A DNA stretch of 64,000 nucleotides from Bdellovibrio sp. SKB1291214 (GTDB taxonomy: Bacteria > Bdellovibrionota > Bdellovibrionia > Bdellovibrionales > Bdellovibrionaceae): positions 2,232,001-2,296,000 of the forward strand of contig NZ_CP106855.1 of NCBI RefSeq assembly GCF_002209355.2. The letters are read 5' to 3'. Positions 1 through 64,000 of this stretch are shown piece after piece. A program made the translations under genes and the position numbers. The notes under the pieces are model-generated. The model saw nothing but the letters and a program-made list of their open reading frames with translations. It had not been told where the DNA came from and searched no databases. Position 1 is the stretch's first letter. Each line of letters begins with the position of its first letter.

Positions 1-160
1 GTGTTCCCCCGAAAAAATACGATCTTCTCTTCAGGATTTATCGGATTTTACTAGAATTTGGAGAGTGGACCAAAGGTGAGATTGAAGGGAAATGTGAATG
101 ACTTCCACAAACTCTGACTCCACAGGGACATGTTTATCCTGTCGAAGTATGGACTTTTGT

Positions 161-943
161 TTACGAGTCTTCGGTCTTGCGCATGGCTACAAACTCTTTA
201 ACTGCTAAGAGCGAAAACACTCCGTATCCGATGGCTAGCCAAATCACGAAACTTTGGGTCGTTTCGTCGTCCAGGGAAACTTTCTTTTGCTCGACCGTAG
301 CGGCAGCTTCCGCTGAGTTTCGTTCCAAAATTTCTTCCGGTGGGAGGGGATCCAAAGGGCTTTGGTCCTGCGGAATATCGCTTTGAGCTTCAGAGAACGA
401 TTCAGCTGGAGCTTGGGCTAGCTCTACTTTTTTAAGTCGCTGTCTATTTCGTTCGCCTTGGTAACTGACCTTTTCCTCCACGCCAGTTAGTTTTAAAAGT
501 CGGGCACGGTCATTCACTTGCAAAGCCGCAGCTTCATCTGCAGCAGAAGTCATCTGAACTTCACCCTCTTCCAGATGAATGGTGTTTAGATTGTTTCTGC
601 GAGTGATACGAACTAAAGAATCTTTGGTGATGTACAGGTTCGTCGCCTGCATTAAATAGACGTGAACCTTACCGTTGCTACCAGTAAAAACGTTGTCATT
701 ATCATGAATGAGGTCATTTATCTTGCCAGGAAGCCACAACAGCTCTCCGGCTAATCGCACGCGAACGTCTCCCTCCAAGAAAACGATTCTGCCGATAACG
801 GGATATTTTTTATTTTCGTTCCCGTCGGCTTTTTGTTTAATTGGACTTGTATGAGTCGCAAGATAATAGGCAATATAAAGGATCAGACATCCTGAAAAGA
901 CACCATACAATTTAAGGATAAGTTCTGAGCGTTTATTGGTCAC
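161..943 (-). CDS. FecR-domain membrane protein
   Basis: A 260-residue protein of unknown precise role. Residues about 8-29 form an N-terminal membrane segment. They are followed at about 50-150 by a FecR-type region opening with IGRIVFLEGDVRVR and continuing through a glycine-containing beta-rich stretch (VFTGSNGKVHVYL, ITKDSLVRI). A charged linker rich in Q, E and A leads to a second hydrophobic segment at about 231-250 and a short charged tail. FecR domains are often periplasmic sensor or ligand-binding modules; here there is no adjacent sigma factor or FecA-type receptor, so a role in iron signalling should not be assumed. The start is GTG at 943 with no clear Shine-Dalgarno. It diverges, 49 bp away, from the HAMP/SpoIIE phosphatase, so a shared regulatory region or pathway is possible. 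Confidence 0.7.
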   Translation of the reverse strand: MTNKRSELILKLYGVFSGCLILYIAYYLATHTSPIKQKADGNENKKYPVIGRIVFLEGDVRVRLAGELLWLPGKINDLIHDNDNVFTGSNGKVHVYLMQATNLYITKDSLVRITRRNNLNTIHLEEGEVQMTSAADEAAALQVNDRARLLKLTGVEEKVSYQGERNRQRLKKVELAQAPAESFSEAQSDIPQDQSPLDPLPPEEILERNSAEAAATVEQKKVSLDDETTQSFVIWLAIGYGVFSLLAVKEFVAMRKTEDS

Positions 944-992
944 AGGTCAGATGATATTGCCTAACCCATAATTTGTTGAGAAAATAATTTCG

Positions 993-2717
993 ATGAGCTT
1001 TAGAATTAAACTTTTATTGGGGATGGTTTTGTTACCAACAATCTGCTTGTTGGTATTTCTTAGTCTTTCTGTCGTCACCTTTGTCGATGATAAAAAAGCC
1101 TTTGTTTACGAGTGGAATCAGCTTCAATCCCGTTATATTGCCAGCCAAATCGATCTGAACATCACGCGCATGAAAAATGATCCTCAAGAGGCATTGTTTG
1201 TCGCGCATGTGGATTCTTCCTTTAACAATGTCTTGGATGTGGCAGGTCGAGTTGAAAAAAGCCAAGCGACTCGTATTATAAAAACATACGCGGCAGCTAT
1301 GTGTTCGGGACTTCGAAGTATCACTTGGATCGAGATCGAAGGCCGCATGGTCTATACTTATTGCCACAAGGTCAAAAATAACTACGAGCTTTTCGCCTTC
1401 GATCGCAGTCGTTTGGAAGTTTATTTCGCGGAACGCGGTATCAGTGAGAATATTCTGGTCGGGTATGATGGTTATGTGATCGCTGGACCTCCCGGATTTC
1501 CAATTGGTCGCGAGCTGAAATCGATTGTCGGTGACGGCGTTAATGAGATCTTTGATAATAACTTTGAAAAAGGTCGTATCGAAATCAAAGACAAGAGGGA
1601 TAAGGAAACTTATCTGCTTAATTTCTATCGAATTCCCAATGAGTCATTGTTGATTGTTTCCTTAACGGCGCGTTCAGCACCTGAACGGGCTGCCTATTTC
1701 TTTGTATATAGAGGGATCATATTTGCCGGCGCATTAATGATTATCACGATCATGGCAGCCCTCTTTGCATCGGGTGCTTTGATTCGCTCGGTTGTCCGTT
1801 TAAGAAATGCCATGCAAAACTTTGGTGCAGGTCAAATGGATGTGCATCTTGAAACGGGCTCGAAAGATGAAGTGGGTCAGTTGGCGGGACTTTTCAATGA
1901 TATGGTGACTCATATCAAGCAATTGATGAGCGTCCATGAAGAAAAAGCCCGTATCGATGCGGAAATGAATTTGGCTTCAGATCTGCAGCGAAAGTTTTTC
2001 CCATTAGATATTTACTCCAACAGTCGTTATCAGTTTGCAGGTTTTTATGAGCCCGCCAGCCAATGTGGTGGGGATTGGTGGACTTATGTTGAAACCGAGG
2101 ACCAATTCGTCGTTGTCATTTGTGATGTGACGGGACATGGATTGCAGTCGGCATTGATCACCTCGGCCGCATGTGCGGTTGTCGCAAGTTTCAAAGATGA
2201 TTTACAGAGTCCAAGCAAACTGATGGAAGCCATGAATCGCGCGGTGTTTGAAACGTCTCGCGGAGCTTTGAATATGACGTGTTTGATCGCGGCATTTAAT
2301 AAGCGCGATAACAGGATGACTTATTGTAATGCCAGCCACGAACCAACATACTTCTGTACGCCTCGAGACGGAATGAAGCGCACCGATATTAATGTTTTTG
2401 AGTCGGTCAATGGACCTCGTTTGGGAGAGTCTTTGGATGCAACATTCACAGAGACTTCGATTTCCTTCGACGAGGGCAGTGTCTTCTTATTTTATTCCGA
2501 TGGGCTTAAAGACATTGTGAATAGTGAAAACAAAGCTTTCGAGGAACGTCGTATCTTGAAAGTGCTGCAAAAAGTTACGGATGGGTCCGTTGCTGCAGAT
2601 GCGATCTTGAATATGGCTAAGAAAGATACAAACGAGTGGCGTGGGCAGTCAGGCCTGATTGATGACTTGTCGTACTTTATCGTAAAACACAATCCTCAGA
2701 GCCCGACCACACATTAG
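993..2717 (+). CDS. Membrane HAMP-SpoIIE (RsbU-type) serine phosphatase
   Basis: A 574-residue signalling phosphatase. A membrane helix at about 7-27, an extracytoplasmic sensor region at about 30-230 and a second helix at about 236-262 are followed by a HAMP linker (about 262-315). The C-terminal PP2C/SpoIIE catalytic domain carries CDVTGHGLQSALIT, FYSDGLKD and a terminal DDLSYFIV, which supply the expected metal-binding aspartates. Proteins of this architecture dephosphorylate anti-sigma-factor antagonists in partner-switching cascades; the substrate here is unknown because no STAS or HATPase partner gene is nearby. The gene diverges from the FecR-domain gene and its last 4 bp overlap tail-to-tail with the VWA gene. 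The upstream ribosome site is weak. Confidence 0.88.
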   Translation: MSFRIKLLLGMVLLPTICLLVFLSLSVVTFVDDKKAFVYEWNQLQSRYIASQIDLNITRMKNDPQEALFVAHVDSSFNNVLDVAGRVEKSQATRIIKTYAAAMCSGLRSITWIEIEGRMVYTYCHKVKNNYELFAFDRSRLEVYFAERGISENILVGYDGYVIAGPPGFPIGRELKSIVGDGVNEIFDNNFEKGRIEIKDKRDKETYLLNFYRIPNESLLIVSLTARSAPERAAYFFVYRGIIFAGALMIITIMAALFASGALIRSVVRLRNAMQNFGAGQMDVHLETGSKDEVGQLAGLFNDMVTHIKQLMSVHEEKARIDAEMNLASDLQRKFFPLDIYSNSRYQFAGFYEPASQCGGDWWTYVETEDQFVVVICDVTGHGLQSALITSAACAVVASFKDDLQSPSKLMEAMNRAVFETSRGALNMTCLIAAFNKRDNRMTYCNASHEPTYFCTPRDGMKRTDINVFESVNGPRLGESLDATFTETSISFDEGSVFLFYSDGLKDIVNSENKAFEERRILKVLQKVTDGSVAADAILNMAKKDTNEWRGQSGLIDDLSYFIVKHNPQSPTTH

Positions 2718-4087
2718 TTCTTAGTAGGTGGTTCGGGACTTAGCCAATTGGCTTCAGAATCTTTCAACATTGGAATATGCCTAAATTGACCTGCCGGAAG
2801 GAAATGTCTTTCTTCTTGCAGGTCTTTGTTTTGAATCACCATCACTTGGGGACCCGCGGTTTGCGGCGCATCCACCCATTTAAGTTCATCGCCAAAAAGC
2901 TCTGTGATATTGATTTTATTTCTGGTTCCATTGGCGATCACTACCGATCGGGGCTTCATACGTTTTGCTAACCACGGCGGAGAAATAACCTCAATATTCC
3001 ATTTTCCAAATGGAATATTTGGCGGAGCAACTGTCTTATTATCTAGTCGGGCCAGGGTTTCAATGGGCTTAATATCTCCATGAATTTCTTTGGTCGAATT
3101 TTCAGGGGTCCATTTTAGTGTGAGTGCCATTTCGTTCATGTCGACGGCGCCCACCGCGTTTTTCATAAGCTGTGCCCAAGGGATTTTCGTTAAAGTTCCT
3201 TGGGCCAATTTGAAAGTTATTTCCGTTCCATTGTTGGCGTCTTCAAAACGGATTTTGTATTCGCCAGGCGGGACTGAAATCGTGAAAGGGCCTTCCCAAG
3301 TTTGACTGTGCTTTTCACCTGAAATTGAAAAGCGAGCATCTTCGGGTGCTCCCGTTATTTCTAAGTGGGCAGGAGGTGCTGGGGGTTTTAAATCTTTATT
3401 GTTACTGGAACGAGAGCCGCCGGCTTTATTTTGCCCCTTCATTTTAAAGATTTTAATTCCCGTATTTCCGGTGCGCATGGAATCTTTGATTTCTGTTTCG
3501 ATGTCTTTGTTCAGGGACTGAGAAGCCTTCAACTGATTTAAAAGGTCCTCTTTAGAGTCAATATCTGCAAAAGTGATCTTGAAGTTTTTAAGCTCAAGGT
3601 CTTTAAAGCACTGCATCTGGCTTTTGTCCTCTTTAAGGTCCAAGCCCACCATAAATATTTCGTAGGGTTTTTCAGTTTTAATTTTTGAGTCGACCTGTTT
3701 TAAAAACTCACATGGATTTTCACCACAAGTATCAGCACCGTCCGTAATTACTACGGCGCGAGTGCCGGGATATTTTTGCAGGCGACTGACTAAGGCTCTA
3801 AATCCATGGGTCAGTGGCGTTTTACCGAAAGCTCCGGGTTTCATGTCGAGGATTTGTTTTTGCAATGTCGCATTTTTACCGTTCATCATGCGAACATCTT
3901 TACATTCTTTTTCTGGCTTCGTACCAAACACGATGGCTTCAGAACTTGCTTGAGGTGGAACTGAAGACAGCAAGGCATGCACTTGCTTTTGCACGATTTG
4001 AATCTTGGGGGTTTTGTCCAAGGGCTGTTCCATGGAACCAGAGTAGTCGAGCATCAGAATTAATGAGAGAGCTGCTTGAGAAACCAT
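2714..4087 (-). CDS. VWA-domain protein with C-terminal beta/PEGA-like region
   Basis: A 457-residue protein beginning almost directly with a von Willebrand factor A fold. The first strand LSLILMLDYSGSM contains the MIDAS DxSxS motif at residues about 14-18, with ITDGADTCG as the later metal-site strand at about 115-123. The VWA domain (about 1-195) is followed by a lysine-rich linker and a beta-rich region (about 240-440) that includes a PEGA-like stretch (SVPPGEYKIRF). There is no signal peptide despite the outer-membrane-type neighbour. The start codon overlaps the stop of the upstream gene by one base (TAATG on the minus strand), implying translational coupling. VWA domains bind protein partners through metal; the partner is unknown, though the coupled upstream protein is an obvious candidate. 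Confidence 0.75.
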   Translation of the reverse strand: MVSQAALSLILMLDYSGSMEQPLDKTPKIQIVQKQVHALLSSVPPQASSEAIVFGTKPEKECKDVRMMNGKNATLQKQILDMKPGAFGKTPLTHGFRALVSRLQKYPGTRAVVITDGADTCGENPCEFLKQVDSKIKTEKPYEIFMVGLDLKEDKSQMQCFKDLELKNFKITFADIDSKEDLLNQLKASQSLNKDIETEIKDSMRTGNTGIKIFKMKGQNKAGGSRSSNNKDLKPPAPPAHLEITGAPEDARFSISGEKHSQTWEGPFTISVPPGEYKIRFEDANNGTEITFKLAQGTLTKIPWAQLMKNAVGAVDMNEMALTLKWTPENSTKEIHGDIKPIETLARLDNKTVAPPNIPFGKWNIEVISPPWLAKRMKPRSVVIANGTRNKINITELFGDELKWVDAPQTAGPQVMVIQNKDLQEERHFLPAGQFRHIPMLKDSEANWLSPEPPTKN

Positions 4088-5175
4088 TAGTAAAGATCCT
4101 CACCAAAACGAATAGAAAAGAAGGCCCCAATATCAGTACGATTTAAAGAGCTCTCTCCTGATAAAAGAATATTGGATGCAAGAGCTGCTTGCTGCTGATC
4201 CAAAAGGAATAAACCACCACCACAAAAACCAAAGGTGATATCGTACAGACTGATGTCTTGTGTGCACTTTTGAACTTTAAGACGGTACCAATTCAAAGTG
4301 AACGGATCTTGTCGAAACTGTTGTTTTTCAGAGATCTTGGACATGATAGCTGTATCCAAATTAATGATCCAGTGATCCCATTTTGCTGAAATTCCCAACA
4401 GGTAAGACTGACGATCAAAGGAAAAATGTTGCAGGGAATTGGAAGAGGTTTCCCACGTTTCATTATCATAAATCAGACGCGGGCCGATCTTGTAGGTGGG
4501 AAAAGTTAGCCATGCTTGATAACCCAAGGACTGTTGAGAGCTTGAAACTGATAAGCTAACGTCTTGAGATTTATATCCAGGTGACGTGGCATAAGAAAGA
4601 AACAACTCGTGCTGAATCCAATAGGAACGCAATCGCGTGGGCTTTCCTTTCATCAGCTGAGCCTGGACGAAAGGCATGTATTGGATGCCTTCGGACGACA
4701 GGTCTTTTTGCAGTTGAGTATTTCCGGTCCAGGAGCTTTGAGTAAAGGTGGACCCACCCGAAAGAGCATAACCCCAATTGAAATTATAAACAGCGTAAGA
4801 AGGCGGCTTTACTTCATAGGGTGCACTATCTTTTTTTGACGCCAAGGCTTTTTGATTGATGAATGGCAGAACCGGGTTTCGGGAAATCAAAAGGGGATAG
4901 AGAGGATCGGTTTGAGCGACGACTTTCAAATGTTCATAGTCGGCATCTTTTTTTTCGAGGGGCGGGTTCCAAGATTTGTCCTCGCGGACAGAGACGAATT
5001 CACAGTAGGGATTGCAGACATACAAAATCCCTTTCCAGCCTTTTCCCAGGCGCTGATCAATGTCTTCATTTGAGAATTTCTTAGTCTCACCTTGGCTAGA
5101 AGCAGGCGCTGGCGTCTGGCCCAAAGCAGATAAACTCGTCAGCGAAACCAAAAGAAAAATTCGAAACCATATCAT
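4087..5175 (-). CDS. Secreted/outer-membrane protein of unknown function
   Basis: A 362-residue protein with a clear signal peptide (residues about 1-19, ending LTSLSALGQ). After a short N-terminal region with two nearby cysteines (YVCNPYCEFV), the rest is rich in aromatic residues with alternating polar/hydrophobic stretches (SYWIQHELFLSYATS, HWIINLDTAIM, IGAFFSIRFGEDLY). This suggests a beta-barrel ending in an aromatic-rich strand with terminal Tyr. No family is recognised. It is the first gene of a two-gene unit with the VWA protein (1-bp overlap) and diverges from the large lipoprotein at 5298. An outer-membrane location is inferred, not shown. Confidence 0.55.
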   Translation of the reverse strand: MIWFRIFLLVSLTSLSALGQTPAPASSQGETKKFSNEDIDQRLGKGWKGILYVCNPYCEFVSVREDKSWNPPLEKKDADYEHLKVVAQTDPLYPLLISRNPVLPFINQKALASKKDSAPYEVKPPSYAVYNFNWGYALSGGSTFTQSSWTGNTQLQKDLSSEGIQYMPFVQAQLMKGKPTRLRSYWIQHELFLSYATSPGYKSQDVSLSVSSSQQSLGYQAWLTFPTYKIGPRLIYDNETWETSSNSLQHFSFDRQSYLLGISAKWDHWIINLDTAIMSKISEKQQFRQDPFTLNWYRLKVQKCTQDISLYDITFGFCGGGLFLLDQQQAALASNILLSGESSLNRTDIGAFFSIRFGEDLY

Positions 5176-5297
5176 GTTGAAACTATAAATTCCTCTAAGC
5201 GCATTGGGTAGGCCAGTAAGTGAAAGTTACCTCATGAGGTCAGCTGGATTTCAGGTTTTCTTTAAAGAAGCTCGTGATTGGTACCGAGAAGATTGAT

Positions 5298-8200
5298 ATG
5301 CGCGCGTATTTCTTAGCATTTGTATCAATGTGTCTCATTTTGGGATGCTCAAAAAGTGAACTCAGCAGCATGGGTTCGCAGAATGCATTGTCTGCATCCG
5401 AGTACTATGTCTCGGGAGCTGCCAACACGCGGGTTTTCTATCTCGCTTCGAATGATGTCTATGGCCTGGGAACTTTCGTAACCGAACTAGCTGCAGAAAA
5501 TGGCAATCTGGTGATTCCAGTGACGCTGACCAAAGGTGACTACGGCATCAGAGTTGACGCAGCCAAACCACAACACATGGATTTGATTGTTAAAGTCTAT
5601 CGCGAGAATCATCCGTCGGGAGATTTCATTTTCGAAGCGCCTTTGCTGGGCCCTCACGTATCTGTGACGAATGTGACGACGGCACTTTACTGGATGTTAA
5701 AATGGGGTTACTCGAATCCCAACCTGTTGATATCTCAAAACCGTTTTGATTCAATAGTGAATAGCGTCGAGTTGATTTGCCAAGACTGTCGCAAAAAATC
5801 AACGAGCGAAGTTTTGAATTTGATGATGGCGCATCCAGAGCTTGTTGGTAATATCACTCAAGCACTTAATACCGATAATCCATCTCTGAATCTTCAATTC
5901 CATTGGAACCCAGATTCAATTTACTACGCGTGGAGCAGTCCTAACTTGACTACGACCGGGGCGGGAGTGAAGTCATCCAAACAATTGGAAACTATTTCGG
6001 CCAACGTTATTGCGGTGGATCCCCGTGATTCTAAGACACGGATTCAGCCAGCGTCATGGTTGATGACCCGTGCGAATGGTTCCACAGTCACTGTTTCCGG
6101 TTCTCCAATGATTTATACCTTTACAAACGAAGATCAGACCGCTTCAGATTTTCAGCCGACCTTTACGGAGAGTTCCGATTTCAGTTCGCACATCAGTATT
6201 CATTTTGAAGTCGCAAGGGCAAACCGCGCACCAGAATGTTTAGAGCCAATTAACTTGACCATGAAGGCAAACCGCCTGAATGCGGCTGACTTAACGGCGT
6301 ATTGTAAAGACCCAGATAATCCAAGTGCTACACCGAACCTAGGTGTGACTTATGCCTTGGTCAGCGGTCCCGCAGGGCTTATTGTCAGCAGCGGGGGGAT
6401 TCTTCGCTGGTCGCCTAAGAACGCCTTAGCTGGTCAAACCTATGATTACGAAGTGTTAGTGACGACAGCTACCTCTGCAAATCATGTTGCTAAAGGAAAA
6501 GTTACCGTCAATGCTGTGCAAATTCCTTCGTTTGTAGCCGCACCAACGGGAACTTTCTCAGAGGGTGTAACTACTTCAACTGCCATCCCGGTTGTCAATC
6601 CGGAAGGTGATCCACTGTTGCTGGTTGTTTCAAGCGTCGGCTCTATAAAAACAGGCAGCCCTGGTGGAGCCGGGGTCCTGAATCTTTATACTACGGATGA
6701 AACCAACCCTCTGGCACCGGTATTTAATTGGGAGTTTATGCCAAGTTATCTGCAGACCATTGTAGTCGATGGGACCGCTTCATTTAAGTATTCCCTTCGA
6801 TATAATACGAATGCGGATCCTAACTTAGACGGTTCGATTGAGCTTGCGACGATCAATGGTTCGTTCACAGTTATCAATACAGACGATCCACCTAAATGGG
6901 TTTCTGGCGGTGACGGAGCGGCGTTGACCGAGGGATCGAACTTTAGCGTCATCATGGGTAAAGCTGTGGATCCAAATCCGAATCCAACAGCAATGACATA
7001 TGCTCTGGTGTCAGCAAACGGAAAATGTGATTGGAGCCAAACCGCGACTCTTTCATTAGATGGAGTCACCGGGGAAGTTATTATGTCAGGTTATCCTGAC
7101 TTTACCTCCCTAGAGGAGTGTCAGTTCCAGGTAGTGGCCACCGATTCAAACAACTTGTCTTCACGTTCTGACGTGATCAGATATGACGTTGCGGATACTA
7201 ATAGACCGATACAGGAAATCATCCCTGAGACTGTCACAGAGGTCGTGGGAACAGAAAATCAAATTGTCAATCTCATGATTGATCAAATGTTCACGGATCC
7301 TGATATTACGATTGAGGATGAAAGGGAAAGAATCACTTGGGAATGCTATGTCAATACGACCGGTATTGCATCCCCCTTTGTAGATTTGTGTGCAAGCCAA
7401 AATATTAAATTTAATTTAGCTTCAACCGTGTTGGCTGGATCGTGGACTCCTGTTTACGGAAATGCGGGTACGTACTTTATCATGCTTCGCGGAACTGATG
7501 CTGGTGGCAACTCTGCGACTCACAAATTTAAGTTAACAGTTGCTGCTGCTCCGGCTCCGATGTTGTTAAGTACTCTGCAGAATGATGTGCCGACCGATAT
7601 GATTACCGTAGCAGAAGGCTCTGTGGGCACGTTTGTCTTAAGAGCGACACCTCTGACGACAGCCGATGTGAATCAATACACTTACAATGTGTCTGCACCT
7701 CGATGTTATCCTAAGTCAGGCATAGGAAGTTGCCGAGTGGCGATGGTGACGTCTCCTTCATCCCTTGAAGGACATGGTCCTCAGGATTTCTTATTTACGG
7801 TGACTCCTAACTACACGGATGCAGATGCGACTTATCCGACTGCAATCAGAGAATACGTAATTACCTATACCATTAGCCGTGTCCCTGGAACTTCGGATAA
7901 TGAGACTGCTTCCGAGATTGCCTCTGACACGTTTACTCTGGATACAGACGTCGCGATGTCTTTGACTGTCACCAATACGAACCGCGCACCGACAGCTATT
8001 GGCTTGTCTGCAGGAACATATGGTTGTACGGGAAGTACAGCTAACTCCTTAACCTCAGCTTTCACGATCTGTATCAACCTTGCACAAAACTCCAAGTCAG
8101 GGAATACATGGCAGAAAACTTATACTAATACTTTGAGTTATGTGGACCCTGACTCAACCAATGATTCTTATTCGTTCACTCTTCCGTCCTCGGGAGCTCC

Positions 8201-8429
8201 GGGAACTATTTCTAGTGCTAATATTTGGACGATAAAATTGCCGGCATGTCTAAACGCGGGCACCTCGACTATCACCCGGACCTATGATCTGGTTCTATCG
8301 GATGGTCGAGGAGGATCGGTTACTCGGCAGGTCATAGTAAAACCTGCCTTTTTCATTCAACCTAAACGGAAAAACTATTTCAACGTAAAGTTGAAAATAT
8401 TCTGGTCAAAAGAGTTGTACTCATCATAA
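5298..8429 (+). CDS. Very large Ig/cadherin-like surface lipoprotein
   Basis: A 1043-residue lipoprotein from the ATG at 5298, which has GAGAAG upstream; an in-frame GTG at 5274 would prepend eight residues before the signal. The signal peptide MRAYFLAFVSMCLILG is followed by a lipobox cysteine (LILGC). The body contains repeated beta-sandwich modules resembling putative-Ig or cadherin-like domains, with recurrent phrases such as YALVSGPAGL, GILRWSPKNALAGQTYDYEV, DPNPNPTAMTYALVS, QVVATDSNNLSSRSD and repeated N-R-A/P module boundaries (ANRAPECL, TNRPIQ, TNRAPTA). Such proteins usually act as adhesins or structural surface proteins. The last 20 or so residues are lysine- and aromatic-rich, unlike the rest, and run antisense into the 3' end of prpB (55-bp tail overlap), suggesting a displaced stop codon. 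Confidence 0.75.
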   Translation: MRAYFLAFVSMCLILGCSKSELSSMGSQNALSASEYYVSGAANTRVFYLASNDVYGLGTFVTELAAENGNLVIPVTLTKGDYGIRVDAAKPQHMDLIVKVYRENHPSGDFIFEAPLLGPHVSVTNVTTALYWMLKWGYSNPNLLISQNRFDSIVNSVELICQDCRKKSTSEVLNLMMAHPELVGNITQALNTDNPSLNLQFHWNPDSIYYAWSSPNLTTTGAGVKSSKQLETISANVIAVDPRDSKTRIQPASWLMTRANGSTVTVSGSPMIYTFTNEDQTASDFQPTFTESSDFSSHISIHFEVARANRAPECLEPINLTMKANRLNAADLTAYCKDPDNPSATPNLGVTYALVSGPAGLIVSSGGILRWSPKNALAGQTYDYEVLVTTATSANHVAKGKVTVNAVQIPSFVAAPTGTFSEGVTTSTAIPVVNPEGDPLLLVVSSVGSIKTGSPGGAGVLNLYTTDETNPLAPVFNWEFMPSYLQTIVVDGTASFKYSLRYNTNADPNLDGSIELATINGSFTVINTDDPPKWVSGGDGAALTEGSNFSVIMGKAVDPNPNPTAMTYALVSANGKCDWSQTATLSLDGVTGEVIMSGYPDFTSLEECQFQVVATDSNNLSSRSDVIRYDVADTNRPIQEIIPETVTEVVGTENQIVNLMIDQMFTDPDITIEDERERITWECYVNTTGIASPFVDLCASQNIKFNLASTVLAGSWTPVYGNAGTYFIMLRGTDAGGNSATHKFKLTVAAAPAPMLLSTLQNDVPTDMITVAEGSVGTFVLRATPLTTADVNQYTYNVSAPRCYPKSGIGSCRVAMVTSPSSLEGHGPQDFLFTVTPNYTDADATYPTAIREYVITYTISRVPGTSDNETASEIASDTFTLDTDVAMSLTVTNTNRAPTAIGLSAGTYGCTGSTANSLTSAFTICINLAQNSKSGNTWQKTYTNTLSYVDPDSTNDSYSFTLPSSGAPGTISSANIWTIKLPACLNAGTSTITRTYDLVLSDGRGGSVTRQVIVKPAFFIQPKRKNYFNVKLKIFWSKELYSS

Positions 8430-9274
8430 CGAGTCAACGCATAAAGGTCCTTACGAGTCTGCATTTTTTCAAGCAAGCCCTCCTGAGTACCCTTAGCTTT
8501 AATTTCAGCCAGGCCCGCAACCGTCGCACCCATCGCCAGACGGAACGTCGTCACAGGATAGATCACGATATTGTAACCAAGATTAGAAAGTTCAGTGTAA
8601 GTGAATAAGCGACCTTTACCGAATTCAGTCATGTTCGCCAAAAGCGGAACAGAAACAGCTTTACGGAATTTTTCAAACTCCGCCTCATTCTCCAAAGCTT
8701 CAGTAAAGATACAGTCAGCACCCGCATCGATATAAGCCTTAGCACGATCAATCGCCGCATCCAAACCTTCAGAAGCACGAGCATCAGTGCGCGCGATCAA
8801 CAAAAAGTTCTCATCAAGTTTTTTACCACGAGCCGCCGCCGCTACTTTACGAGCCGCTTCGTCACGAGTAACCAGAGATTTACCATCAAGGTGGCCACAA
8901 CGCTTAGGATTGACTTGGTCTTCAATGTGACAACCAGCAAGACCCATCTCGATCATCTCTTGAACAGTGCGAGTCGCACTCATCGGCTCACCAAAACCAG
9001 TATCGATATCGATGATCGTCGGCAAAGAAGTCGTACGAGCAATTTGACGACCACGAAGAGCAACCTCAGTCAGTGAAGTCAAACCGATGTCAGGGTATCC
9101 AAGGTCATTAGACAAAACAGACCCAGAAATATAAACCCCATCAAACCCAGCCTTCTCAATAGCCATTGAAGCCAACGGAGACCAAGACCCCGGCATCTGC
9201 AAAAGCTTACCAGTCTTCAAAGCATCGCGAAAATTCTTACGCTTCTGCGCCGGTGTAATTTCAGGAAACAACAT
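8375..9274 (-). CDS. prpB: Methylisocitrate lyase
   Basis: A 299-residue member of the isocitrate lyase/PEP mutase superfamily of normal length. It cleaves 2-methylisocitrate to pyruvate and succinate in the methylcitrate cycle. The catalytic loop KRCGH is at residues 124-128 (Cys126), preceded by the metal-binding strand IDIDTGFGE (about 88-96) and followed by ARTDA (about 162-166). The start at 9274 is supported by GGAGG eight bases upstream. It lies downstream of prpD on the same strand but is separated by 364 bp holding a long palindrome, so the two may not share a simple transcript. Its 3' end overlaps the stop region of the convergent lipoprotein gene. Confidence 0.93.
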   Translation of the reverse strand: MLFPEITPAQKRKNFRDALKTGKLLQMPGSWSPLASMAIEKAGFDGVYISGSVLSNDLGYPDIGLTSLTEVALRGRQIARTTSLPTIIDIDTGFGEPMSATRTVQEMIEMGLAGCHIEDQVNPKRCGHLDGKSLVTRDEAARKVAAAARGKKLDENFLLIARTDARASEGLDAAIDRAKAYIDAGADCIFTEALENEAEFEKFRKAVSVPLLANMTEFGKGRLFTYTELSNLGYNIVIYPVTTFRLAMGATVAGLAEIKAKGTQEGLLEKMQTRKDLYALTRYDEYNSFDQNIFNFTLK

Positions 9275-9492
9275 ACAAGAACCTCCAAAAAAACCTCAGG
9301 CCATCTCTACGAAAATCCGAAGTGAGCCAGGGCCACGGAATTAAAAAATAAAATCAAAATCTACGATTCAAGGCTTATGAAATTTGAAAAGAAGGCCTCT
9401 GAACCAGATCAATACTTAACTTACCACTTCCAAAAGAAAAAATGTCTCAGCATAAAATCTTTCAAAAGGATCTACGAAACTCAACAAAAAGG

Positions 9493-9620
9493 CAGCGACA
9501 AGGGCTGGCCTAGGGTTTTGTAGAGACCTCCGCGGGGCCTGGACGGCCCTCGCCGAAGGCGAAGCGGCAAGGGCAGGAGGCCCGGGTCTCGTAAAAACCC
9601 TAGGCCAGCCCTTGTCGCTG
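9493..9620. repeat. 128-bp extended palindrome between prpD and prpB
   Basis: Two perfectly complementary 27-base arms lie at 9493-9519 and 9594-9620 (both contain CAAGGGCTGGCCTAGGG or its complement). Complementarity resumes inside with GAGACC/GGTCTC, and a GC-rich centre contains a smaller stem, TCGCCGAAGGCGA. It occupies most of the 364-bp gap downstream of prpD and upstream of prpB; no gene is visible in that gap. It could act as a transcription terminator or mRNA-stabilising stem for prpD, or be a palindromic mobile element. No long T-run follows the arms, which weakens the simple terminator reading. Confidence 0.85.
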
Positions 9621-9638
9621 ACGGTCTTCGTCCGAAGA

Positions 9639-11147
9639 CTAGAAGATACCTTTGTTATCGCGTTTATTGTTAACAAGCTTCTCGATAGGAATTTGAACGT
9701 TCAACTGTTGAACCTGCTCAGCAGTCAAGTTTTCCAAATTCTCACAAAGACCGATGAAACGATCGCGTTCTGCTTTAGTGATGATTCCTTCAGTCAAAGT
9801 GTCAAACTTACGGATGTAGTCAGCACGTTTGAATGGACGAGCACCCGCTGGATGCGCATCAGCTACGCCTAGTTCATCAACGATTTTAGAACCATCTTTC
9901 ATCGTGATTTCTACGCGGCCACCGAAACGTTTTTTGTCTGGATCTGTCTCGTGGTACCAAGCTGTCCATTGTTTGTCTTCAACAGTAGAGATTTTGTGCC
10001 ACAAAGCCACAGTGTCAGCACGTTTCGCGCGCTCTGGAGCGTACGAATTAACGTGGTGCCAAGTACCGTCTTGAAGAGCCACTGCGAAGATGTACATGAT
10101 CGAGTGATCAAGAGTTTCGCGAGAAGCGTTTGGATCCATTTTTTGTGGATCGTTCGCACCAGTACCAATCACGTAGTGAGTGTGGTGAGACGTGTGGATC
10201 ACGATATCTTTGATATCGTCGAAGTTTTTGATCATCGGCTTCATTTTGCGAGCCAAGTCGATCAATGCCTGAGATTGGTACTCTGCAGAGTGTTCTTTTG
10301 TGTAAGTCTCAAGGATCGCGCGTTTTTCTTCGCCAACTTCTGGAAGTGGTACTTCGTATTTACCGTTTTTACCATCAAGCATATAAGCGATAACAGAATC
10401 TTCACCTTCATAAATTGGAGACGGAGCGCCTTCGCCACGCATAACACGGTCAACAGCTTCAACAGCTAGTTTACCCGCGTGTGCCGGAGCGTAAGCTTTC
10501 CAAGAAGAGATTTCACCTTTACGAGATTGACGAGTCGTGAAAGACACGTGAACCGCTTGTTGAACTGCTTGGAAAATAGTTTCAGTTGGAAGGTTCAACA
10601 AAGTACCGATACCAGCCGCTTGAGCAGGGCACAAGTGAGCGATATGGTCTTTTTTGTGCATGTGAAGGCAGATTGCTTTTACTAGGTCTACGTGAACCTC
10701 ATAACCTGTCACGATACCTTTCAAAAGCTCCTTACCGTTTTTACCCATTTGTTGAGCAACCGCCAAGATAGCTGGAATGTTGTCACCCGGGTGAGAGTAG
10801 TCAGCTGCCAAGTAAGTGTCATGGAAATCCAATTCACGAACCGCAGTCCCGTTGGCCCATGCAGCCCATTCGCAGTCAAATTTTTGATCGTTCGGCATAC
10901 CGAAAACAGTAGCACCACCATTGCGAGGATGTGCAATAGCCATTGCGCGAGCAGAAGCAACCGGACGACGGTTCGCTGCAGCGATAGCAACAGAAGCATT
11001 GTCGATGATACGGTTGATAACCATATCGACAACGTCAGCTTTGATTGGAGCATTGTCAGAAGCGATCTCTGCAATTTTCCAAGCCAGTTGATCTTTACGA
11101 TCCAATTTTTCTTTCGATGGATAAACACGCACTGTGTGTTTCTTCAT
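9639..11147 (-). CDS. prpD: 2-methylcitrate dehydratase (PrpD family)
   Basis: A 502-residue MmgE/PrpD-family enzyme that dehydrates 2-methylcitrate to 2-methyl-cis-aconitate during propionyl-CoA disposal. Family-typical segments include [19 protein letters not shown] (about 100-118), with the H/D-rich dehydratase signature, and the C-terminal dimerisation part ([10 protein letters not shown]). The start at 11147 has AAAGGA upstream. It is followed by prpB and preceded, 149 bp away, by the DOMON-like gene. No prpC (methylcitrate synthase) is in the window. Several long antisense open frames over this gene are byproducts of its codon usage. Confidence 0.93.
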
Positions 11148-11235
11148 GGGAATCCTTTCAAGACTCTTGCTTCGGCTAAGCCTTAAAGACTTAGCGCGTT
11201 ATTTAATGATTAAATGAAAGCAAGCAAGGCTAACG

Positions 11236-11254
11236 TGACCCCTTTGTGGGGTCA
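11236..11254. other. Short hairpin upstream of prpD
   Basis: TGACCCC, a four-base loop and the complementary GGGGTCA form a compact stem in the 149-bp gap between the DOMON-like gene (ending at 11297) and prpD (starting at 11147). No T-run follows on the minus strand, so it is not a canonical terminator. It may be an operator-like dyad or an mRNA element separating the two gene pairs. Confidence 0.4.
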
Positions 11255-11296
11255 AGGAACTGGCGGAGCACCATGGGGTTTTCTGCGATGCACCCT

Positions 11297-11830
11297 CTAG
11301 AGAGCGTAAGTGAAAGCGGCCTTATTATGGAAATCGGCCTGGGGGCCCGGGTGAGTCAGAGCAAAATAAGCTTTCGAACCATCCGAAAACTCGATCACAG
11401 CCGTGATTCCCAATTGTTTGAAATGCTTCAAAGCGGGTGACTGAATCTTGACCCGAAAAAGTGCCTGATCAGATTCTGAAGATCGGTGAATCAATTTAAC
11501 CGAAGCAGTCCCATCTGGTCGCATACCTTGGCGGTAGCCGGTAAAGGCATAAGCATTCCAATCACCATTAGGGGAGCAATTCACTTCTAAATAAGGAGAG
11601 TCAGAATTTTGATCAAAGCTAAAGAAAGCTTCTAAGCACGTGGTTTTCCAAAGCTCGTCGCGGCGAAGGACATCTTCGCCCTCGTGCTGTGGAGGAAAGT
11701 GCAAGTGTCGAGTGGGGCCTACAAGAAAATATTCAAGAATCACTTCATCATCCGAAGAGACGTAAACTTGAGATTCTACTTTAAATAGTTTCGTAAATTC
11801 AGTCTCTGCAAAGGCCTTCAAGTGAAGCAT
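11297..11830 (-). CDS. DOMON-like domain protein
   Basis: A 177-residue protein without a signal peptide. The pattern of a beta-sandwich with RDELWKTTCLEAFF at about 55-70 and YLEVNCSPNGDWNAYAF at about 79-95 resembles cytoplasmic DOMON-like proteins related to carbohydrate/haem-binding folds. Function is unknown in this subfamily. Its start codon overlaps the stop of the acyl-ACP thioesterase gene by one base (TAATG), so the two are translationally coupled. Lipid or envelope metabolism is the only contextual hint. Confidence 0.55.
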   Translation of the reverse strand: MLHLKAFAETEFTKLFKVESQVYVSSDDEVILEYFLVGPTRHLHFPPQHEGEDVLRRDELWKTTCLEAFFSFDQNSDSPYLEVNCSPNGDWNAYAFTGYRQGMRPDGTASVKLIHRSSESDQALFRVKIQSPALKHFKQLGITAVIEFSDGSKAYFALTHPGPQADFHNKAAFTYAL

Positions 11831-12588
11831 TAACGTTTCTCCCAGTCCATTCGAGCGGTGAATAGATTCTTTCCGTCGGAAGTGCGAACCCCGCGATACA
11901 CGGTCGACCCTTTGGTTTCGTCTTGGGTGGAATCAGTGACACTGCCTTGGATCTCCACAGTATCACCCAGTAAAGTCTCTGCCAAAAAATTTACGGAGTA
12001 GGAGTTTAGTTTCAAGACCTTATGAAGTTCAAAGGGTACTGAATCCAAAATCCATTGGGCATATTTGGCGTTATTCACGTGGAGGTTGATGTCTAAGTCA
12101 GAATTTCTGACGGCGAACTGGGTTAATTTCTGATACTCCCCACGGACCGGTATTTTTTCTGCATCGACGGTCAGAGGGTCCTCGCTGATCAAAACATCCC
12201 AGGGCCGCAGATCTTGTACCGGTAAAATCTTGCCCGAACCCTGTTCCAAGGCGAGAAAACTTGTCGTGCAATGGCCAATAACCTCATCTTTGAGATTAAA
12301 AATTTTAAATCCCCGCAAAACGAATGCCCCTTCAGGCGGGCGGAGCCATGTTCTGATTCGAATCGTTTCACCATAGGCCGGCCATGAATTCATTAACGTA
12401 TGCTGGCGAGTCATGACCCAATACAAGTTATCTTGGGCCATTTGCGTGGCACCAAAGCCAATTCTTTCAGCATGCTGCCAAGCGGTTTCCTGGATAAGAT
12501 TAAGCAGCCCATAAAGCCCTAACTCGCCTCGGGCCGTCACGGATTGGCTAGAAATCTTGAATACTTCATCCCAGGTTTTTGAATACAT
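11830..12588 (-). CDS. Acyl-ACP thioesterase (FatA/FatB-like)
   Basis: A 252-residue double-hotdog enzyme predicted to release fatty acids from acyl carrier protein. The N-terminal hotdog has IQETAWQHAERIGFG and YWVMTRQHTLMNSWPAYGE; the C-terminal hotdog opens with the family motif NSDLDINLHVNNAKYAQWILD (about 175-195), which carries the conserved Asn/His region. The start at 12588 is preferred over the in-frame ATG at 12606 because the upstream ATG is part of the GGAGGAG Shine-Dalgarno. First gene of a coupled pair with the DOMON-like protein; it diverges from the XRE regulator. Confidence 0.82.
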   Translation of the reverse strand: MYSKTWDEVFKISSQSVTARGELGLYGLLNLIQETAWQHAERIGFGATQMAQDNLYWVMTRQHTLMNSWPAYGETIRIRTWLRPPEGAFVLRGFKIFNLKDEVIGHCTTSFLALEQGSGKILPVQDLRPWDVLISEDPLTVDAEKIPVRGEYQKLTQFAVRNSDLDINLHVNNAKYAQWILDSVPFELHKVLKLNSYSVNFLAETLLGDTVEIQGSVTDSTQDETKGSTVYRGVRTSDGKNLFTARMDWEKR

Positions 12589-12723
12589 AATCGAGAGCTC
12601 CTCCATTTTTGGTGGAATTTTTTTGTAGTTTTACACATCTCATGTGAAAAAACAGGAAGGAATTTATCACAAATGATGTATACTGTTTCTAGTTGATGGC
12701 GTGAAAACTTTCATTAAATCAAT

Positions 12724-12752
12724 TTGTCACATTCTGATAAGTTGTTTATGCT
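12724..12752 (+). promoter_or_regulatory. Candidate sigma-70-type promoter for the XRE gene
   Basis: A -35-like TTGTCA at 12724-12729 and a -10-like TATGCT at 12747-12752 are separated by 17 bases, about 20 bases before the ATG of the XRE gene. The spacing is ideal but the -10 matches only four of six consensus positions. Inferred from sequence alone. Confidence 0.4.
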
Positions 12753-12773
12753 TTATTTTCTGCAGGCGGGAAT

Positions 12774-13052
12774 ATGAGACAAAAAAACATGTTGGCGGAC
12801 TTTTTAAAAACAAAACGCGTTGCTGCGGGTCTATCCCAAAGGGACGTATCGGATAAATTGGGCTATTCAACTCCTCAGTTTATCTCTAACTGGGAGCGTG
12901 GTGTATCTCACCCACCGATCAACGCTTTGAAAAAATTGGGCGAACTTTATAAAGTATCCGCTGAAGATCTATTCGAAGTGACTTTGAATGCGACAATCCA
13001 AGAAGTAACTCAGGATTTGCGTCGTAAATTTGCTAGCTCAAAAGCTCGCTAA
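12774..13052 (+). CDS. XRE/Cro-type HTH transcriptional regulator
   Basis: A 92-residue protein made almost entirely of a Cro/C1-type helix-turn-helix. FLKTKRVAAGLSQRDVSDKL (about 8-27) and STPQFISNWERGVSHPPINA (about 31-50) form the recognition region, followed by a short basic tail ending FASSKAR. There is no sensing domain. GGCGGG sits just upstream of the ATG. It is a stand-alone gene with its own terminator, divergent from the thioesterase operon, which it might regulate; nothing else in the sequence identifies its targets. Confidence 0.85.
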   Translation: MRQKNMLADFLKTKRVAAGLSQRDVSDKLGYSTPQFISNWERGVSHPPINALKKLGELYKVSAEDLFEVTLNATIQEVTQDLRRKFASSKAR

Positions 13053-13073
13053 TTTCCAAAACAAAGCATAGAT

Positions 13074-13104
13074 AAAAAAAAGCCCGGTTTCGCCGGGCTT
13101 TTTC
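13074..13104. terminator. Bidirectional intrinsic terminator
   Basis: AGCCCGG, loop TTTCG and CCGGGCT are flanked by an A-run on the left and a T-run on the right. It terminates the XRE gene and, on the other strand, the BamA/TamA-like gene that ends at 13123. Confidence 0.9.
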
Positions 13105-13122
13105 TATTTGTACAGTCTTGAT

Positions 13123-15939
13123 TTAGAATGTACCGATCGAGATGTGCAGGCGCCATGGTGATTCGCCCGGTTGCATGTTCAGTTTCCAAGCAATATCCAC
13201 GCTTAATGGGCCGACGGGCGTATTGTATCTGATACCTCCGCCAGTTGCCGCGCGATAGGGTTCGTTAATTTCAAGTCCTTGAATTTGCACGATACCACCG
13301 TCGTAAAACAGGGCTCCACCCAAAGAACCATAGACGGGGAAGCGAAGTTCCGACTTTATCAAACCCATTGTTGAGTCTGTCGTTAGATAATATTTTTTAT
13401 TTCCGCCAGCAATTCCCAGGTCATTGTTGTTTGGGAAATACTCGGAACCAGCTTCGTACCCACGAACCGTAGAAATACCACCCAGACTGAAACCTTTTTT
13501 ATCCCAAGGCACACCATTTTGACGGTCTGGAGTATCAGACAATGTACTTAAATTTTTAATGTAACCACCGCGAAAGTTATTCGCCCAAACCACCGGCTGC
13601 TTTTGAGCTGTGCCCAGTTTGCTATAGAAAGTGATGCCAGCAACAGCACGCCAATAATTAATGGTCTCTGTTCCTGCCAGAGGATTAGGCCACATATTCG
13701 GATCGGCATATTCCGCATTGATACGAGTGAATGTGCCTGCCGTGGGATTGAATGGATTGTCACGGAAGTCGAAGTCGATGTTTGGACCCGTCGTAACGAT
13801 ATCTTGTTGCGTGGGAGCATAGGGATACGTGTTATCCAAACCGGAGTCGCGAACTTGTGCCAGTGAATAGATATCCCAAGTGGCCAGGATTTTTTGGGTC
13901 AGATCTTTTTCAATCGTCCAAGTGTATTGGTTCAAATCAGTGACCTGTTTGATGTTAAAATCAGTGATCTGACTGGATAAAGTCACGTTCACGCGACCAC
14001 GAATATGGGACCCAAACAAATAGGGTTCAAGGTAACCGGCCACAACTTTGTGCTCAAGATACTTCACGTCAGCGATATTATAGTTACCTTCTAAACGCAG
14101 TGAAATCCCGCGACCCGTACCGAATAAGTTACGATAAGCCACGCCCGTGTATCCACGAAGTGTCAACTTACGCTCGTTCGTGGCACCGGCACCGATGTTA
14201 AATGTGCCGGGTTCGCGCTCTGTCACTCGAACAATGACCGTGCGTTCCGCTGTCGGAGTTTTCGCCTCAAGCGTGCTGATCTCGACGGTGTTAAAAAAGC
14301 CCGTTCGTTGAAGGTGTGAGATCGAATCATCCAAGCGTTGCGGCGTGATCAATTCGCCTTTTTTAATTTCTAACTCTTGGAATAAAACGTAATCACGAGT
14401 GAAAGAATTGCCTTCTAAAACAATGCTTGCGGCACGAACCTGAGGACCTTCAAAGATCTTAAAGTTCAACAAAGCTTTAGTGTTCGTTTCATCGTAAGTA
14501 ACAAGGTCTTCTTTTTCATTCAGCAACATCATTTCGATGTAGCCATTGCTATGATAAAAATCCTTGATGTTTTTAACAGCTTCTTCAATTTGACTGAGTT
14601 TTAAGGGCCCGGGTACCAAACCAGTTACCTTTAATAGCTCTTCATTTTTGTAGGCTTGGTTTCCTAAGAAAGAAACCGATTGGATGATCGTCAACGGGCC
14701 TTCATCCAAATTCACATACAGATTAACTTGGTCTTTTTCTTTATTATAAGTCAGACGGGTGGACACAATCTTGGCTTGTAAGAAACCTTCGTTTTGCAAC
14801 GCCAAGATCAGATTTTTAACCCCTGTCTCAAAATCATCTTTGTTGTAATAGCCCTTGGAAATCGTGGCCGAGCTAAAGTCTTTGATAATATTTGCGTAGT
14901 GCTGCGGTTTGCGACTGATTTTACCAGTGATATTGATCGCTTGAATCTTTACTCGCGGACCTTCATCAATCGAAAAAGCTATATGGCGTAGGTACGGATT
15001 GCCTTTTTCGTCCTCGGTGCTTGTGACTTCCGCGCGTGCATAACCGTCAGCCAAATAATAATTGCGCAGTTTTGCCGATAACTCAGTCCCAATATTTGGA
15101 TTGGCAGAGTAGTAGTTATCAAGATCGAGGGCTTTTTTTAGTTTGCTGCCGCTAAAAATCTTAGCGCCACCAAATGAAAACTCGTAAGCCTCGGGGCGAT
15201 CCACCCGATAAGTCAGGGTCGCTTGAGATTCGTCGCTGCTGTATGTGATCGTGGGTCCGACAAAGTCTGCGCGAACGTAACGCTCTTTATTTAAGTAAGT
15301 ACGGGCGGCCTTATTTAAATCCGCAAGAGTTTTTTCTGTTAGCGGATCATCGACTTTGGAATCCAACTCGTTCACCAGGTTTTTGTTCAATTTGCCGTTG
15401 GGACTTTGAATGATCAAATTGTGAATCAAGGTGCGCTTGTTTTCAGTCACTTTTAAAACGATGTCGACGGTATCGTCCTTGCCCGGGGGCATTTCGATAT
15501 CAACTATCGTATTCATAAAGCCTTGCTCTTTATAAGCAAGTCTTAGCTTTTCGCCCTGTTCCGCCAGACTTTGCTGGTCGTACACATCGCCCGATTTAAC
15601 TCCAAAGATATTCGCCGTTTCAGAGTTCGAATAAAAATCATTCCCGATAAAGGTAACCGTGCCGATGCGTTTTGCATGGATGTATTCAAGCTTATATGCG
15701 CCTAGCGATGTTTCGTTGACCATCACACGATCAAACTGGGGCTTTAATTGCAAGTAGCGCAGAATTTCATCCACCACATCCAAGGGGACAAAATCCTTAT
15801 TCACCTGGGGATAGCGGCGTAAAATATCGGTTTGAACTTCCGCAGGTAAAGCAGAAATATCCAGTCCCTTCTTGGCCAGAGCCGGGGAGGATTGGATAAA
15901 AAGTAAAAATGCAAAAGCAGTGACTAAGATGCGAATCAT
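13123..15939 (-). CDS. BamA/TamA-family outer-membrane barrel with expanded POTRA arm
   Basis: A 938-residue Omp85-superfamily protein with a signal peptide (about 1-22, ending SPALA). A series of POTRA-like repeats follows, recognisable by recurring starts (IGTVTFIGNDFY, IHNLIIQSPNG, YEFSFGGAKIF, IQAINITGKIS, IQSVSFLGNQAY, AASIVLEGNSF) and ends in DEG/FEG/VTERE. I count about six or seven, more than BamA (five) or TamA (three). The C-terminal 16-strand barrel (about 570-938) contains the loop-6-like SLGGISTVRGYEAGSEYFP, ends in a terminal Phe and inserts or exports envelope proteins. It overlaps tamB by four bases, supporting a TAM-like pairing; a BamA with TamB partner is the alternative. 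Confidence 0.85.
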   Translation of the reverse strand: MIRILVTAFAFLLFIQSSPALAKKGLDISALPAEVQTDILRRYPQVNKDFVPLDVVDEILRYLQLKPQFDRVMVNETSLGAYKLEYIHAKRIGTVTFIGNDFYSNSETANIFGVKSGDVYDQQSLAEQGEKLRLAYKEQGFMNTIVDIEMPPGKDDTVDIVLKVTENKRTLIHNLIIQSPNGKLNKNLVNELDSKVDDPLTEKTLADLNKAARTYLNKERYVRADFVGPTITYSSDESQATLTYRVDRPEAYEFSFGGAKIFSGSKLKKALDLDNYYSANPNIGTELSAKLRNYYLADGYARAEVTSTEDEKGNPYLRHIAFSIDEGPRVKIQAINITGKISRKPQHYANIIKDFSSATISKGYYNKDDFETGVKNLILALQNEGFLQAKIVSTRLTYNKEKDQVNLYVNLDEGPLTIIQSVSFLGNQAYKNEELLKVTGLVPGPLKLSQIEEAVKNIKDFYHSNGYIEMMLLNEKEDLVTYDETNTKALLNFKIFEGPQVRAASIVLEGNSFTRDYVLFQELEIKKGELITPQRLDDSISHLQRTGFFNTVEISTLEAKTPTAERTVIVRVTEREPGTFNIGAGATNERKLTLRGYTGVAYRNLFGTGRGISLRLEGNYNIADVKYLEHKVVAGYLEPYLFGSHIRGRVNVTLSSQITDFNIKQVTDLNQYTWTIEKDLTQKILATWDIYSLAQVRDSGLDNTYPYAPTQQDIVTTGPNIDFDFRDNPFNPTAGTFTRINAEYADPNMWPNPLAGTETINYWRAVAGITFYSKLGTAQKQPVVWANNFRGGYIKNLSTLSDTPDRQNGVPWDKKGFSLGGISTVRGYEAGSEYFPNNNDLGIAGGNKKYYLTTDSTMGLIKSELRFPVYGSLGGALFYDGGIVQIQGLEINEPYRAATGGGIRYNTPVGPLSVDIAWKLNMQPGESPWRLHISIGTF

Positions 15940-18900
15940 TTGAAGTCCCGCTTAAATTCTAGATCAAGACCAAAAATACTTTCTGTCTCAGACGGAGTAT
16001 TTTGAAGGGTGTTGTTGTCGTACATGTTTTTATTTTCAAATGAACCGACTGCTGTCCAGTTTGGATTCAATAGGTATTCAAGCTTCACATCGTAACCCGA
16101 AACGTCACCCACTTGGCGGCTTCCGGAAACTTTCATTTTTTCCGTCAAACGACGCGTCAAGGTGATCTTAGGAACACTGATATTGCGAGTGGAATCATAC
16201 TGAGATGTCACCGACAGATTCAAACCCAAAGTGCTTTCTAAGGGTTTATTGATTTCGTTAGCAAGGATACCACCAGCCACTTCAAGGCCTGCTTGATCGG
16301 CAAGGGCTTTTGATTGACCGGAAGTCGCCATACTTTGAGAGGTCACACCCAAGGCAATCAATGAAACGATGTCTTGTTCTGAGAGCGGGGGAACGCTGGT
16401 CAGTTTGATCGTGGGGTTTTTTGCGGAACCTTGAGCAAATAAGGAAACATCGTATTCATTGATACGAGAAGTCGCCGTTACATAAAGATTCGGATTGATC
16501 TGTGTTGGATCGATAAAATCCACATTCGCAGTTTGAATATCGAATTGACGATCCTTGAAGACTAGCTTCGAACGTTTTTCCGTCGTGATTTTACCTAAAA
16601 GAACCGGATTGGTCGGAGGCCCCTTGACCGCAATATGCCCACTCACGAAACCATCAAAGAGGGAGTTTTTAACTTGCAACGGTTTTTCCAAGTTCACGGC
16701 GATATCAAGCAGGACCGGTTCGAACTGTGACTCGCGCAAAACTTTAGGTAAATAAGCACTTTGTTGAATATTGGCGGCACCACCACTGCCACCTTCGATA
16801 AATTCTTTTTCAAAGATCCCGCCGCTAACTCGGTATGTTCCGGAAAGAACGAAGGGGAACCATTTGCCCGAGAATAAAAGGTCCGCTTCACCAGTTGTGT
16901 GCACGCGATCAGGGACATTCATGGAAACATTTTCCAAATGAGCACGCACCGATGTGGGAAGATCGCGAACCCCATTGATGATCACGCTGCCATCACCAGT
17001 CACTGTTCCGCCTGCCAACTGGCCGCGGATTTCGTTCACGATAATACGTGTTTGCGAAAACGAAACACTGGCATTAAGGCGCTCAAGAGGGTGTGGGAAG
17101 CCCTTAAGTTTTACAAAGGCATTGCTAAGGTTGGCAGTCCCTAAAATTTCGGGCTTTGAGATTCTTCCTGAAACATTCGCGGATAATCTAAGCGGGCCCC
17201 CTAAATCATCTAAGAAGGGGGTGAAGATTTGCAACAGACGCAAATCTGTTTTCGCATCAATGTTCATATTCAGGCGATCCGCCGTAAAGTTGGCACCTTT
17301 AACCTGAATCGTATTGTGAGGGCCACGCAATAGAAAGTTTTTGAATGTTGCTGTTCCATTGTCGGCAGTAATTTCAATGGGGCCTGTGTTGGAGATGCTG
17401 GAGCTGCCGCGCTTTAGGTAAAAGTTTTGAATCGAAATTTTGCCGGTGGATTTTAAAATATCACCAGAATCGGAACGCAAATCGATGTTTGAAGTCAGCG
17501 AAGACTCGTATTCATTGGCTAGGTTCGCGCCACCCACCAAAGCCAGCAAGGAAGAAAATGACCACTGATTCGTGTTCATTTGTATTCTTAATGGAGACTG
17601 ATTTTCAAAAGGCAGTTGGAAATCACCCTGAACTTTATCACCGAAAAGACTGACCTGTCCCCCAAAACTTTTTTGATCGACATGCAGTTGGAAGGCAGAG
17701 TTCTCTAACTCTTGATCCTCGAGGACTGTTTCCGTCAATGCACCTTTCACATTGACGCGGGCATCTTTGAACGAATTCTTAATTTCCGCAGAAGCATTTA
17801 ATGCGCCATAAACGCTTGTGGTGAATTTGCTGATGAGGTTGGATTCTTCAAGGCGCCAATTCTTAGCATCGACGATTAAATTTAAAATTTTATCAGAGCT
17901 AATGCCACCTGTAACATTGGCGACAGAGTTATTTTTCAAAAGCTGAATTTTGCGGGCCTTGATGTTGCCGTCGGTGGCGTCCACATTGAAGTGAAGCTGA
18001 TCAAATGTCTCTTCGCTGGCAGAAACATTTTTAAAGGCAGAATCCAGCTTGTAATTCATTTTCCAGAAGTTCAAGGGTCCATCGACGGAGGCTTTGGCAG
18101 CCCCGGTACCTTGGATCGGGAAAGGGAATCTGTAAATACCATCTAACACCGTTGCGATATCCGCAAGCTCCGCCGTCGGAGCACTGAAGGCGCCAGACAG
18201 ATGATTGTGAGTCAGGTCGATATCTAAATCCCCAATGTACTGTGTTCTGTTCTGGGCACCGGCGATTTTCGAGAAAATCAAATGGCCTTTCACAAGTTTG
18301 ACATTGGCGATGGCATTTCCAAGATTGAAGTCTTCAAAAATAAAATCACGAACGTTGAGACTTAAATCCATCGTCGCTGCATGAGAATCACCTTGAGTGG
18401 ACCCCTCAATCGAGGCGTTACCGATCATTTTTAATCCCGCCAAGTTTTTGATGTCTTTGACGTCAAGCTTGCGGGTTTTATAATTAATCTTAAAGCCTTT
18501 TTGGAAATCAATAACGCCATCACTTGTACCAACACTGCTGCCAATCGCAAGATTCGTGTCGTAGGTCACCGCAGACATGGTGACTTGAGTTTTACCTGTC
18601 ACTTTAAAGTCTTTAAGACTAACGATCTCTTTACCTTTAGAATTGTTTTCTGATTTAACCCACAGGTCTTTCCCAGTCAGTTCGCCGTCTTCACATGTGA
18701 GTTGAAAGGATGGAAGTATTTGGCCCGTACAAGGCAGAATACCTTGCGCTTCAAAACCTACGGGGATGCTTCCTAAGTTCAAAGACGCAAAGAGCTTTTG
18801 TGCGTCTAAGCTTTCAACTTTGACCGTGGATTTGAAGGCGTAGTTTTCATCAAGCAGCAATTGGGATTTATTAAGAACTGCTTTACCTGCAGGGTGGGTC

Positions 18901-19916
18901 ACAGTCACTTCAGAAAAAGCAAAGCCCTTGTCTTTGTATTCACCTTTGATGTGCGCATCACCCAATTCAAACTTATCGACAATCACTGCCTTGGTAGCGA
19001 TATCCGCATTTCCGCGAATGTCATCAAGACCGTTAAAGCGAACTTCAACTTCCGTATCTAATTTCCCTGAAAGCTTTGGAATACGCACATCAGGTTTTAA
19101 AGCGTGAAGCTCTTTATAAATATCAGCTAATGAAACATTTGCTGACAGATCGATAACGCCTGAAGGTTTCAGGGTCACATTTTTAAAATCAGTGAGTTCA
19201 CCACGAGCCACGAATTCTGAATCATCCAAACGCACGCCCAATTGCAAGATGCGCAAAGACTGGCGCGTTAGATAAAGGTGAGAATCCAAAGAGCCAGAAA
19301 ATTGACCAACGCTTTTCAAAGATACGGCCAACGCCGGAGTGTTAAGCTTGGCTGTGATGTTGCGGCCCATGTTCGTAAGCAATAGACCGGAATTGCTTGC
19401 TTCAACTTGGAAGCCTAACTTTTCAGAAGATACCAGCACATGCACATTGCTTAGCAGGATTTTTTGCAAAGGAATCTTTTCAGTGATCGCAAAAATCTGA
19501 TCCATCGGTAAAGGTTCAGGTTTTGAATCCTTCTTCATGAGGGGGTCAATGTGAATGTGTGCTTCAGGGGATTCGATCACTAATGCCGACAAATTGACAC
19601 GGCCACCAAGCAAAGAAAAGAAATCAAGGTGCAGGCGAGCACGACCGATGCGAACTTCCTCAGCGACTTTTGTAAACTCACCCTTGGGAAGAATACGGAT
19701 TCCTTCAAGTGCCACCGAGGTTCTTAATACACGGATACGCAGACGATCCGCTTGAATTTCAACCGGCAGAGATTTTTTGGAATAATTTTGCAACTCCTGC
19801 AGGCCCCAAGCTTCTAAGCGAGGAATCAGAAACGAGGTTCCTAATCCCCATAAAACCAAAAACGCCAGGGTGGGAGTGATTAAAATCCAAAAGACACGTC
19901 TCACTGGCCACTCCAA
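15936..19916 (-). CDS. tamB: TamB/DUF490-family inter-membrane protein
   Basis: A 1326-residue AsmA/TamB-like protein with one N-terminal membrane anchor (about 10-32) and a long series of beta-taco repeats. The C-terminal DUF490 region (about 950-1326) contains the family-typical stretches KLTSVPPLSEQDIVSLIALG and VAGGILANEINKPLESTLGL and ends in an amphipathic strand (FGLDLEFKRDFK). TamB-type proteins span the periplasm and help deliver barrels or lipids to the outer membrane. The gene overlaps the preceding helical-repeat gene by 16 bp and the downstream barrel gene by 4 bp, a tight three-gene operon. Confidence 0.9.
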   Translation of the reverse strand: MEWPVRRVFWILITPTLAFLVLWGLGTSFLIPRLEAWGLQELQNYSKKSLPVEIQADRLRIRVLRTSVALEGIRILPKGEFTKVAEEVRIGRARLHLDFFSLLGGRVNLSALVIESPEAHIHIDPLMKKDSKPEPLPMDQIFAITEKIPLQKILLSNVHVLVSSEKLGFQVEASNSGLLLTNMGRNITAKLNTPALAVSLKSVGQFSGSLDSHLYLTRQSLRILQLGVRLDDSEFVARGELTDFKNVTLKPSGVIDLSANVSLADIYKELHALKPDVRIPKLSGKLDTEVEVRFNGLDDIRGNADIATKAVIVDKFELGDAHIKGEYKDKGFAFSEVTVTHPAGKAVLNKSQLLLDENYAFKSTVKVESLDAQKLFASLNLGSIPVGFEAQGILPCTGQILPSFQLTCEDGELTGKDLWVKSENNSKGKEIVSLKDFKVTGKTQVTMSAVTYDTNLAIGSSVGTSDGVIDFQKGFKINYKTRKLDVKDIKNLAGLKMIGNASIEGSTQGDSHAATMDLSLNVRDFIFEDFNLGNAIANVKLVKGHLIFSKIAGAQNRTQYIGDLDIDLTHNHLSGAFSAPTAELADIATVLDGIYRFPFPIQGTGAAKASVDGPLNFWKMNYKLDSAFKNVSASEETFDQLHFNVDATDGNIKARKIQLLKNNSVANVTGGISSDKILNLIVDAKNWRLEESNLISKFTTSVYGALNASAEIKNSFKDARVNVKGALTETVLEDQELENSAFQLHVDQKSFGGQVSLFGDKVQGDFQLPFENQSPLRIQMNTNQWSFSSLLALVGGANLANEYESSLTSNIDLRSDSGDILKSTGKISIQNFYLKRGSSSISNTGPIEITADNGTATFKNFLLRGPHNTIQVKGANFTADRLNMNIDAKTDLRLLQIFTPFLDDLGGPLRLSANVSGRISKPEILGTANLSNAFVKLKGFPHPLERLNASVSFSQTRIIVNEIRGQLAGGTVTGDGSVIINGVRDLPTSVRAHLENVSMNVPDRVHTTGEADLLFSGKWFPFVLSGTYRVSGGIFEKEFIEGGSGGAANIQQSAYLPKVLRESQFEPVLLDIAVNLEKPLQVKNSLFDGFVSGHIAVKGPPTNPVLLGKITTEKRSKLVFKDRQFDIQTANVDFIDPTQINPNLYVTATSRINEYDVSLFAQGSAKNPTIKLTSVPPLSEQDIVSLIALGVTSQSMATSGQSKALADQAGLEVAGGILANEINKPLESTLGLNLSVTSQYDSTRNISVPKITLTRRLTEKMKVSGSRQVGDVSGYDVKLEYLLNPNWTAVGSFENKNMYDNNTLQNTPSETESIFGLDLEFKRDFK

Positions 19917-20950
19917 ATGCTAAGCAGGGCACTGCCAGCTCTGTAATGGGGACGCGAAGCCAAAAGGCCTTCCAAAATTTCGACAGCCGAATGTTTTTGA
20001 CCAATTCCCCACATAGCTTGCGCGCGCAGGTACGCAGTTGCAAAGAATGTTTCTGGTTCATGGGCAAAGGCTAACTCGACTTGCGCAATCTCATTAAGCA
20101 GTTCGATAAAGCGACGACACTGTAAAAGGACTTCCAGGCGTAGCCATGCTGTGCTTTCAGTATTTTCGCAGAACTGCAAAATATCGAGTGCTGTTTCATA
20201 ACCTTCGAACATAAAAGCGGCGATCGCAAAATCAAAAGCCATTTCGGGAGTTTCTTCAGCGTGGTCGCGCAAAGACTGAAGTAAAGCCAAAAGTGCTTTT
20301 TCAACTTCAGGATCTTTCGGGGCAAGCTCTTCCGGTTTTGGATCGCGAGCGCGTGGCGAGCGACGAGCCAAGATTTCCAAAGCATGGCGTTGGCGATGTT
20401 CGCGCACCTCGTTGTTCACGTCGTTGTCGCCGGGATAAAGTTTCTGCAAGCGTGCCAGTAAAACTTTTTCCTGTTCATAAAGCTGTTGCGTGCGCAACGT
20501 GATCAACTGATCCAATAAGTTTTTCTTGTTGTTTAAAAAGTCTTTATGAATGCGGTATTTTCGATTGCTGCGCCACTCGCCCAGAAGGGGGGAGAATTTG
20601 TTCAAGGCTGCGGAACGAGCGGCTTCATTTTCCGCTTCACTTTCTTGAATACCTTCGATCAAAGCGTTCATCACTTTTTCATCAAGAGTGATTGTCGCAT
20701 GTCCCAAGGCTTCTAAAAAATAAGGCCAAGGGATATGAAACGTTTCATTGTCGATATGTTTGACGACGAATTCGGCCAACTGCAAGTGACGACCGCTAAG
20801 ATTTAAAAAACGCGCCAATGCATTGATGTTGTCTAAAGAAAATTGTTCCGGAGAGGATTCAAGACTTGAGATAAGGCGAACGGCCACTTCATCGAGATCA
20901 CTGGTCTCATTGAGTAAATTCTGAATTTCCAACTCAACAAAAGTGGACAA
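19901..20950 (-). CDS. Helical-repeat (TPR-like) cytoplasmic protein upstream of tamB
   Basis: A 349-residue, strongly alpha-helical, acidic protein with no signal peptide. Its C-terminal portion (AYLRAQAMWGIGQKHSAVEILEGLL) reads as tetratricopeptide-like helices. I place the start at a TTG (20950) because GGAGG lies at the right distance just upstream; an in-frame ATG at 21010 would add 20 unlikely residues. No catalytic motif is recognised. Its 3' end overlaps the start of tamB by 16 bp, so it may serve the same assembly pathway, but that is context only. Confidence 0.65.
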   Translation of the reverse strand: MSTFVELEIQNLLNETSDLDEVAVRLISSLESSPEQFSLDNINALARFLNLSGRHLQLAEFVVKHIDNETFHIPWPYFLEALGHATITLDEKVMNALIEGIQESEAENEAARSAALNKFSPLLGEWRSNRKYRIHKDFLNNKKNLLDQLITLRTQQLYEQEKVLLARLQKLYPGDNDVNNEVREHRQRHALEILARRSPRARDPKPEELAPKDPEVEKALLALLQSLRDHAEETPEMAFDFAIAAFMFEGYETALDILQFCENTESTAWLRLEVLLQCRRFIELLNEIAQVELAFAHEPETFFATAYLRAQAMWGIGQKHSAVEILEGLLASRPHYRAGSALLSIWSGQ

Positions 20951-21076
20951 AAAAAGACCTCCGCTTTCTGCAAATACTCCGGCGGCGCCGGAGTGCATAC
21001 AGTCACTCAATATTTTGGTATAAAACTGAGTGTTTGCGGAGGTTTAATATCTTGCGTTAGGAAACTATTTTCCTGA

Positions 21077-21643
21077 CTATTTTTGGCTGACGCGCTCTAC
21101 GTACTCACCCGTTGAAGTATCGATACGAAGAGTATCGCCTTCATTGATGTGCAAAGGTACGCCAACAGTCAAACCAGTTTCCATAACAGCGGGCTTCGTT
21201 GCACCCGTAACACGGTCACCTTTGATGCCTGGATCTGTTGTAGCAACTTTCAAGTTCACGGCTTTAGGTACGTCAACTGCCACTGCTTTATCGTTGTAGA
21301 ATAGAACTACAACTTTCAAGCCTTCAGTGAGGTAGTATCGAGATTCACCAAGGTCTTCTTCAGACATTGCGATTTGATCGTAAGTTTCATTCGACATGAA
21401 GTTGAAACCTGAATCATCTTTGTACAAGAAGTTCATCTCTTTATTTTCAACGTTTGGTACTTCGAATTTTTCGCCAGATTTGAAAGTGACTTCCAAGTTT
21501 TGGCTTGTAAGCATGTTTCTCAATTTTGTGCGAGTGAATTGGTTGCCTTTACCTGGTTTCACGTGTTGGAAATCCACGATGACATAAGGCTTACCTTCAA
21601 CCATGATTTTCAAATTCTTTCTAAAATCCGACGTTTCGTACAT
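21077..21643 (-). CDS. efp: Translation elongation factor P
   Basis: A 188-residue EF-P of standard length with three beta-barrel domains. It relieves ribosome stalling at polyproline. The tip loop HVKPGKGNQF places Lys32 at the position of the modified lysine (Lys34 in E. coli). The C-terminal domain shows the family signature around GDRVTGATKPAVMETGLTVGVPLHINEGD. AGAGGA precedes the ATG. The modification enzymes (EpmA/EpmB or others) are not in the window. It is upstream of the helical-repeat/tamB operon on the same strand, with 126 bp between. Confidence 0.97.
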   Translation of the reverse strand: MYETSDFRKNLKIMVEGKPYVIVDFQHVKPGKGNQFTRTKLRNMLTSQNLEVTFKSGEKFEVPNVENKEMNFLYKDDSGFNFMSNETYDQIAMSEEDLGESRYYLTEGLKVVVLFYNDKAVAVDVPKAVNLKVATTDPGIKGDRVTGATKPAVMETGLTVGVPLHINEGDTLRIDTSTGEYVERVSQK

Positions 21644-21664
21644 ACGGTCCTCTTTCTAAGCTTG

Positions 21665-21765
21665 GAAGCGATCTCAAAACTACCACTGACTGCGTTGCTC
21701 GTCGGCGGCATACAGGAAGTATGCCTTCTCCTCGCGCCTTGCATTGGCACTTTTGATATCGCTTC
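21665..21765. repeat. 101-bp imperfect palindrome upstream of efp
   Basis: Outer arms at 21665-21679 and 21751-21765 (GAAGCGAT.TCAAAA and its complement) match with one mismatch. Inside, GGCATAC/GTATGCC form a second stem near the centre, and the stretches between are partly complementary and GC-rich. It lies in the 173-bp gap between the start of efp and the end of a TPR gene, both on the minus strand, so it could terminate the TPR transcript. It does not resemble a simple hairpin plus T-run terminator. Confidence 0.7.
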
Positions 21766-21816
21766 TGTTTTGCGATGATTCAAAGGGGATAATATGCCCA
21801 ATTCACTCTTGGCTTG

Positions 21817-22647
21817 TCAAATGAGGGAGCGATAGTCCTCGATTTTGCGAAGCATCATCTGCAGGGTTTCGATCTTTCTTTGGCGGATCATTTCATCGCG
21901 CGGCAAAAGAGGCTTCAGGGGAGTCGGTTCGTCAGGTTCATTATAACGAACTTGCAGCGTTTTCATTCGGCGTTCAATTTCAGCATGATCACCAAATTCC
22001 ACGCGAGTGTCCTTTAAAAGTGCATGAGCTTTTTCCAAATCGTTGCGCACAATGAACGCGTCAATTAATGAAAGCATGCGCTCAAACGCCTTATTTCTAG
22101 GCACTGGTTGTGGCTTGAAAACTTCTGTTGCAGCTCCGGTTTTTGTACCAGGAACTGTCGCCTCAATGGGTGGAGTTTCTAAGTTAACTTGCGGAAGTTT
22201 TGCCATCGCAAAAACTTCCTCATCATACTCATCCGCCGTTAAGGATTCCAATTTTTGTACCGCTTTTTGCGCTGATTGAGAGCTCGGATTTAAGAATAAA
22301 ACCATCTTGAAAGCTTTCAAAGCTTCCTTGGGGTTTTTATTTGTCAGTTGCAGCTCGGCCAAAAGTTGATGAGCCAAAATGTTTTCGGAAGCCAAGCCAG
22401 TGGCCTTTTTCAGAGCCTCGATCGCGCGGCCGATTTGGCCTGCATCGCGCAAGATTTTAGCGTATGTGACCAATCCTCCAACAAATTGCGGATGGCGTTG
22501 AACGCCCGCAGTCACAACCTGTAACGCCTCTTTCAACATCCCCATCTCTCTATAAGCTTCCGCCAGAGGTGCAAACACCTGGGAGGTCGGATCCTTTGCG
22601 AGGATGTGCTGATATTTTTCGATAGCGCTTGCTTCAATCTTCGGCAT
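21817..22647 (-). CDS. TPR-repeat protein
   Basis: A 276-residue cytoplasmic protein. Tandem TPR units cover about residues 8-145: YQHILAKDPTSQVFAPLAEA, QVVTAGVQRHPQFVGGLVTY, IEALKKATGLASENILAHQ and ALKAFKMVLFLNPSSQ. They are followed by a linker and a helical C-terminal domain (about 180-276, LSLIDAFIVRNDLEKAHALL). TPR arrays mediate protein-protein contacts; no partner is evident. It diverges from ruvC across about 60 bp. The tail is basic and helical, with no membrane segment. Confidence 0.78.
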   Translation of the reverse strand: MPKIEASAIEKYQHILAKDPTSQVFAPLAEAYREMGMLKEALQVVTAGVQRHPQFVGGLVTYAKILRDAGQIGRAIEALKKATGLASENILAHQLLAELQLTNKNPKEALKAFKMVLFLNPSSQSAQKAVQKLESLTADEYDEEVFAMAKLPQVNLETPPIEATVPGTKTGAATEVFKPQPVPRNKAFERMLSLIDAFIVRNDLEKAHALLKDTRVEFGDHAEIERRMKTLQVRYNEPDEPTPLKPLLPRDEMIRQRKIETLQMMLRKIEDYRSLI

Positions 22648-22707
22648 ACTTCAGATTCTAGTGCACATTCATTGACTTAGCAATACGTTCGGAATGAAAT
22701 TAAAAGT

Positions 22708-23214
22708 ATGAGTTTGACGATTCTTGGGGTTGACCCCGGTTCCCGCATCACAGGTTTTGGCGTGGTTCGCATCAGCAATGGCAAGATTGAGCATATCAAT
22801 CATGGCGTGATTTTGTTAGATGCTGTTCAGGAATTTCCTGTGCGCATGGCAGAACTGGGTTCTGCTTTCCGTGAAGTGATGGAAAAATATCGTCCTCATC
22901 AAGTCGTGATCGAAAAAATCTTCCTAGGTAAAAACGCAGACAGCGCTTTTAAATTGGGTCACGCACGGGGAGTGATCATGTATGAAGCCGGAATTGGCAA
23001 AGCCACGGTTTCCGAATATGCCACTCGTTCCGTGAAAAAAGGCATCACCGGCACAGGTGCAGCTACTAAAGAAGATGTGCAGGCAGTGTTGAAGGCGATG
23101 CTTAATTTGAAAGCCATCAGTCGCATCGACGCTTCGGATGCCTTGGCTATGGCTTGCTACCATGCCTTTGAAATGAAAAAGAACGCAGTTATTCAAAAAG
23201 CGGTGAGTTTATGA
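22708..23214 (+). CDS. ruvC: Holliday-junction resolvase RuvC
   Basis: A 168-residue RNase H-fold endonuclease that cuts Holliday junctions after RuvAB branch migration. Catalytic acidic residues are visible in LGVDPGSRITGFG (Asp9), VVIEKIFLGKN (Glu) and RIDASDALAMACYHA (paired Asp). The length is typical. First gene of ruvC-ruvA-ruvB, overlapping ruvA by four bases, which indicates coupled translation. Confidence 0.97.
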   Translation: MSLTILGVDPGSRITGFGVVRISNGKIEHINHGVILLDAVQEFPVRMAELGSAFREVMEKYRPHQVVIEKIFLGKNADSAFKLGHARGVIMYEAGIGKATVSEYATRSVKKGITGTGAATKEDVQAVLKAMLNLKAISRIDASDALAMACYHAFEMKKNAVIQKAVSL

Positions 23215-23792
23215 TCGGTTATTTGCGCGGAAAAATTATTGAAGTCTTGGGCGATGCCGCTCTAATTGATGTTCAAGGTGTGGGCTATGAAGTTTTGGCT
23301 TCCTCAAACACATTGGGCGATTTCACAACATTGCTTGGTAAAGACATCATCGTTTGGATTCACACCCATGTGCGCGAGGACGCTCTCACGTTGTTCGGTT
23401 TTCATGACAAAGAAGAAAAAAACTTGTTCCTGTCTTTGTTGAAAGTGAATGGCGTCGGTCCAAAAATGGCTTTAAGCATTTTGTCAGGCGGTCGTCCCGC
23501 ACAAATTCAAGAAATGATTGAAGCTGGAAACGCGAAAGCGTTATCAGGTCTGCCTAAAGTGGGTAAGAAAACAGCTGAGCAAATTATTCTGACGTTAAAG
23601 GGCAAGCTCGTTTCTATTGAAGAAAATTCGAAGGTCAAATCAGAGTCCTTAACTCAAATTACATCAGCACTTTTGAATTTGGGTTATAAATCTCAATTGG
23701 TGGATCAATTCGTCTCGACATTGCCGATGACGATCACTGTTGAAGAAGGCGTTAAAAAAGGCTTCCAAACTTTGTCAGGTAACTTGTCATGA
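23211..23792 (+). CDS. ruvA: Holliday-junction DNA-binding protein RuvA
   Basis: A 193-residue subunit that tetramerises on four-way junctions and loads RuvB. The N-terminal OB fold begins [14 protein letters not shown]. The helix-hairpin-helix pair is at about 70-130 ([16 protein letters not shown] and [16 protein letters not shown]). The C-terminal RuvB-contacting domain is at about 145-193 ([17 protein letters not shown]). Overlaps both ruvC and ruvB by four bases. Confidence 0.97.
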
Positions 23793-24823
23793 GTCGTATT
23801 ATTGAAGGCAGCATTTTTGAAGGCGACATAGCAGAAACCAGCCCCTCCGCTGGGGGAGAGAAGGCCTGGGAAAACGAATTGCGTCCCCAGGATTTTAGCG
23901 AATTTTCGGGCCAAGAAATTGTTAAAGACAAAATCAAAGTCTTCGTGGCAGCTGCTAAATTCCGCGGAGAACCTTTAGATCACGTTTTGCTTTCCGGTCC
24001 TCCGGGCTTGGGTAAAACAACCCTTGCGCAAATTATCGCAAACGACATGGGCTCTGACATTAAAATGACGTCAGCTCCCGCGATCGATAAAAAAGGTGAT
24101 TTGGCTGCGATCCTGACTTCACTAAAACCCAATTCCGTTCTTTTCATCGACGAGATTCATCGCTTAAGCCGTCACGTGGAAGAATACCTGTATACAGCGA
24201 TGGAGGACTATTACATCGATATCGTGACGGGGGACGGTCTGGGTGCTCGGTCAATGAAATTTCAGCTGGCACCATTTACCTTGGTGGGTGCGACAACTCG
24301 TGCAGGGTTGCTCAATCCTCCCTTCCGTGATCGTTTTGGGATTGTTGAAAGACTTCAGTTTTATGACAAAGAAGCCCTTCAAAAAATCCTGATCAGATCA
24401 GCGCGCAAATTAAATGTGGAAATTGACAATGAGGGAGCCGAAGAAGTGGCTCGTCGTGCGCGTGGAACGCCTCGTATTGCGAACAGACTTTTGAAGCGAG
24501 TTCGTGATTATGCACAAGTTAAAGGCAATGGTGTCGTCACTCGAGAAATTGCGATTTATGCTCTAGATCAGCTAGGGGTTGATAAACACGGCCTTGATCT
24601 TATGGATCGTCGTATTTTGAGCCTGATTCAAGAAAAGTATTCCGGTGGCCCGGTTGGTATTGATACAATTGCAGCTGCGCTCAGTGAGGAGCGTGATACG
24701 CTTGAGGAAGTGTATGAGCCATTCCTTATCCAGGAAGGATTCATTCAAAAAACTCAGCGCGGTCGCGTAATCACAGAGTTCGCTAAAAAATCAGTTTTAG
24801 AAATGATTGAAACGGAGAATTAG
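23789..24823 (+). CDS. ruvB: Holliday-junction branch-migration helicase RuvB
   Basis: A 344-residue AAA+ motor. Walker [10 protein letters not shown] (about 70-78), Walker [10 protein letters not shown] (about 118-126), sensor-1 ATTRAG and the C-terminal winged helix (about 265-335) are all present. The N-terminal extension of about 25 residues before [12 protein letters not shown] is slightly longer than usual. It completes the ruvCAB operon; the next gene starts one base after its stop. Confidence 0.98.
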
Positions 24824-24824
24824 T

Positions 24825-25829
24825 ATGCTTACAAGACAGCCACTCGTCGTCGAAGTCCTGAGAGGACATGTTGTCGAGAGTGTGCACCAGGTGATGGTCG
24901 CTGTCGTGAACGAGCAAGGGCACTTGTTGCATGGGTGGGGCAATACCAACTATGCAACTTATCCGCGAAGTGCCATCAAAATGATCCAAGCTCTTCCTCT
25001 TATCGAATCCGGTGCCGCGGATAAATTTGAAATTCAAGATGAATGGTTGGCTTTAGCGTGTGCTTCTCATCGTGGCGAAAAAAAGCATCTTGAGGCTTTG
25101 GCCGCATGGGCACAAAAAGTCGGAGTCAAAGAAAGCGACCTCGCGTGTGGTCCGCATTTGCCTTATAACGAAGCGGCTGCGCACGATTTCATTCGTCACA
25201 ATCACAAGCCGACAGCATTCTGTAATAATTGTGCCGGAAAACATTTGGCTCTGATCACAACTTGCATTCATGCGGGTGAAAAAATCCAAGGCTATGAAAA
25301 GCATGATCACGCTGCCCAAAAAAGATTAAGAACTATTCTAACTGAAACGATGAAAGTCGATCACGGTAAAATCCCGGAGGGCGTTGATGGCTGCGGGATT
25401 CAGACCTATGCTGTTCCGTTGCAGGCAATCGCCGTGGGGATGTCGACATTCATCAATCACCATGCTTCAGAAAAGCGTAAAAACGCGGCTGCACGTTTGA
25501 TAAAAGCTGTGAGTAACAATCCTTTTTACATTGCGGGTAGTGACGATTTCGCTACAAGTGTGATCGAAAAGACACAGGGGCGAGCTATTATTAAAGGTGG
25601 CGCAGAGGGCGTTGTTGCTGGATTTTTGCCCGATAAAAAGGTGGCTTTCGCTCTGAAAGTCGCTGATGGAGCGGCTCGCGCGGCTCAGTTTGCGGCCTCA
25701 CAGGTTTTATTGCATTTGGGAGGCATGAACATTGATGAAGGAAAGTCTCTCTCTAAATTTACTCAACCAGTTATCACCAACTGGAAGGGTGATAGTGTAG
25801 GGACCATACGCATTGCTAAGCCCCAGTAG
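24825..25829 (+). CDS. L-asparaginase II family protein
   Basis: A 334-residue protein matching the asparaginase II family, distinct from the AnsA/AnsB type. Its features are the N-terminal QPLVVEVLRGHVVESVHQV, SAIKMIQALPLIESGAA, CASHRGEKKHLEAL and FCNNCAGKHLALITTC (about 135-150), whose Ser/Cys/Lys-rich segments are typical. It probably hydrolyses asparagine to aspartate and ammonia in the cytoplasm. The start at 24825 is supported by GGAGA just upstream and lies one base after the ruvB stop, so it appears to be the fourth cistron of the ruv operon, though unrelated in function. Confidence 0.85.
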   Translation: MLTRQPLVVEVLRGHVVESVHQVMVAVVNEQGHLLHGWGNTNYATYPRSAIKMIQALPLIESGAADKFEIQDEWLALACASHRGEKKHLEALAAWAQKVGVKESDLACGPHLPYNEAAAHDFIRHNHKPTAFCNNCAGKHLALITTCIHAGEKIQGYEKHDHAAQKRLRTILTETMKVDHGKIPEGVDGCGIQTYAVPLQAIAVGMSTFINHHASEKRKNAAARLIKAVSNNPFYIAGSDDFATSVIEKTQGRAIIKGGAEGVVAGFLPDKKVAFALKVADGAARAAQFAASQVLLHLGGMNIDEGKSLSKFTQPVITNWKGDSVGTIRIAKPQ

Positions 25830-25848
25830 TTAGTGGTAAACTAGCCTC

Positions 25849-26760
25849 ATGTTCTTACAAAAAACGATTCGTAAAAAGACGCTGGTAAACGGAATTGGTA
25901 TCCACTCTGGAGACCCTTGCACTCTGACGTTCCGTCCAGCTCCACCAGACACAGGCGTTTATTTTATTCGTAAAGACTTGCCTGGCAGTCCTTCCTTGAA
26001 AGTCACAGCAAGAAACGTTCAGGCGACAAGTCACCAAACCACAATCGGTGGCGAGGCTTTCTCGGTTGCTACCATCGAACACTGTTTGTCGGCGCTTTCG
26101 GCACTTCGTATTGATAATTTATTTATTGAACTTGATGGACCGGAAATTCCCATCTGCGACGGCAGTGCAGGGGAGTTCTTGAAAGCTTTATTGGAAGTCG
26201 GCATTGTCGAGCAAGATCAGCCTCGGAAATACTGCTATATCACCGAGCCGATTTATTTCAGCGAAGGCGAGAAACACGCCTACGTGGTGCCGTATCATGG
26301 CCTTCGTGTCACAGCGACCATTGATTTCCCTCATCCTAAAATCGGCAAGCAAACAATTGATCTAGATATCAACGAACAATCTTTTGGTCGCGATATTGCC
26401 AGTGCTCGTACTTTCGGTTTCTTGAAAGACGTCGAGGCGTTGCAAGCTCGTGGTTTAGCAAAGGGCGGAAGCCTCGATAACTGTATCGTTCTGGATGGCG
26501 AAGCCGTCATTAATCCAGAGGGATTGCGCTGGGCCGACGAATTCGTCCGTCATAAAGCTTTGGATGCTTTGGGGGACTTGGTCACTTTAGAAATGCCATT
26601 GATGGGTCACGTGGTCCTTTATAAGGCGGGCCACGATGTGATGAACAAACTAGTTAAAAAGATCTGGGATTCACCGACATCATACCGACATGTCGAACTT
26701 GGCGCTGATATCAGCGATGAAGTTCAGCGTTTCTCGGGATGGACCCTCGACGCTCGCTAG
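25849..26760 (+). CDS. lpxC: UDP-3-O-acyl-N-acetylglucosamine deacetylase
   Basis: A 303-residue zinc deacetylase that performs the committed step of lipid A biosynthesis. The conserved motifs are present: ATIEHCLSALSALRIDN (about 72-88, zinc His), ELDGPEIPICDGSAGEF (about 94-110) and FVRHKALDALGDL (about 228-240, zinc His and Asp), with KAGHDVMNKLV (about 255-265) supplying the catalytic His. Length is normal. It starts 19 bases after the asparaginase stop and is followed by an intrinsic terminator, making it the last gene of the ruv-lpxC unit. Its presence implies a lipid A outer membrane. Confidence 0.97.
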   Translation: MFLQKTIRKKTLVNGIGIHSGDPCTLTFRPAPPDTGVYFIRKDLPGSPSLKVTARNVQATSHQTTIGGEAFSVATIEHCLSALSALRIDNLFIELDGPEIPICDGSAGEFLKALLEVGIVEQDQPRKYCYITEPIYFSEGEKHAYVVPYHGLRVTATIDFPHPKIGKQTIDLDINEQSFGRDIASARTFGFLKDVEALQARGLAKGGSLDNCIVLDGEAVINPEGLRWADEFVRHKALDALGDLVTLEMPLMGHVVLYKAGHDVMNKLVKKIWDSPTSYRHVELGADISDEVQRFSGWTLDAR

Positions 26761-26807
26761 AGGCCGGTGAAAAGGGCCCGCACTCCTGGGCTGTAGACAG
26801 TAAGATA

Positions 26808-26837
26808 AAAAAAGGCGCTTTTAACAGCGCCTTTTTA
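26808..26837. terminator. Bidirectional intrinsic terminator after lpxC
   Basis: AAAGGCGC, loop TTTTAACA and GCGCCTTT are followed by T residues and preceded by A residues. It sits between the convergent ends of lpxC and the L,D-transpeptidase gene. Confidence 0.88.
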
Positions 26838-27623
26838 TTATTTACGTCTTTGGGGCTCATTGATTGAAACTTCGTTACCACTCATCGCAGCTTCCATCAG
26901 ATCGCGGTGATAGTGTAAAACCACGCTGCCTTTTTGGATTTGTGGAATCACCTTAGAGGCCATCGCCAGCGATAGCGCCGGGCACCCCCAGCTTACACCT
27001 AAGCGACCGAATGGTTGGCCTGTTTTAGGATTTTTTGATTTGATGAAATCCTCTCCCACATACCAAGCGCCATGCAAAACGATGTCGCGGTTATAGGCTT
27101 GATCATTCGAAGACTGAAGTCCGTACATGCGCAATGTTTTACCGTAAGAACCAGAGTAAACTCCTCCTGTCAGGTAAAAGCCTAACGAAGTCTGTTTGGA
27201 ATCTTTGATGTTTGAAAATTTAGTCGCATAGTTTGTCCCCGTGCCTTTGCCGTGAGCCACATAGTAACGAATAACATCGCCCGTTTTAAGATCGATCAAA
27301 TAAAATCGGCGAGTTGTGGAAGCTTCTGTGAAATCGATAATCACAACTTCCTGAGGCGATTCCAACGTCACAACATCTGTCGACGGGCGACGTTCAGATT
27401 CATCGCAAGGTCGAATGCTATCCGGCCATCTTGCGCAGTCATAAGTACTTTGTTGAAAACTACGCCCCCTGTTTTCATCCAAGAAATGAATCATGCGATT
27501 CAAGGCGTCCTGAGGAACTCCCTGAGCTAAAATTTTATTGTATACAGCCTGAGAAGGCGCCGCCACAGCGGCAGACGTCATTAAGGACAAAAGAGTACAG
27601 ACAAGAGCGAATTGTACTTTCAC
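26838..27623 (-). CDS. Murein L,D-transpeptidase catalytic-domain protein
   Basis: A 261-residue secreted enzyme of the YkuD_2-like group. I choose the GTG start at 27623 because GGGGGGAT lies just upstream and the product then opens with a normal signal peptide (FALVCTLLSLMTSAAVAAP). The catalytic region contains DIVLHGAWYVG and RLGVSWGCPAL, giving the His and the Ser-x-Gly-Cys nucleophile motif of L,D-transpeptidases; the usual His after Ser is Trp here, as in many members of this subgroup. It likely crosslinks or edits peptidoglycan or attaches proteins to it in the periplasm. Monocistronic, facing lpxC. Confidence 0.85.
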   Translation of the reverse strand: MKVQFALVCTLLSLMTSAAVAAPSQAVYNKILAQGVPQDALNRMIHFLDENRGRSFQQSTYDCARWPDSIRPCDESERRPSTDVVTLESPQEVVIIDFTEASTTRRFYLIDLKTGDVIRYYVAHGKGTGTNYATKFSNIKDSKQTSLGFYLTGGVYSGSYGKTLRMYGLQSSNDQAYNRDIVLHGAWYVGEDFIKSKNPKTGQPFGRLGVSWGCPALSLAMASKVIPQIQKGSVVLHYHRDLMEAAMSGNEVSINEPQRRK

Positions 27624-27837
27624 AGATCCCCCCGGAAAACTGAGTCGGTAAATTTTTGGTGCATTTAAAAGGGATATAAGAGTGAAAGAGAGAAGAATCA
27701 ACCACACAAGACAAAATCTGCAAAATTCTCTATAAGTGCACGACAACAATTGCAACGACGCAAGAAGGGCCCTTAAAAAGCCCCACAAACGATCTGTTCC
27801 TTAACGAAAAGCAATTCGCCCAAAGCAGGAGCGTCAA

Positions 27838-29499
27838 TTACATTTGAGATTTTAAGTACGTGACGATGTCAATATCGGGAGCTGTATCTGTGCCGACACC
27901 GGGTTTTGGACCCGCGCCCAATTGATCAACGGTATAGTCCATGCGCACGTCATAGCGACGTTCGATTTGATTGCGCAACCATCTTTCCGCATCAAACCAT
28001 GCGCGTTTGTTTTGATCGTCTGTGCAAGATTGAAGCTCTTGAGGTTTGCGAGCGCCCCAGCGCATTTCAGGACAGTGGTAGGGGTCAAAGCTCATGTTGT
28101 AAAGACGCTGACGAGCAGCCTCTAAGTTCATCAACAACGTCTGTCTGTTGGAAGTCGTGTAAGAGAACTTACACAAAGTGGCTTCATTCGCGTAAACCGC
28201 GAAAAGATCTTTAGCCAAGTTGCCCCCATTGTAACGAACCATACGATCGCCCGCACGATGCTTGTTAATCGCCTTTTGGGCTTGAGCTAAAATATCTACG
28301 AATGAAGTTTTCAAACGGGCATCACGCGATGGGGTTGCATAGCTTTCCCACTCGCCCGTAGCACCAAAGATATTTACTGGTAAACGTTCAGGATGTGGTT
28401 TCAAGGGGATGCCATCACGGCGAGCCAGCTCAACAGCGGCCACACGGTCCTTCAATGAAGAACAAATGTCGATGACTTCGAATTTCATATCCATCAGTGG
28501 ATCAATGCGGGGTTCGCCATTGGTCAATTTCAATTGAACGTATTCGTAATAGTTAATCGCTTGGCCATTAAAAATGAACTGGCTCTTTTTCCAATCGCCG
28601 CTGCCATCGGGACGACTGCCGTAATATTGTTCCGTGCCGTAGGCCGCCAGATTTCTATTTTCCGCAGCAATAATGCGCCCGCCGATCAGGGCACCGCTTG
28701 AATCCTGTGAAGCACCTTCCAGCATTAAGGGGCGGAAGTTTTTAAAACCCGCACCTTGCCCAGGGACCGAGCGCATGAACTTAGAAGTGTAAAGACCCAT
28801 CGTCAAAGTATTGTCTGGATGAGCGTCGATATATAAAATGCGGCCTGATTCAGTCACACGGTACACGATGGCCACGTGACCGTTTGGATCGTAAATCACA
28901 GTGCCGGGGCGAATACCCACGCGATCCAACCGAGCAGAATAGAAATCTGTGTACGAAGCCCCCGGGTTATCGCCGATCATGCGATAGCTTGCCGTAGAAA
29001 CCGTATTGATCATGTCTGAGTTTAAGTAAGCAATCGCGTTTGGAAATTTGGCGCGACCCATAGCATTTTTCCCCGTTAAAACGTCTTTACGCCATTTCAC
29101 CGAGTTGCCATTTGTTGAGTAACGAATGTCTTTGTTGAAGTCTTCAGGACCGGCTGGGTTTGCTACGAAACCTGTCGCATTTGAAAACGGAAGTTCATTT
29201 TTCCAAGCAAAGTAGGCACGAAGGAAGTAAGGAAGATCGGCACAGTCAGCAAAGAATTTTAATTCTTTAGGATCTGTTCCGTAGTACATGTTCGCAGGAC
29301 TTTTCAAGCATTCACGGACGGTGGCACATTTGCGATTTTCAACAGCCATACCTAATTGTGTGACGAATTGCCCAAATTGGTATTCGTGTTGTTCAGTCCA
29401 TTGCGGTTGAGTGATGCGCCAGTTGCCATCTTTGTTCAGTGCATGAGCCGTGGAAGTAGTTCCCACCACAAGTAAAACCATCGCCAATGTTGATTTCAT
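27838..29499 (-). CDS. Large secreted protein with possible papain/NlpC-like cysteine-hydrolase core
   Basis: A 553-residue exported protein (signal peptide about 1-20, ending STAHA). I do not recognise a named family with certainty. Residues 85-103 read DCADLPYFLRAYFAWKNEL, a Cys at the start of a long helix as in papain-fold hydrolases (Cys86). GTVIYDPNGHVAIVYRV with His208 and a following strand ILYIDAHPDN with Asp225 could complete a Cys-His-Asp triad. The remaining 300 residues are helical and contain several more cysteines, with a CHAP/NlpC-like core only in the first half. A periplasmic peptidase or amidase is therefore inferred, not proven. Located upstream of the L,D-transpeptidase gene. 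Confidence 0.55.
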   Translation of the reverse strand: MKSTLAMVLLVVGTTSTAHALNKDGNWRITQPQWTEQHEYQFGQFVTQLGMAVENRKCATVRECLKSPANMYYGTDPKELKFFADCADLPYFLRAYFAWKNELPFSNATGFVANPAGPEDFNKDIRYSTNGNSVKWRKDVLTGKNAMGRAKFPNAIAYLNSDMINTVSTASYRMIGDNPGASYTDFYSARLDRVGIRPGTVIYDPNGHVAIVYRVTESGRILYIDAHPDNTLTMGLYTSKFMRSVPGQGAGFKNFRPLMLEGASQDSSGALIGGRIIAAENRNLAAYGTEQYYGSRPDGSGDWKKSQFIFNGQAINYYEYVQLKLTNGEPRIDPLMDMKFEVIDICSSLKDRVAAVELARRDGIPLKPHPERLPVNIFGATGEWESYATPSRDARLKTSFVDILAQAQKAINKHRAGDRMVRYNGGNLAKDLFAVYANEATLCKFSYTTSNRQTLLMNLEAARQRLYNMSFDPYHCPEMRWGARKPQELQSCTDDQNKRAWFDAERWLRNQIERRYDVRMDYTVDQLGAGPKPGVGTDTAPDIDIVTYLKSQM

Positions 29500-29635
29500 C
29501 TTACTCTCCGTAAACTAAAAAATAGTAACCCCGGCGTTATATCGCGAACCCAGGGATTTTGCTTTTGAAAGTCGTACCGGAATGTAGATTTGCAGAAGTT
29601 TCACGGTCAACGGCGGAGCGTAAAATCCGTATACA

Positions 29636-30277
29636 TTACGTTTGAGCAGGGAGAATTTTCTTAGCGAATTTCCAGAACTTGTTGTCGACGCCTAACTTCT
29701 TGATCAAATAGGCTTCGGCCTCCTTAGGGGAAATTGACAGGGACTGCTCCCACAGGGGCTCGAACAGTGTTTTGGTCGCTCCCACGGCCGTAGAGGGGAA
29801 GCTCGAGTCTTCGATCTCGCCGTAAGCTACGATCAGAAGTCTTTGCCACAGGGTTTTCATGGCCCGATTGTAAGTGGATTCCATGTCGCGTCCTTGCAGT
29901 TCGGCAATCTCTTTAAGCTGTTTGGTCGAAAGCGGAGAATCCATTTCTAAGGCTTCTAAAATCGTGGCGCTTTCGTGAGAAAGCGGTGAGTCTGTGCGCT
30001 GAAATGCGAGCATATTTACAAAGGCTTCTTGTGAAAAAAATGTCGCGCGATTTTGATACCACTTTGCGTAAACGACTTTGTTTGACCGAGACAGTTCTTC
30101 TTTTAAAAGCCACAGGTCAGACACCTTGTGATCCGCACCAGCATCCCACTCCCAAACCATCTTAGATCGTGGCCACAAGTGCGCCCATAATGAGTCCGGT
30201 TCGGGACTGTTTTTGATCGGGTACACCAGCAAAATTCCTTCTTGTTCGATAGCCTGAATAGCCTTTTGTTTCTTCAT
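29636..30277 (-). CDS. AlkZ/YcaQ-like winged-helix protein (putative)
   Basis: A 213-residue protein from the internal ATG at 30277; a longer frame back to 30457 would run into the divergent operon. LLVYPIKNSPEPDSLWAHLW, MVWEWDAGADHKVSDLWLLKEEL and SHESATILEALEMDSPLSTKQLKEIAEL resemble AlkZ-related proteins, with a winged-helix segment at about 115-160. AlkZ glycosylases open DNA interstrand crosslinks, but this protein is about half the usual length and I cannot point to catalytic residues. It may be a non-catalytic relative. Confidence 0.45.
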   Translation of the reverse strand: MKKQKAIQAIEQEGILLVYPIKNSPEPDSLWAHLWPRSKMVWEWDAGADHKVSDLWLLKEELSRSNKVVYAKWYQNRATFFSQEAFVNMLAFQRTDSPLSHESATILEALEMDSPLSTKQLKEIAELQGRDMESTYNRAMKTLWQRLLIVAYGEIEDSSFPSTAVGATKTLFEPLWEQSLSISPKEAEAYLIKKLGVDNKFWKFAKKILPAQT

Positions 30278-30440
30278 GTTTCTAAGTAAAACAAGTTCAC
30301 AATTGTTTGGCAATTTCCGTCGCCGTGTTAGGATTTTTGACACTCTGAAAATATCTTCCCAATAGGTTTTCAACAACTGCTCACATAGGTCAATTTTTTG
30401 AGAAAACTCCCTCTGTGTGATACCTATTGCACCCAGCAAT

Positions 30441-31763
30441 ATGAGTCTAAAAAACAAAGCATTCCGATTCTTTTACAAAGTTCACGCCTACCTCGGTTTA
30501 TTCGTGGCAGTGCATTTTATTTTCTTAAGCATTAGCGGTTCGATTTTACTTTTCAAAGAAGAAGTCGAAGGCACGCCCGAAGTCTCGGCCGCCTCGGCTG
30601 AGCAAACATCCCTTTCTGTGTCGGAACTGATGACGAATGTTTTGAATAAGTATCCGGGCGAAAGACCCCTCGCGGTTTTCAAGGATGATGAGCATGAAAA
30701 CATCCTCAACGTGCGCCTGGGAATGAACGATACCAAGATGTTTCGTGGTGCTCGCAAGCTGACTTACGATGCACGCACAGGGGCTGAGATCAATGTTGAA
30801 GCCAGCAAAAGCGATTTCATGGAAGTTATGCTTAAGCTTCATCGTGAGTTCTTCCTAGGTTCGACGGGTAAGATCTATGTCGGCATTATTGGATTGCTTT
30901 ACTTCTTTGTGATGCTTTCTGGATTTTTCATCTATGGTAACTTTGCCAAAAAAGTTGCTTTCGGTGAAGTGCGATTGAAATCACCCCGTCAGTGGACCTC
31001 AGATATGCACCGCTATATCGGTATCGGAGTTATGGCCTGGGGTTTGATCATTGGCGGGACAGGTTTCCTTTTGGGAATAAGTTCAACTTTGATCAAGGTT
31101 TACCAATATCAAGAACTGAAAGAGATCACCAAGCAGTACAAAGACCTGCACGGCGACAATGATCATCTGCATAATGCAGGCGTATTAGATAATGTGATCA
31201 AAACTTCCGAAAAGGCATTGCCAGATTCCAAAGTGGATTACATCGCCATGCCAGATACACAATTTTCTCCTCCCAATCATTTTCTGGTTGTGATGAATGG
31301 CAACACCCCGCAAACAGAACGCATGGTTCAACTGGTTGTGGTTGATGCTGCGACAGGATTGCAAGGAGAAGTTCGTAATCTGCCTTGGTACATGAAAATC
31401 ACCTTGGCATCGGAGCCTTTGCATTTTGGAAATTACGGCGGACTTTTCCTAAAGATCGTTTGGCTGGGTTTTTCGATCTTTTCTTTGGCTTTGCCGATAA
31501 TGGGGTTGGTGATTTGGTATAAGCGTAGAAATCCCTCAGCCGCGACCAGTTCTGCCAAAAATGAATCCAGTAAACTGTCGGACTCAAAATTATTCCAAAG
31601 TCGCTTTGCAATTCCGATGATCTTGTTTGTCGTGACGGCCGTCATGATTATCGCCGCCTTTATCCTAGGCGGTGCATTCGCGATGGCTTCAGGATATGTG
31701 CTTTTGATTCCGTTGATTTTGACAGGCATGGTTGTTCTTCGTGGTAGCGGAGGGCGTTCGTGA
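30441..31763 (+). CDS. PepSY-associated membrane protein (probable ferric-siderophore reductase)
   Basis: A 440-residue inner-membrane protein. Helix 1 carries KVHAYLGLFVAVHF (about 8-21) with two His. It is followed by a PepSY periplasmic region and KLHREFFLGSTGKIYVG, DMHRYIGIGVMAWGL and later helices, the histidine pattern of PepSY_TM proteins that reduce or handle iron. The start at 30441 gives a clean N-terminus. It is the first gene of the siderophore operon and overlaps the MFS gene by four bases. The probable role is reductive release of iron in the periplasm or at the inner membrane; a structural or regulatory role is the alternative. Confidence 0.75.
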   Translation: MSLKNKAFRFFYKVHAYLGLFVAVHFIFLSISGSILLFKEEVEGTPEVSAASAEQTSLSVSELMTNVLNKYPGERPLAVFKDDEHENILNVRLGMNDTKMFRGARKLTYDARTGAEINVEASKSDFMEVMLKLHREFFLGSTGKIYVGIIGLLYFFVMLSGFFIYGNFAKKVAFGEVRLKSPRQWTSDMHRYIGIGVMAWGLIIGGTGFLLGISSTLIKVYQYQELKEITKQYKDLHGDNDHLHNAGVLDNVIKTSEKALPDSKVDYIAMPDTQFSPPNHFLVVMNGNTPQTERMVQLVVVDAATGLQGEVRNLPWYMKITLASEPLHFGNYGGLFLKIVWLGFSIFSLALPIMGLVIWYKRRNPSAATSSAKNESSKLSDSKLFQSRFAIPMILFVVTAVMIIAAFILGGAFAMASGYVLLIPLILTGMVVLRGSGGRS

Positions 31764-32965
31764 ACTTAGCGATCCTGGCAAACTTAAACACTATCACCTT
31801 CAGTGCGCTGCAGATTCTGTTGTTCACGCTTTTGCCCTATTTGGCAGAAACGATGCACATCAGTCTGGCGACGGTGGTGGCCACGTTTAGTGCCGGATCG
31901 TTTTTGTTTTTATGGTCTTCACCGTACTGGGCGGCAAAAAGTGATAAAACAGGTCGCCAGCCCATTTTGATTGCAGGCCTTGCCGGTTTGGGAATTTCCA
32001 CAGTCCTGTTGTGGTCGCTCACTCAGTGGGGCGCTCAGATGGGTGCCGTGGTAGTCACTGTGATTTTGGTTTTAAGCCGTGTGATTTATGGATTGCTGGC
32101 ATCAGCGATCATTCCAGTCGCGCAGGCTTTGCAAGTCGATATGTCAGAATCTAAATCTGCAATGAAGGCGATGATTTCAAACTCGATGAGCTTAAATATT
32201 GGCCGCTCGTTAGGTCCCATTTATGTTTTACTAAGCGGCGGTCAAAACATGGACCAGGTCCTCGCCGGTTTCTTGCTGTGGATTGTCTTGTTGATCGGTG
32301 CCAATCTTTGGGCTCTGCGTTTGCAATCGCCACAGATGAAAACCGCCGCAGCTCAAGAAGCGGGAGCTTCGTCTTGGAGTCTCGCTTTCAATCGCATGCG
32401 CTGGGTGTTCTTGCTAGCGATCCTTTTCACAAGTTTCATTGGTATTTTAAATTCTTCATTGGCAGTGATTCTGAAGCACAGTTTCTCGTTAAGCAGCCAG
32501 GATTCTGGGGTGTTGATGGCTAAACTCCTGTTGGTCAGCTCAGTGATTGCAGTGGTGACTCAGTTTTTGGGCCGGATGTTTTTCAAAAATCCTTGGCAAG
32601 GTGCCTTGGTGATTGGAGCTCTGACGTTGCTTGTGGGCTCGGTTCTGCTTCAAGTGATGAACTTGGAATCACAGCTTTGGACTGCGATTGTGTTTTTGTC
32701 AGTTGGGATCGCTTTGGTTCCACCATGCTATTTGACTTTGATGACGATGGTGGACCCGCAGCATGTGGGTTTGGGACGTAAAGCGGGTATTGTCAGTGCA
32801 GCGAATACAATTGGTTATGCCGTGGGCGGAGCCATGGCTGCACTGACTTTGAAAATTAAATTGTTCTCTTTAGAAACACTGTTGATCGCCTTGGTGGTTC
32901 TTATGATGGTCAGCATTGTGGTTCTTTATCGCCAACGTGAAGTCTTGGCAGGGAGGCGTAAATGA
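31760..32965 (+). CDS. MFS transporter, probable siderophore exporter (ShiF-like)
   Basis: A 401-residue major facilitator with about 12 hydrophobic segments. The loop between helices 2 and 3 contains the family motif WAAKSDKTGRQPILIAG (about 54-70). It begins with GTG overlapping the PepSY stop (GTGA) and its own stop overlaps the NIS synthetase ATG (ATGA). In enterobacterial aerobactin loci an MFS protein of about the same size (ShiF) lies at exactly this position, immediately before iucA. Siderophore efflux is therefore the likely function, though substrate specificity cannot be read from sequence. Confidence 0.82.
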   Translation: MNLAILANLNTITFSALQILLFTLLPYLAETMHISLATVVATFSAGSFLFLWSSPYWAAKSDKTGRQPILIAGLAGLGISTVLLWSLTQWGAQMGAVVVTVILVLSRVIYGLLASAIIPVAQALQVDMSESKSAMKAMISNSMSLNIGRSLGPIYVLLSGGQNMDQVLAGFLLWIVLLIGANLWALRLQSPQMKTAAAQEAGASSWSLAFNRMRWVFLLAILFTSFIGILNSSLAVILKHSFSLSSQDSGVLMAKLLLVSSVIAVVTQFLGRMFFKNPWQGALVIGALTLLVGSVLLQVMNLESQLWTAIVFLSVGIALVPPCYLTLMTMVDPQHVGLGRKAGIVSAANTIGYAVGGAMAALTLKIKLFSLETLLIALVVLMMVSIVVLYRQREVLAGRRK

Positions 32966-34749
32966 ATTTGCACGAATTAACACTTCGTCATTCAGCTTCT
33001 TGTTTCTTTAATTCACTTTTTCGCGAGTGGTTTGACTATTCGATCGGCGATGCTCCGACTGCTGTTTCTGTGAAGACCGGATGCAAGCTGGTTTTGACGA
33101 TTCAATTAACAGGCGGCGAGACGCTTTATTTGCCTTTGACACGGCATTCGTTGATGGGACGTCATCAATACCATTCCCTCTTTTTTGTCGCACAAGGTGA
33201 TTTCATAACTGAAATGTCCTTCATGGCTGTGGCAGACAAGCTCGTGAAACATCTAACGACGGTTTTTCCAAACAGTGTGGGTAATGATGCGGTCTTTATG
33301 GAGCGCTTAAAGAACTCCGTTGAAAATATCGAGTTGGCGCTAGGACACCGCAAACCGGATTTGGAAAGCATTTACACTCAGCCCCTGAACTTTCAGCAAG
33401 CCGAGCAAGGCCTGATGATCGGTCATAACTTTCATCCGTATCCGAAGATGCGCGAAGGTTTCGATGAAGCCGACTATCGCAAATACTCCCCCGAGATGGC
33501 GGGACGGTTTGCCTTGAGTTGGTTCTTGGCAAAACCAGAAATTCTGTCCAACGAAAAAGCACAAAAATTCGCCGTTGAACAATGGACGATGGATGTCTTT
33601 ATGAAGGACTTCGCTGATTCCAAGTTGGCTTCTGAGAAATTGAAAGCGGGTTACGTTCCGTTCCCAGTGCATCCTTGGCAGAAACAACATCTTTTGAAAA
33701 ATAAAACGATACAGTCCTATCTTGAAAAAGGGGATTTGATTGATTTGGGCATGGCTGATAAGCCTTGGTATCCCACGACTTCGTTGCGTTCTATCTATGC
33801 TCCTCATTCTCCGTATATGATGAAGTTTTCTTTAACTCTGCGTCTGACAAACTCGATTCGCCATTTGACGCTTGTTGAAGTGGTGCGTGGGCTACAAGTT
33901 TATGATGTCTTTATGACTGCTAAAGCCCAAGAGTTTTCTCGCAAGCATCCGCAGTTCCATGTGGTGTTTGAGCCGGCATTTATGGCATTGAAAGACCTGA
34001 ATGGCGAAATTTTGACAGACTCAATCGTTGTTTGTCGCGAAAATCCATTTATGGAACCGAACCAGGAAGAGGCCGTTGTCCTTTCAACATTGGCTCAAGA
34101 CAATCCCCTTGGTGGCGAAAACTTGATTCAGAAGGCCATCCGTAAGGAAGCAGCAAAAACTCACCGCTCTTTAGGGGATATCGCGCAGCAGTGGTTTGCT
34201 CGTTATTTGGAAGTGGCTGTGAAGCCATTGGTTCATGCGCAAGCGAATTACGGAATCTTATTAGGAGCGCATCAACAAAATCTGATCTTAAGCTTAAAAG
34301 CAAATTTTCCAGAGAAAGCTTATTTTAGAGACTGCCAAGGCACAGGTTACAGTCATTTTGGATTTTCTTTATACGGGACAGAAGTGGCAAGCCTGCAAAT
34401 GGAAAATGGGAATATCTTAGACGACAAGGGCAACATCCTATTCGCATATTATTTGATGATTAACTCGACATTCAATGTGATTGCGGCGATCGCGGCGGAC
34501 GGCTGGGTGAGTGAGGATGAACTTGTCACGGATCTGCGCAACTTCTTGCAATCCATTCGCGCATCGAATCCACAAGATCAATCGTGCTTAAACTACCTTT
34601 TGGATCAGCCAGAAATTTGGCACAAAGGGAATTTCACATGCAGTTTGCAAAACTTAAACGAAAATACGACGGCCAATCCACTGTCGATCTATAACTTGAT
34701 TAAAAACCCGATCGCCGCGGCTGCGATGAAGGCGGAGGAACTGGTATGA
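32962..34749 (+). CDS. NIS siderophore synthetase, IucA-like
   Basis: A 595-residue IucA/IucC-family ligase of standard length. GHNFHPYPKMREGF at 154-167 is the ATP-binding motif, and VPFPVHPWQ lies at about 230-238. The C-terminal FhuF-like region (about 420-590) contains VHAQANYGILLGAHQQNL and RDCQGTGYSHFGF. These enzymes adenylate citrate and condense it with an N-hydroxy-acyl amine. As the first of two such genes flanking an acyltransferase, it corresponds positionally to IucA, which attaches the first acylated hydroxylysine to citrate. Four-base overlaps link it to both neighbours. Confidence 0.92.
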   Translation: MNLHELTLRHSASCFFNSLFREWFDYSIGDAPTAVSVKTGCKLVLTIQLTGGETLYLPLTRHSLMGRHQYHSLFFVAQGDFITEMSFMAVADKLVKHLTTVFPNSVGNDAVFMERLKNSVENIELALGHRKPDLESIYTQPLNFQQAEQGLMIGHNFHPYPKMREGFDEADYRKYSPEMAGRFALSWFLAKPEILSNEKAQKFAVEQWTMDVFMKDFADSKLASEKLKAGYVPFPVHPWQKQHLLKNKTIQSYLEKGDLIDLGMADKPWYPTTSLRSIYAPHSPYMMKFSLTLRLTNSIRHLTLVEVVRGLQVYDVFMTAKAQEFSRKHPQFHVVFEPAFMALKDLNGEILTDSIVVCRENPFMEPNQEEAVVLSTLAQDNPLGGENLIQKAIRKEAAKTHRSLGDIAQQWFARYLEVAVKPLVHAQANYGILLGAHQQNLILSLKANFPEKAYFRDCQGTGYSHFGFSLYGTEVASLQMENGNILDDKGNILFAYYLMINSTFNVIAAIAADGWVSEDELVTDLRNFLQSIRASNPQDQSCLNYLLDQPEIWHKGNFTCSLQNLNENTTANPLSIYNLIKNPIAAAAMKAEELV

Positions 34750-35714
34750 ATCAACAGACGTACTTGCATGTTCAAGAAAACAAAAAATATACAGCTCATC
34801 TAGCGGGGAACGTTTTAACCGTCACCGGGTCAGAAATGGGGACAGAGATTCCTGCGACAGCGTCGGAGGGCCAGGCAGCAACGTTCAATGTTGAAGAGTC
34901 GGCAGACAAAATCCAACTGTTAAGTAAAAATGCGACGGCGGGATCTTCTTTGGTGGCGATGGAGCATCTTTTCACTCACAAGCCGGACTTAAAAGCAATT
35001 GCCCTTAATCAGCAATCGGTTGTCAGAGCAGACTTTTATCAAAACCCTTCATTGTGGTGTGCTTATGGGACACAAAATGTAAAACCTGAACAGTGGATGT
35101 ATTCTGGGAATGTTTATCACCCCATTCGCCCACAGCAAAAACCAGGAGAGCTTCTTTACTCTCGTTACATTCCTAGCATTGGTAAAACTTTGAGCTTTCG
35201 TGTGATGGATGTGGAACGCGATCTAAAAACGTTCCATTTCTGGCACAATCAACCCTACGTCAATGAGTTCTGGGAGCTGGCAAAGCCAGAAGCCGAACTA
35301 AAGGAATACATTGAAAAAGGCTTGGCTGACTTGCATTCGATTCCAACGTTTGTTGAGTTCGATGGGGTGCCCGTCGGTTACTTTGAAATGTATTGGACAT
35401 TAGAAGACCGCTTGGGCCCTTACTATGAGTCGGAAGCGTTTGATCGCGGTTTCCATTTATTGATCGGGAACATGGATTACTTGGGTTTTAAAAATACAGA
35501 CGCAATTTTGAAATCGGCGACGCACTACTTGTTTTTAGAAGAGCCTCGCACACGCAAAATCATGGCAGAACCACGTTCGGATAATCAACGCATCATCCGT
35601 TATGTTGAAACTTTCTCGGCCTGGAAAAAATTAAAAGAGTTCGATTTCCCTCATAAACGGGCGGCTTTGTTAGAATGCCGTCGCGAAAGATTCTTTATGG
35701 GGAATTTCCTGTGA
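34746..35714 (+). CDS. Siderophore N-hydroxylysine O/N-acyltransferase (IucB-like GNAT)
   Basis: A 322-residue protein with a poorly conserved N-terminal half and a C-terminal GNAT domain of the siderophore type: DVERDLKTFHFWHNQPYVNEFWE, FVEFDGVPVGYFEMYWTLEDRLGPYY, GFHLLIGN and TRKIMAEPRSDNQRIIRY. It should acetylate N6-hydroxylysine (or another hydroxylated amine) using acyl-CoA. IucB is 315 residues, close to this length. Located between the two NIS synthetases, as in iucABC. Confidence 0.9.
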   Translation: MNQQTYLHVQENKKYTAHLAGNVLTVTGSEMGTEIPATASEGQAATFNVEESADKIQLLSKNATAGSSLVAMEHLFTHKPDLKAIALNQQSVVRADFYQNPSLWCAYGTQNVKPEQWMYSGNVYHPIRPQQKPGELLYSRYIPSIGKTLSFRVMDVERDLKTFHFWHNQPYVNEFWELAKPEAELKEYIEKGLADLHSIPTFVEFDGVPVGYFEMYWTLEDRLGPYYESEAFDRGFHLLIGNMDYLGFKNTDAILKSATHYLFLEEPRTRKIMAEPRSDNQRIIRYVETFSAWKKLKEFDFPHKRAALLECRRERFFMGNFL

Positions 35715-37519
35715 GTTTAACTGCGAACACTCTTCATTCTGGATCCGCGTGGGTGCGCGTAAATCAGAACCTGGTGGCAAAAAGCCTTCAGGAGCTTAGC
35801 TATGAGCAAATTTTAAAACCCACGAGTCAGCCTTCAGCCACTGCTGCAGGAGAATCCTCTGACGTTCAGAATTATGTGTTCGCCTTGCAAAGTGGAGTTG
35901 AATACCACTGTCAGGGTTGGCAGGGTATTTGGACCGATATTAAAGTGCAATCCGACTCTATCATGAGGGTTGTAGATGGCATTAAAATGCCAGTGAAAAG
36001 TGCGGGACAGTTTTTTATCGACTGCCAAAAAGAAACCGGCATGGATGATATCATTCTTGGAAACTTCCTGGAAGAAATGCACAACACGCTCTTTTCAGAC
36101 TTGCGCATCGAAAGAAAGCAGGCCGAACAAACATCTGAAGAAATGACGAAGTGGTCAGGGCTTAAAATTCAGTCGGTCCTTAATGGCCATCCCAAACTTT
36201 TGTTGAACAAAGGTCGCATCACTTGGAGTGAAGGCGATTTGCAAGAATTTGCCCCGGAAAGTCAGCCCGTAATTCGTCTGATGTGGTTGGCAATTCGTAA
36301 GAATTCAGCGTTAGCCGCTGCGATGCCCGGGGTGAATACGGATGTTATTTTGGGTCAGTCGATGGATGAAGCGGAATTAAAACGTTTTGATCAGGAGTTG
36401 GCGGAACTAGAGCTTACTAAATCAGATTACGTTTTCGTTCCAGTTCATCCATGGCAGTGGGACCGTTTTATCCAAGTGCAATTTGCAGGGGAACTTTCCA
36501 CTGGAGTCATTAAGGCTTTGGGAGTTTTTGGTGACGAGTATCAGCCGCAAATTTCTATTCGCACATTGTCGAATATTTCTCGTCCAGGTCAGTGGGATAT
36601 TAAACTGCCGGTTACTATTTTAAATACTTCCAGCATCCGCGGAATTGCTGCGAAATACATTCCCGTGGGTGGCGAGCTGTCTCAAAAAATGACCGATATC
36701 TGTGCGGCGGATCCACTTTTAAAGAACGTGCAGGTCTTAAGTGAAAAAGCGGGCGTCAGCTTTCAGCATCCAATTTATAAGCAAGTCACTATGGCTCCCT
36801 ATCGCTATCACGAATACCTGGGAGCTATTTGGAGAGAGTGTGCTGAATCTAAAGCTGGCCCCGGTGAGTCTGCAGTTTTAACTGGAAGTTTCTTTCATAA
36901 GGATGCGGCAGGAAATTCTTTGTTAGGTTCTTATGTGAAGGCCTCCGGCTTAACGATGTCCCAATGGCTTCGTCGTTATTTCGAAGTGGTTGTCGTACCT
37001 TTGTATCATCTGCAACTTAAATACGGGATTGGCCTGGTTTCCCACGGTCAGAATATCGTTCTTAAGTTAAAAGATCATGCCCCCGTCGGTCTGATCATCA
37101 AAGATTTCCAAGGGGACCTTCGTTTGGCGAAGAATTCCATCTTGGTAGAGCAGTCTGCAAGTCTGGCTAGCCATTTATTGCAGCTACCTCGCAATTACTT
37201 AATTCATGATTTGTTCACGGGACATTTTGTCACGGTTTTGCGTTTTGTTTCGGAAGTTTTGAAAGAGTGCGATGGTTACTCGGAATACGACTTTTACGGT
37301 ATTTTGGGCGAAGTTCTTCGCGATTATCTTTCAACTACGGGGAAAAACTTGAATGTGGATGACAGCGTCAACCTTCTGGCGGAAAAAATGCCTCGTGTGC
37401 TGGTAAATAAAGTGCGTTTTAAGATCGGTTATGCCGACTCCCATGAGCGCCCGGTCCCCATGGTCGGAGACGAACTTCTGAATCCATTAGTCTTAGGACT
37501 TAATAAAGGAGCACCGTAA
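35711..37519 (+). CDS. NIS siderophore synthetase, IucC-like
   Basis: A 602-residue IucA/IucC-family ligase. The GTG start at 35711 gives a four-base overlap with the acyltransferase stop, matching the other junctions, and GGGGA lies upstream; a frame from 35675 would overlap the neighbour by 40 bp. The motif LNGHPKLLLNKGRITWS (about 160-176) differs from the first synthetase, and VFVPVHPWQWDRF and the C-terminal HGQNIVLKLKDHAP and KDFQGDLRL follow. It would add the second acylated hydroxylysine to citrate. The two synthetases are clearly divergent paralogues, not a recent duplication. Confidence 0.92.
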   Translation: MSLTANTLHSGSAWVRVNQNLVAKSLQELSYEQILKPTSQPSATAAGESSDVQNYVFALQSGVEYHCQGWQGIWTDIKVQSDSIMRVVDGIKMPVKSAGQFFIDCQKETGMDDIILGNFLEEMHNTLFSDLRIERKQAEQTSEEMTKWSGLKIQSVLNGHPKLLLNKGRITWSEGDLQEFAPESQPVIRLMWLAIRKNSALAAAMPGVNTDVILGQSMDEAELKRFDQELAELELTKSDYVFVPVHPWQWDRFIQVQFAGELSTGVIKALGVFGDEYQPQISIRTLSNISRPGQWDIKLPVTILNTSSIRGIAAKYIPVGGELSQKMTDICAADPLLKNVQVLSEKAGVSFQHPIYKQVTMAPYRYHEYLGAIWRECAESKAGPGESAVLTGSFFHKDAAGNSLLGSYVKASGLTMSQWLRRYFEVVVVPLYHLQLKYGIGLVSHGQNIVLKLKDHAPVGLIIKDFQGDLRLAKNSILVEQSASLASHLLQLPRNYLIHDLFTGHFVTVLRFVSEVLKECDGYSEYDFYGILGEVLRDYLSTTGKNLNVDDSVNLLAEKMPRVLVNKVRFKIGYADSHERPVPMVGDELLNPLVLGLNKGAP

Positions 37520-37520
37520 G

Positions 37521-38798
37521 ATGGACCAAAAATATAATCTTATTGGTATCGGTATCGGCGTATTCAATCTGTCTCTTGCTGCACTTGCTGACAAAACGGC
37601 AGGCGTGCATTCTGCATTCTTTGACGGGAAACCGAATTTTGACTGGCACTCTGAAATCATGTTTGCGGATTCTGAAATGCAGACCTCATTCCTTAAAGAC
37701 TTGGTCATGGGTGCAGACCCAACAAATCCTTACAGCTTCATGAATTACTTGGTGTCCAACGGCTTGTATTATTCTTTCATGAACACGAATCGCTCGGTGG
37801 TGACTCGTCGTGAATTTGAGATGTACTGCCAATGGGTCAGTAAACAGTTGGTCCACCGTTTGAATTTTGGCGCACAAATTGACGAAGTGAACTTTAAGGA
37901 CGGTCAGTTCCTGGTTCGCGCGGGAAATAACGTTTCTAAAGCCGATAACATCTGTATCGGAACAGGCCTTACGCCAAATATTCCTGATTTCGCCAAGGAC
38001 TTTATTGGTCCCAAAGTATTCCACGCCAAATCTTCGCATCTTAAAAGCTTAGATGTGACGGGTAAAAATGTTGTTGTGATCGGAGGCGGTCAGACGGGGA
38101 TTGAAATCTTCCGTAACTGCTTTAAAGGCAAATGGGGGCAAGCTAACAGCACACGCATGATTTCCAGCCGTCAAAACTTAGAGCCCTTGGACAACTCTCC
38201 CTTCGTGAACGAATACTTCACTCCGTATTACGTGGAAGAGTTCTTTGGCTTAGATCAAACGTTGAAAGATCCTATCGTTCGTCATCAAAAAATGGCTTCG
38301 GACGGTAACACGCCAGAATATCTGGAGGCGATGTACAACGATATCTATCAAATTCGTCACGTGCACCAATCTGAAGCGGTGATTGAAATCCTGCCGTCAC
38401 GTTGCATGGATCGTATCGAGGAAGCGGGTAATGGTTATAAATTAACTGTTAGCAGCACATTTTCAAATAAGACGGAAACACACTTTGCCGATATCGTGAT
38501 CTTAAGTACGGGGTTTAGAACTCGTATTCCGCACATCATTGAGCCGATCCAAAATATGATCGACTTTGATGCCAATGGACGTTTCATTTTACAGAAGAAT
38601 TTCTCTGTGAAATGGAAAGGCCCGAAAGAGAATAAGATTTATGCCATGAATTTCAGTCGTCATGGTCACGGCATCTCTGAACCGCAAACAAGCTTGATGG
38701 CGTGGAGATCTGCTTCCATCCTAAATGATTTGTTGGGTAAAGAGCACTATCAGACTTCAAAAACAGTTCCTAATTTTGTTAGCTATAAAGGATTATAA
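37521..38798 (+). CDS. L-lysine/ornithine N-hydroxylase, IucD-like
   Basis: A 425-residue flavin monooxygenase that hydroxylates the side-chain amine of lysine (or ornithine). The N-terminal FAD motif LIGIGIGVFNLSLAAL (about 7-22), MQTSFLKDLVMGADPTNPYSF (about 53-73), the NADPH motif VVVIGGGQTGIEIF (about 185-198) and the C-terminal ISEPQTSLMAWRSA are all present. The sequence resembles IucD along its length, including MASDG and KWKGPKENKI. It starts one base after the IucC-like gene. Lysine as substrate is inferred from that resemblance. Confidence 0.92.
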   Translation: MDQKYNLIGIGIGVFNLSLAALADKTAGVHSAFFDGKPNFDWHSEIMFADSEMQTSFLKDLVMGADPTNPYSFMNYLVSNGLYYSFMNTNRSVVTRREFEMYCQWVSKQLVHRLNFGAQIDEVNFKDGQFLVRAGNNVSKADNICIGTGLTPNIPDFAKDFIGPKVFHAKSSHLKSLDVTGKNVVVIGGGQTGIEIFRNCFKGKWGQANSTRMISSRQNLEPLDNSPFVNEYFTPYYVEEFFGLDQTLKDPIVRHQKMASDGNTPEYLEAMYNDIYQIRHVHQSEAVIEILPSRCMDRIEEAGNGYKLTVSSTFSNKTETHFADIVILSTGFRTRIPHIIEPIQNMIDFDANGRFILQKNFSVKWKGPKENKIYAMNFSRHGHGISEPQTSLMAWRSASILNDLLGKEHYQTSKTVPNFVSYKGL

Positions 38799-38822
38799 AA
38801 AGGAAAGAAGGAAAAGGGAGAA

Positions 38823-40898
38823 ATGAGAATTTTCATCGCAGCATTGTTCACCATGCAGGCCTGCTTAGCACAGGCTCAAACACCACAGACGACACCAGAA
38901 ACCACAGAAAGTAAACCCACAGAATCTTACCAACTTCAAAAGGTAGAAATCCTTGGTAATAAAGAGGATAAGTCTTACCTAGAAAGTACAGAGTCTATCT
39001 CTGTTCTTCAGGCGGAGACCTATGATAAGGGCGTAAAAACAGATTCTATTAAAGCCTTGAACGCACTTCCTAACGTTCAAGTGACTAAGAATGACAATAC
39101 ATTCAGTATCCGCGGTATTAACAATATCGGTGTCACGGGCTATCAAAAAGACAACTTGGCATCCATTATGGTCGATGACGTTTTCCAAACGGACCTTGCG
39201 ATTTCCGCAGGTGCTTTTGATTTCTGGGATTTGGATCACGTAGAAATCTATCGTGGCGCTCAATCCACAACTCAAGGTGTGAATTCTTTGGCAGGTAATA
39301 TTCTTTTGTTCCATCGTAAGGCGAGCGAACAAACGGAAGGTGCTGCTAAGGCAGGAGTCGGCACCTATGGTTACAAAGAAATCGGCGCAGTTACCAACAA
39401 TACGATGCTCGATAAAAAGATTTTGACTCGTGTTGCTGTAAATGTGGAACGTTACGATGGCTTCATCGATAATGTGACTACTGGTAATGATCGCTGGGGA
39501 CGTCAGGATAAGAACTATATCTCTGGAGACATGATTTATAAAATCAACGCTTTCGACGAAATCCGTTGGAACTTGAAGGTCATGCAGACCGAGAACGGCG
39601 GAACTTACTCTCAGTCAACTAACCCATTCGATTATCATGTGTATGAAGACGTCGATAACCGCACGCTGACTAATAACCAGCAAACAAGTCTTCGCTACAC
39701 CCAGAAAATCAACGAGAATAGCAGCAACGAAACCATCCTGGCTTACTCTCAAAGTGATCAAGATGCGACGGCAGATGCTGACGGAACTTCATCAAACACA
39801 GCCGGTGTTCGCTATGAGGATCACACCGATAATTACTTGAGTGTTGAAAATCTGTACAAATATCAAAGCGAAAAAATTAAAAACGTTTTGGGTTTGCACT
39901 TTCATGACTACACAATCAAAGATGATTACAACTTTAACGTGCTAGCTCCGGGACCTGTTCCGGTTCGTCAAAAAACTGAAAAGTACCAAGATACTTACGC
40001 GATCTTTGATTCAATGCTTTATAAGTTCAATGAATCTCACGCCATGAATTTGGGACTTCGTTACGAGTACATGAAAAACAAATTTGATTCTTACATCGTT
40101 TATGGAACGACAAGAACTGCGAACGGTAACGAAGAGGGCGGTATCTTACTGCCTAAGATTGGTTATGTATTCTCTCACGGTATCAGCTCCTACGGCGTGT
40201 CTTACACTCAAGGTTACCGTACAGGTGGTGTCAGCGTGAATCGCTGGACTTCAAACGTTTCTCAATACGACCCAGAAACGACTCACAACTTTGAGTTAAG
40301 TTATAAGTGTGTCCAAGATCAGCTGAAAGTGGCAGCTAACGTGTTTTACACTCACTGGGTGGACCAGCAGGTTTTAATCCAGTACGCGGCAAACAATCCG
40401 TACAACTCGGCGACAGTCAATGCTGCAAGCTCTGAAGTTTACGGCGCGGAATTGGAAGCACAGTACACGATCAATCCACAAAATTTATTGGGTATGGGGG
40501 TCGGTTACAACCATACCAAGTTCATCGATTTTAAAGGGCCTTTGAACCAAAACTACGATGGCAATGAATTCCCATTTGCAAGTCCGTGGACTGGAAGCGT
40601 GAACTACGTGTTCAAGCCAACGGACAACTGGGCTTGGGACACGACTCTTAGATACTTGGCGCAAAGTTACAGCGATGCTGCGAACACGTCCGCCAAAAGA
40701 GCTCCAGAGCAGTTCTATTTGGATACTTCGTTGGCCTACCTGATTGCACCTATCAGCTTGAATGTTGAAACATATATTAGAAACGTCCTTGATCAAAAAT
40801 ACGTGACTTACGACGCTTCCAACGCGTTCTACGGTACGAAAGTGTATCAAGTAAATTCTCCGCGCGAATTTGGGGCTCGAGTGACTTACTTCTGGTAA
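38823..40898 (+). CDS. TonB-dependent siderophore receptor
   Basis: A 691-residue outer-membrane receptor. It has a signal peptide (about 1-18, ending LAQAQ) and a TonB-box-like stretch near SYQLQKVEILG (about 35-45). The plug domain (about 55-170) contains NALPNVQVTKNDNTFSIRGI and LDHVEIYRGAQSTTQGVNSL. The 22-stranded barrel ends in FGARVTYFW with the terminal aromatic. It follows the hydroxylase by 24 bases with AAAGGGAG before the ATG. Positionally it equals iutA, but I cannot tell from sequence whether it is IutA-type or another receptor for the same compound. It is the last gene of the operon. Confidence 0.92.
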   Translation: MRIFIAALFTMQACLAQAQTPQTTPETTESKPTESYQLQKVEILGNKEDKSYLESTESISVLQAETYDKGVKTDSIKALNALPNVQVTKNDNTFSIRGINNIGVTGYQKDNLASIMVDDVFQTDLAISAGAFDFWDLDHVEIYRGAQSTTQGVNSLAGNILLFHRKASEQTEGAAKAGVGTYGYKEIGAVTNNTMLDKKILTRVAVNVERYDGFIDNVTTGNDRWGRQDKNYISGDMIYKINAFDEIRWNLKVMQTENGGTYSQSTNPFDYHVYEDVDNRTLTNNQQTSLRYTQKINENSSNETILAYSQSDQDATADADGTSSNTAGVRYEDHTDNYLSVENLYKYQSEKIKNVLGLHFHDYTIKDDYNFNVLAPGPVPVRQKTEKYQDTYAIFDSMLYKFNESHAMNLGLRYEYMKNKFDSYIVYGTTRTANGNEEGGILLPKIGYVFSHGISSYGVSYTQGYRTGGVSVNRWTSNVSQYDPETTHNFELSYKCVQDQLKVAANVFYTHWVDQQVLIQYAANNPYNSATVNAASSEVYGAELEAQYTINPQNLLGMGVGYNHTKFIDFKGPLNQNYDGNEFPFASPWTGSVNYVFKPTDNWAWDTTLRYLAQSYSDAANTSAKRAPEQFYLDTSLAYLIAPISLNVETYIRNVLDQKYVTYDASNAFYGTKVYQVNSPREFGARVTYFW

Positions 40899-40923
40899 GT
40901 GTAATTTTAGCTCAGAACTAAGT

Positions 40924-40958
40924 AAAAAAGGCTCCCCCGAAACGGGAGCCTTTTTTTT
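40924..40958. terminator. Bidirectional intrinsic terminator after the siderophore operon
   Basis: GGCTCCC (40930-40936), a seven-base loop and GGGAGCC (40944-40950) are flanked by A6 and T8. It serves the receptor gene and the convergent comEC C-terminal frame ending at 40960. Confidence 0.93.
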
Positions 40959-40959
40959 A

Positions 40960-41808
40960 TCATTTTTCAAACCAGATATTCCCCCAGTCTTCTGTTTTCA
41001 GAGTGGGAATGCGATGCTGTCTTAAACGATAGAGGACTTCGGGGTGAGGGTGTTTATAGCGTTCATAACGAGCCGACGACACGGCCATAAGAAGCCGGGG
41101 CATTCGCTGTAGCAGTTCTTCTGAAGTGCTGGTACGGCTGCCGTGGTGGCCCAGAATTAATACACGCACTCCCGCTATCCAAGGTAATTCCATCCAGGAT
41201 TTTTCTGAAGCGATGGGGGAATCCCCGGGGAATAAGAATTCTCCAAAACGAAGGACCTGGCTTAAGGCATTTGAATCTGATTTTCCCAAATTTTTCTGAG
41301 TGTTCCGCAGGTTCAATGCATTGTTTTCTTTCAACCCACGCCACATCGGCAAATTGATGTCTGTTTTGCAGTCTTTAAACTCTGCAAGCATTTTCATTTT
41401 TTTAGCGGAGGACACACCTTGGGGGCGAAGGGCCAGACATGACTGCCACGATTTGGGCCAACGGGACAATGCTCCGATATGATCCCAATCCCAGTGACTT
41501 AGATAAATCAAATTGTCCTTATCGCGACAAAGTTTGCCGACTTTTTTCCATGGAAATTTCTCTCCACCGACGTCAAAATGCCGGCACGTGCAATTCTCAA
41601 CGGACGTGATCCATTGGCCCTGTCCCACGTTCCATATCACGACATACGAGAACACGGATTTATTAGCCAATGGACTTGCGCTGAAGGTAATTAGAAAAAA
41701 CGAGCCCAGGGAGAATCTTAAGATCCACTCCACTCTGAATCCCTTCCTTGACGCAGTCGCAATCGCAAAAAGTGAAAAAAGATATGCCAAGAAAATATCC
41801 AGACCCAC
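40960..41808 (-). CDS. comEC: ComEC C-terminal metallo-beta-lactamase-like part (split)
   Basis: A 282-residue frame corresponding to the C-terminal half of ComEC/Rec2, the DNA-uptake channel. Two membrane helices (about 1-20 and 30-48) precede a beta-lactamase-fold domain with WNVGQGQW, YLSHWDWDHIGAL (variant of HxHxDH), FPGD and LILGHHGSRTSTSEELL. The apparent start is a GTG at 41808 without a Shine-Dalgarno, and it overlaps the N-terminal frame by 91 bp in the -1 frame. That supports either a frameshift (mutational or programmed) in a single gene or a two-gene arrangement with coupled translation. Confidence 0.75.
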   Translation of the reverse strand: MGLDIFLAYLFSLFAIATASRKGFRVEWILRFSLGSFFLITFSASPLANKSVFSYVVIWNVGQGQWITSVENCTCRHFDVGGEKFPWKKVGKLCRDKDNLIYLSHWDWDHIGALSRWPKSWQSCLALRPQGVSSAKKMKMLAEFKDCKTDINLPMWRGLKENNALNLRNTQKNLGKSDSNALSQVLRFGEFLFPGDSPIASEKSWMELPWIAGVRVLILGHHGSRTSTSEELLQRMPRLLMAVSSARYERYKHPHPEVLYRLRQHRIPTLKTEDWGNIWFEK

Positions 41809-42632
41809 AGTGTGGATAACAGGATCTGTTTTGACGAGCTTGCCGGAATGGGCTCAGAGACCCATGTCAGAATTCGTGCAAATGTCGTCATCACGAAATC
41901 AAAAGCAAAGACCGTGTGGGGAGCAATCACACTTATAAATCCTAGCGGTAGTAGTAAATATGAAACGATCGGGCCTAATAGTAGGTTGTATAAAAGTGAC
42001 AGGGGGTGCAGTGAACTCAACCCCCATAGTGGAGCACACATGAAAATAAAAACTGCGCATTGATTGAACAATACGCGCTGAATTTTATTTTTTATTTTTA
42101 GGAGTGAACTCCATGAAAGCGCCAAACTGGCACACCAACTCATCAACAAAGACGGGGAGTTCCACCACGCCGGAAAAAGTGCAAGTGTGAAACATCCTGC
42201 GATCAAGGTCATCTGATCCGCCGGAAAATACCATCTGCGATTTTGTAACACACCTCGCAAACCCAATGCAGATAAGGCTCTTACGGCAGGTGGTTGGAAG
42301 CCAACCGCGACAGAATAAAAGGCTAAAAGCAAGAATCTTACAAAAAATGGAATTCTAAGCAGCGCAAAAAGTTCGTCCAGCAAAATTAAGTGAGATCCCG
42401 AGATGACGAATATATGTATCAACGATGTCTTCACCAAATTCTGTTTCAGGTTCTGATCGTCCAGCTTTTCACCGCAGACAATTGAGGTCAGCGCAGAGTA
42501 ATTAACTGACTCGCGAGGAAGGAGTGTAAGACATTTTTGTTGATAACTTTCAGAAAGGCCTGATGCATTATTCAGCAATGTGTCTGTCGTGCAATTGCTC
42601 AAGCTCAGAGCAAGGAGAAGTAGAATAATCAT
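41718..42632 (-). CDS. comEC: ComEC N-terminal competence-domain part (split)
   Basis: A 304-residue polytopic membrane protein matching the ComEC competence domain. TSLIHIFVISGSHLILLDELF (about 85-105) corresponds to the HLxAISGLH signature, and GFQPPAVRALSALGL follows. It lacks the N-terminal OB-like extension seen in long ComEC proteins. Six or so helices precede SSSKQILLSTLWVW, after which it runs out of frame into a charged tail and stops at 41718. Read with the downstream frame it makes a complete channel of about 550 residues. ComEC moves single-stranded DNA across the inner membrane. Confidence 0.78.
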   Translation of the reverse strand: MIILLLLALSLSNCTTDTLLNNASGLSESYQQKCLTLLPRESVNYSALTSIVCGEKLDDQNLKQNLVKTSLIHIFVISGSHLILLDELFALLRIPFFVRFLLLAFYSVAVGFQPPAVRALSALGLRGVLQNRRWYFPADQMTLIAGCFTLALFPAWWNSPSLLMSWCASLALSWSSLLKIKNKIQRVLFNQCAVFIFMCAPLWGLSSLHPLSLLYNLLLGPIVSYLLLPLGFISVIAPHTVFAFDFVMTTFARILTWVSEPIPASSSKQILLSTLWVWIFSWHIFFHFLRLRLRQGRDSEWSGS

Positions 42633-42946
42633 GAATTCGAGGACTTAGCAAAAATCGCCGCAAATACCATTTCTAAAATAATCTGTAATGAGGGCACTGC
42701 GTCCGCAGAGACCGGATTGTAAGATCTGAAATTAGAGCGCTGAAAAAGATTGCGATTTTAGCAAAATATCTACTGATAACAATAGCTTATGATGTGCCTA
42801 AATTTCATGCAAATCGCTGAAACCATTGAAATTCAACAGGTCTAAGGTCCAGCATTACAATAACTCAACATTTTGTGTGGATAAGTCTGCTTGTTTGCAC
42901 TTTGGGTTGCATGTCATACTGGTAAAAGATCAAGGAGTGTCGACAG
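42633..42946 (+). other. Intergenic region between comEC and the TPR gene
   Basis: About 314 bp without a convincing gene on either strand. It is the divergent upstream region of comEC and the TPR/LysM pair, so it should contain both promoters. A TTGCAC at 42894-42899 is the best -35-like element for the rightward genes, but the -10 spacing is unsatisfying. AAGGAG at 42932-42937 is the ribosome site of the TPR gene. Confidence 0.5.
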
Positions 42947-43471
42947 ATGAAGCAACTAGGACGATTGGCAACAACACTACTTTTAAGCTTACCTTTGGCT
43001 GCTGCAGCTAAGTCAACAAACACTATCAAAGGTGCCGCACAAACACCCAAGCAACAGGCGTTGTTGGTGGAATTGACGGGACAAGATTTCAGAAAACAAT
43101 CCGACACAGAGCTGTATGCTGAAATGGTAGGCGCTTCACAACGCGATGATGAGATCGGTCTTAAAAGCCGTCTGCAAAGCCTTTTGACGCGTTTTCCGGC
43201 AAGTACGTATGCTGACAACGCATTGTTCTTGGCGGGACGTATGGCTGTTGAGCACAACAATTTTCCGGAAGCGATTCGTTATTTCGCACGCATTGAAAAA
43301 GAATATCCAAACAGTGACAAAGCCGCGAGTGCGAAATTCGCTAAAGCAATGACTTACAAAAAAATGAATCTGCCACAATTTGCAAAACGTTCCCTGGCAG
43401 AAGTGAGATCTCGGTATCCAGGCAGTCCAGAGTCCTTCCGTGCTGACTCTGAACTAAAACTGTTCAACTAA
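42947..43471 (+). CDS. Exported TPR protein (YbgF/BamD-like)
   Basis: A 174-residue periplasmic protein with a signal peptide (about 1-22, ending LAAAA). The mature part carries TPR-like helices with the outer-membrane-assembly style LQSLLTRFPASTYADNALFLAGRMA, AIRYFARIEKEYPNSDKAASAKF and AKRSLAEVRSRYPGSPESFRAD, reminiscent of CpoB/YbgF and BamD C-terminal domains. It probably scaffolds envelope complexes. AAGGAG precedes the ATG. The LysM gene follows 19 bases downstream, so the two likely form an operon. Confidence 0.75.
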   Translation: MKQLGRLATTLLLSLPLAAAAKSTNTIKGAAQTPKQQALLVELTGQDFRKQSDTELYAEMVGASQRDDEIGLKSRLQSLLTRFPASTYADNALFLAGRMAVEHNNFPEAIRYFARIEKEYPNSDKAASAKFAKAMTYKKMNLPQFAKRSLAEVRSRYPGSPESFRADSELKLFN

Positions 43472-43490
43472 GAATAATCTTTTTGCAAGG

Positions 43491-45137
43491 ATGCAAACAG
43501 TGAAGAACAAGAAGTTCTCTGTCTCATTGACAATTATTTTCTGCGCGCTCTTGGTACAAGTCCAAGCAGCGCACGCCCAAGATGCAGCACCTCCAGATAC
43601 GACTTGGGATGCAGATCCTTTAGATGTTTTAGATAAAAAGGAAGAAACTCCTCTGGAGCCAAGTGTTCCGGAGTTCACTGAAATTCCTGCGCCTGATAGC
43701 AATCAGACGGTCGAAACGCCTCCGCCGCCTGCGGCACCTGACGTGCCCACGCCAGAGGTGCCAAGTGAAGTTCCGGCGCCCACTCATGCGGATGCAGGAT
43801 ATTCGAACACAACGGCTGCTGCTGCCAGTGACGATCCCGATTTTAATAAAGAAAATCGTTTCCACAACATTTACAAAAAGTACAACGAAACGCCGACCTC
43901 GGACGAAGCCTGGGATAAAGCTGTGGGTGCTCGTAAGTCTGAAGTTTATAAAGTCGAAAAAGGAAATACTCTTTGGGACATTTCTAATACGTTTTTCGGT
44001 GATCCTAATTTCTGGCCCAAGCTTTGGTCGTTGAATAACGGATCGATTTTAAATCCCCATGAAATTACACCGGACATGAATATCAAATTCTATCCAGGTA
44101 CAATGATGGATGCCCCAACGCTGGCCGTGGCTGGTAAGGACGGGGAGGCTGCGACTGAAAATGAAGCCGATAAAGTTGTCGAGCCAAGTGTATCAGAGCC
44201 CGCAATCCCACCGAGCCGCCGTAAGCATGTTCCAGTTTTAGGCGCACTTCCAAACAGTTTGCCTAAAGGACGTTTTGGTGTTTACGACGACAGTACAAGT
44301 GTTGAAGTGGAATTTAGAGAAAACAAAATGCCGACGGCTTTCGAATTTTTGTCGTACTATGTAGCTGATGAAGCTGTGAGTGGTCCTGGCAAAATCACGG
44401 GAACCGAAGTTGATTCCAAAACTGCAAATGAATTCCAATACGTTTACGTGCAATTCGATAATGGCACACCGGAAAAAAACTATATCGCTCAGAAAAACAT
44501 GGGTGAGGTGGACGATCCAGGAGTCAAGGGACGTAAAGCAAGAATGGTCGAGATCCAAGGTGGCGTAGAAATTCTTGAAAAAGTAAACGCTGAAAAGAAT
44601 ATCTATCGCGCTATCGTCAAAAAAGCGATTCAGCCGGTTGAAGTGGGTGCCGTTCTTGTTCCTGGCGAAGTTCCAATGATTGATCCGACTCCGGGTGCAG
44701 TTAGCAATATCGCGAACGCAAAAATTATGGGTGGAGAATTCGGCAAAAGACGTGGGATGTTTAGTTCCAACTCTTTGATCTTTTTAGATGGAGGGACATC
44801 GAAAGGATTCGCAGTCGGACAAAACCTTTCGATCTTTGCTGACAGTGCTCTTCGCAACAAGCAATCGGGTGCGATTTTAAATGACCGTACGATTGGCTCT
44901 TTAAAGATCGTTAAGGTCACTCCTAACTTTGCGACGGCTTACGTGACGAACTCAACAGATGATATCCTGTTGGGAGATTATGTCGGCAACGGAGCTAAGA
45001 CGGCCTCTGTGGATAAAGACGTCGTGGAAAGTCATGAGCCGGAGACGCAAGAGCAGATTGATAATGAATTGGATATGGGTGGTCAGCCTGCTGTGGATAC
45101 GGGCCCCGGATCTGAAGAACTCGATTTAGAGCTATAG
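43491..45137 (+). CDS. Exported LysM peptidoglycan-binding protein
   Basis: A 548-residue protein with a signal peptide (about 1-27, ending VQAAHA), a Pro/Glu-rich linker (about 35-115) and a LysM domain at about 150-205 (YKVEKGNTLWDISNTFFGDPNFWPKLW, NPHEITPDMNIKFYPG). A long beta-rich C-terminal part without a recognised family follows, ending in an acidic tail. LysM anchors proteins to peptidoglycan. The gene follows the TPR gene by 19 bp and is followed by a terminator-like hairpin directly before dprA. It is probably a periplasmic structural or enzymatic accessory factor. Confidence 0.82.
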   Translation: MQTVKNKKFSVSLTIIFCALLVQVQAAHAQDAAPPDTTWDADPLDVLDKKEETPLEPSVPEFTEIPAPDSNQTVETPPPPAAPDVPTPEVPSEVPAPTHADAGYSNTTAAAASDDPDFNKENRFHNIYKKYNETPTSDEAWDKAVGARKSEVYKVEKGNTLWDISNTFFGDPNFWPKLWSLNNGSILNPHEITPDMNIKFYPGTMMDAPTLAVAGKDGEAATENEADKVVEPSVSEPAIPPSRRKHVPVLGALPNSLPKGRFGVYDDSTSVEVEFRENKMPTAFEFLSYYVADEAVSGPGKITGTEVDSKTANEFQYVYVQFDNGTPEKNYIAQKNMGEVDDPGVKGRKARMVEIQGGVEILEKVNAEKNIYRAIVKKAIQPVEVGAVLVPGEVPMIDPTPGAVSNIANAKIMGGEFGKRRGMFSSNSLIFLDGGTSKGFAVGQNLSIFADSALRNKQSGAILNDRTIGSLKIVKVTPNFATAYVTNSTDDILLGDYVGNGAKTASVDKDVVESHEPETQEQIDNELDMGGQPAVDTGPGSEELDLEL

Positions 45138-45149
45138 TGGTTCAAAAAA

Positions 45150-45177
45150 GGCTCTGCAATTTGCAGGGCCTTTTTTT
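45150..45177 (+). terminator. Hairpin with T-run immediately before dprA
   Basis: GGCTCTGCAA and TTGCAGGGCC pair around a very short loop (45150-45170) with A6 before and T7 after. It has the form of an intrinsic terminator for the TPR/LysM operon, but its T-run abuts the dprA ATG at 45178 and the only Shine-Dalgarno-like bases (GCAGGG) lie inside the stem. Confidence 0.8.
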
Positions 45178-46119
45178 ATGACCGAAATATTTGCTCTCTC
45201 CCAACTTATTAAGCTTCATCCTCTTTACAGCCTTCATCGAGATGAAATTCAACAAACCTATTTGCGACTGTCGCGTTTGGGATGTCTGACCGAGTTTTAC
45301 CTGCGCCAGGCGATGCACGAGTACCTGCCATTGGTTGGTGAGGCGCTTGAGAAAAATCATGCCTTGTACAAAGAGCATTGTGCTGAAGCCCTCCGCTGGC
45401 AAATGGAGGGTGTGCAGTTTGTATGTTATGGTGAAGCCACTTATCCCACTCAGTGCTATCGCATGGCCGATCCGCCGCTAACCCTTAGCTATCGCGGCTC
45501 ACCTTGTTGGATGATTGAAAGATCGATTTCAATCGTCGGCAGTCGTGAACCCAGCGCAGATTCATTACGATGGATGGAGCAGGAGCTGACTCAGTTTTTT
45601 ACGATGCAAATGCCGATAGTGATTAGTGGAGGCGCCCGAGGTGTGGATCAGAAGGCGCACTCGCTGTCATTGCGGAAGCGATGCCCGACAGCAGTGGTTT
45701 TGCCTTCGGGGCTTGGTGAAATCTATCCTTCCAGTTTGCAAGAGTGGATGACGCCCGTATTAGATCAGGGAGGATGTTTCATCAGTGAATACGAACCGAA
45801 GCAGGCCATGCATAAGCGGCTTTTTCATCATCGCAATCGTTTGATAGCAGCCCTGGGGCGTGCGACGTTGCTGGTCGAAGCTCGTCGGCGCAGTGGAACC
45901 TTAATTACAGCCCATCAGGCGGCTGAACTTTCGCGGCCAGTTTGGGTAGTGCCGGGCCATCCCCTTGATCCTCATTTCTTGGGAGGGTTGGATCTGTTGT
46001 TAGATGGCGCACAATTAGTACGCGATGCCCAAGATTTATCCACGCTATTTCACTCCGAGTTATTAACAGACGATTTTAAGGTGGCAGGTATTGGGGGTCT
46101 TTTAGGTGGTACCCACTAG
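45178..46119 (+). CDS. dprA: DNA-processing protein DprA
   Basis: A 313-residue Rossmann-fold protein that protects incoming single-stranded DNA and loads RecA during transformation. SIVGSREPSADS (about 120-131), VISGGARGVDQKAHSLSL (about 148-165), AVVLPSGLGEIYPSS, RNRLIAALGRATLLVEARRRSG (about 220-241) and VWVVPGHPLDP are family hallmarks. No C-terminal winged helix follows GLDLLLDGAQLV beyond a short tail, which is shorter than in many homologues. Its proximity to comEC (about 2.5 kb) suggests a competence neighbourhood. Confidence 0.92.
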   Translation: MTEIFALSQLIKLHPLYSLHRDEIQQTYLRLSRLGCLTEFYLRQAMHEYLPLVGEALEKNHALYKEHCAEALRWQMEGVQFVCYGEATYPTQCYRMADPPLTLSYRGSPCWMIERSISIVGSREPSADSLRWMEQELTQFFTMQMPIVISGGARGVDQKAHSLSLRKRCPTAVVLPSGLGEIYPSSLQEWMTPVLDQGGCFISEYEPKQAMHKRLFHHRNRLIAALGRATLLVEARRRSGTLITAHQAAELSRPVWVVPGHPLDPHFLGGLDLLLDGAQLVRDAQDLSTLFHSELLTDDFKVAGIGGLLGGTH

Positions 46120-46333
46120 GGATAGTGGGTGATTTTAAATGACAAATTAAGGACGAAAAAAGTGAAATCATCTAAAAAAATCTTTTGCAAGGCGTGGGGA
46201 AATGCTCTTACCATTTGATTCAAGGGAGGGGCGATGTGGTCAAGGATGACCGTGGTAGTAAGGATGCTGCTGCATCGCTCTTATTTAAAAGTTTAAAAGA
46301 ACCGCCCCAACCTTCAGCGAAATCTCACTCTTC
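46120..46333 (+). other. Intergenic region with structured motifs downstream of dprA
   Basis: A 214-bp gap between the convergent ends of dprA and the LptF/G gene. It holds a dyad CCCACT/AGTGGG near 46111-46128. Further along, GGGGCG near 46229-46234 pairs with CGCCCC near 46301-46307, and GCGATG pairs with CATCGC in between. AGGGAGGGGCG is also a good ribosome site ahead of an ATG at 46234 that could encode a 20-residue peptide. No established RNA family is recognised. Confidence 0.35.
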
Positions 46334-47476
46334 TTAATTCCAGTTTTTTCTTAATGTACGAATAGCGAAGCCACCGAATATTAAGTTCGGTGCCCAGATA
46401 GCTAGTGCTGCTGGCAATGTACCATTGCGTGCAGCACCTTCCGCAGCGAGATAAAGAACCCAGTAAACGATGATGATCCCAATACACAGAATCATACCGC
46501 CGGCCTTCGCAGCTCGACGATTTGTCGTTGTCCCTAATCCCACTCCGATCAACGCAAAGACGACACAGAGAATAGAAATAGCCCAACGCTTATGAAGTTC
46601 TGTCTCCATGATACGACGTTCTTCAGGATCTTTGATTTCGCCGTTTAAGCGATTGCGAACCTCGTCCAAGGTTAATGAGGGTGGAGACTTCGCTCGCTCT
46701 TCATGTGTGTCGGGTTCAGAAAAATGCACGTCATAAGTATTAAAACTAATCTTGGTATGCGTTTGAGTCTGGCGATGAATTTCACCATTTTGAAGGCGAA
46801 GAAGGACTTCCTGACCAGGACGATCGGGATCGGGCAGCAGGCTTCCTTCCTTAGCGATCACGGTTAACGGAACGTCGCCATTTTTTTCGTCATAGATAAA
46901 AACTTTGCGAAGCTTGCCGTTTTTAGAGTCCACTTCATTCGCATAAACAACCATGTCAAAGAAACCCTCTGCGAAAGTCCCTTCCTTGATGACGGCTGTG
47001 GCTTTGGTATTTGCCAGGCGTGTGAACAGGACTTCGAATTGACGATTCCCCCAGGGAGCTATCACAAACGACATTTGTGCAGACACAACGCCGATGATTA
47101 AAGCCAAAATAATAGCTGGCATTAACAGCGTTCCCATAGCTAGGCCAGATGCTTTCATAGCGACGATTTCAGAATCCTGACTCAGTCGACCGTAGGTCAA
47201 TAAAACCGAAAACAAAAGTGCCATAGGAAACAAAACTGGCAGCAGGGAGATGATGACGTAACCTACGATCTCCGCAATGGTTTTTAAAGCCACTCCGTGA
47301 ACCAGAGCGAACTCTGTCAGGCGTAACACTTGGAACATCAGGATGATTGATACGAAGACCAAAAGACCCAGGATGAAACTAGGAAGCATCTCAAAGAAAA
47401 TGTACTGAACGGCTTTTTTGCCACGAAAGATACTGAACATGCGGTCCATTGTAGTCGGGGAGAAATAGTAAGTCAT
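46334..47476 (-). CDS. LptF/LptG-family lipopolysaccharide export permease
   Basis: A 380-residue YjgP/YjgQ-family inner-membrane protein that with LptB drives lipopolysaccharide transport to the outer membrane. Three N-terminal helices contain MLPSFILGLLVFVSIILMFQ and IISLLPVLFPMALLFSVLLTYGRLSQDSEIVAMKASG, the last being the family signature. A periplasmic jellyroll (about 130-285) is followed by three C-terminal helices. I place the start at the ATG at 47476; a frame from 47545 would overlap the divergent gene, and the ATG at 47449 is also possible. LptF versus LptG cannot be decided. Its partner is not in the window. Confidence 0.85.
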   Translation of the reverse strand: MTYYFSPTTMDRMFSIFRGKKAVQYIFFEMLPSFILGLLVFVSIILMFQVLRLTEFALVHGVALKTIAEIVGYVIISLLPVLFPMALLFSVLLTYGRLSQDSEIVAMKASGLAMGTLLMPAIILALIIGVVSAQMSFVIAPWGNRQFEVLFTRLANTKATAVIKEGTFAEGFFDMVVYANEVDSKNGKLRKVFIYDEKNGDVPLTVIAKEGSLLPDPDRPGQEVLLRLQNGEIHRQTQTHTKISFNTYDVHFSEPDTHEERAKSPPSLTLDEVRNRLNGEIKDPEERRIMETELHKRWAISILCVVFALIGVGLGTTTNRRAAKAGGMILCIGIIIVYWVLYLAAEGAARNGTLPAALAIWAPNLIFGGFAIRTLRKNWN

Positions 47477-47537
47477 CGCGCCTATCGTCCAGTCTGCGAT
47501 TTGACCCGGGGACGACCTTATCTGACAATAGAGGGAT

Positions 47538-48560
47538 ATGAGCAAGATTCTTCTGGTGTATGAGGACTATGCCGACCTCATGAGCGTCGAATCCACTTTG
47601 AAAAAAGTAGGCTTTGACGTTATCGGTCTGTCGAGTGAATACGCCGTATCCGATCAAATCATTAGCTTTAACCCCGATGTGGTTATTGGTGCCGGAAAAG
47701 GTGCCAAAGTCTCCTCGTTGGGTGTTGGGAAGCGCCTTAAAGAGATGTCGCGATGGAGCGGGAAATCAGTGCTTATTTTTCCAGCGGGATTCAAGCCATC
47801 TCCTCAGGATTTGATCAAACTTCGCGTCGATATGATTCTGGAAGCTCCCGTGGCTCCGCTTCGAATCGTCCAAGTGCTTGCAAAGCTTTTAGGGCAGGAC
47901 GAAGGCGCGTTGCTGGAAAAGCTTAATAAAGCTATTCACCTAGAAAGCCCCGGTGCAAAACCTGTTTCGCCAGCCGCTGCGCAAGGTAAATTCAATACTG
48001 AAAATGAAGCCATTTTCGTTAAGGGAAGCTCTTCGGATGAAAGCGAAGAGGGACCTGCGGGCGTGGGCTTTAATCTTGATAATGAACCTCCAGGTGAAGG
48101 TGCGGAGTTTAACCTCTCCACGGAGCGAGAGGTGGAAACGCCGCGCTTTAAAATAGGCGCGAAATTTCAAACAGCCGATGTGGAGCCTGAGACAGAAAAG
48201 GCCGACGAAGTCGCCTTCCCGGATGTCGATTTAAAGGCTTTGGAGAGAGAACTTCTTGGCGGCGGAGCGCCAGAGGTAGAAAAAGTAGAAAACGTTCCAG
48301 CACCTGCTCCAGCAGAAGTGAAGGAACAAGCCCCTTCCAAGGCGCGTCAGGAGCTGCAAAAGGCCACGGCTAAGCTCGCGGAACGAATGAAAAAATACAC
48401 TGATTTGGTGTCTGATGTGAAGGTGGCTCCAAATAGTACTATCACCCGCGTGGAATCTCGAAAACGGCAGCTAGACATCGCGTCACAGTGGGACAGGGAA
48501 AGCATCAACGATCTCGATAAGTTGCGCCAAGAGTTCACAAAGGCCATGTTTAAAAAGTAA
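47538..48560 (+). CDS. Degenerate receiver-like protein with acidic linker
   Basis: A 340-residue protein. Residues about 1-125 look like a CheY-type receiver fold (KILLVYEDYADLMSVESTL, FNPDVVIGAGKG, KSVLIFPAGFKPSP), but the phosphoacceptor aspartate is replaced by glycine in IGAGKG, so phosphorylation is unlikely. A long acidic, Glu/Pro-rich, probably disordered linker (about 150-270) leads to a basic helical segment (about 285-340) with coiled-coil character. It may be a phosphorylation-independent adaptor. It diverges from the LptF/G gene. Confidence 0.6.
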   Translation: MSKILLVYEDYADLMSVESTLKKVGFDVIGLSSEYAVSDQIISFNPDVVIGAGKGAKVSSLGVGKRLKEMSRWSGKSVLIFPAGFKPSPQDLIKLRVDMILEAPVAPLRIVQVLAKLLGQDEGALLEKLNKAIHLESPGAKPVSPAAAQGKFNTENEAIFVKGSSSDESEEGPAGVGFNLDNEPPGEGAEFNLSTEREVETPRFKIGAKFQTADVEPETEKADEVAFPDVDLKALERELLGGGAPEVEKVENVPAPAPAEVKEQAPSKARQELQKATAKLAERMKKYTDLVSDVKVAPNSTITRVESRKRQLDIASQWDRESINDLDKLRQEFTKAMFKK

Positions 48561-48639
48561 TTGATCCTTTGGGGACCTTGACTATATCTTTTCCGTATTC
48601 AAATTAAGTGTGGTAATTTGTTCTAATACGGAGGCCTCT

Positions 48640-48966
48640 ATGGGCGTAAATACAACAGCAGTAACAGACGGTTCTTTTGAAGCAGAAGTTTTGAATTCTT
48701 CTACTCCAGTTCTTGTGGATTTTTGGGCAGAGTGGTGCGGTCCTTGCCGTGCATTGGCTCCAAAATTGGAAGAAGTTGCAACAGAGTTGTCTGGCAAAGT
48801 TAAAATCGTAAAAGTAAATGTCGATGAAAATCCAGGAACACCTTCTAAGTACGGTATTCGCGGAATTCCAGCGATGTTGTTGTTCAAAGGCGGCAGCGAA
48901 GTGGGCCAACTGGTTGGTAATCACCCTAAAGATGCTATCGTAGATTTCTTGACGAAAAATACGTAA
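48640..48966 (+). CDS. trxA: Thioredoxin
   Basis: A 108-residue thioredoxin with the active site FWAEWCGPCRALAP (about 27-40), the cis-proline strand RGIPAMLLFKGG (about 72-83) and normal length. It reduces cytoplasmic protein disulfides. The ATG at 48640 is preceded by CGGAGG; an in-frame upstream start at 48610 would add ten residues without support. Single gene with its own terminator. Confidence 0.95.
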   Translation: MGVNTTAVTDGSFEAEVLNSSTPVLVDFWAEWCGPCRALAPKLEEVATELSGKVKIVKVNVDENPGTPSKYGIRGIPAMLLFKGGSEVGQLVGNHPKDAIVDFLTKNT

Positions 48967-49003
48967 GCCGACGCTTGTTTGTTTAAAAAAGTTAAAATTT
49001 AGA

Positions 49004-49037
49004 AGAGGGAGCTTTTTCAAGCTCCCTCTTTTTTTTT
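49004..49037. terminator. Intrinsic terminator after trxA
   Basis: AGAGGGAGCTT and AAGCTCCCTCT pair around a four-base loop, followed by a T-run of nine. It ends the thioredoxin transcript. Confidence 0.93.
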
Positions 49038-49314
49038 ATTCTGATTTTTTCCACACCGATACCATACGGTCTGTGCAGAACTGCAAACACAGGCAGCGGA
49101 TGGAAACTGTCTGTTCGCACTTATACTTGAGATGGGGCCATAAAACCCTGCTACCTTGAACTTTCTCACGTTTAAAAATGCTATCCCATGATGGATAAAT
49201 GCTCCTGGAAGCCACTTCAGAGTAGGGTTTTCTTTAGCTTTCACCTTTGTTAGATTGTTTGCTTTACTGATTATTCATGATAGAAATGAAGTCAGGTCCC
49301 TGGAGACCTGTACT
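49038..49314 (+). other. Intergenic region upstream of the unknown gene at 49315
   Basis: No gene is visible on either strand in the remaining 277 bp after the trxA terminator. The last 20 bases hold a small dyad AGGTC/GACCT enclosing the TGGAG ribosome site of the next gene. No convincing promoter is seen. Confidence 0.5.
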
Positions 49315-50037
49315 ATGCTAGAAAATGTAATGAATGAAAATTTGAACGTTGTTGTAGATCCAGCTAAGGATTTGTATCGTAAATCTTTAATGGAATTTCA
49401 TTCTCTTCTTGAGCGTCCACGCTCACTGAAGGGGAATTACCCTGGCTTTGCGTTTGACCGTCTTCCTAAAGAACTCCAAGGTCCCTGTGCCGACATGTTG
49501 GCAGAGTGGGTTGAGTTCTTTGAAATGCACGTGGCTGACGCTCGCATCTCTGACAAGCAATTCTTGTGGAGATTCATGAGTCGCTTCCGCTTTAAAACTC
49601 ATCCGGATTTTTTCGCGTCTGTGGATGATGATACAAGCTTTGAAGTTTACAATATTGAAGGTCACCAAACATTCCGTAGTATTTCTTTGATGGACTGCTG
49701 CAGTTATTCTTTGGATGAGTTGGTTTCAATTCCTTGGTTTGAATTATTCCGTCGGGATCAAAGCATCACCGACAAATATCTTTCCTATCAAAACAAGTTA
49801 ATCGACGGAACTCTGGAGCATACGAATCTTGATGGCATCATCGAGACTCACAAAGTGCACGAGATCTTTGGTTTTGATAAATTGGTTCTGACGATGAAGC
49901 CTCTGTACTTGTCGCCGATGTATGATATGGACGGCAATATGGTGGGGGTCATCAGTGCTGTTAAGATCCTAGATCACCACAGCAGCCTTGATGAAACCCA
50001 TGAACGAATTCGTACAGAGATGTCGGCCGTTAAATAA
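49315..50037 (+). CDS. Cytoplasmic protein of unknown function, PAS-like region
   Basis: A 240-residue soluble protein. The ATG at 49315 follows TGGAG at good spacing. An N-terminal helical part (about 1-85) precedes a region with PAS-like alternation (SISLMDCCSYSLDELVSIPWFELFRRD at about 125-150, THKVHEIFGFDKLVLTMKPLYLSPMYDMDGNMVGVISAVKIL at about 180-222). The phrase Y-D-M-D-G-N-M-V-G-V-I is typical of the last PAS strands. No output domain follows. It could be a stand-alone sensor; this is an inference from pattern only. Confidence 0.5.
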   Translation: MLENVMNENLNVVVDPAKDLYRKSLMEFHSLLERPRSLKGNYPGFAFDRLPKELQGPCADMLAEWVEFFEMHVADARISDKQFLWRFMSRFRFKTHPDFFASVDDDTSFEVYNIEGHQTFRSISLMDCCSYSLDELVSIPWFELFRRDQSITDKYLSYQNKLIDGTLEHTNLDGIIETHKVHEIFGFDKLVLTMKPLYLSPMYDMDGNMVGVISAVKILDHHSSLDETHERIRTEMSAVK

Positions 50038-50059
50038 AACAAGCAAATCATAAATTATT

Positions 50060-50096
50060 AAAAAAAAAGCCCCTGGTTTCCCAGGGGCTTTTTAGT
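50060..50096. terminator. Bidirectional intrinsic terminator
   Basis: AAGCCCCTGG, loop TTTC and CCAGGGGCTT are flanked by A8 and T5. It lies between the convergent unknown gene and lytic transglycosylase gene. Confidence 0.93.
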
Positions 50097-50113
50097 TTTG
50101 ATTCAATTCAATC

Positions 50114-50842
50114 TTAGTTAGCCGCAACTGCCGTCGTAGGAGATTCTGTCGTCGCAAGGTTCGCATAAAAGTCTTTATAGTTTTTCATCACGCGGCCGTT
50201 GTATTCAACTGGCTCGACGTTTTGAGCAACCAAGCGGCGAACATTTTTAGGGCCCATGTTGTATGCGCTGACGTATTTGTTGGCTTTACCTGGAAACTGC
50301 TTACGAAGATAGTCCATGTAAGCGGCACCGATGCGGATATTTGCCACTGGATTCGTCAGAGTTTTCTTACCTTTCCACGCAATACCGTATTTGTTTGCGA
50401 TCCACTCTGCTGTATCTGGTTTGATTTGCATCAACCCGATTTCGCCAAAGCTTCCCACAGTCAGTGGATTGAACGAGCTCTCCGTTTTTACGATTGCCAT
50501 AACAAACACGGGATCCAAGTTGTACTTGTCAGATTCCGCGATGATAGTGCTGGAAATATCGCCAGCGCGGTTTTTCCATTGTGGTTCAAGGTAACCTTGA
50601 ACCTTTTTATAGATCATCAAATTAAGAGCCACACGGCCTTCAATTTTTTGAGCAGCAGAGCCTTTGTAGCGTCCACCCAGCAATTCTTTAGCGTGGGCAA
50701 CACGTGAAGCCTCGTTCACTGTTTCGATCACTGGCAGCTTTAAGATCTTGCTCCAGTTCACGTATTCAAAGTTATTAAACAGAACCATCATTAGAGTGGC
50801 GGTGACTAAAGCGAGTGTCGAATTGAGATGTTTCGTTTTCAT
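50114..50842 (-). CDS. Membrane-anchored lytic transglycosylase (SLT family)
   Basis: A 242-residue periplasmic murein hydrolase with an N-terminal membrane anchor or uncleaved signal (about 9-25). The SLT domain spans about 90-215: FVMAIVKTESSFNPLTVG contains the catalytic Glu, followed by GEIGLMQIKPDTAEWIA, NIRIGAAYMDYL and VSAYNMGPKNVRRL. It cleaves peptidoglycan glycan strands with 1,6-anhydro formation. AGGAGG sits upstream of the ATG. Single gene; the repeat island follows its promoter side. Confidence 0.92.
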   Translation of the reverse strand: MKTKHLNSTLALVTATLMMVLFNNFEYVNWSKILKLPVIETVNEASRVAHAKELLGGRYKGSAAQKIEGRVALNLMIYKKVQGYLEPQWKNRAGDISSTIIAESDKYNLDPVFVMAIVKTESSFNPLTVGSFGEIGLMQIKPDTAEWIANKYGIAWKGKKTLTNPVANIRIGAAYMDYLRKQFPGKANKYVSAYNMGPKNVRRLVAQNVEPVEYNGRVMKNYKDFYANLATTESPTTAVAAN

Positions 50843-51050
50843 TTCCCGTCCTCCTGTTGACTAGGTACTAGTGCAGGGGGCGGGCCAACGAGCTAACTGT
50901 TTAGAATTGTTTAAGTCTTTTTCTGAGCCGTATATCAGATGGAACGTGGACGAATGTGAGGTAGGCAGTGTCAACCAATCTCTAGACAGTGTCAGATCAT
51001 TAGTTATCCAAAACGGCGCACTTTCTCACTCTGACACGTTGTTGTTGGGA
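50843..51050 (+). other. Intergenic region with repeated GTGTCA motifs
   Basis: Part of a 701-bp gene-free gap. Direct copies of CAGTGTCA at 50966-50973 and 50987-50994 are 21 bp apart (two helical turns), with an inverted TGACAC at 51032-51037. They could be binding sites of a regulator for the transglycosylase gene or the small secreted genes. No gene is seen. Confidence 0.35.
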
Positions 51051-51223
51051 CACCGATCGTCGTCTCAAATGAGGGCTTGTCTGCTGCCTGCCCGCAGCTT
51101 CGTCGACACGCCATCCTTGGCTCACCGTCGCCGCCTTTGGCGGTTCGCGCATCCTGCGCCGACGGAGGTCGACTGCGTGCGGGCATGCATCAGCCTATCC
51201 CTCATTTGAGACGACGATCGGTG
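51051..51223. repeat. 173-bp MITE-like palindromic element
   Basis: Perfect 25-base inverted arms lie at 51051-51075 and 51199-51223 (CACCGATCGTCGTCTC... and complement). Complementarity continues inwards imperfectly (CTGCCCGCA near 51087 with TGCGGGCA near 51178, GTCGAC on both sides), and the centre contains nested stems CCGTCG/CGACGG and CCGCCTTTGGCGG. No open frame and no clear target-site duplication. The shape suits a miniature inverted-repeat element or a very long cruciform. Confidence 0.85.
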
Positions 51224-51240
51224 CACGACATTTAGTTGCA

Positions 51241-51389
51241 GACTGGCTTGTTCGCTTTGCGAACTCGCAGGGAGATGGGGACTGGCTTGTTCGCTTTGGC
51301 GAACTCGCAGGGAGATGGGGAATGGCTTGTTCGCTTTGGCGAACTCGCGGGGGAGACGGGGAGTGGCTTGTTCGCTTGGCGAACTTGCC
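51241..51389. repeat. Tandem array of about 40-bp hairpin-containing units (3.7 copies)
   Basis: Units start at 51241 (39 bp), 51280 (40 bp), 51320 (41 bp) and 51361 (partial, 29 bp). Each begins with a variant of GACTGGCTTGTTCGC and contains a stem GTTCGC/GCGAAC with a three- or four-base loop. The stem is unchanged in all copies while the loop length varies. There are no spacers between units, so it is not CRISPR. It lies between the MITE-like element and the first small secreted gene. Confidence 0.9.
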
Positions 51390-51543
51390 TGGATGAAACG
51401 CGATAGGTGCCTGGCGGTTTTTTATAGAAGCATTGCAGCACCCGCAGCGGTTACTGAGTGCGTCGGAGCGAGGCTGCTTAGTTTTAAGCTGGCCATGAAT
51501 CATGGATGGCGTTTCAATGTTTATAGAACCAAGGAGATGGCCT

Positions 51544-51930
51544 ATGAAATCTGTTTTAGTTGCTTCGCTTTTATTGATCGCAAATTCTGCGCACGCTTCT
51601 TTTCTTTGTACTAGTAAAGAGGTTCGCGAGGACGGGCAGCCTGCTTATGGTATGCATGTGCATGAGGCGCGCGAGACCACATCCACGCACATTGCGATTT
51701 GGAAGACTGGTAAATACTCGACGCCTTATCAGTTTGAATGCGTGCGGGAGTCAATGGACTATGACAACGGCCGTACTTCAGAATACAAATGTGCTAAGAG
51801 CGACGATAAAACTCTTCAAGTATTTTCTCAATTAACGGGAGAGAAAATCACGGCAACAGCTGATTTGAAGTCAGTTTCTGAAGGGCAGTTGATTCTTTCC
51901 AGTATGAACTGTAAGCCAGTTGAGGATTAG
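51544..51930 (+). CDS. Small secreted four-cysteine protein, copy 1
   Basis: A 128-residue exported protein of unknown function. The signal peptide (about 1-19, ending NSAHA) leads to a mature chain beginning SFLCTSKEVREDGQPAYGM. The four cysteines (LCTSKE, FECVRES, YKCAKS, MNCKPV) could form two disulfides. AAGGAG lies eight bases before the ATG. It is clearly homologous to the next gene (same signal, CTSKEVR, PAYGM, NGRT, KTLQV, KITATADLKS). No family is recognised. Confidence 0.8.
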   Translation: MKSVLVASLLLIANSAHASFLCTSKEVREDGQPAYGMHVHEARETTSTHIAIWKTGKYSTPYQFECVRESMDYDNGRTSEYKCAKSDDKTLQVFSQLTGEKITATADLKSVSEGQLILSSMNCKPVED

Positions 51931-52047
51931 CATTAGTCACATTTGTTAAATCCTTGGGTGAATTTTACGTGTGGACAGTGTGGGTATGGATTTTTTAAAG
52001 ACTCCAAGCTATCTCTGTTCACACTTTTAAAACTCCAGGAGAACACT

Positions 52048-52431
52048 ATGAAATCGGTATTGGTTGCTTCCCTTTTATTGTTCGCAACTTCAGCTCAAGC
52101 TTCTTTTCTTTGCACAAGTAAAGAAGTTCGCGATGACGGAAAACCCGCTTACGGTATGACTGTTAACGAATTTGAAACAGTTAACACTCACGTGCAAATC
52201 GCGATCTGGGCAACTGGACACGCATCTCAAGCCGATCAATTTGAATGTATTCGTGAATCTATGGAGTACGGCAACGGTCGCACGGCCCAATATAAATGCG
52301 AAGCAAATGGCGACAAAACTCTTCAAGTATATGCTCAACGTTCTGGCGCAAAAATCACCGCAACTGCAGATTTGAAATCCTCTGCGGGTCAGTTCTTGCT
52401 TTCTAATATGTTGTGCAAAACTATCGAATAG
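52048..52431 (+). CDS. Small secreted four-cysteine protein, copy 2
   Basis: A 127-residue paralogue of the preceding gene, with the same signal peptide start (MKSVLVASLLL) and the same four cysteine positions. The proteins differ mainly in the middle loop (about 38-60). CAGGAG precedes the ATG at 52048. It has its own upstream gap of 117 bp and is followed by a terminator, so the pair could be transcribed together or separately. The tandem duplication is directly visible; the function is unknown. Confidence 0.8.
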   Translation: MKSVLVASLLLFATSAQASFLCTSKEVRDDGKPAYGMTVNEFETVNTHVQIAIWATGHASQADQFECIRESMEYGNGRTAQYKCEANGDKTLQVYAQRSGAKITATADLKSSAGQFLLSNMLCKTIE

Positions 52432-52452
52432 TTATTTGAAAACTAGCCTACT

Positions 52453-52492
52453 TAAAAAAAAGCTGCCTTCTTTCGAAGGCGGCTTTTTTTTT
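52453..52492. terminator. Bidirectional intrinsic terminator
   Basis: AAGCTGCCTTC, loop TTTC and GAAGGCGGCTT (one G-T pair) are flanked by A and T runs. It serves the small secreted gene and the convergent ubiquitin-like gene. Confidence 0.92.
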
Positions 52493-52814
52493 ATCCTGCT
52501 AAGAACCGTGCGGACTCTTTAAGCGTAGGGGTTTCCGAACTCCTACCTGCTTCAGAACCTAGGTCAGAACCCACATCGATTTCTTCAAAGCGGGGGAAGA
52601 CACTGACGCGATCACCTTCCTTCAACCGATCTTGGATGGATGCACTTTCGCCATTTACCAAAATCAGCCCCATCGCCGAGATGGGCACATTAAGAGACTC
52701 GATCACTTCCTGCAACGTCGTCAGCTGGAAGCACTGAAATGTGATCTCACGATTTTTATAAATCGATGGCAAATACTCATTCAAATCATCATGCAGCCGA
52801 ATATGCGCTTTCAC
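52491..52814 (-). CDS. Ubiquitin-like (Ub-Mut7C/MoaD-ThiS fold) small protein
   Basis: A 107-residue protein with a beta-grasp region at about 1-78. Its second half, GLILVNGESASIQDRLKEGDRVSVFPRFEEIDVG, closely follows the pattern of Ub-Mut7C domains, which are related to MoaD/ThiS. It lacks a C-terminal Gly-Gly, so sulfur carriage as in ThiS is doubtful, and there is no Mut7-C RNase domain attached. The start is GTG at 52814. It is a stand-alone gene; a tail of about 25 polar residues follows the fold. Confidence 0.6.
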   Translation of the reverse strand: MKAHIRLHDDLNEYLPSIYKNREITFQCFQLTTLQEVIESLNVPISAMGLILVNGESASIQDRLKEGDRVSVFPRFEEIDVGSDLGSEAGRSSETPTLKESARFLAG

Positions 52815-52945
52815 CGAGGCTCTTTTCGTGGGTGCTTTTATCGTACAGCGATTGAATGCCCGTCGCGAGGCCAGTGCTAAAACGCACTTTTCAGATTGTG
52901 AGTAAAGAATAGGTTAGACTTAAAAAATCACATGGGAGGTATCAC

Positions 52946-53182
52946 ATGCCTAAACAACAAGTGCCCACGGATTTTAATTTCTCTGGTTTTGAAAACGAGT
53001 CGGACTTTGAGGAGCCTTATCAATCTTCCCAGTTCGAGTCCCCTGGGTTGATCGTGAATCCAAATCGTAAAGAAGGCAGCACTAAGATTGATGACTGGAA
53101 CAGTCCTGTGAGCGGCCCCACCGGTCAGCTTTCGGAAGTGATCGACAGCGAAGGCCATCGAGTCCGTATTAACCATTATTGA
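52946..53182 (+). CDS. Small acidic hypothetical protein
   Basis: A 78-residue hydrophilic protein, rich in Asp, Glu, Ser and Pro, without a signal peptide, membrane segment or recognised domain. GGGAGG precedes the ATG by seven bases, which together with the following terminator argues for a real gene. Probably largely disordered. No function is inferred. Confidence 0.6.
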   Translation: MPKQQVPTDFNFSGFENESDFEEPYQSSQFESPGLIVNPNRKEGSTKIDDWNSPVSGPTGQLSEVIDSEGHRVRINHY

Positions 53183-53220
53183 TACGGAGAGCTGCAAAAA
53201 ATCGGCAGGCACCTTTTCGC

Positions 53221-53256
53221 AAAAAAAAGGCTTCGGTATTCCGAAGCCTTTTGATT
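53221..53256. terminator. Bidirectional intrinsic terminator
   Basis: AAAAGGCTTCGG and CCGAAGCCTTTT pair around TATT, with A8 before and T6 after a short gap. It separates the small acidic gene from rodA. Confidence 0.9.
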
Positions 53257-53260
53257 TTTT

Positions 53261-54385
53261 CTAAAATAAGTATCTGCGGTAAGCGACGGAGGAGACGAGT
53301 CCTAGGCCGGCCATGGTGGTTAGCATGCTTGATCCCCCGTAGGAGAGAAGCGGCAACGGAACACCTACGATGGGTAACAATCCGATAACCATCCCCATAT
53401 TCACGAACATATGCCAGAAGACGTAACAGAGGACCCCGACGGTGAGGAGGGCTCCGAACTTGTCCCTCGCATTCATCGCGATTCTTATTCCTGTTATAAA
53501 CAGATAACAAAACAGACCCATCACCAAAATCGAACCAACGAAACCATGCTCTTCCGATAACACGGAGTAAATAAAGTCCGTGTGACGCTCTGGAAGGAAT
53601 TCAAGTTGGGACTGTGTCCCTTTCATAAAGCCTTTACCAAAGAAGCGACCCGAACCCACCGCGATCTTAGATTGAATCGAGTTGTAACCAGTTCCGCGCG
53701 GGTCATTTGTCGGTGAGAGGAACGTCAAGACACGATTTTTTTGGTAATCATGCAAGACGAATTTCCAAGCCAGTGGCAACGCAACGATGCCTGCTGCGAT
53801 GGCCGTCACGACAATCCAACGTTTTACTTTCGTAAATAAAACCATCGATCCGCCGATGGCAGCTAACATCATCGCAGTTCCCAGATCGGGTTGTTCAACA
53901 ACCAAAACAAATGGAACACCTAAAACGAACAGTGGGCCGACCATTTCTTTAAAGCCCATACCCTGACCATGTGTGCTTTTCGTCGAAAGGATTTTCGCCA
54001 TTAACATGATCAAAGCCAGCTTCATGGTCTCTGAAGGTTGGTAACGGAAGAATCCAAGGTCGATCCAACGTTGCGCCCCCAAGGCGATTTTACCAAAGAA
54101 AGTCACGTAAAGGATGGCGCCCAGATTCAGCACATAAATAATCAGCGCGATGCGAGTGACGATAGCATAATCCAGGATCGTCATGACCAAGAATACAGTC
54201 CAACCCACAACCAACCACATGATTTGAGAGATGAACAAGTTCGATACATCGATGGAGCTTGGGCCGTGAGTCGCACTGTAAAGATTGATCAAGCCGATGA
54301 TGTTTAATCCCAGGATGACTACGATAAAATTGATATCCAGCTTTTTGAAGAGCGTTCTCTCTTCAACGTGCAATGAATTAAACAC
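53261..54385 (-). CDS. rodA: Peptidoglycan glycosyltransferase RodA
   Basis: A 374-residue SEDS-family membrane protein with about ten helices. QPDLGTAMMLAAIGGSMVLF (about 165-185), SGRFFGKGFMKGTQSQLEFLPERHTDFIYSVLSEEHGF (about 245-282) and GIVLPLLSYGGSSM-type LPLLSYGGSSMLTTMAGLG near the end are family hallmarks. It polymerises lipid II into glycan strands together with PBP2 during elongation. Last gene of the mreC-mreD-mrdA-rodA operon, two bases after the mrdA stop. Confidence 0.96.
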   Translation of the reverse strand: MFNSLHVEERTLFKKLDINFIVVILGLNIIGLINLYSATHGPSSIDVSNLFISQIMWLVVGWTVFLVMTILDYAIVTRIALIIYVLNLGAILYVTFFGKIALGAQRWIDLGFFRYQPSETMKLALIMLMAKILSTKSTHGQGMGFKEMVGPLFVLGVPFVLVVEQPDLGTAMMLAAIGGSMVLFTKVKRWIVVTAIAAGIVALPLAWKFVLHDYQKNRVLTFLSPTNDPRGTGYNSIQSKIAVGSGRFFGKGFMKGTQSQLEFLPERHTDFIYSVLSEEHGFVGSILVMGLFCYLFITGIRIAMNARDKFGALLTVGVLCYVFWHMFVNMGMVIGLLPIVGVPLPLLSYGGSSMLTTMAGLGLVSSVAYRRYLF

Positions 54386-54387
54386 GA

Positions 54388-56382
54388 TTATTCTCCCTCA
54401 CTCGTAGTCGCAGCTTCGACTTTCTTTTTCACGCCTTTGTTTTTGATCGCATTGGCAATGATATCTGGATGGTATTTTTGGAAGTAAGCATTGTAAATGT
54501 CGCGTGCGATGGGAACACCACCAGTGTTACCGTGACACGAGTGCTCGGCCAAAATTGCAACAACGATCTCTGGATTTTCAGCCGGAGCATAAGAAACGAA
54601 CCAGCCGTGATGTCGCATGTGCATCGGACGAGCCGTACAGCTTGCGTGAATCTGATCTGCAGAGAATCCCATGACCTGGGCTGTTCCTGTTTTACCAGCG
54701 AATTCAACCCCTGGGACTTTCCAATAGCGGGCAGTACCCTTGTTACCATTCGCCACCAAGCGCATACCTTCTTTAACGACTTTGAAAGTTTCCGGAGTGA
54801 TTTTGATGCCGTTTGGCTGTGGCTGTTGTAAATCACGCACCACTTGCGGGAAGTTTTCGCGAAGCACTTTGCCATCTTGATCTAAGATCTTACGGATGAT
54901 GAAAGGCTTCACAACCTTACCTTCCGTGGCGATAGCGTTGTAAGCAATTGCCATGGAGATCGGAGTCACCGTTACGAAACCTTGACCGATTGCTGTCGAC
55001 AAGTTTTCCCCGGGTTGCCATTCTTCGCCCACAGTGGCTTTCTTCCATGCAGAGTTCGGCATAATACCGGACACTTCACGAGAAAGCTCGATACCCGTTT
55101 TCTGACCGATACCCATTGGATAGATATAGTCGTACATTTTATCTACACCCAATGCGATACCCATTTTATAGAAGAACACGTTCGAAGATTCTTCGATGGC
55201 TTGATAAACCGTGATGTTACCGTGACCCTGTTTCAAGGCATCATGGTAAGGACGACGACCGAAATAGAACACACCCGGAGCGGCCACGATGGTTGATGGA
55301 GTTATAACTTTCTCACTCAATGCAGCTACGGCTACCAATGGTTTAAATGTTGAACCCGGCGGGTTGTGATCTTGAATGATCTTATTACGCAGCGGTTTGA
55401 ACGGATCGTTGATCAAGCGCGACCAAGTTTGTGGCGAAATACCTGTCGAGAATTCATTCGGGTCAAAGGATGGAGCAGACACCCACGCCAAAACTTCGCC
55501 GTTTGTTTTCATCACCATGATGCCGCCGATATGACCGCGGTTATCAACGCCAGTGACATTAAAGGCTTTGTAAGCAGCTTCTTGGATATCGCGATCGATC
55601 GTTAGAACCGCGTTGTTTCCATGCACTGGAACTTGATCGCGAATTTGTTCGCCATAAATATTCGGAGTTTGTGTGACAGCCTCGCGACCGTGGGCATCGA
55701 CCTGGATGAAGGAGATACCATCAGTTCCACGAATATCGCGTTCCAATGTTTCTTCCAAACCAGATTTACCAACGATGTCACCTTGATCGAACTTCAAGAA
55801 ACCCTTGTAAAGGTCGTTAAAGATAGGAATTTGACGTTTCGAGATTTCGCCGACATAGCCGTATAACTGCGCGCCGTTTTCTTTCAGTGGATAGTAACGA
55901 ACGATAGATTCACGAATCTCAAGTCCCGGAGTATCCAGGCGAACTCGTTTCAAACGGAATACTTCCTCGCGGCTTAAATTCTCTTTCAAACGAATTTGCG
56001 CGAAAGGACCATTCTGTTTGCGGCTCTTTTGAACCTTTTGAACGACTTTTTCTGGCTCCATGCCTAAAATCGGACCAATAGTTCCTGCTAAGGCTTGAAG
56101 ATCCTCAATATATTGGGGCGTTAGTAAAACCTCAAAGCCCGGAAGATTTTCAACCAAAACTTTGCCATCACGGTCCAACATCAAACCACGGGGAGCAGTG
56201 ATTTTATTTTGCTTGATACGATTTTTCTCGGAGAACTCGCGAAGCTCGTTACCGGAGATGATTTGCAAATACCACAAACGCATCGTGAAGATACTGAACG
56301 TGAAAGCGATCAATATATAGAACAGTCTGTAGCGGCTTTGATATTCCTTAGCCTCATCCGGATTGCTGACGTACGTACTCAT
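54388..56382 (-). CDS. mrdA: Penicillin-binding protein 2 (elongation transpeptidase)
   Basis: A 664-residue class B PBP. An N-terminal membrane helix (about 20-40) is followed by the dimerisation domain and the transpeptidase domain (about 270-630). The catalytic SxxK is in PPGSTFKPLVAVAAL, SxN in EESSNVFFYKMG and KTG in FAGKTGTAQVMG. It crosslinks peptidoglycan in the side wall with RodA. The start overlaps the mreD stop by four bases. A Lys-rich tail of about 20 residues follows the domain. Confidence 0.96.
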   Translation of the reverse strand: MSTYVSNPDEAKEYQSRYRLFYILIAFTFSIFTMRLWYLQIISGNELREFSEKNRIKQNKITAPRGLMLDRDGKVLVENLPGFEVLLTPQYIEDLQALAGTIGPILGMEPEKVVQKVQKSRKQNGPFAQIRLKENLSREEVFRLKRVRLDTPGLEIRESIVRYYPLKENGAQLYGYVGEISKRQIPIFNDLYKGFLKFDQGDIVGKSGLEETLERDIRGTDGISFIQVDAHGREAVTQTPNIYGEQIRDQVPVHGNNAVLTIDRDIQEAAYKAFNVTGVDNRGHIGGIMVMKTNGEVLAWVSAPSFDPNEFSTGISPQTWSRLINDPFKPLRNKIIQDHNPPGSTFKPLVAVAALSEKVITPSTIVAAPGVFYFGRRPYHDALKQGHGNITVYQAIEESSNVFFYKMGIALGVDKMYDYIYPMGIGQKTGIELSREVSGIMPNSAWKKATVGEEWQPGENLSTAIGQGFVTVTPISMAIAYNAIATEGKVVKPFIIRKILDQDGKVLRENFPQVVRDLQQPQPNGIKITPETFKVVKEGMRLVANGNKGTARYWKVPGVEFAGKTGTAQVMGFSADQIHASCTARPMHMRHHGWFVSYAPAENPEIVVAILAEHSCHGNTGGVPIARDIYNAYFQKYHPDIIANAIKNKGVKKKVEAATTSEGE

Positions 56383-56915
56383 AGATCAAATCCTCCAGGC
56401 TCGTGAACAAGTTCGTCCTGAGTGACTTTGTCGATTCTTGCCAGCACAAAATACATAAGGAAGGCAAAGGTTGGTGTCAGAATGATTTGCACCAAACGAT
56501 CAACGATTTCAAAACTTGCAGGGTTTCTTTCCATCACTAAAGACAGGAAGAAATAAATAAGGTGATAAGCGACCGCGGAAAAACCACACATAATAGTATA
56601 GTAACCAGCACCACTCCAGAAGACGCGGCTTTTGATCCCGTAAACCAAGATGAACAAAATCAAAAGCGAGAACAGCATCATCTTAAGGGGCATGGCTGTA
56701 AAGATCAGCAAAATCGCTCCCATTGCATAGATCATAAAAATTGCCGGGAAGGGTTTGCGATAAAGAGTCATATAGACAATCAAATTCAACCACAATAGCG
56801 GAGCCGGGACGTTGCCAAAGAATTGAAACCACAAAGTGGATTGAATTCCAGCAGCTACCAGCAGGGCCGCTAAGAAAATTAAAAAGTTTAAAGTCGCATT
56901 CCAGCGGATTTTCAC
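56379..56915 (-). CDS. mreD: Rod shape-determining protein MreD
   Basis: A 178-residue inner-membrane protein with about five or six hydrophobic helices and no large soluble domain. Sequence alone is only moderately diagnostic, but length, topology and position directly between mreC and mrdA make the call secure. It is part of the elongasome connecting MreB filaments to periplasmic synthesis. Starts one base from the mreC stop and overlaps mrdA by four bases. Confidence 0.88.
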   Translation of the reverse strand: MKIRWNATLNFLIFLAALLVAAGIQSTLWFQFFGNVPAPLLWLNLIVYMTLYRKPFPAIFMIYAMGAILLIFTAMPLKMMLFSLLILFILVYGIKSRVFWSGAGYYTIMCGFSAVAYHLIYFFLSLVMERNPASFEIVDRLVQIILTPTFAFLMYFVLARIDKVTQDELVHEPGGFDL

Positions 56916-57979
56916 TATGGATTCTCCTGTGGTTTAGCTGCTGGGGGTGCTTTAGGCGCTTCTTTAGGTGTCGTTTTTGGCGCTACAGATGCCGCCGGAG
57001 TCGCAGTCGGTGATGCGGCCGGTGTTGTGCCTGGTTTTACCAAAGTAGGTGTCGCTGCTGGATGCGCTTGATTGACTGGAGGAGCATCTGTTCCTGGAGT
57101 TGCATTAGGGACAACACCATCAGCGGCAGCTGCTTGCGGAGCGTACTTATCGCCGAAGTCCTCTTTAGAAGAATCAACAATGATGAACACTTCTTCAACT
57201 TTGTAAGGGTCTACAACGGGGCGCAAATCTACTTTCAAGGAAACAGAGAAGGTTTTTCTTTCAACGGATTCAACGATCGCAACTGGGAAGCCTTTCGGGA
57301 AGATATTGTCCAAACCGCCTGTTACCACCAGGTCGCCTTCTTTAACGTCTTCCGTACGCTCTACGTATTTCAGAGCACAGCTTGTTTGTGATTTACCTTC
57401 AACGATACCGTGAGCACGTGTTCTTTGAACGATACCGTCAACGACCGCATAACGATCTGTGATCAACATCACGTGAGCTGTGAAGGGCTCTGGTTTAAAG
57501 ATGTAACCTAAAACACCCGAAGTTGTGATCACGGCCATTCCGGCCTTCAAACCATCCTGTGTTCCTTTATTGATGGTCACTGTGTTGTGATCAATCACCA
57601 AGTCACGGCCGATAACTTGGGCCGAAGTCAGTTTCATTTTTGTTTGCGTTTTAAATTCCAACAAACCGCGCAGGCGGGTGTTTTCAATTTCAAGCTCGTT
57701 CATCGATTGCAAACGGCTTTGCAATTCGTTGTTGGTGCTATGAAGTTCTTCACTTTTCTTTTTGATATCAATCAAGTTTACGTACATCGCCGTCGTATCC
57801 TTGACCCCGCTGCTGAAACCATAAAAAGTTTCGGACACAGCGCTGCCTAACATGCTAAATGGTTTTACCAACCAGTGAGATTCTTGAGGACGTTGCTGCA
57901 TGTTGATGGAAATGAGTGGCAAAGCCAAAACGATTCCGATGAGCACAAGTTTTTTGAGATCAAAGTTGAAAAAGTTCAA
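56915..57979 (-). CDS. mreC: Rod shape-determining protein MreC
   Basis: A 354-residue bitopic protein. After a membrane helix (about 9-25) comes a coiled coil (about 65-105, LIDIKKKSEELHSTNNELQ) and the MreC beta domain (about 115-275), with VIGRDLVIDHNTVTINKGTQDGLKAGMAV and GDLVVTGGLDNIFPKGFPVA. A Pro/Ala-rich low-complexity tail of about 75 residues follows, longer than in E. coli. It organises PBP2-RodA. mreB does not precede it in this window; the upstream gene is divergent. Confidence 0.93.
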   Translation of the reverse strand: MNFFNFDLKKLVLIGIVLALPLISINMQQRPQESHWLVKPFSMLGSAVSETFYGFSSGVKDTTAMYVNLIDIKKKSEELHSTNNELQSRLQSMNELEIENTRLRGLLEFKTQTKMKLTSAQVIGRDLVIDHNTVTINKGTQDGLKAGMAVITTSGVLGYIFKPEPFTAHVMLITDRYAVVDGIVQRTRAHGIVEGKSQTSCALKYVERTEDVKEGDLVVTGGLDNIFPKGFPVAIVESVERKTFSVSLKVDLRPVVDPYKVEEVFIIVDSSKEDFGDKYAPQAAAADGVVPNATPGTDAPPVNQAHPAATPTLVKPGTTPAASPTATPAASVAPKTTPKEAPKAPPAAKPQENP

Positions 57980-58111
57980 ATGTCACCTACCTAATACTTT
58001 CCAACGCTATCAAAAGAGTTAAGGAATTCAACAATTTCCCCTTGAAAAAAATAAAAATTCGTAAGGTAATGAAGCCGCTTGTTTGGAAGCTTTGTTTCAG
58101 GAAGGAATTTT

Positions 58112-59146
58112 ATGAGCGAAAATATGGCAGATAAAATGAAAAGAAAGCTGAACGCTAAGAGTGTCACAGCGATCATTCTTTTCGGTGCGATCATTCTTAC
58201 TTTCGTATTTATGGACGTGGGTGCAAAGATGGGCATGAGCGTGGGCTCGGTGGCTCGTGTGAACAACGCGTTGATCTCCGTAGGTGATTTCCAAAGAGAA
58301 GAAACCCGTGTTTCCGAATACTATAAAAGCATCTTTGGCAGTCAGATGGATTTTAGCTCTCAGCGTCAACTCCTTCGCCAGCAAGCGATTGAGAACTTAA
58401 TCCGCAATGAACTTGTGGCACAAGCTGCACATTCCGAAGGCATTTTGGCAACAGACAGAGAGTTGGCTGATTTCTTAACCAAAGATATCCCACAGTTCCA
58501 AACTAATGGCGTTTTCCAAAAGGAAATCTACAGAAACTTCCTGGAAGGAAACCGTTTCACTGCCGGCGACTTTGAAAGTAAAATGAAGAAAGACATCACG
58601 AATGTTCGTGCGCGTCACTTATTTGAAATCGTGAACCGCACTTCTCAAGCTGAAGCAAATAAAATGCAAGAGCTTCGCGGTGGTAAAATCAACGTGTCTT
58701 TCGTGAAAATTGAAGAAGATGCTTTGATCAAAGCGATGACTAAGGAAAAAGCCGAAGCTGCCATCAAAGCTCTGGATGAAGCTTTGACGAAAGGCGATGA
58801 AGCCGCTGTGAATGCACAGCTTAAAGAAATGAAAGCCGGTTGGGAAGAGACTGGTTTGGTGGAATTGGGCGCAGATCAGTTCCCAAAAATCACTAGCAAA
58901 GTGGCGACTGAATCTGTCTTCGAACTGACGAAAGCTCAACCCCTGTTGAAGCGCCTGGTTCGTGACGGAAACTCCAAATACGTTTTGAAACTTAAAGAAG
59001 TAAAAATGGAAGGCGGAAAAGCACTTGAGCCGATGACTCTTGAAATGGCGCAAAAACGCCGTGGTGATGGTATGTTCGAAGCTTGGGTCAACCAATTCCG
59101 TAAGAACTCTCACCTGACAATGAACAAACAAGTATTGGAAATGTAA
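58112..59146 (+). CDS. SurA/PpiD-like N-terminal-domain membrane chaperone
   Basis: A 344-residue protein with one membrane helix near the N-terminus (about 22-42, AIILFGAIILTFVFMDVG). The SurA_N-type helical region is VARVNNALISVGDFQREETRV and IENLIRNELVAQAAHSEGILATDRELADFL (about 50-145), a pattern shared with PpiD. I see no parvulin isomerase domain where PpiD has one, so it is probably a holdase-type periplasmic chaperone. AGGAAGGA precedes the ATG at 58112. It diverges from mreC and is followed three bases later by the next gene. Confidence 0.75.
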   Translation: MSENMADKMKRKLNAKSVTAIILFGAIILTFVFMDVGAKMGMSVGSVARVNNALISVGDFQREETRVSEYYKSIFGSQMDFSSQRQLLRQQAIENLIRNELVAQAAHSEGILATDRELADFLTKDIPQFQTNGVFQKEIYRNFLEGNRFTAGDFESKMKKDITNVRARHLFEIVNRTSQAEANKMQELRGGKINVSFVKIEEDALIKAMTKEKAEAAIKALDEALTKGDEAAVNAQLKEMKAGWEETGLVELGADQFPKITSKVATESVFELTKAQPLLKRLVRDGNSKYVLKLKEVKMEGGKALEPMTLEMAQKRRGDGMFEAWVNQFRKNSHLTMNKQVLEM

Positions 59147-59149
59147 TCC

Positions 59150-59788
59150 GTGCTTCAGTTTGTACGCGAAATTTCTATTTCAATCGTACTTCAAACAGCC
59201 TCGTCCGCAAGACGGGGCTTTTTGTTTAAGTTGGCAGCGGGGTTCTCGAAAGAGATCAATCCGCTGTCGGGAATGAGTGTGAACTTAGTTTTGGTCGATC
59301 AATGGTTGGCCGAACTTAAAAGTGACCTGGAGCACACCGTATTTGAATCCGAATCCGATAGTTTGAGTCATGCCTTCGCCGAAATTTTGGCGGTGACAAG
59401 ACTGAACCTAACGGGAAACGCCGTCGAAGAGGACGCTGAACTTATCAGTTTAGATTTCCGCGAAGAGCGCGGCTGGGGTTTTGCCTGGAACCATTTGCAA
59501 TCTCCGGTAGAGATGCTGGTTAAGCACTCTCATTATTTAGAAGGTTTCCTAGCTGTTCCTGAGGACGCATCTTTGTGCAAGGTTGAATTCGTGTGGTTAA
59601 GAACGCAAGACTGCGAAACTGATTTTGCTCACGAAGGCTTTAAGATCTTAAAGAATCTCGCAGCGAAAAACTTTGAAGAACTGCAATCCAAACTCGCTTT
59701 GCACCAAGGCGGGGAGCTCGACAGTGACAGCTTCTTGGCTGAAATTCACATCCACAATCTGTCTAAAGGCTACTCCCTGACTCTGTAA
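59150..59788 (+). CDS. Protein of unknown function, weak T-fold (PTPS-like) resemblance
   Basis: A 212-residue cytoplasmic protein starting with GTG three bases after the upstream stop. LFKLAAGFSKEINPLSGMSVNLVLVDQWLAELKSDLEH (about 26-63) resembles the core of 6-carboxytetrahydropterin synthases (the pattern G-M-x-V-N/D-L and a following long helix). However, the zinc-binding histidines and catalytic Cys expected of QueD are not present, so enzymatic activity is unlikely or altered. It is coupled to the SurA-like gene. Function unknown. Confidence 0.45.
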   Translation: MLQFVREISISIVLQTASSARRGFLFKLAAGFSKEINPLSGMSVNLVLVDQWLAELKSDLEHTVFESESDSLSHAFAEILAVTRLNLTGNAVEEDAELISLDFREERGWGFAWNHLQSPVEMLVKHSHYLEGFLAVPEDASLCKVEFVWLRTQDCETDFAHEGFKILKNLAAKNFEELQSKLALHQGGELDSDSFLAEIHIHNLSKGYSLTL

Positions 59789-59959
59789 AAGGTTTCCTGT
59801 GGACGAATTCTTTTCCTTTAAAACGTCTATATTCCGTATAAACATATTGTTAACGTCCTTTCTTTAGAATGACCAAATGACAACGTGCATTTTCTATCGA
59901 TTCTAGCTATCAGACATGAGCATATTTTGACCTTACTGAAGGATAGTTGAGGGGATTCA

Positions 59960-61039
59960 ATGAAAACTATTTTAGGTCTTTTAGTGTTCTTGTCGACTTT
60001 CACGGCGGTGAAGGCACAGGCGCAGATGGCGATGGTGGCGGCACCTTCACAAGAATTCTGTATGCAAAATTTTAATGCGTATGGACCGCTTTACGCTCCG
60101 AATACCACAGAACGAATGGATTGGATTGGGTCACTGTTAAAAGCAGTTCCTCGTTGTCGTGTGGTTCAACTTCAAGAAGTTTGGAACGCTTCCAATATCG
60201 ATCAGATCGAATCCGCTGTGGGAAGCTCCTACCATATTAGTTCTCCGAATCGTGAGAGTCGTATCGGTGTGATGTCGATGTTTGATGGTGATATCAAAGC
60301 CACGTGGACATTTGATTTCAACATTAACAATTTGGGCGGCTTTTTAGATGAAATCCGCGAAACCTTCGGTGTTAAAAAGGCCTTTCATATTGTTCAAGCT
60401 CGCTTGCCTGAAATGAGTGAAGACTTTTATTTCGTGAACACTCACTTGCATCCCATGAGCACCGAAATCCGCATCACACAAATAATCGACATGGCGAACT
60501 GGCGTTTGCGTAATCCCAATTTGAAAATGTTGATGTCTGGAGATTTTAACGCTAACGAAAAATCTTTCGAACGCGAGTTGATGATGGCCTTGATGGGACT
60601 TCATGATTCGTTCCAAGATACTTTGGGTGGAACTTATCCTCCAGGCTATTGCACTTACTGTGCAAACAATCCTCACAGTTGGATGCCTGGGGATCATATT
60701 TTGGATTATATCTTTGTATCGAATGCGGGCGGCGCCGATACACGCATCAAAGCCGTGGCTGGAGAAATCAACATGCGTGGTCCGTTGAAGGAGCCATTGT
60801 CCGATCACTACGGACTTCGCGTGCATTTTAAAATTGCCGATGGAGATGGCATTTTGACGAACGAACAATGGTTCTTATACCGTGAAAGAACAATGCAACT
60901 GTTGAATCAAGCTGCACAGATTCTGACAAACCATGGAGATCGGGATTTAGTTCCTTATATTAAAGAACTTCAGACGATGAAATACCAAATCCAAGTACAG
61001 CAAGGTGAGTTCTATAATTACTTTGTTCAATACAGATAG
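59960..61039 (+). CDS. Secreted endonuclease/exonuclease/phosphatase-family protein
   Basis: A 359-residue exported hydrolase. The signal peptide (about 1-20, ending VKAQA) is followed by an EEP fold with VVQLQEVWN (metal-binding Glu), FVNTHLHPM, LMSGDFNANE and the terminal LSDHYGLRVHF motif, all characteristic of DNase I/sphingomyelinase-type phosphodiesterases. The substrate could be DNA, RNA, phospholipid or inositol phosphate; the sequence does not decide. A C-terminal helical extension of about 75 residues follows. GAGGGGA lies just before the ATG. A small secreted gene follows eight bases downstream. Confidence 0.85.
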   Translation: MKTILGLLVFLSTFTAVKAQAQMAMVAAPSQEFCMQNFNAYGPLYAPNTTERMDWIGSLLKAVPRCRVVQLQEVWNASNIDQIESAVGSSYHISSPNRESRIGVMSMFDGDIKATWTFDFNINNLGGFLDEIRETFGVKKAFHIVQARLPEMSEDFYFVNTHLHPMSTEIRITQIIDMANWRLRNPNLKMLMSGDFNANEKSFERELMMALMGLHDSFQDTLGGTYPPGYCTYCANNPHSWMPGDHILDYIFVSNAGGADTRIKAVAGEINMRGPLKEPLSDHYGLRVHFKIADGDGILTNEQWFLYRERTMQLLNQAAQILTNHGDRDLVPYIKELQTMKYQIQVQQGEFYNYFVQYR

Positions 61040-61047
61040 GCTTTCAT

Positions 61048-61443
61048 ATGAAACGTTTTTCCATGTTTGCCTCTTTGATTGTGTCTTTGTTCAGCCTGTC
61101 CGCTCTCGCAGGCAAACCAACTCTGATCTGCCTTTTCACCAACCCAACAATCCGCATGGTTGTGTTGGCCAAGGGTGAAAAGATCGGGCAGGTGGGAGAT
61201 ATGGTGACTTATGAGCACTATACGACTCCGGGCGAGATGGGGTACGTTACGGAATCTTACGTTAAAGATGGTGCTCTTTCGATGAAAATATCTGGCGCCA
61301 CCGAGGATGATATAGTTTTAGAAGTAGCTTTCGGCAAGCCAGGCCGTGACGAAAACACGAACCGCATTTACGAAAACGCGGGTCTTCTAAAAACTGCCTA
61401 CGACGAAGTCATCGTTTACGGCGGTTGCGATTTAATTGAATAA
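61048..61443 (+). CDS. Small secreted protein of unknown function
   Basis: A 131-residue exported protein with a signal peptide (about 1-21, ending SALAG). The mature part is beta-rich with two cysteines (ICLFTN near the start, GGCDLIE at the end) that could close a disulfide. It starts eight bases after the EEP-family stop and is followed by a terminator, so the two are probably cotranscribed. No family recognised; it could be a companion of the EEP hydrolase, but this is context only. Confidence 0.7.
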   Translation: MKRFSMFASLIVSLFSLSALAGKPTLICLFTNPTIRMVVLAKGEKIGQVGDMVTYEHYTTPGEMGYVTESYVKDGALSMKISGATEDDIVLEVAFGKPGRDENTNRIYENAGLLKTAYDEVIVYGGCDLIE

Positions 61444-61448
61444 AAATA

Positions 61449-61477
61449 AAAAAGCCCGGGAGACCGGGCTTTTTTGG
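61449..61477. terminator. Bidirectional intrinsic terminator
   Basis: AAAGCCCGG, loop GAGA and CCGGGCTTT, with A and T runs on each side. It separates the small secreted gene from cdd. Confidence 0.92.
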
Positions 61478-61508
61478 TACTGCTATGCGAGCAGCAGTGT
61501 AGACAGGC

Positions 61509-61913
61509 TTAGTCCAAATGTTTCGGTGTGAAAGCTTCTGGGAAGATCTCTCCAAATTTGAAGGTCTTCATTTTTCCAGTTAGGTTGGCAGTATAGATCA
61601 AAGTTTCTTCGCTACCGAACTCTGCGATCACTTGGCGGCAGAATCCACACGGTGGCCATGGTTTGTCAGCGTCGCTGATAACCATCACTTCTTTCACAGA
61701 TTTCGAAGCGCCTTCGCTAACAGCTTTCCACAAAGCCACTCGCTCCGCACACACAGTTCCACCGTAAGATGCATTTTCAACATTGCAGCCGTTAAAAATT
61801 TGACCGTCAGCCATCAAAACAGCGGCACCGATATGGGCGCCGGAGTAGGGCGCGTGGGCGCGTTTTTGGGCTACAGCCGCGGCATCGAATAATTTCTTTT
61901 GCATGTCGTTCAT
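61509..61913 (-). CDS. cdd: Cytidine deaminase
   Basis: A 134-residue tetrameric-type cytidine deaminase in the pyrimidine salvage pathway, converting cytidine or deoxycytidine to uridine or deoxyuridine. The zinc site is formed by TVCAERVALW (Cys and catalytic Glu) and PPCGFCRQV (two Cys); GCNVENASYGG is the substrate-binding signature. GAGGAG precedes the ATG. It is 43 bases downstream of maf on the same strand. Confidence 0.96.
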   Translation of the reverse strand: MNDMQKKLFDAAAVAQKRAHAPYSGAHIGAAVLMADGQIFNGCNVENASYGGTVCAERVALWKAVSEGASKSVKEVMVISDADKPWPPCGFCRQVIAEFGSEETLIYTANLTGKMKTFKFGEIFPEAFTPKHLD

Positions 61914-61956
61914 AGATGACTCCTCAGGTACGCGGGGCCGGAACCAAATGTTCGGC

Positions 61957-62526
61957 TTAAAGCGGACTACAAGTCTCTAATATTTTTGACAGTTCAATCA
62001 AGGGTAATCCTTGAATGGCCGTAAAATCTTGGGATTCAATTTTGGAAAACAGCATGATTCCGTGTTTTTCGATCTTATAGCTTCCGGCGCAGTCCGTCGG
62101 CATGTCGAGGTCAACATAGCGTTCGATCTGCTCGCGACTCATCGCTTTCATATGCATGCGCGTGATGTCGGTATAGGGGATGGCTTTTTCGCCGTCAAAA
62201 ACGCAAATTGCTGTCACAAGCTCGTGGATTTTACCCTGCATGCTCATCAGTTGCTCAATCGCCTTGTCACGCGTATGCGCCTTGCCAATGATGCGGCCCT
62301 CAAAAGAAACCAGCTGATCTCCACCGATAACGACTTTTCCTTCGCCCTTAAGGCTTTGAGCCTTAAGGAAGGCTAAGTGTTCAGCTAAAGCGCGGGGAGC
62401 CAGTGTGGGATCTTTATGCTTATCCTCGTCGATAGCAGGCGGTTGAGCAGTAAAAGGCACAGCCAAACGAGAGAGAAGTTCTTGTCTGTATTTGGAGGTC
62501 GAAGCCAGGATCAGTTGCTTTTTCAT
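61957..62526 (-). CDS. Maf-family nucleotide pyrophosphatase
   Basis: A 189-residue Maf/YceF-like protein, with the N-terminal LILASTSKYRQELLSRL (about 5-21), VIGGDQLVSFEGRIIGK (about 66-82) and the C-terminal GSYKIEKHG and GLPLIEL. The family hydrolyses non-canonical or modified nucleoside triphosphates and can affect septum formation. The start has no good ribosome site, but no alternative ATG fits better. Upstream of cdd on the same strand, a possible two-gene nucleotide-metabolism unit. Confidence 0.88.
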   Translation of the reverse strand: MKKQLILASTSKYRQELLSRLAVPFTAQPPAIDEDKHKDPTLAPRALAEHLAFLKAQSLKGEGKVVIGGDQLVSFEGRIIGKAHTRDKAIEQLMSMQGKIHELVTAICVFDGEKAIPYTDITRMHMKAMSREQIERYVDLDMPTDCAGSYKIEKHGIMLFSKIESQDFTAIQGLPLIELSKILETCSPL

Positions 62527-62607
62527 GTTATCGGTTATATTTCAATTTCGCTGTAAAAACTATAAAAACAGAGTCTTTACAGGGAATCTGCGGTACAAGG
62601 CAAAACC

Positions 62608-63519
62608 ATGACGAACAAACATCTTCCAGACGTCGCTAAAGAAACTCATACAGAAAAATTCGCTCCCATTGATTGGGTGGGTATGGGTTCCATCGAACTT
62701 CCTATTTTATTAAAACAAGCTGATGGCGTGTATCGCATTCCTGCGCGCGCTGATGCGAAAGTCAGTCTTGATAAAAAACCTTCCCGTGGCATTCATATGT
62801 CGCGCTTGTATTTGATCACTCAGGAAACACTTTCAAAAAACGAAATGACATTGGGTCTTTTGGGACAAGCAACAGACGAGTTTTTGAAAACTCACGAAGA
62901 GCTTTCCACACAAGCTTTGATCCAAGTTCAATTCGAAGCGCCATTGGTACGTAAGGCTTTAAAGAGTGCGAACCAAGCATGGCGCTCTTATCCTGTCACG
63001 CTGTCAGCTTTCAATGAAAACGGTGTTAAGAAATACTATGTTGAAGCCGTGATTACTTATTCTTCAACATGTCCTGCCTCCGCGGCGCTGTCTCGCCAGT
63101 TGATTCAAGACAACTTCAAACAGCAATTTGGAGCGACATCGTTAGATTTTGATGTGGTTCACCAATGGTTGGGAACGACTCAAGGGATCGTGGCGACTCC
63201 GCATGCGCAACGCAGTTTTGCCCGTGTGAAAATTGAAGTCGGTCCAAATTATGACTACGCAAAAATCATCGATGTGATCGAAGATGCTTTGCAGACGGCA
63301 GTTCAAGGTGCGGTTAAACGTGAAGACGAGCAGGAGTTCGCTCTTCGAAATGGCCAAAACCTGATGTTCTGTGAAGACGCAGCTCGTCGCGGCAAAGAAG
63401 CATTGGATAAACAGAGCGATATTCTAGATTACGTCGTTGAGTTCAGCCACGTTGAGAGTTTGCATCCGCACAATGCGGTATCCCATATCTCTGCCGGGAA
63501 GAATTTACGCACTTTTTGA
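62608..63519 (+). CDS. folE2: GTP cyclohydrolase FolE2
   Basis: A 303-residue type IB GTP cyclohydrolase, first enzyme of folate (and queuosine) synthesis, which forms dihydroneopterin triphosphate. PSRGIHMSRLYLITQE (about 56-71) carries the conserved His-Met-Ser-Arg, YSSTCPASAALSRQL (about 151-165) the conserved Cys, and VEVGPNYDY-type KIEVGPNYDYAKIIDVIEDAL follows. It normally works without the zinc demanded by FolE1, and in several bacteria is induced under zinc limitation. Diverges from maf and precedes fur. Confidence 0.93.
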   Translation: MTNKHLPDVAKETHTEKFAPIDWVGMGSIELPILLKQADGVYRIPARADAKVSLDKKPSRGIHMSRLYLITQETLSKNEMTLGLLGQATDEFLKTHEELSTQALIQVQFEAPLVRKALKSANQAWRSYPVTLSAFNENGVKKYYVEAVITYSSTCPASAALSRQLIQDNFKQQFGATSLDFDVVHQWLGTTQGIVATPHAQRSFARVKIEVGPNYDYAKIIDVIEDALQTAVQGAVKREDEQEFALRNGQNLMFCEDAARRGKEALDKQSDILDYVVEFSHVESLHPHNAVSHISAGKNLRTF

Positions 63520-63527
63520 AATCTAAC

Positions 63528-63542
63528 TGATAATCATTGTCA
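63528..63542 (+). promoter_or_regulatory. Fur box upstream of fur
   Basis: TGATAATCATTGTCA matches the 7-1-7 Fur-box consensus TGATAATNATTATCA at all but one informative position. It lies about 58 bp before the fur start codon and just downstream of folE2, which fits autoregulation. Confidence 0.75.
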
Positions 63543-63600
63543 GAACAGTGGACTTTGACCCCAGGGGCGTCCTATAAACTTGAGTTCGAGGAGCCTACGA

Positions 63601-64000
63601 ATGGGACGAGATTCAGTACCACTTTTACCAAGACAACATGATGAAGACATTGTGATCCATCACGATCCATTTGATGAGGCTGAACTCAAGAAGATCATCC
63701 GTGCGTTGAACTTGAAGGTGACTTCTCAACGAATGGCCATTCTTAAAACTCTTCACGAAGGACGTCGTCACGTCACAGCCCAAGAGCTTTACGAAAAATT
63801 GGCGAAGGACCATCCTGAAATCGGTTTCGCCACTGTTTACCGCTTCCTTCGTACTTTGACTGAAGGCGCTTTCGTTACGGAAGTGCGCATGGGTGGTTTG
63901 CCCGCTCGTTACGAGCTCACACCAAAGGGTCACCATGACCATTTGACGTGTGTGAAGTGCGGTAAGATCTGTGAATTCGAAAATCGCGCGATCGAGCAAC
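63601..64000 (+). CDS. fur: Fur-family iron-responsive regulator (3' truncated by the window)
   Basis: The first 133 residues of a Fur-family repressor. The winged helix (about 30-95) contains VTSQRMAILKTLHEGRRHVTAQELYEKL and IGFATVYRFLRTLTE. The hinge ARYELTPKGHHDHLTCVKCGKICEFE carries the His-rich metal site and the CxxC structural zinc pair in the manner of Fur rather than Zur or PerR. GAGGAG precedes the ATG. The reading frame is open at the window end, so the C-terminal dimerisation part is missing only because the sequence stops. Probably controls the siderophore operon and itself. Confidence 0.93.
   Translation, partial: MGRDSVPLLPRQHDEDIVIHHDPFDEAELKKIIRALNLKVTSQRMAILKTLHEGRRHVTAQELYEKLAKDHPEIGFATVYRFLRTLTEGAFVTEVRMGGLPARYELTPKGHHDHLTCVKCGKICEFENRAIEQ

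What the first reader, a model, noticed from the sequence alone, without database searches (positions are those of the whole stretch)
31760..40898. Complete aerobactin-type locus (shiF-iucABCD-receptor order) in a Bdellovibrio-like genome
Transporter, NIS synthetase, GNAT, NIS synthetase, IucD-like hydroxylase and TonB receptor occur in exactly the enterobacterial aerobactin order, with near-identical gene lengths and mostly 4-bp overlaps. The hydroxylase resembles IucD throughout. Production of its own citrate-hydroxamate siderophore would be unexpected for a lineage thought to obtain iron mainly from prey, and implies activity during a free-living phase or competition.
Basis: partly seen in the sequence, partly recalled or inferred. 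Interest (0 to 1): 0.72.

Follow-up and report, generated by a model that had tools for sequence, protein, structure and literature searches.

The report
Aerobactin-type siderophore operon in Bdellovibrio
This predatory bacterium carries a complete, apparently working set of genes to make and take back an aerobactin-like iron-scavenging molecule; about half of the sampled Bdellovibrio species, including the type strain HD100, carry the same set, so it is a real but known kind of pathway in an organism where it has hardly been studied.

Summary
All four biosynthetic proteins are closer to aerobactin proteins than to rhizobactin ones. The first NIS synthetase matches solved IucA at 306 bits (next best 64), the second solved IucC at 349. 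The hydroxylase has the amino-acid pocket of IucD (K59, N230, S260, S391), not the diamine pocket of RhbE, DesB or DfoA. The genome lacks a PF00282 decarboxylase, so schizokinen or rhizobactin is unlikely. Most likely product: aerobactin or a lysine-citrate analogue with another acyl group.

"Exactly the enterobacterial order" is only partly right: the MFS gene is co-directional here but divergent in Vibrio and Cronobacter, the receptor shows no detectable similarity to theirs, and a PepSY_TM gene leads. The genome has FeoB but no FecCD permease over cut-off, suggesting periplasmic reduction of the ferric siderophore.

The operon occurs in 12 of 24 Bdellovibrio species, including the genome whose length equals HD100, at four or more chromosomal sites, under purifying selection. 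A siderophore cluster was already reported in B. bacteriovorus LR3. Ordinary chemistry, interesting ecology.

The parts
30359..30374 (+). Upstream motif CCAATAGGTTTTCAAC, a variant of which also precedes the operon at two other chromosomal sites; candidate promoter or operator, function unknown
   Evidence: Upstream sequences compared by eye; only exact match in the window. Related 14-mers elsewhere are inside or beside genes not obviously linked to iron
30441..31763 (+). PepSY_TM membrane protein, candidate periplasmic ferric-siderophore reductase (FoxB/PiuB-like); first gene of the operon
   Evidence: PF03929 148.5 bits; orthologue heads the operon in all 12 same-genus genomes; function by analogy with FoxB/FhuB (PMC10866019)
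31760..32965 (+). MFS transporter, candidate siderophore exporter (ShiF-like position, but co-directional)
   Evidence: PF07690 82.1 bits; about 28% identity to the divergent MFS of Vibrio iuc loci
32962..34749 (+). IucA-type NIS synthetase, 595 aa
   Evidence: PF04183 and PF06276; PDB 5jm7 IucA 306 bits, next best 64; many invariant motif residues in alignment A1
34746..35714 (+). IucB-type hydroxylysine N-acyltransferase (GNAT), 322 aa
   Evidence: PF13523 151.3 bits; 42.6% to Vibrio and 38.7% to Cronobacter IucB
35711..37519 (+). IucC-type NIS synthetase, 602 aa from conserved GTG start
   Evidence: PDB 6cn7 IucC 349 bits, next best DesD 245; start codon
37521..38798 (+). IucD-type lysine N6-hydroxylase, 425 aa
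   Evidence: PF13434 335.7 bits; K59, N230, S260, S391 as in IucD, absent in RhbE
38823..40898 (+). TonB-dependent outer-membrane receptor, 691 aa, not detectably similar to IutA
   Evidence: PF00593 and PF07715; no match to Cronobacter or Vibrio locus ORFs; orthologues in the operon across Bdellovibrionales
40924..40956 (.). 13-bp-stem hairpin with flanking A/T runs, likely bidirectional terminator shared with the convergent ComEC-like gene

Best explanation
The operon makes, exports and retakes a citrate bis-hydroxamate siderophore of the aerobactin class. IucD hydroxylates L-lysine on N6, IucB acylates it (probably with acetyl), IucA couples the first unit to citrate and IucC the second. 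The MFS protein probably exports the product. The TonB receptor re-imports the ferric complex, and the PepSY_TM protein probably reduces it in the periplasm so that iron enters as Fe(II), for instance through FeoB, rather than through a FhuCDB-type ABC importer. Shown by sequence: gene content, order, family placement, pocket residues, conservation and selection. Inferred: enzymatic steps, export, periplasmic reduction, exact acyl group, expression.
For: Domains. IucA to 5jm7 306 bits against 64 for the next; IucC to 6cn7 349 bits. tblastn bits against Vibrio / Cronobacter / rhizobactin loci: IucA 386/313/256, IucB 192/188/158, IucC 388/351/291, IucD 349/330/174. K59, N230, S260, S391 shared with IucD; A, L, Y, G in RhbE, with the structural meaning of the K107, N293, N323 and S469 equivalents from PMC8009421. 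No PF00282 decarboxylase and no dat over cut-off. Concatenated and single-gene trees place the window proteins in a Bdellovibrionota-centred clade inside the lysine-type group, the rhizobactin proteins being the assigned outgroup. FecCD not over cut-off, FeoB present, FoxB/FhuB precedent. dN/dS 0.03-0.09 where measurable.
Against: No metabolite data. The receptor is not detectably IutA-like. No Fur-box-like site was found upstream by a simple consensus match. The acyl group set by IucB cannot be read from sequence. The outgroup in the trees was chosen, not inferred.
Confidence: 0.85

Rival explanations
1. The product is authentic aerobactin, with acetyl as the acyl group (a narrower form of the best explanation).
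For: All four biosynthetic proteins are closest to aerobactin proteins among the references with known products, and the hydroxylase carries the lysine-type pocket.
Against: IucB acyl specificity is undetermined. Lysine-citrate analogues with other acyl groups are known (from my own knowledge: ochrobactins, nannochelins). The receptor differs from that of the aerobactin loci compared.
Confidence: 0.65
2. A schizokinen, rhizobactin 1021 or acinetoferrin-like siderophore built on 1,3-diaminopropane.
For: Same enzyme classes: two NIS synthetases, a GNAT and an N-hydroxylase.
Against: Hydroxylase 26% identical to RhbE, with the opposite pocket residues; no PF00282 decarboxylase and no dat over cut-off in the genome; gene order NIS-GNAT-NIS-hydroxylase instead of the rhizobactin order.
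Confidence: 0.04
3. Arthrobactin-like product from cadaverine, or a macrocyclic diamine siderophore such as alcaligin or desferrioxamine.
For: The hydroxylase's best PDB match is a putrescine hydroxylase (222 bits), though no IucD structure turned up in that search; NIS2 also matches DesD and AlcC (about 245 bits).
Against: Carboxylate-binding K and N retained, whereas the diamine enzymes lack them; the locus also encodes a citrate-type IucA; IucC outscores DesD and AlcC by about 100 bits.
Confidence: 0.05
4. The operon is intact but silent, or used mainly to exploit siderophores from others, so that no siderophore is made.
For: No expression data; no Fur-like site found; patchy distribution.
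Against: Biosynthetic genes are under strong purifying selection (dN/dS 0.03-0.05 for IucB, IucC, IucD where measurable) and are always kept together with receptor and PepSY in same-genus genomes.
Confidence: 0.1

Closest known systems
Aerobactin locus iucABCD-iutA of enterobacteria and Vibrio
   Same: IucA-IucB-IucC-IucD-receptor order, protein lengths, about 33-43% identity, lysine-type hydroxylase pocket
   Different: MFS gene co-directional and inside the operon, PepSY_TM gene leads, receptor not similar to theirs, proteins form a separate Bdellovibrionota-centred clade
Rhizobactin 1021 locus of Sinorhizobium meliloti pSymA
   Same: Two NIS synthetases, GNAT, N-hydroxylase
   Different: Diamine-type hydroxylase, different order, needs diaminopropane genes for which no candidate was found here
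FoxB/FhuB (PepSY_TM) siderophore reductases of Pseudomonas and Burkholderia
   Same: PepSY_TM protein encoded with a siderophore TonB receptor
   Different: There linked to use of xenosiderophores; here inside a biosynthetic operon; reductase function not tested
Siderophore cluster reported in B. bacteriovorus LR3 (PMC12843806)
   Same: Probably the same locus, since LR3 is 98.6% ANI to HD100 and the HD100-length genome carries it
   Different: Reported only as a siderophore cluster with coordinates; no substrate class, architecture or distribution found in the passages read

Membership tests
Aerobactin biosynthesis (iuc) | IucA-type NIS synthetase | tested here: met
   5jm7 306 bits against 64 for the next
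Aerobactin biosynthesis (iuc) | IucC-type NIS synthetase | tested here: met
   6cn7 349 bits against 245 for DesD
Aerobactin biosynthesis (iuc) | IucB-type acyltransferase | tested here: met
   PF13523; 39-43% to iuc IucB, 33% to the rhizobactin one
Aerobactin biosynthesis (iuc) | Lysine N6-hydroxylase (IucD) | tested here: met
   40-41% to IucD, 26% to RhbE; pocket residues K59, N230, S260, S391; sequence test only, enzyme activity not tested
Aerobactin biosynthesis (iuc) | Cognate receptor IutA | tested here: not met
   Receptor has no BLASTP match at E<=0.01 to ORFs of the Cronobacter or Vibrio loci. This is an uptake feature, not a biosynthetic one
Aerobactin biosynthesis (iuc) | Product aerobactin | not testable with these tools
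   needs LC-MS
Rhizobactin/schizokinen type | Diaminopropane supply (dat and PF00282 decarboxylase) | tested here: not met
   PF00282 absent; dat only below cut-off
Rhizobactin/schizokinen type | Diamine-type hydroxylase pocket | tested here: not met
   K/N/S/S here, A/L/Y/G in RhbE
PepSY_TM (PiuB/FoxB) siderophore reductases | PepSY-associated TM region | tested here: met
   PF03929 148.5 bits over 350 residues
PepSY_TM (PiuB/FoxB) siderophore reductases | Ferric-siderophore reductase activity | not testable with these tools
   inferred from gene context, absence of FecCD over cut-off and PMC10866019

The most novel reading that the evidence does not exclude
Bdellovibrionota make their own lysine-citrate hydroxamate (aerobactin or an acyl variant) that is private to them because it uses a receptor unlike IutA and periplasmic PepSY_TM reduction, and the operon spreads between species as a self-contained cassette used either by free attack-phase cells or to strip iron from prey.
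Probability: 0.25. Interest if true: 0.6.

Novelty: new member of a known kind. Interest (0 to 1): 0.35.

Why it matters
If the compound is made, a bacterium thought to get its iron from prey also invests in scavenging iron outside, which makes attack-phase iron physiology directly testable in HD100, a genetically tractable strain. It also documents an aerobactin-type system with a different uptake half.

Tried and rejected
Fur-box search upstream of the operon: best matches no better than shuffled sequence in the window, so no Fur control is claimed. The shared upstream motif was sought genome-wide to see whether it marks an iron regulon: the three further exact matches examined lie inside or beside genes with no obvious iron role, so it stays unexplained. 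One family scan failed on a bad reference and was rerun without it. Apparent stop codons in relatives' IucC and in IucA of G016 and G020 lie at the gene ends (upstream of the true IucC start, or the natural IucA stop), so they do not mark broken genes. A dat-like hit (109.7 bits against a cut-off of 401.6) was rejected. No structure was predicted: sequence matches to solved IucA and IucC were clear enough.

Full report
What is there. The window lies at 2232001-2296000 of a single-contig genome of 3,681,188 bases. From 30441 to 40898 on the + strand runs a compact operon of seven genes: a PepSY_TM membrane protein (30441-31763), an MFS transporter (31760-32965), an IucA-type NIS synthetase (32962-34749), a GNAT acyltransferase (34746-35714), an IucC-type NIS synthetase (35711-37519), a lysine/ornithine-type N-hydroxylase (37521-38798) and a TonB-dependent receptor (38823-40898). 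A 13-bp-stem hairpin with flanking A/T runs follows at 40924-40956. The mechanical ORF for IucC starts at 35675, but in relatives that extension is interrupted by stops, and the alignment supports the GTG at 35711, which gives a 4-bp overlap with IucB.

What it makes. The first NIS synthetase matches solved IucA (5jm7) at 306 bits, with the next structure at 64. The second matches solved IucC (6cn7) at 349, with desferrioxamine synthetases near 245. In tblastn against three reference loci, every biosynthetic protein scores highest on a Vibrio iuc-type locus, then on a Cronobacter iuc locus (annotated), then on the rhizobactin locus of S. meliloti: 386/313/256 for IucA, 192/188/158 for IucB, 388/351/291 for IucC and 349/330/174 for the hydroxylase. 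The hydroxylase was then read at the positions that bind the amino-acid end of the substrate. PMC8009421 reports that SidA binds ornithine through K107, N293, N323 and S469, and that the diamine enzyme DesB lacks these. The equivalents here, from the alignments, are K59, N230, S260 and S391. The Cronobacter and Vibrio IucD proteins read the same (K, N, S, S), while RhbE reads A, L, Y, G; the solved diamine hydroxylases likewise lack the lysine. The own genome has no PF00282 decarboxylase and no dat aminotransferase over cut-off. A lysine-citrate product of the aerobactin class is therefore the best reading. The acyl group cannot be read from sequence.

How it takes the iron back. The receptor has no BLASTP match at E<=0.01 to any ORF of the Cronobacter or Vibrio loci, and the MFS gene there is divergent rather than co-directional. 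No FecCD permease passes the family cut-off in the own genome, while FeoB does in 23 of 24 same-genus genomes, the own one included. PepSY_TM proteins such as FoxB and Burkholderia FhuB are described as periplasmic reductases for ferric hydroxamates (PMC10866019). I infer that the PepSY_TM protein plays this part here; it is not shown.

Where it occurs. Twelve of 24 same-genus genomes, the own one included, carry an IucA relative, and in the other eleven the same seven-gene order is conserved. One of them, G001, has exactly the 3,782,950 bases given for B. bacteriovorus HD100 in PMC12843806, so I take it to be HD100. At order level 18 of 141 genomes gave a match, not all of them full operons. 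A scan of named genomes added Bacteriovoracaceae and other Bdellovibrionota MAGs. The concatenated IucA+IucC+IucD tree, rooted on the rhizobactin proteins, places the window in a starred Bdellovibrionota-centred clade that also holds marine Nitrosomonas, apart from the Vibrio-Cronobacter clade. Single-gene trees of all four proteins agree on a Bdellovibrionota neighbourhood, with moderate support at the deeper nodes.

Gain and loss. In the window's close relatives the operon sits between ComEC-like genes and an AlkZ-related gene; in the HD100 group, the G003 group and G005 the flanks differ. HD100 has the window's flanking genes a few kilobases apart without the operon, and G008 has the HD100 flanks without it. 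Presence and absence need at least four changes on an rpoB tree of 23 genomes. Together this suggests a cassette gained, lost or moved as a unit. Between the window and two relatives dN/dS is 0.03-0.09 where dS was not saturated, and G+C content matches the rest of the window (45.0% against 45.7%), so the genes are maintained and not compositionally foreign.

Controls and negatives. A Fur-box consensus did no better upstream of the window operon than shuffled sequence. A motif shared upstream at three sites (window 30359-30374) has no demonstrated function, and its matches elsewhere gave no iron link.

What was known. PMC12843806 reports a siderophore synthesis cluster in B. bacteriovorus LR3, and PMC5941755 lists siderophores among genes in soil Bdellovibrio. 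Of the six library papers that hold both 'Bdellovibrio' and 'aerobactin', none showed a link between them in title or abstract; their full texts were not read. Novelty is therefore modest: a new member of a known kind, with a different uptake half and a clear experimental route.

Noticed in passing
L053:3115-4311 (own genome, C1 about 2776115-2777311): A 398-aa ORF with a signal-peptide-like N-terminus and weak IucA_IucC and FhuF domain matches (34.9 and 25.7 bits); similar 423-aa frames in G013 and G015. Possibly a secreted NIS-domain protein.
   Followed up: partly
L097, L101, L107, L109, L119: Iuc-type loci of marine Nitrosomonas and one gammaproteobacterial MAG nest inside the Bdellovibrionota-centred clade, which suggests horizontal transfer in one direction or the other.
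   Followed up: no
window 30359-30374: Upstream motif related to those before the operon at two other chromosomal sites; two copies about 22 bp apart in L038 and L043 by eye.
   Followed up: partly
L051:9614-11944: In G093 the IucA and IucB matches fall in one 776-aa frame, possibly a fusion.
   Followed up: no
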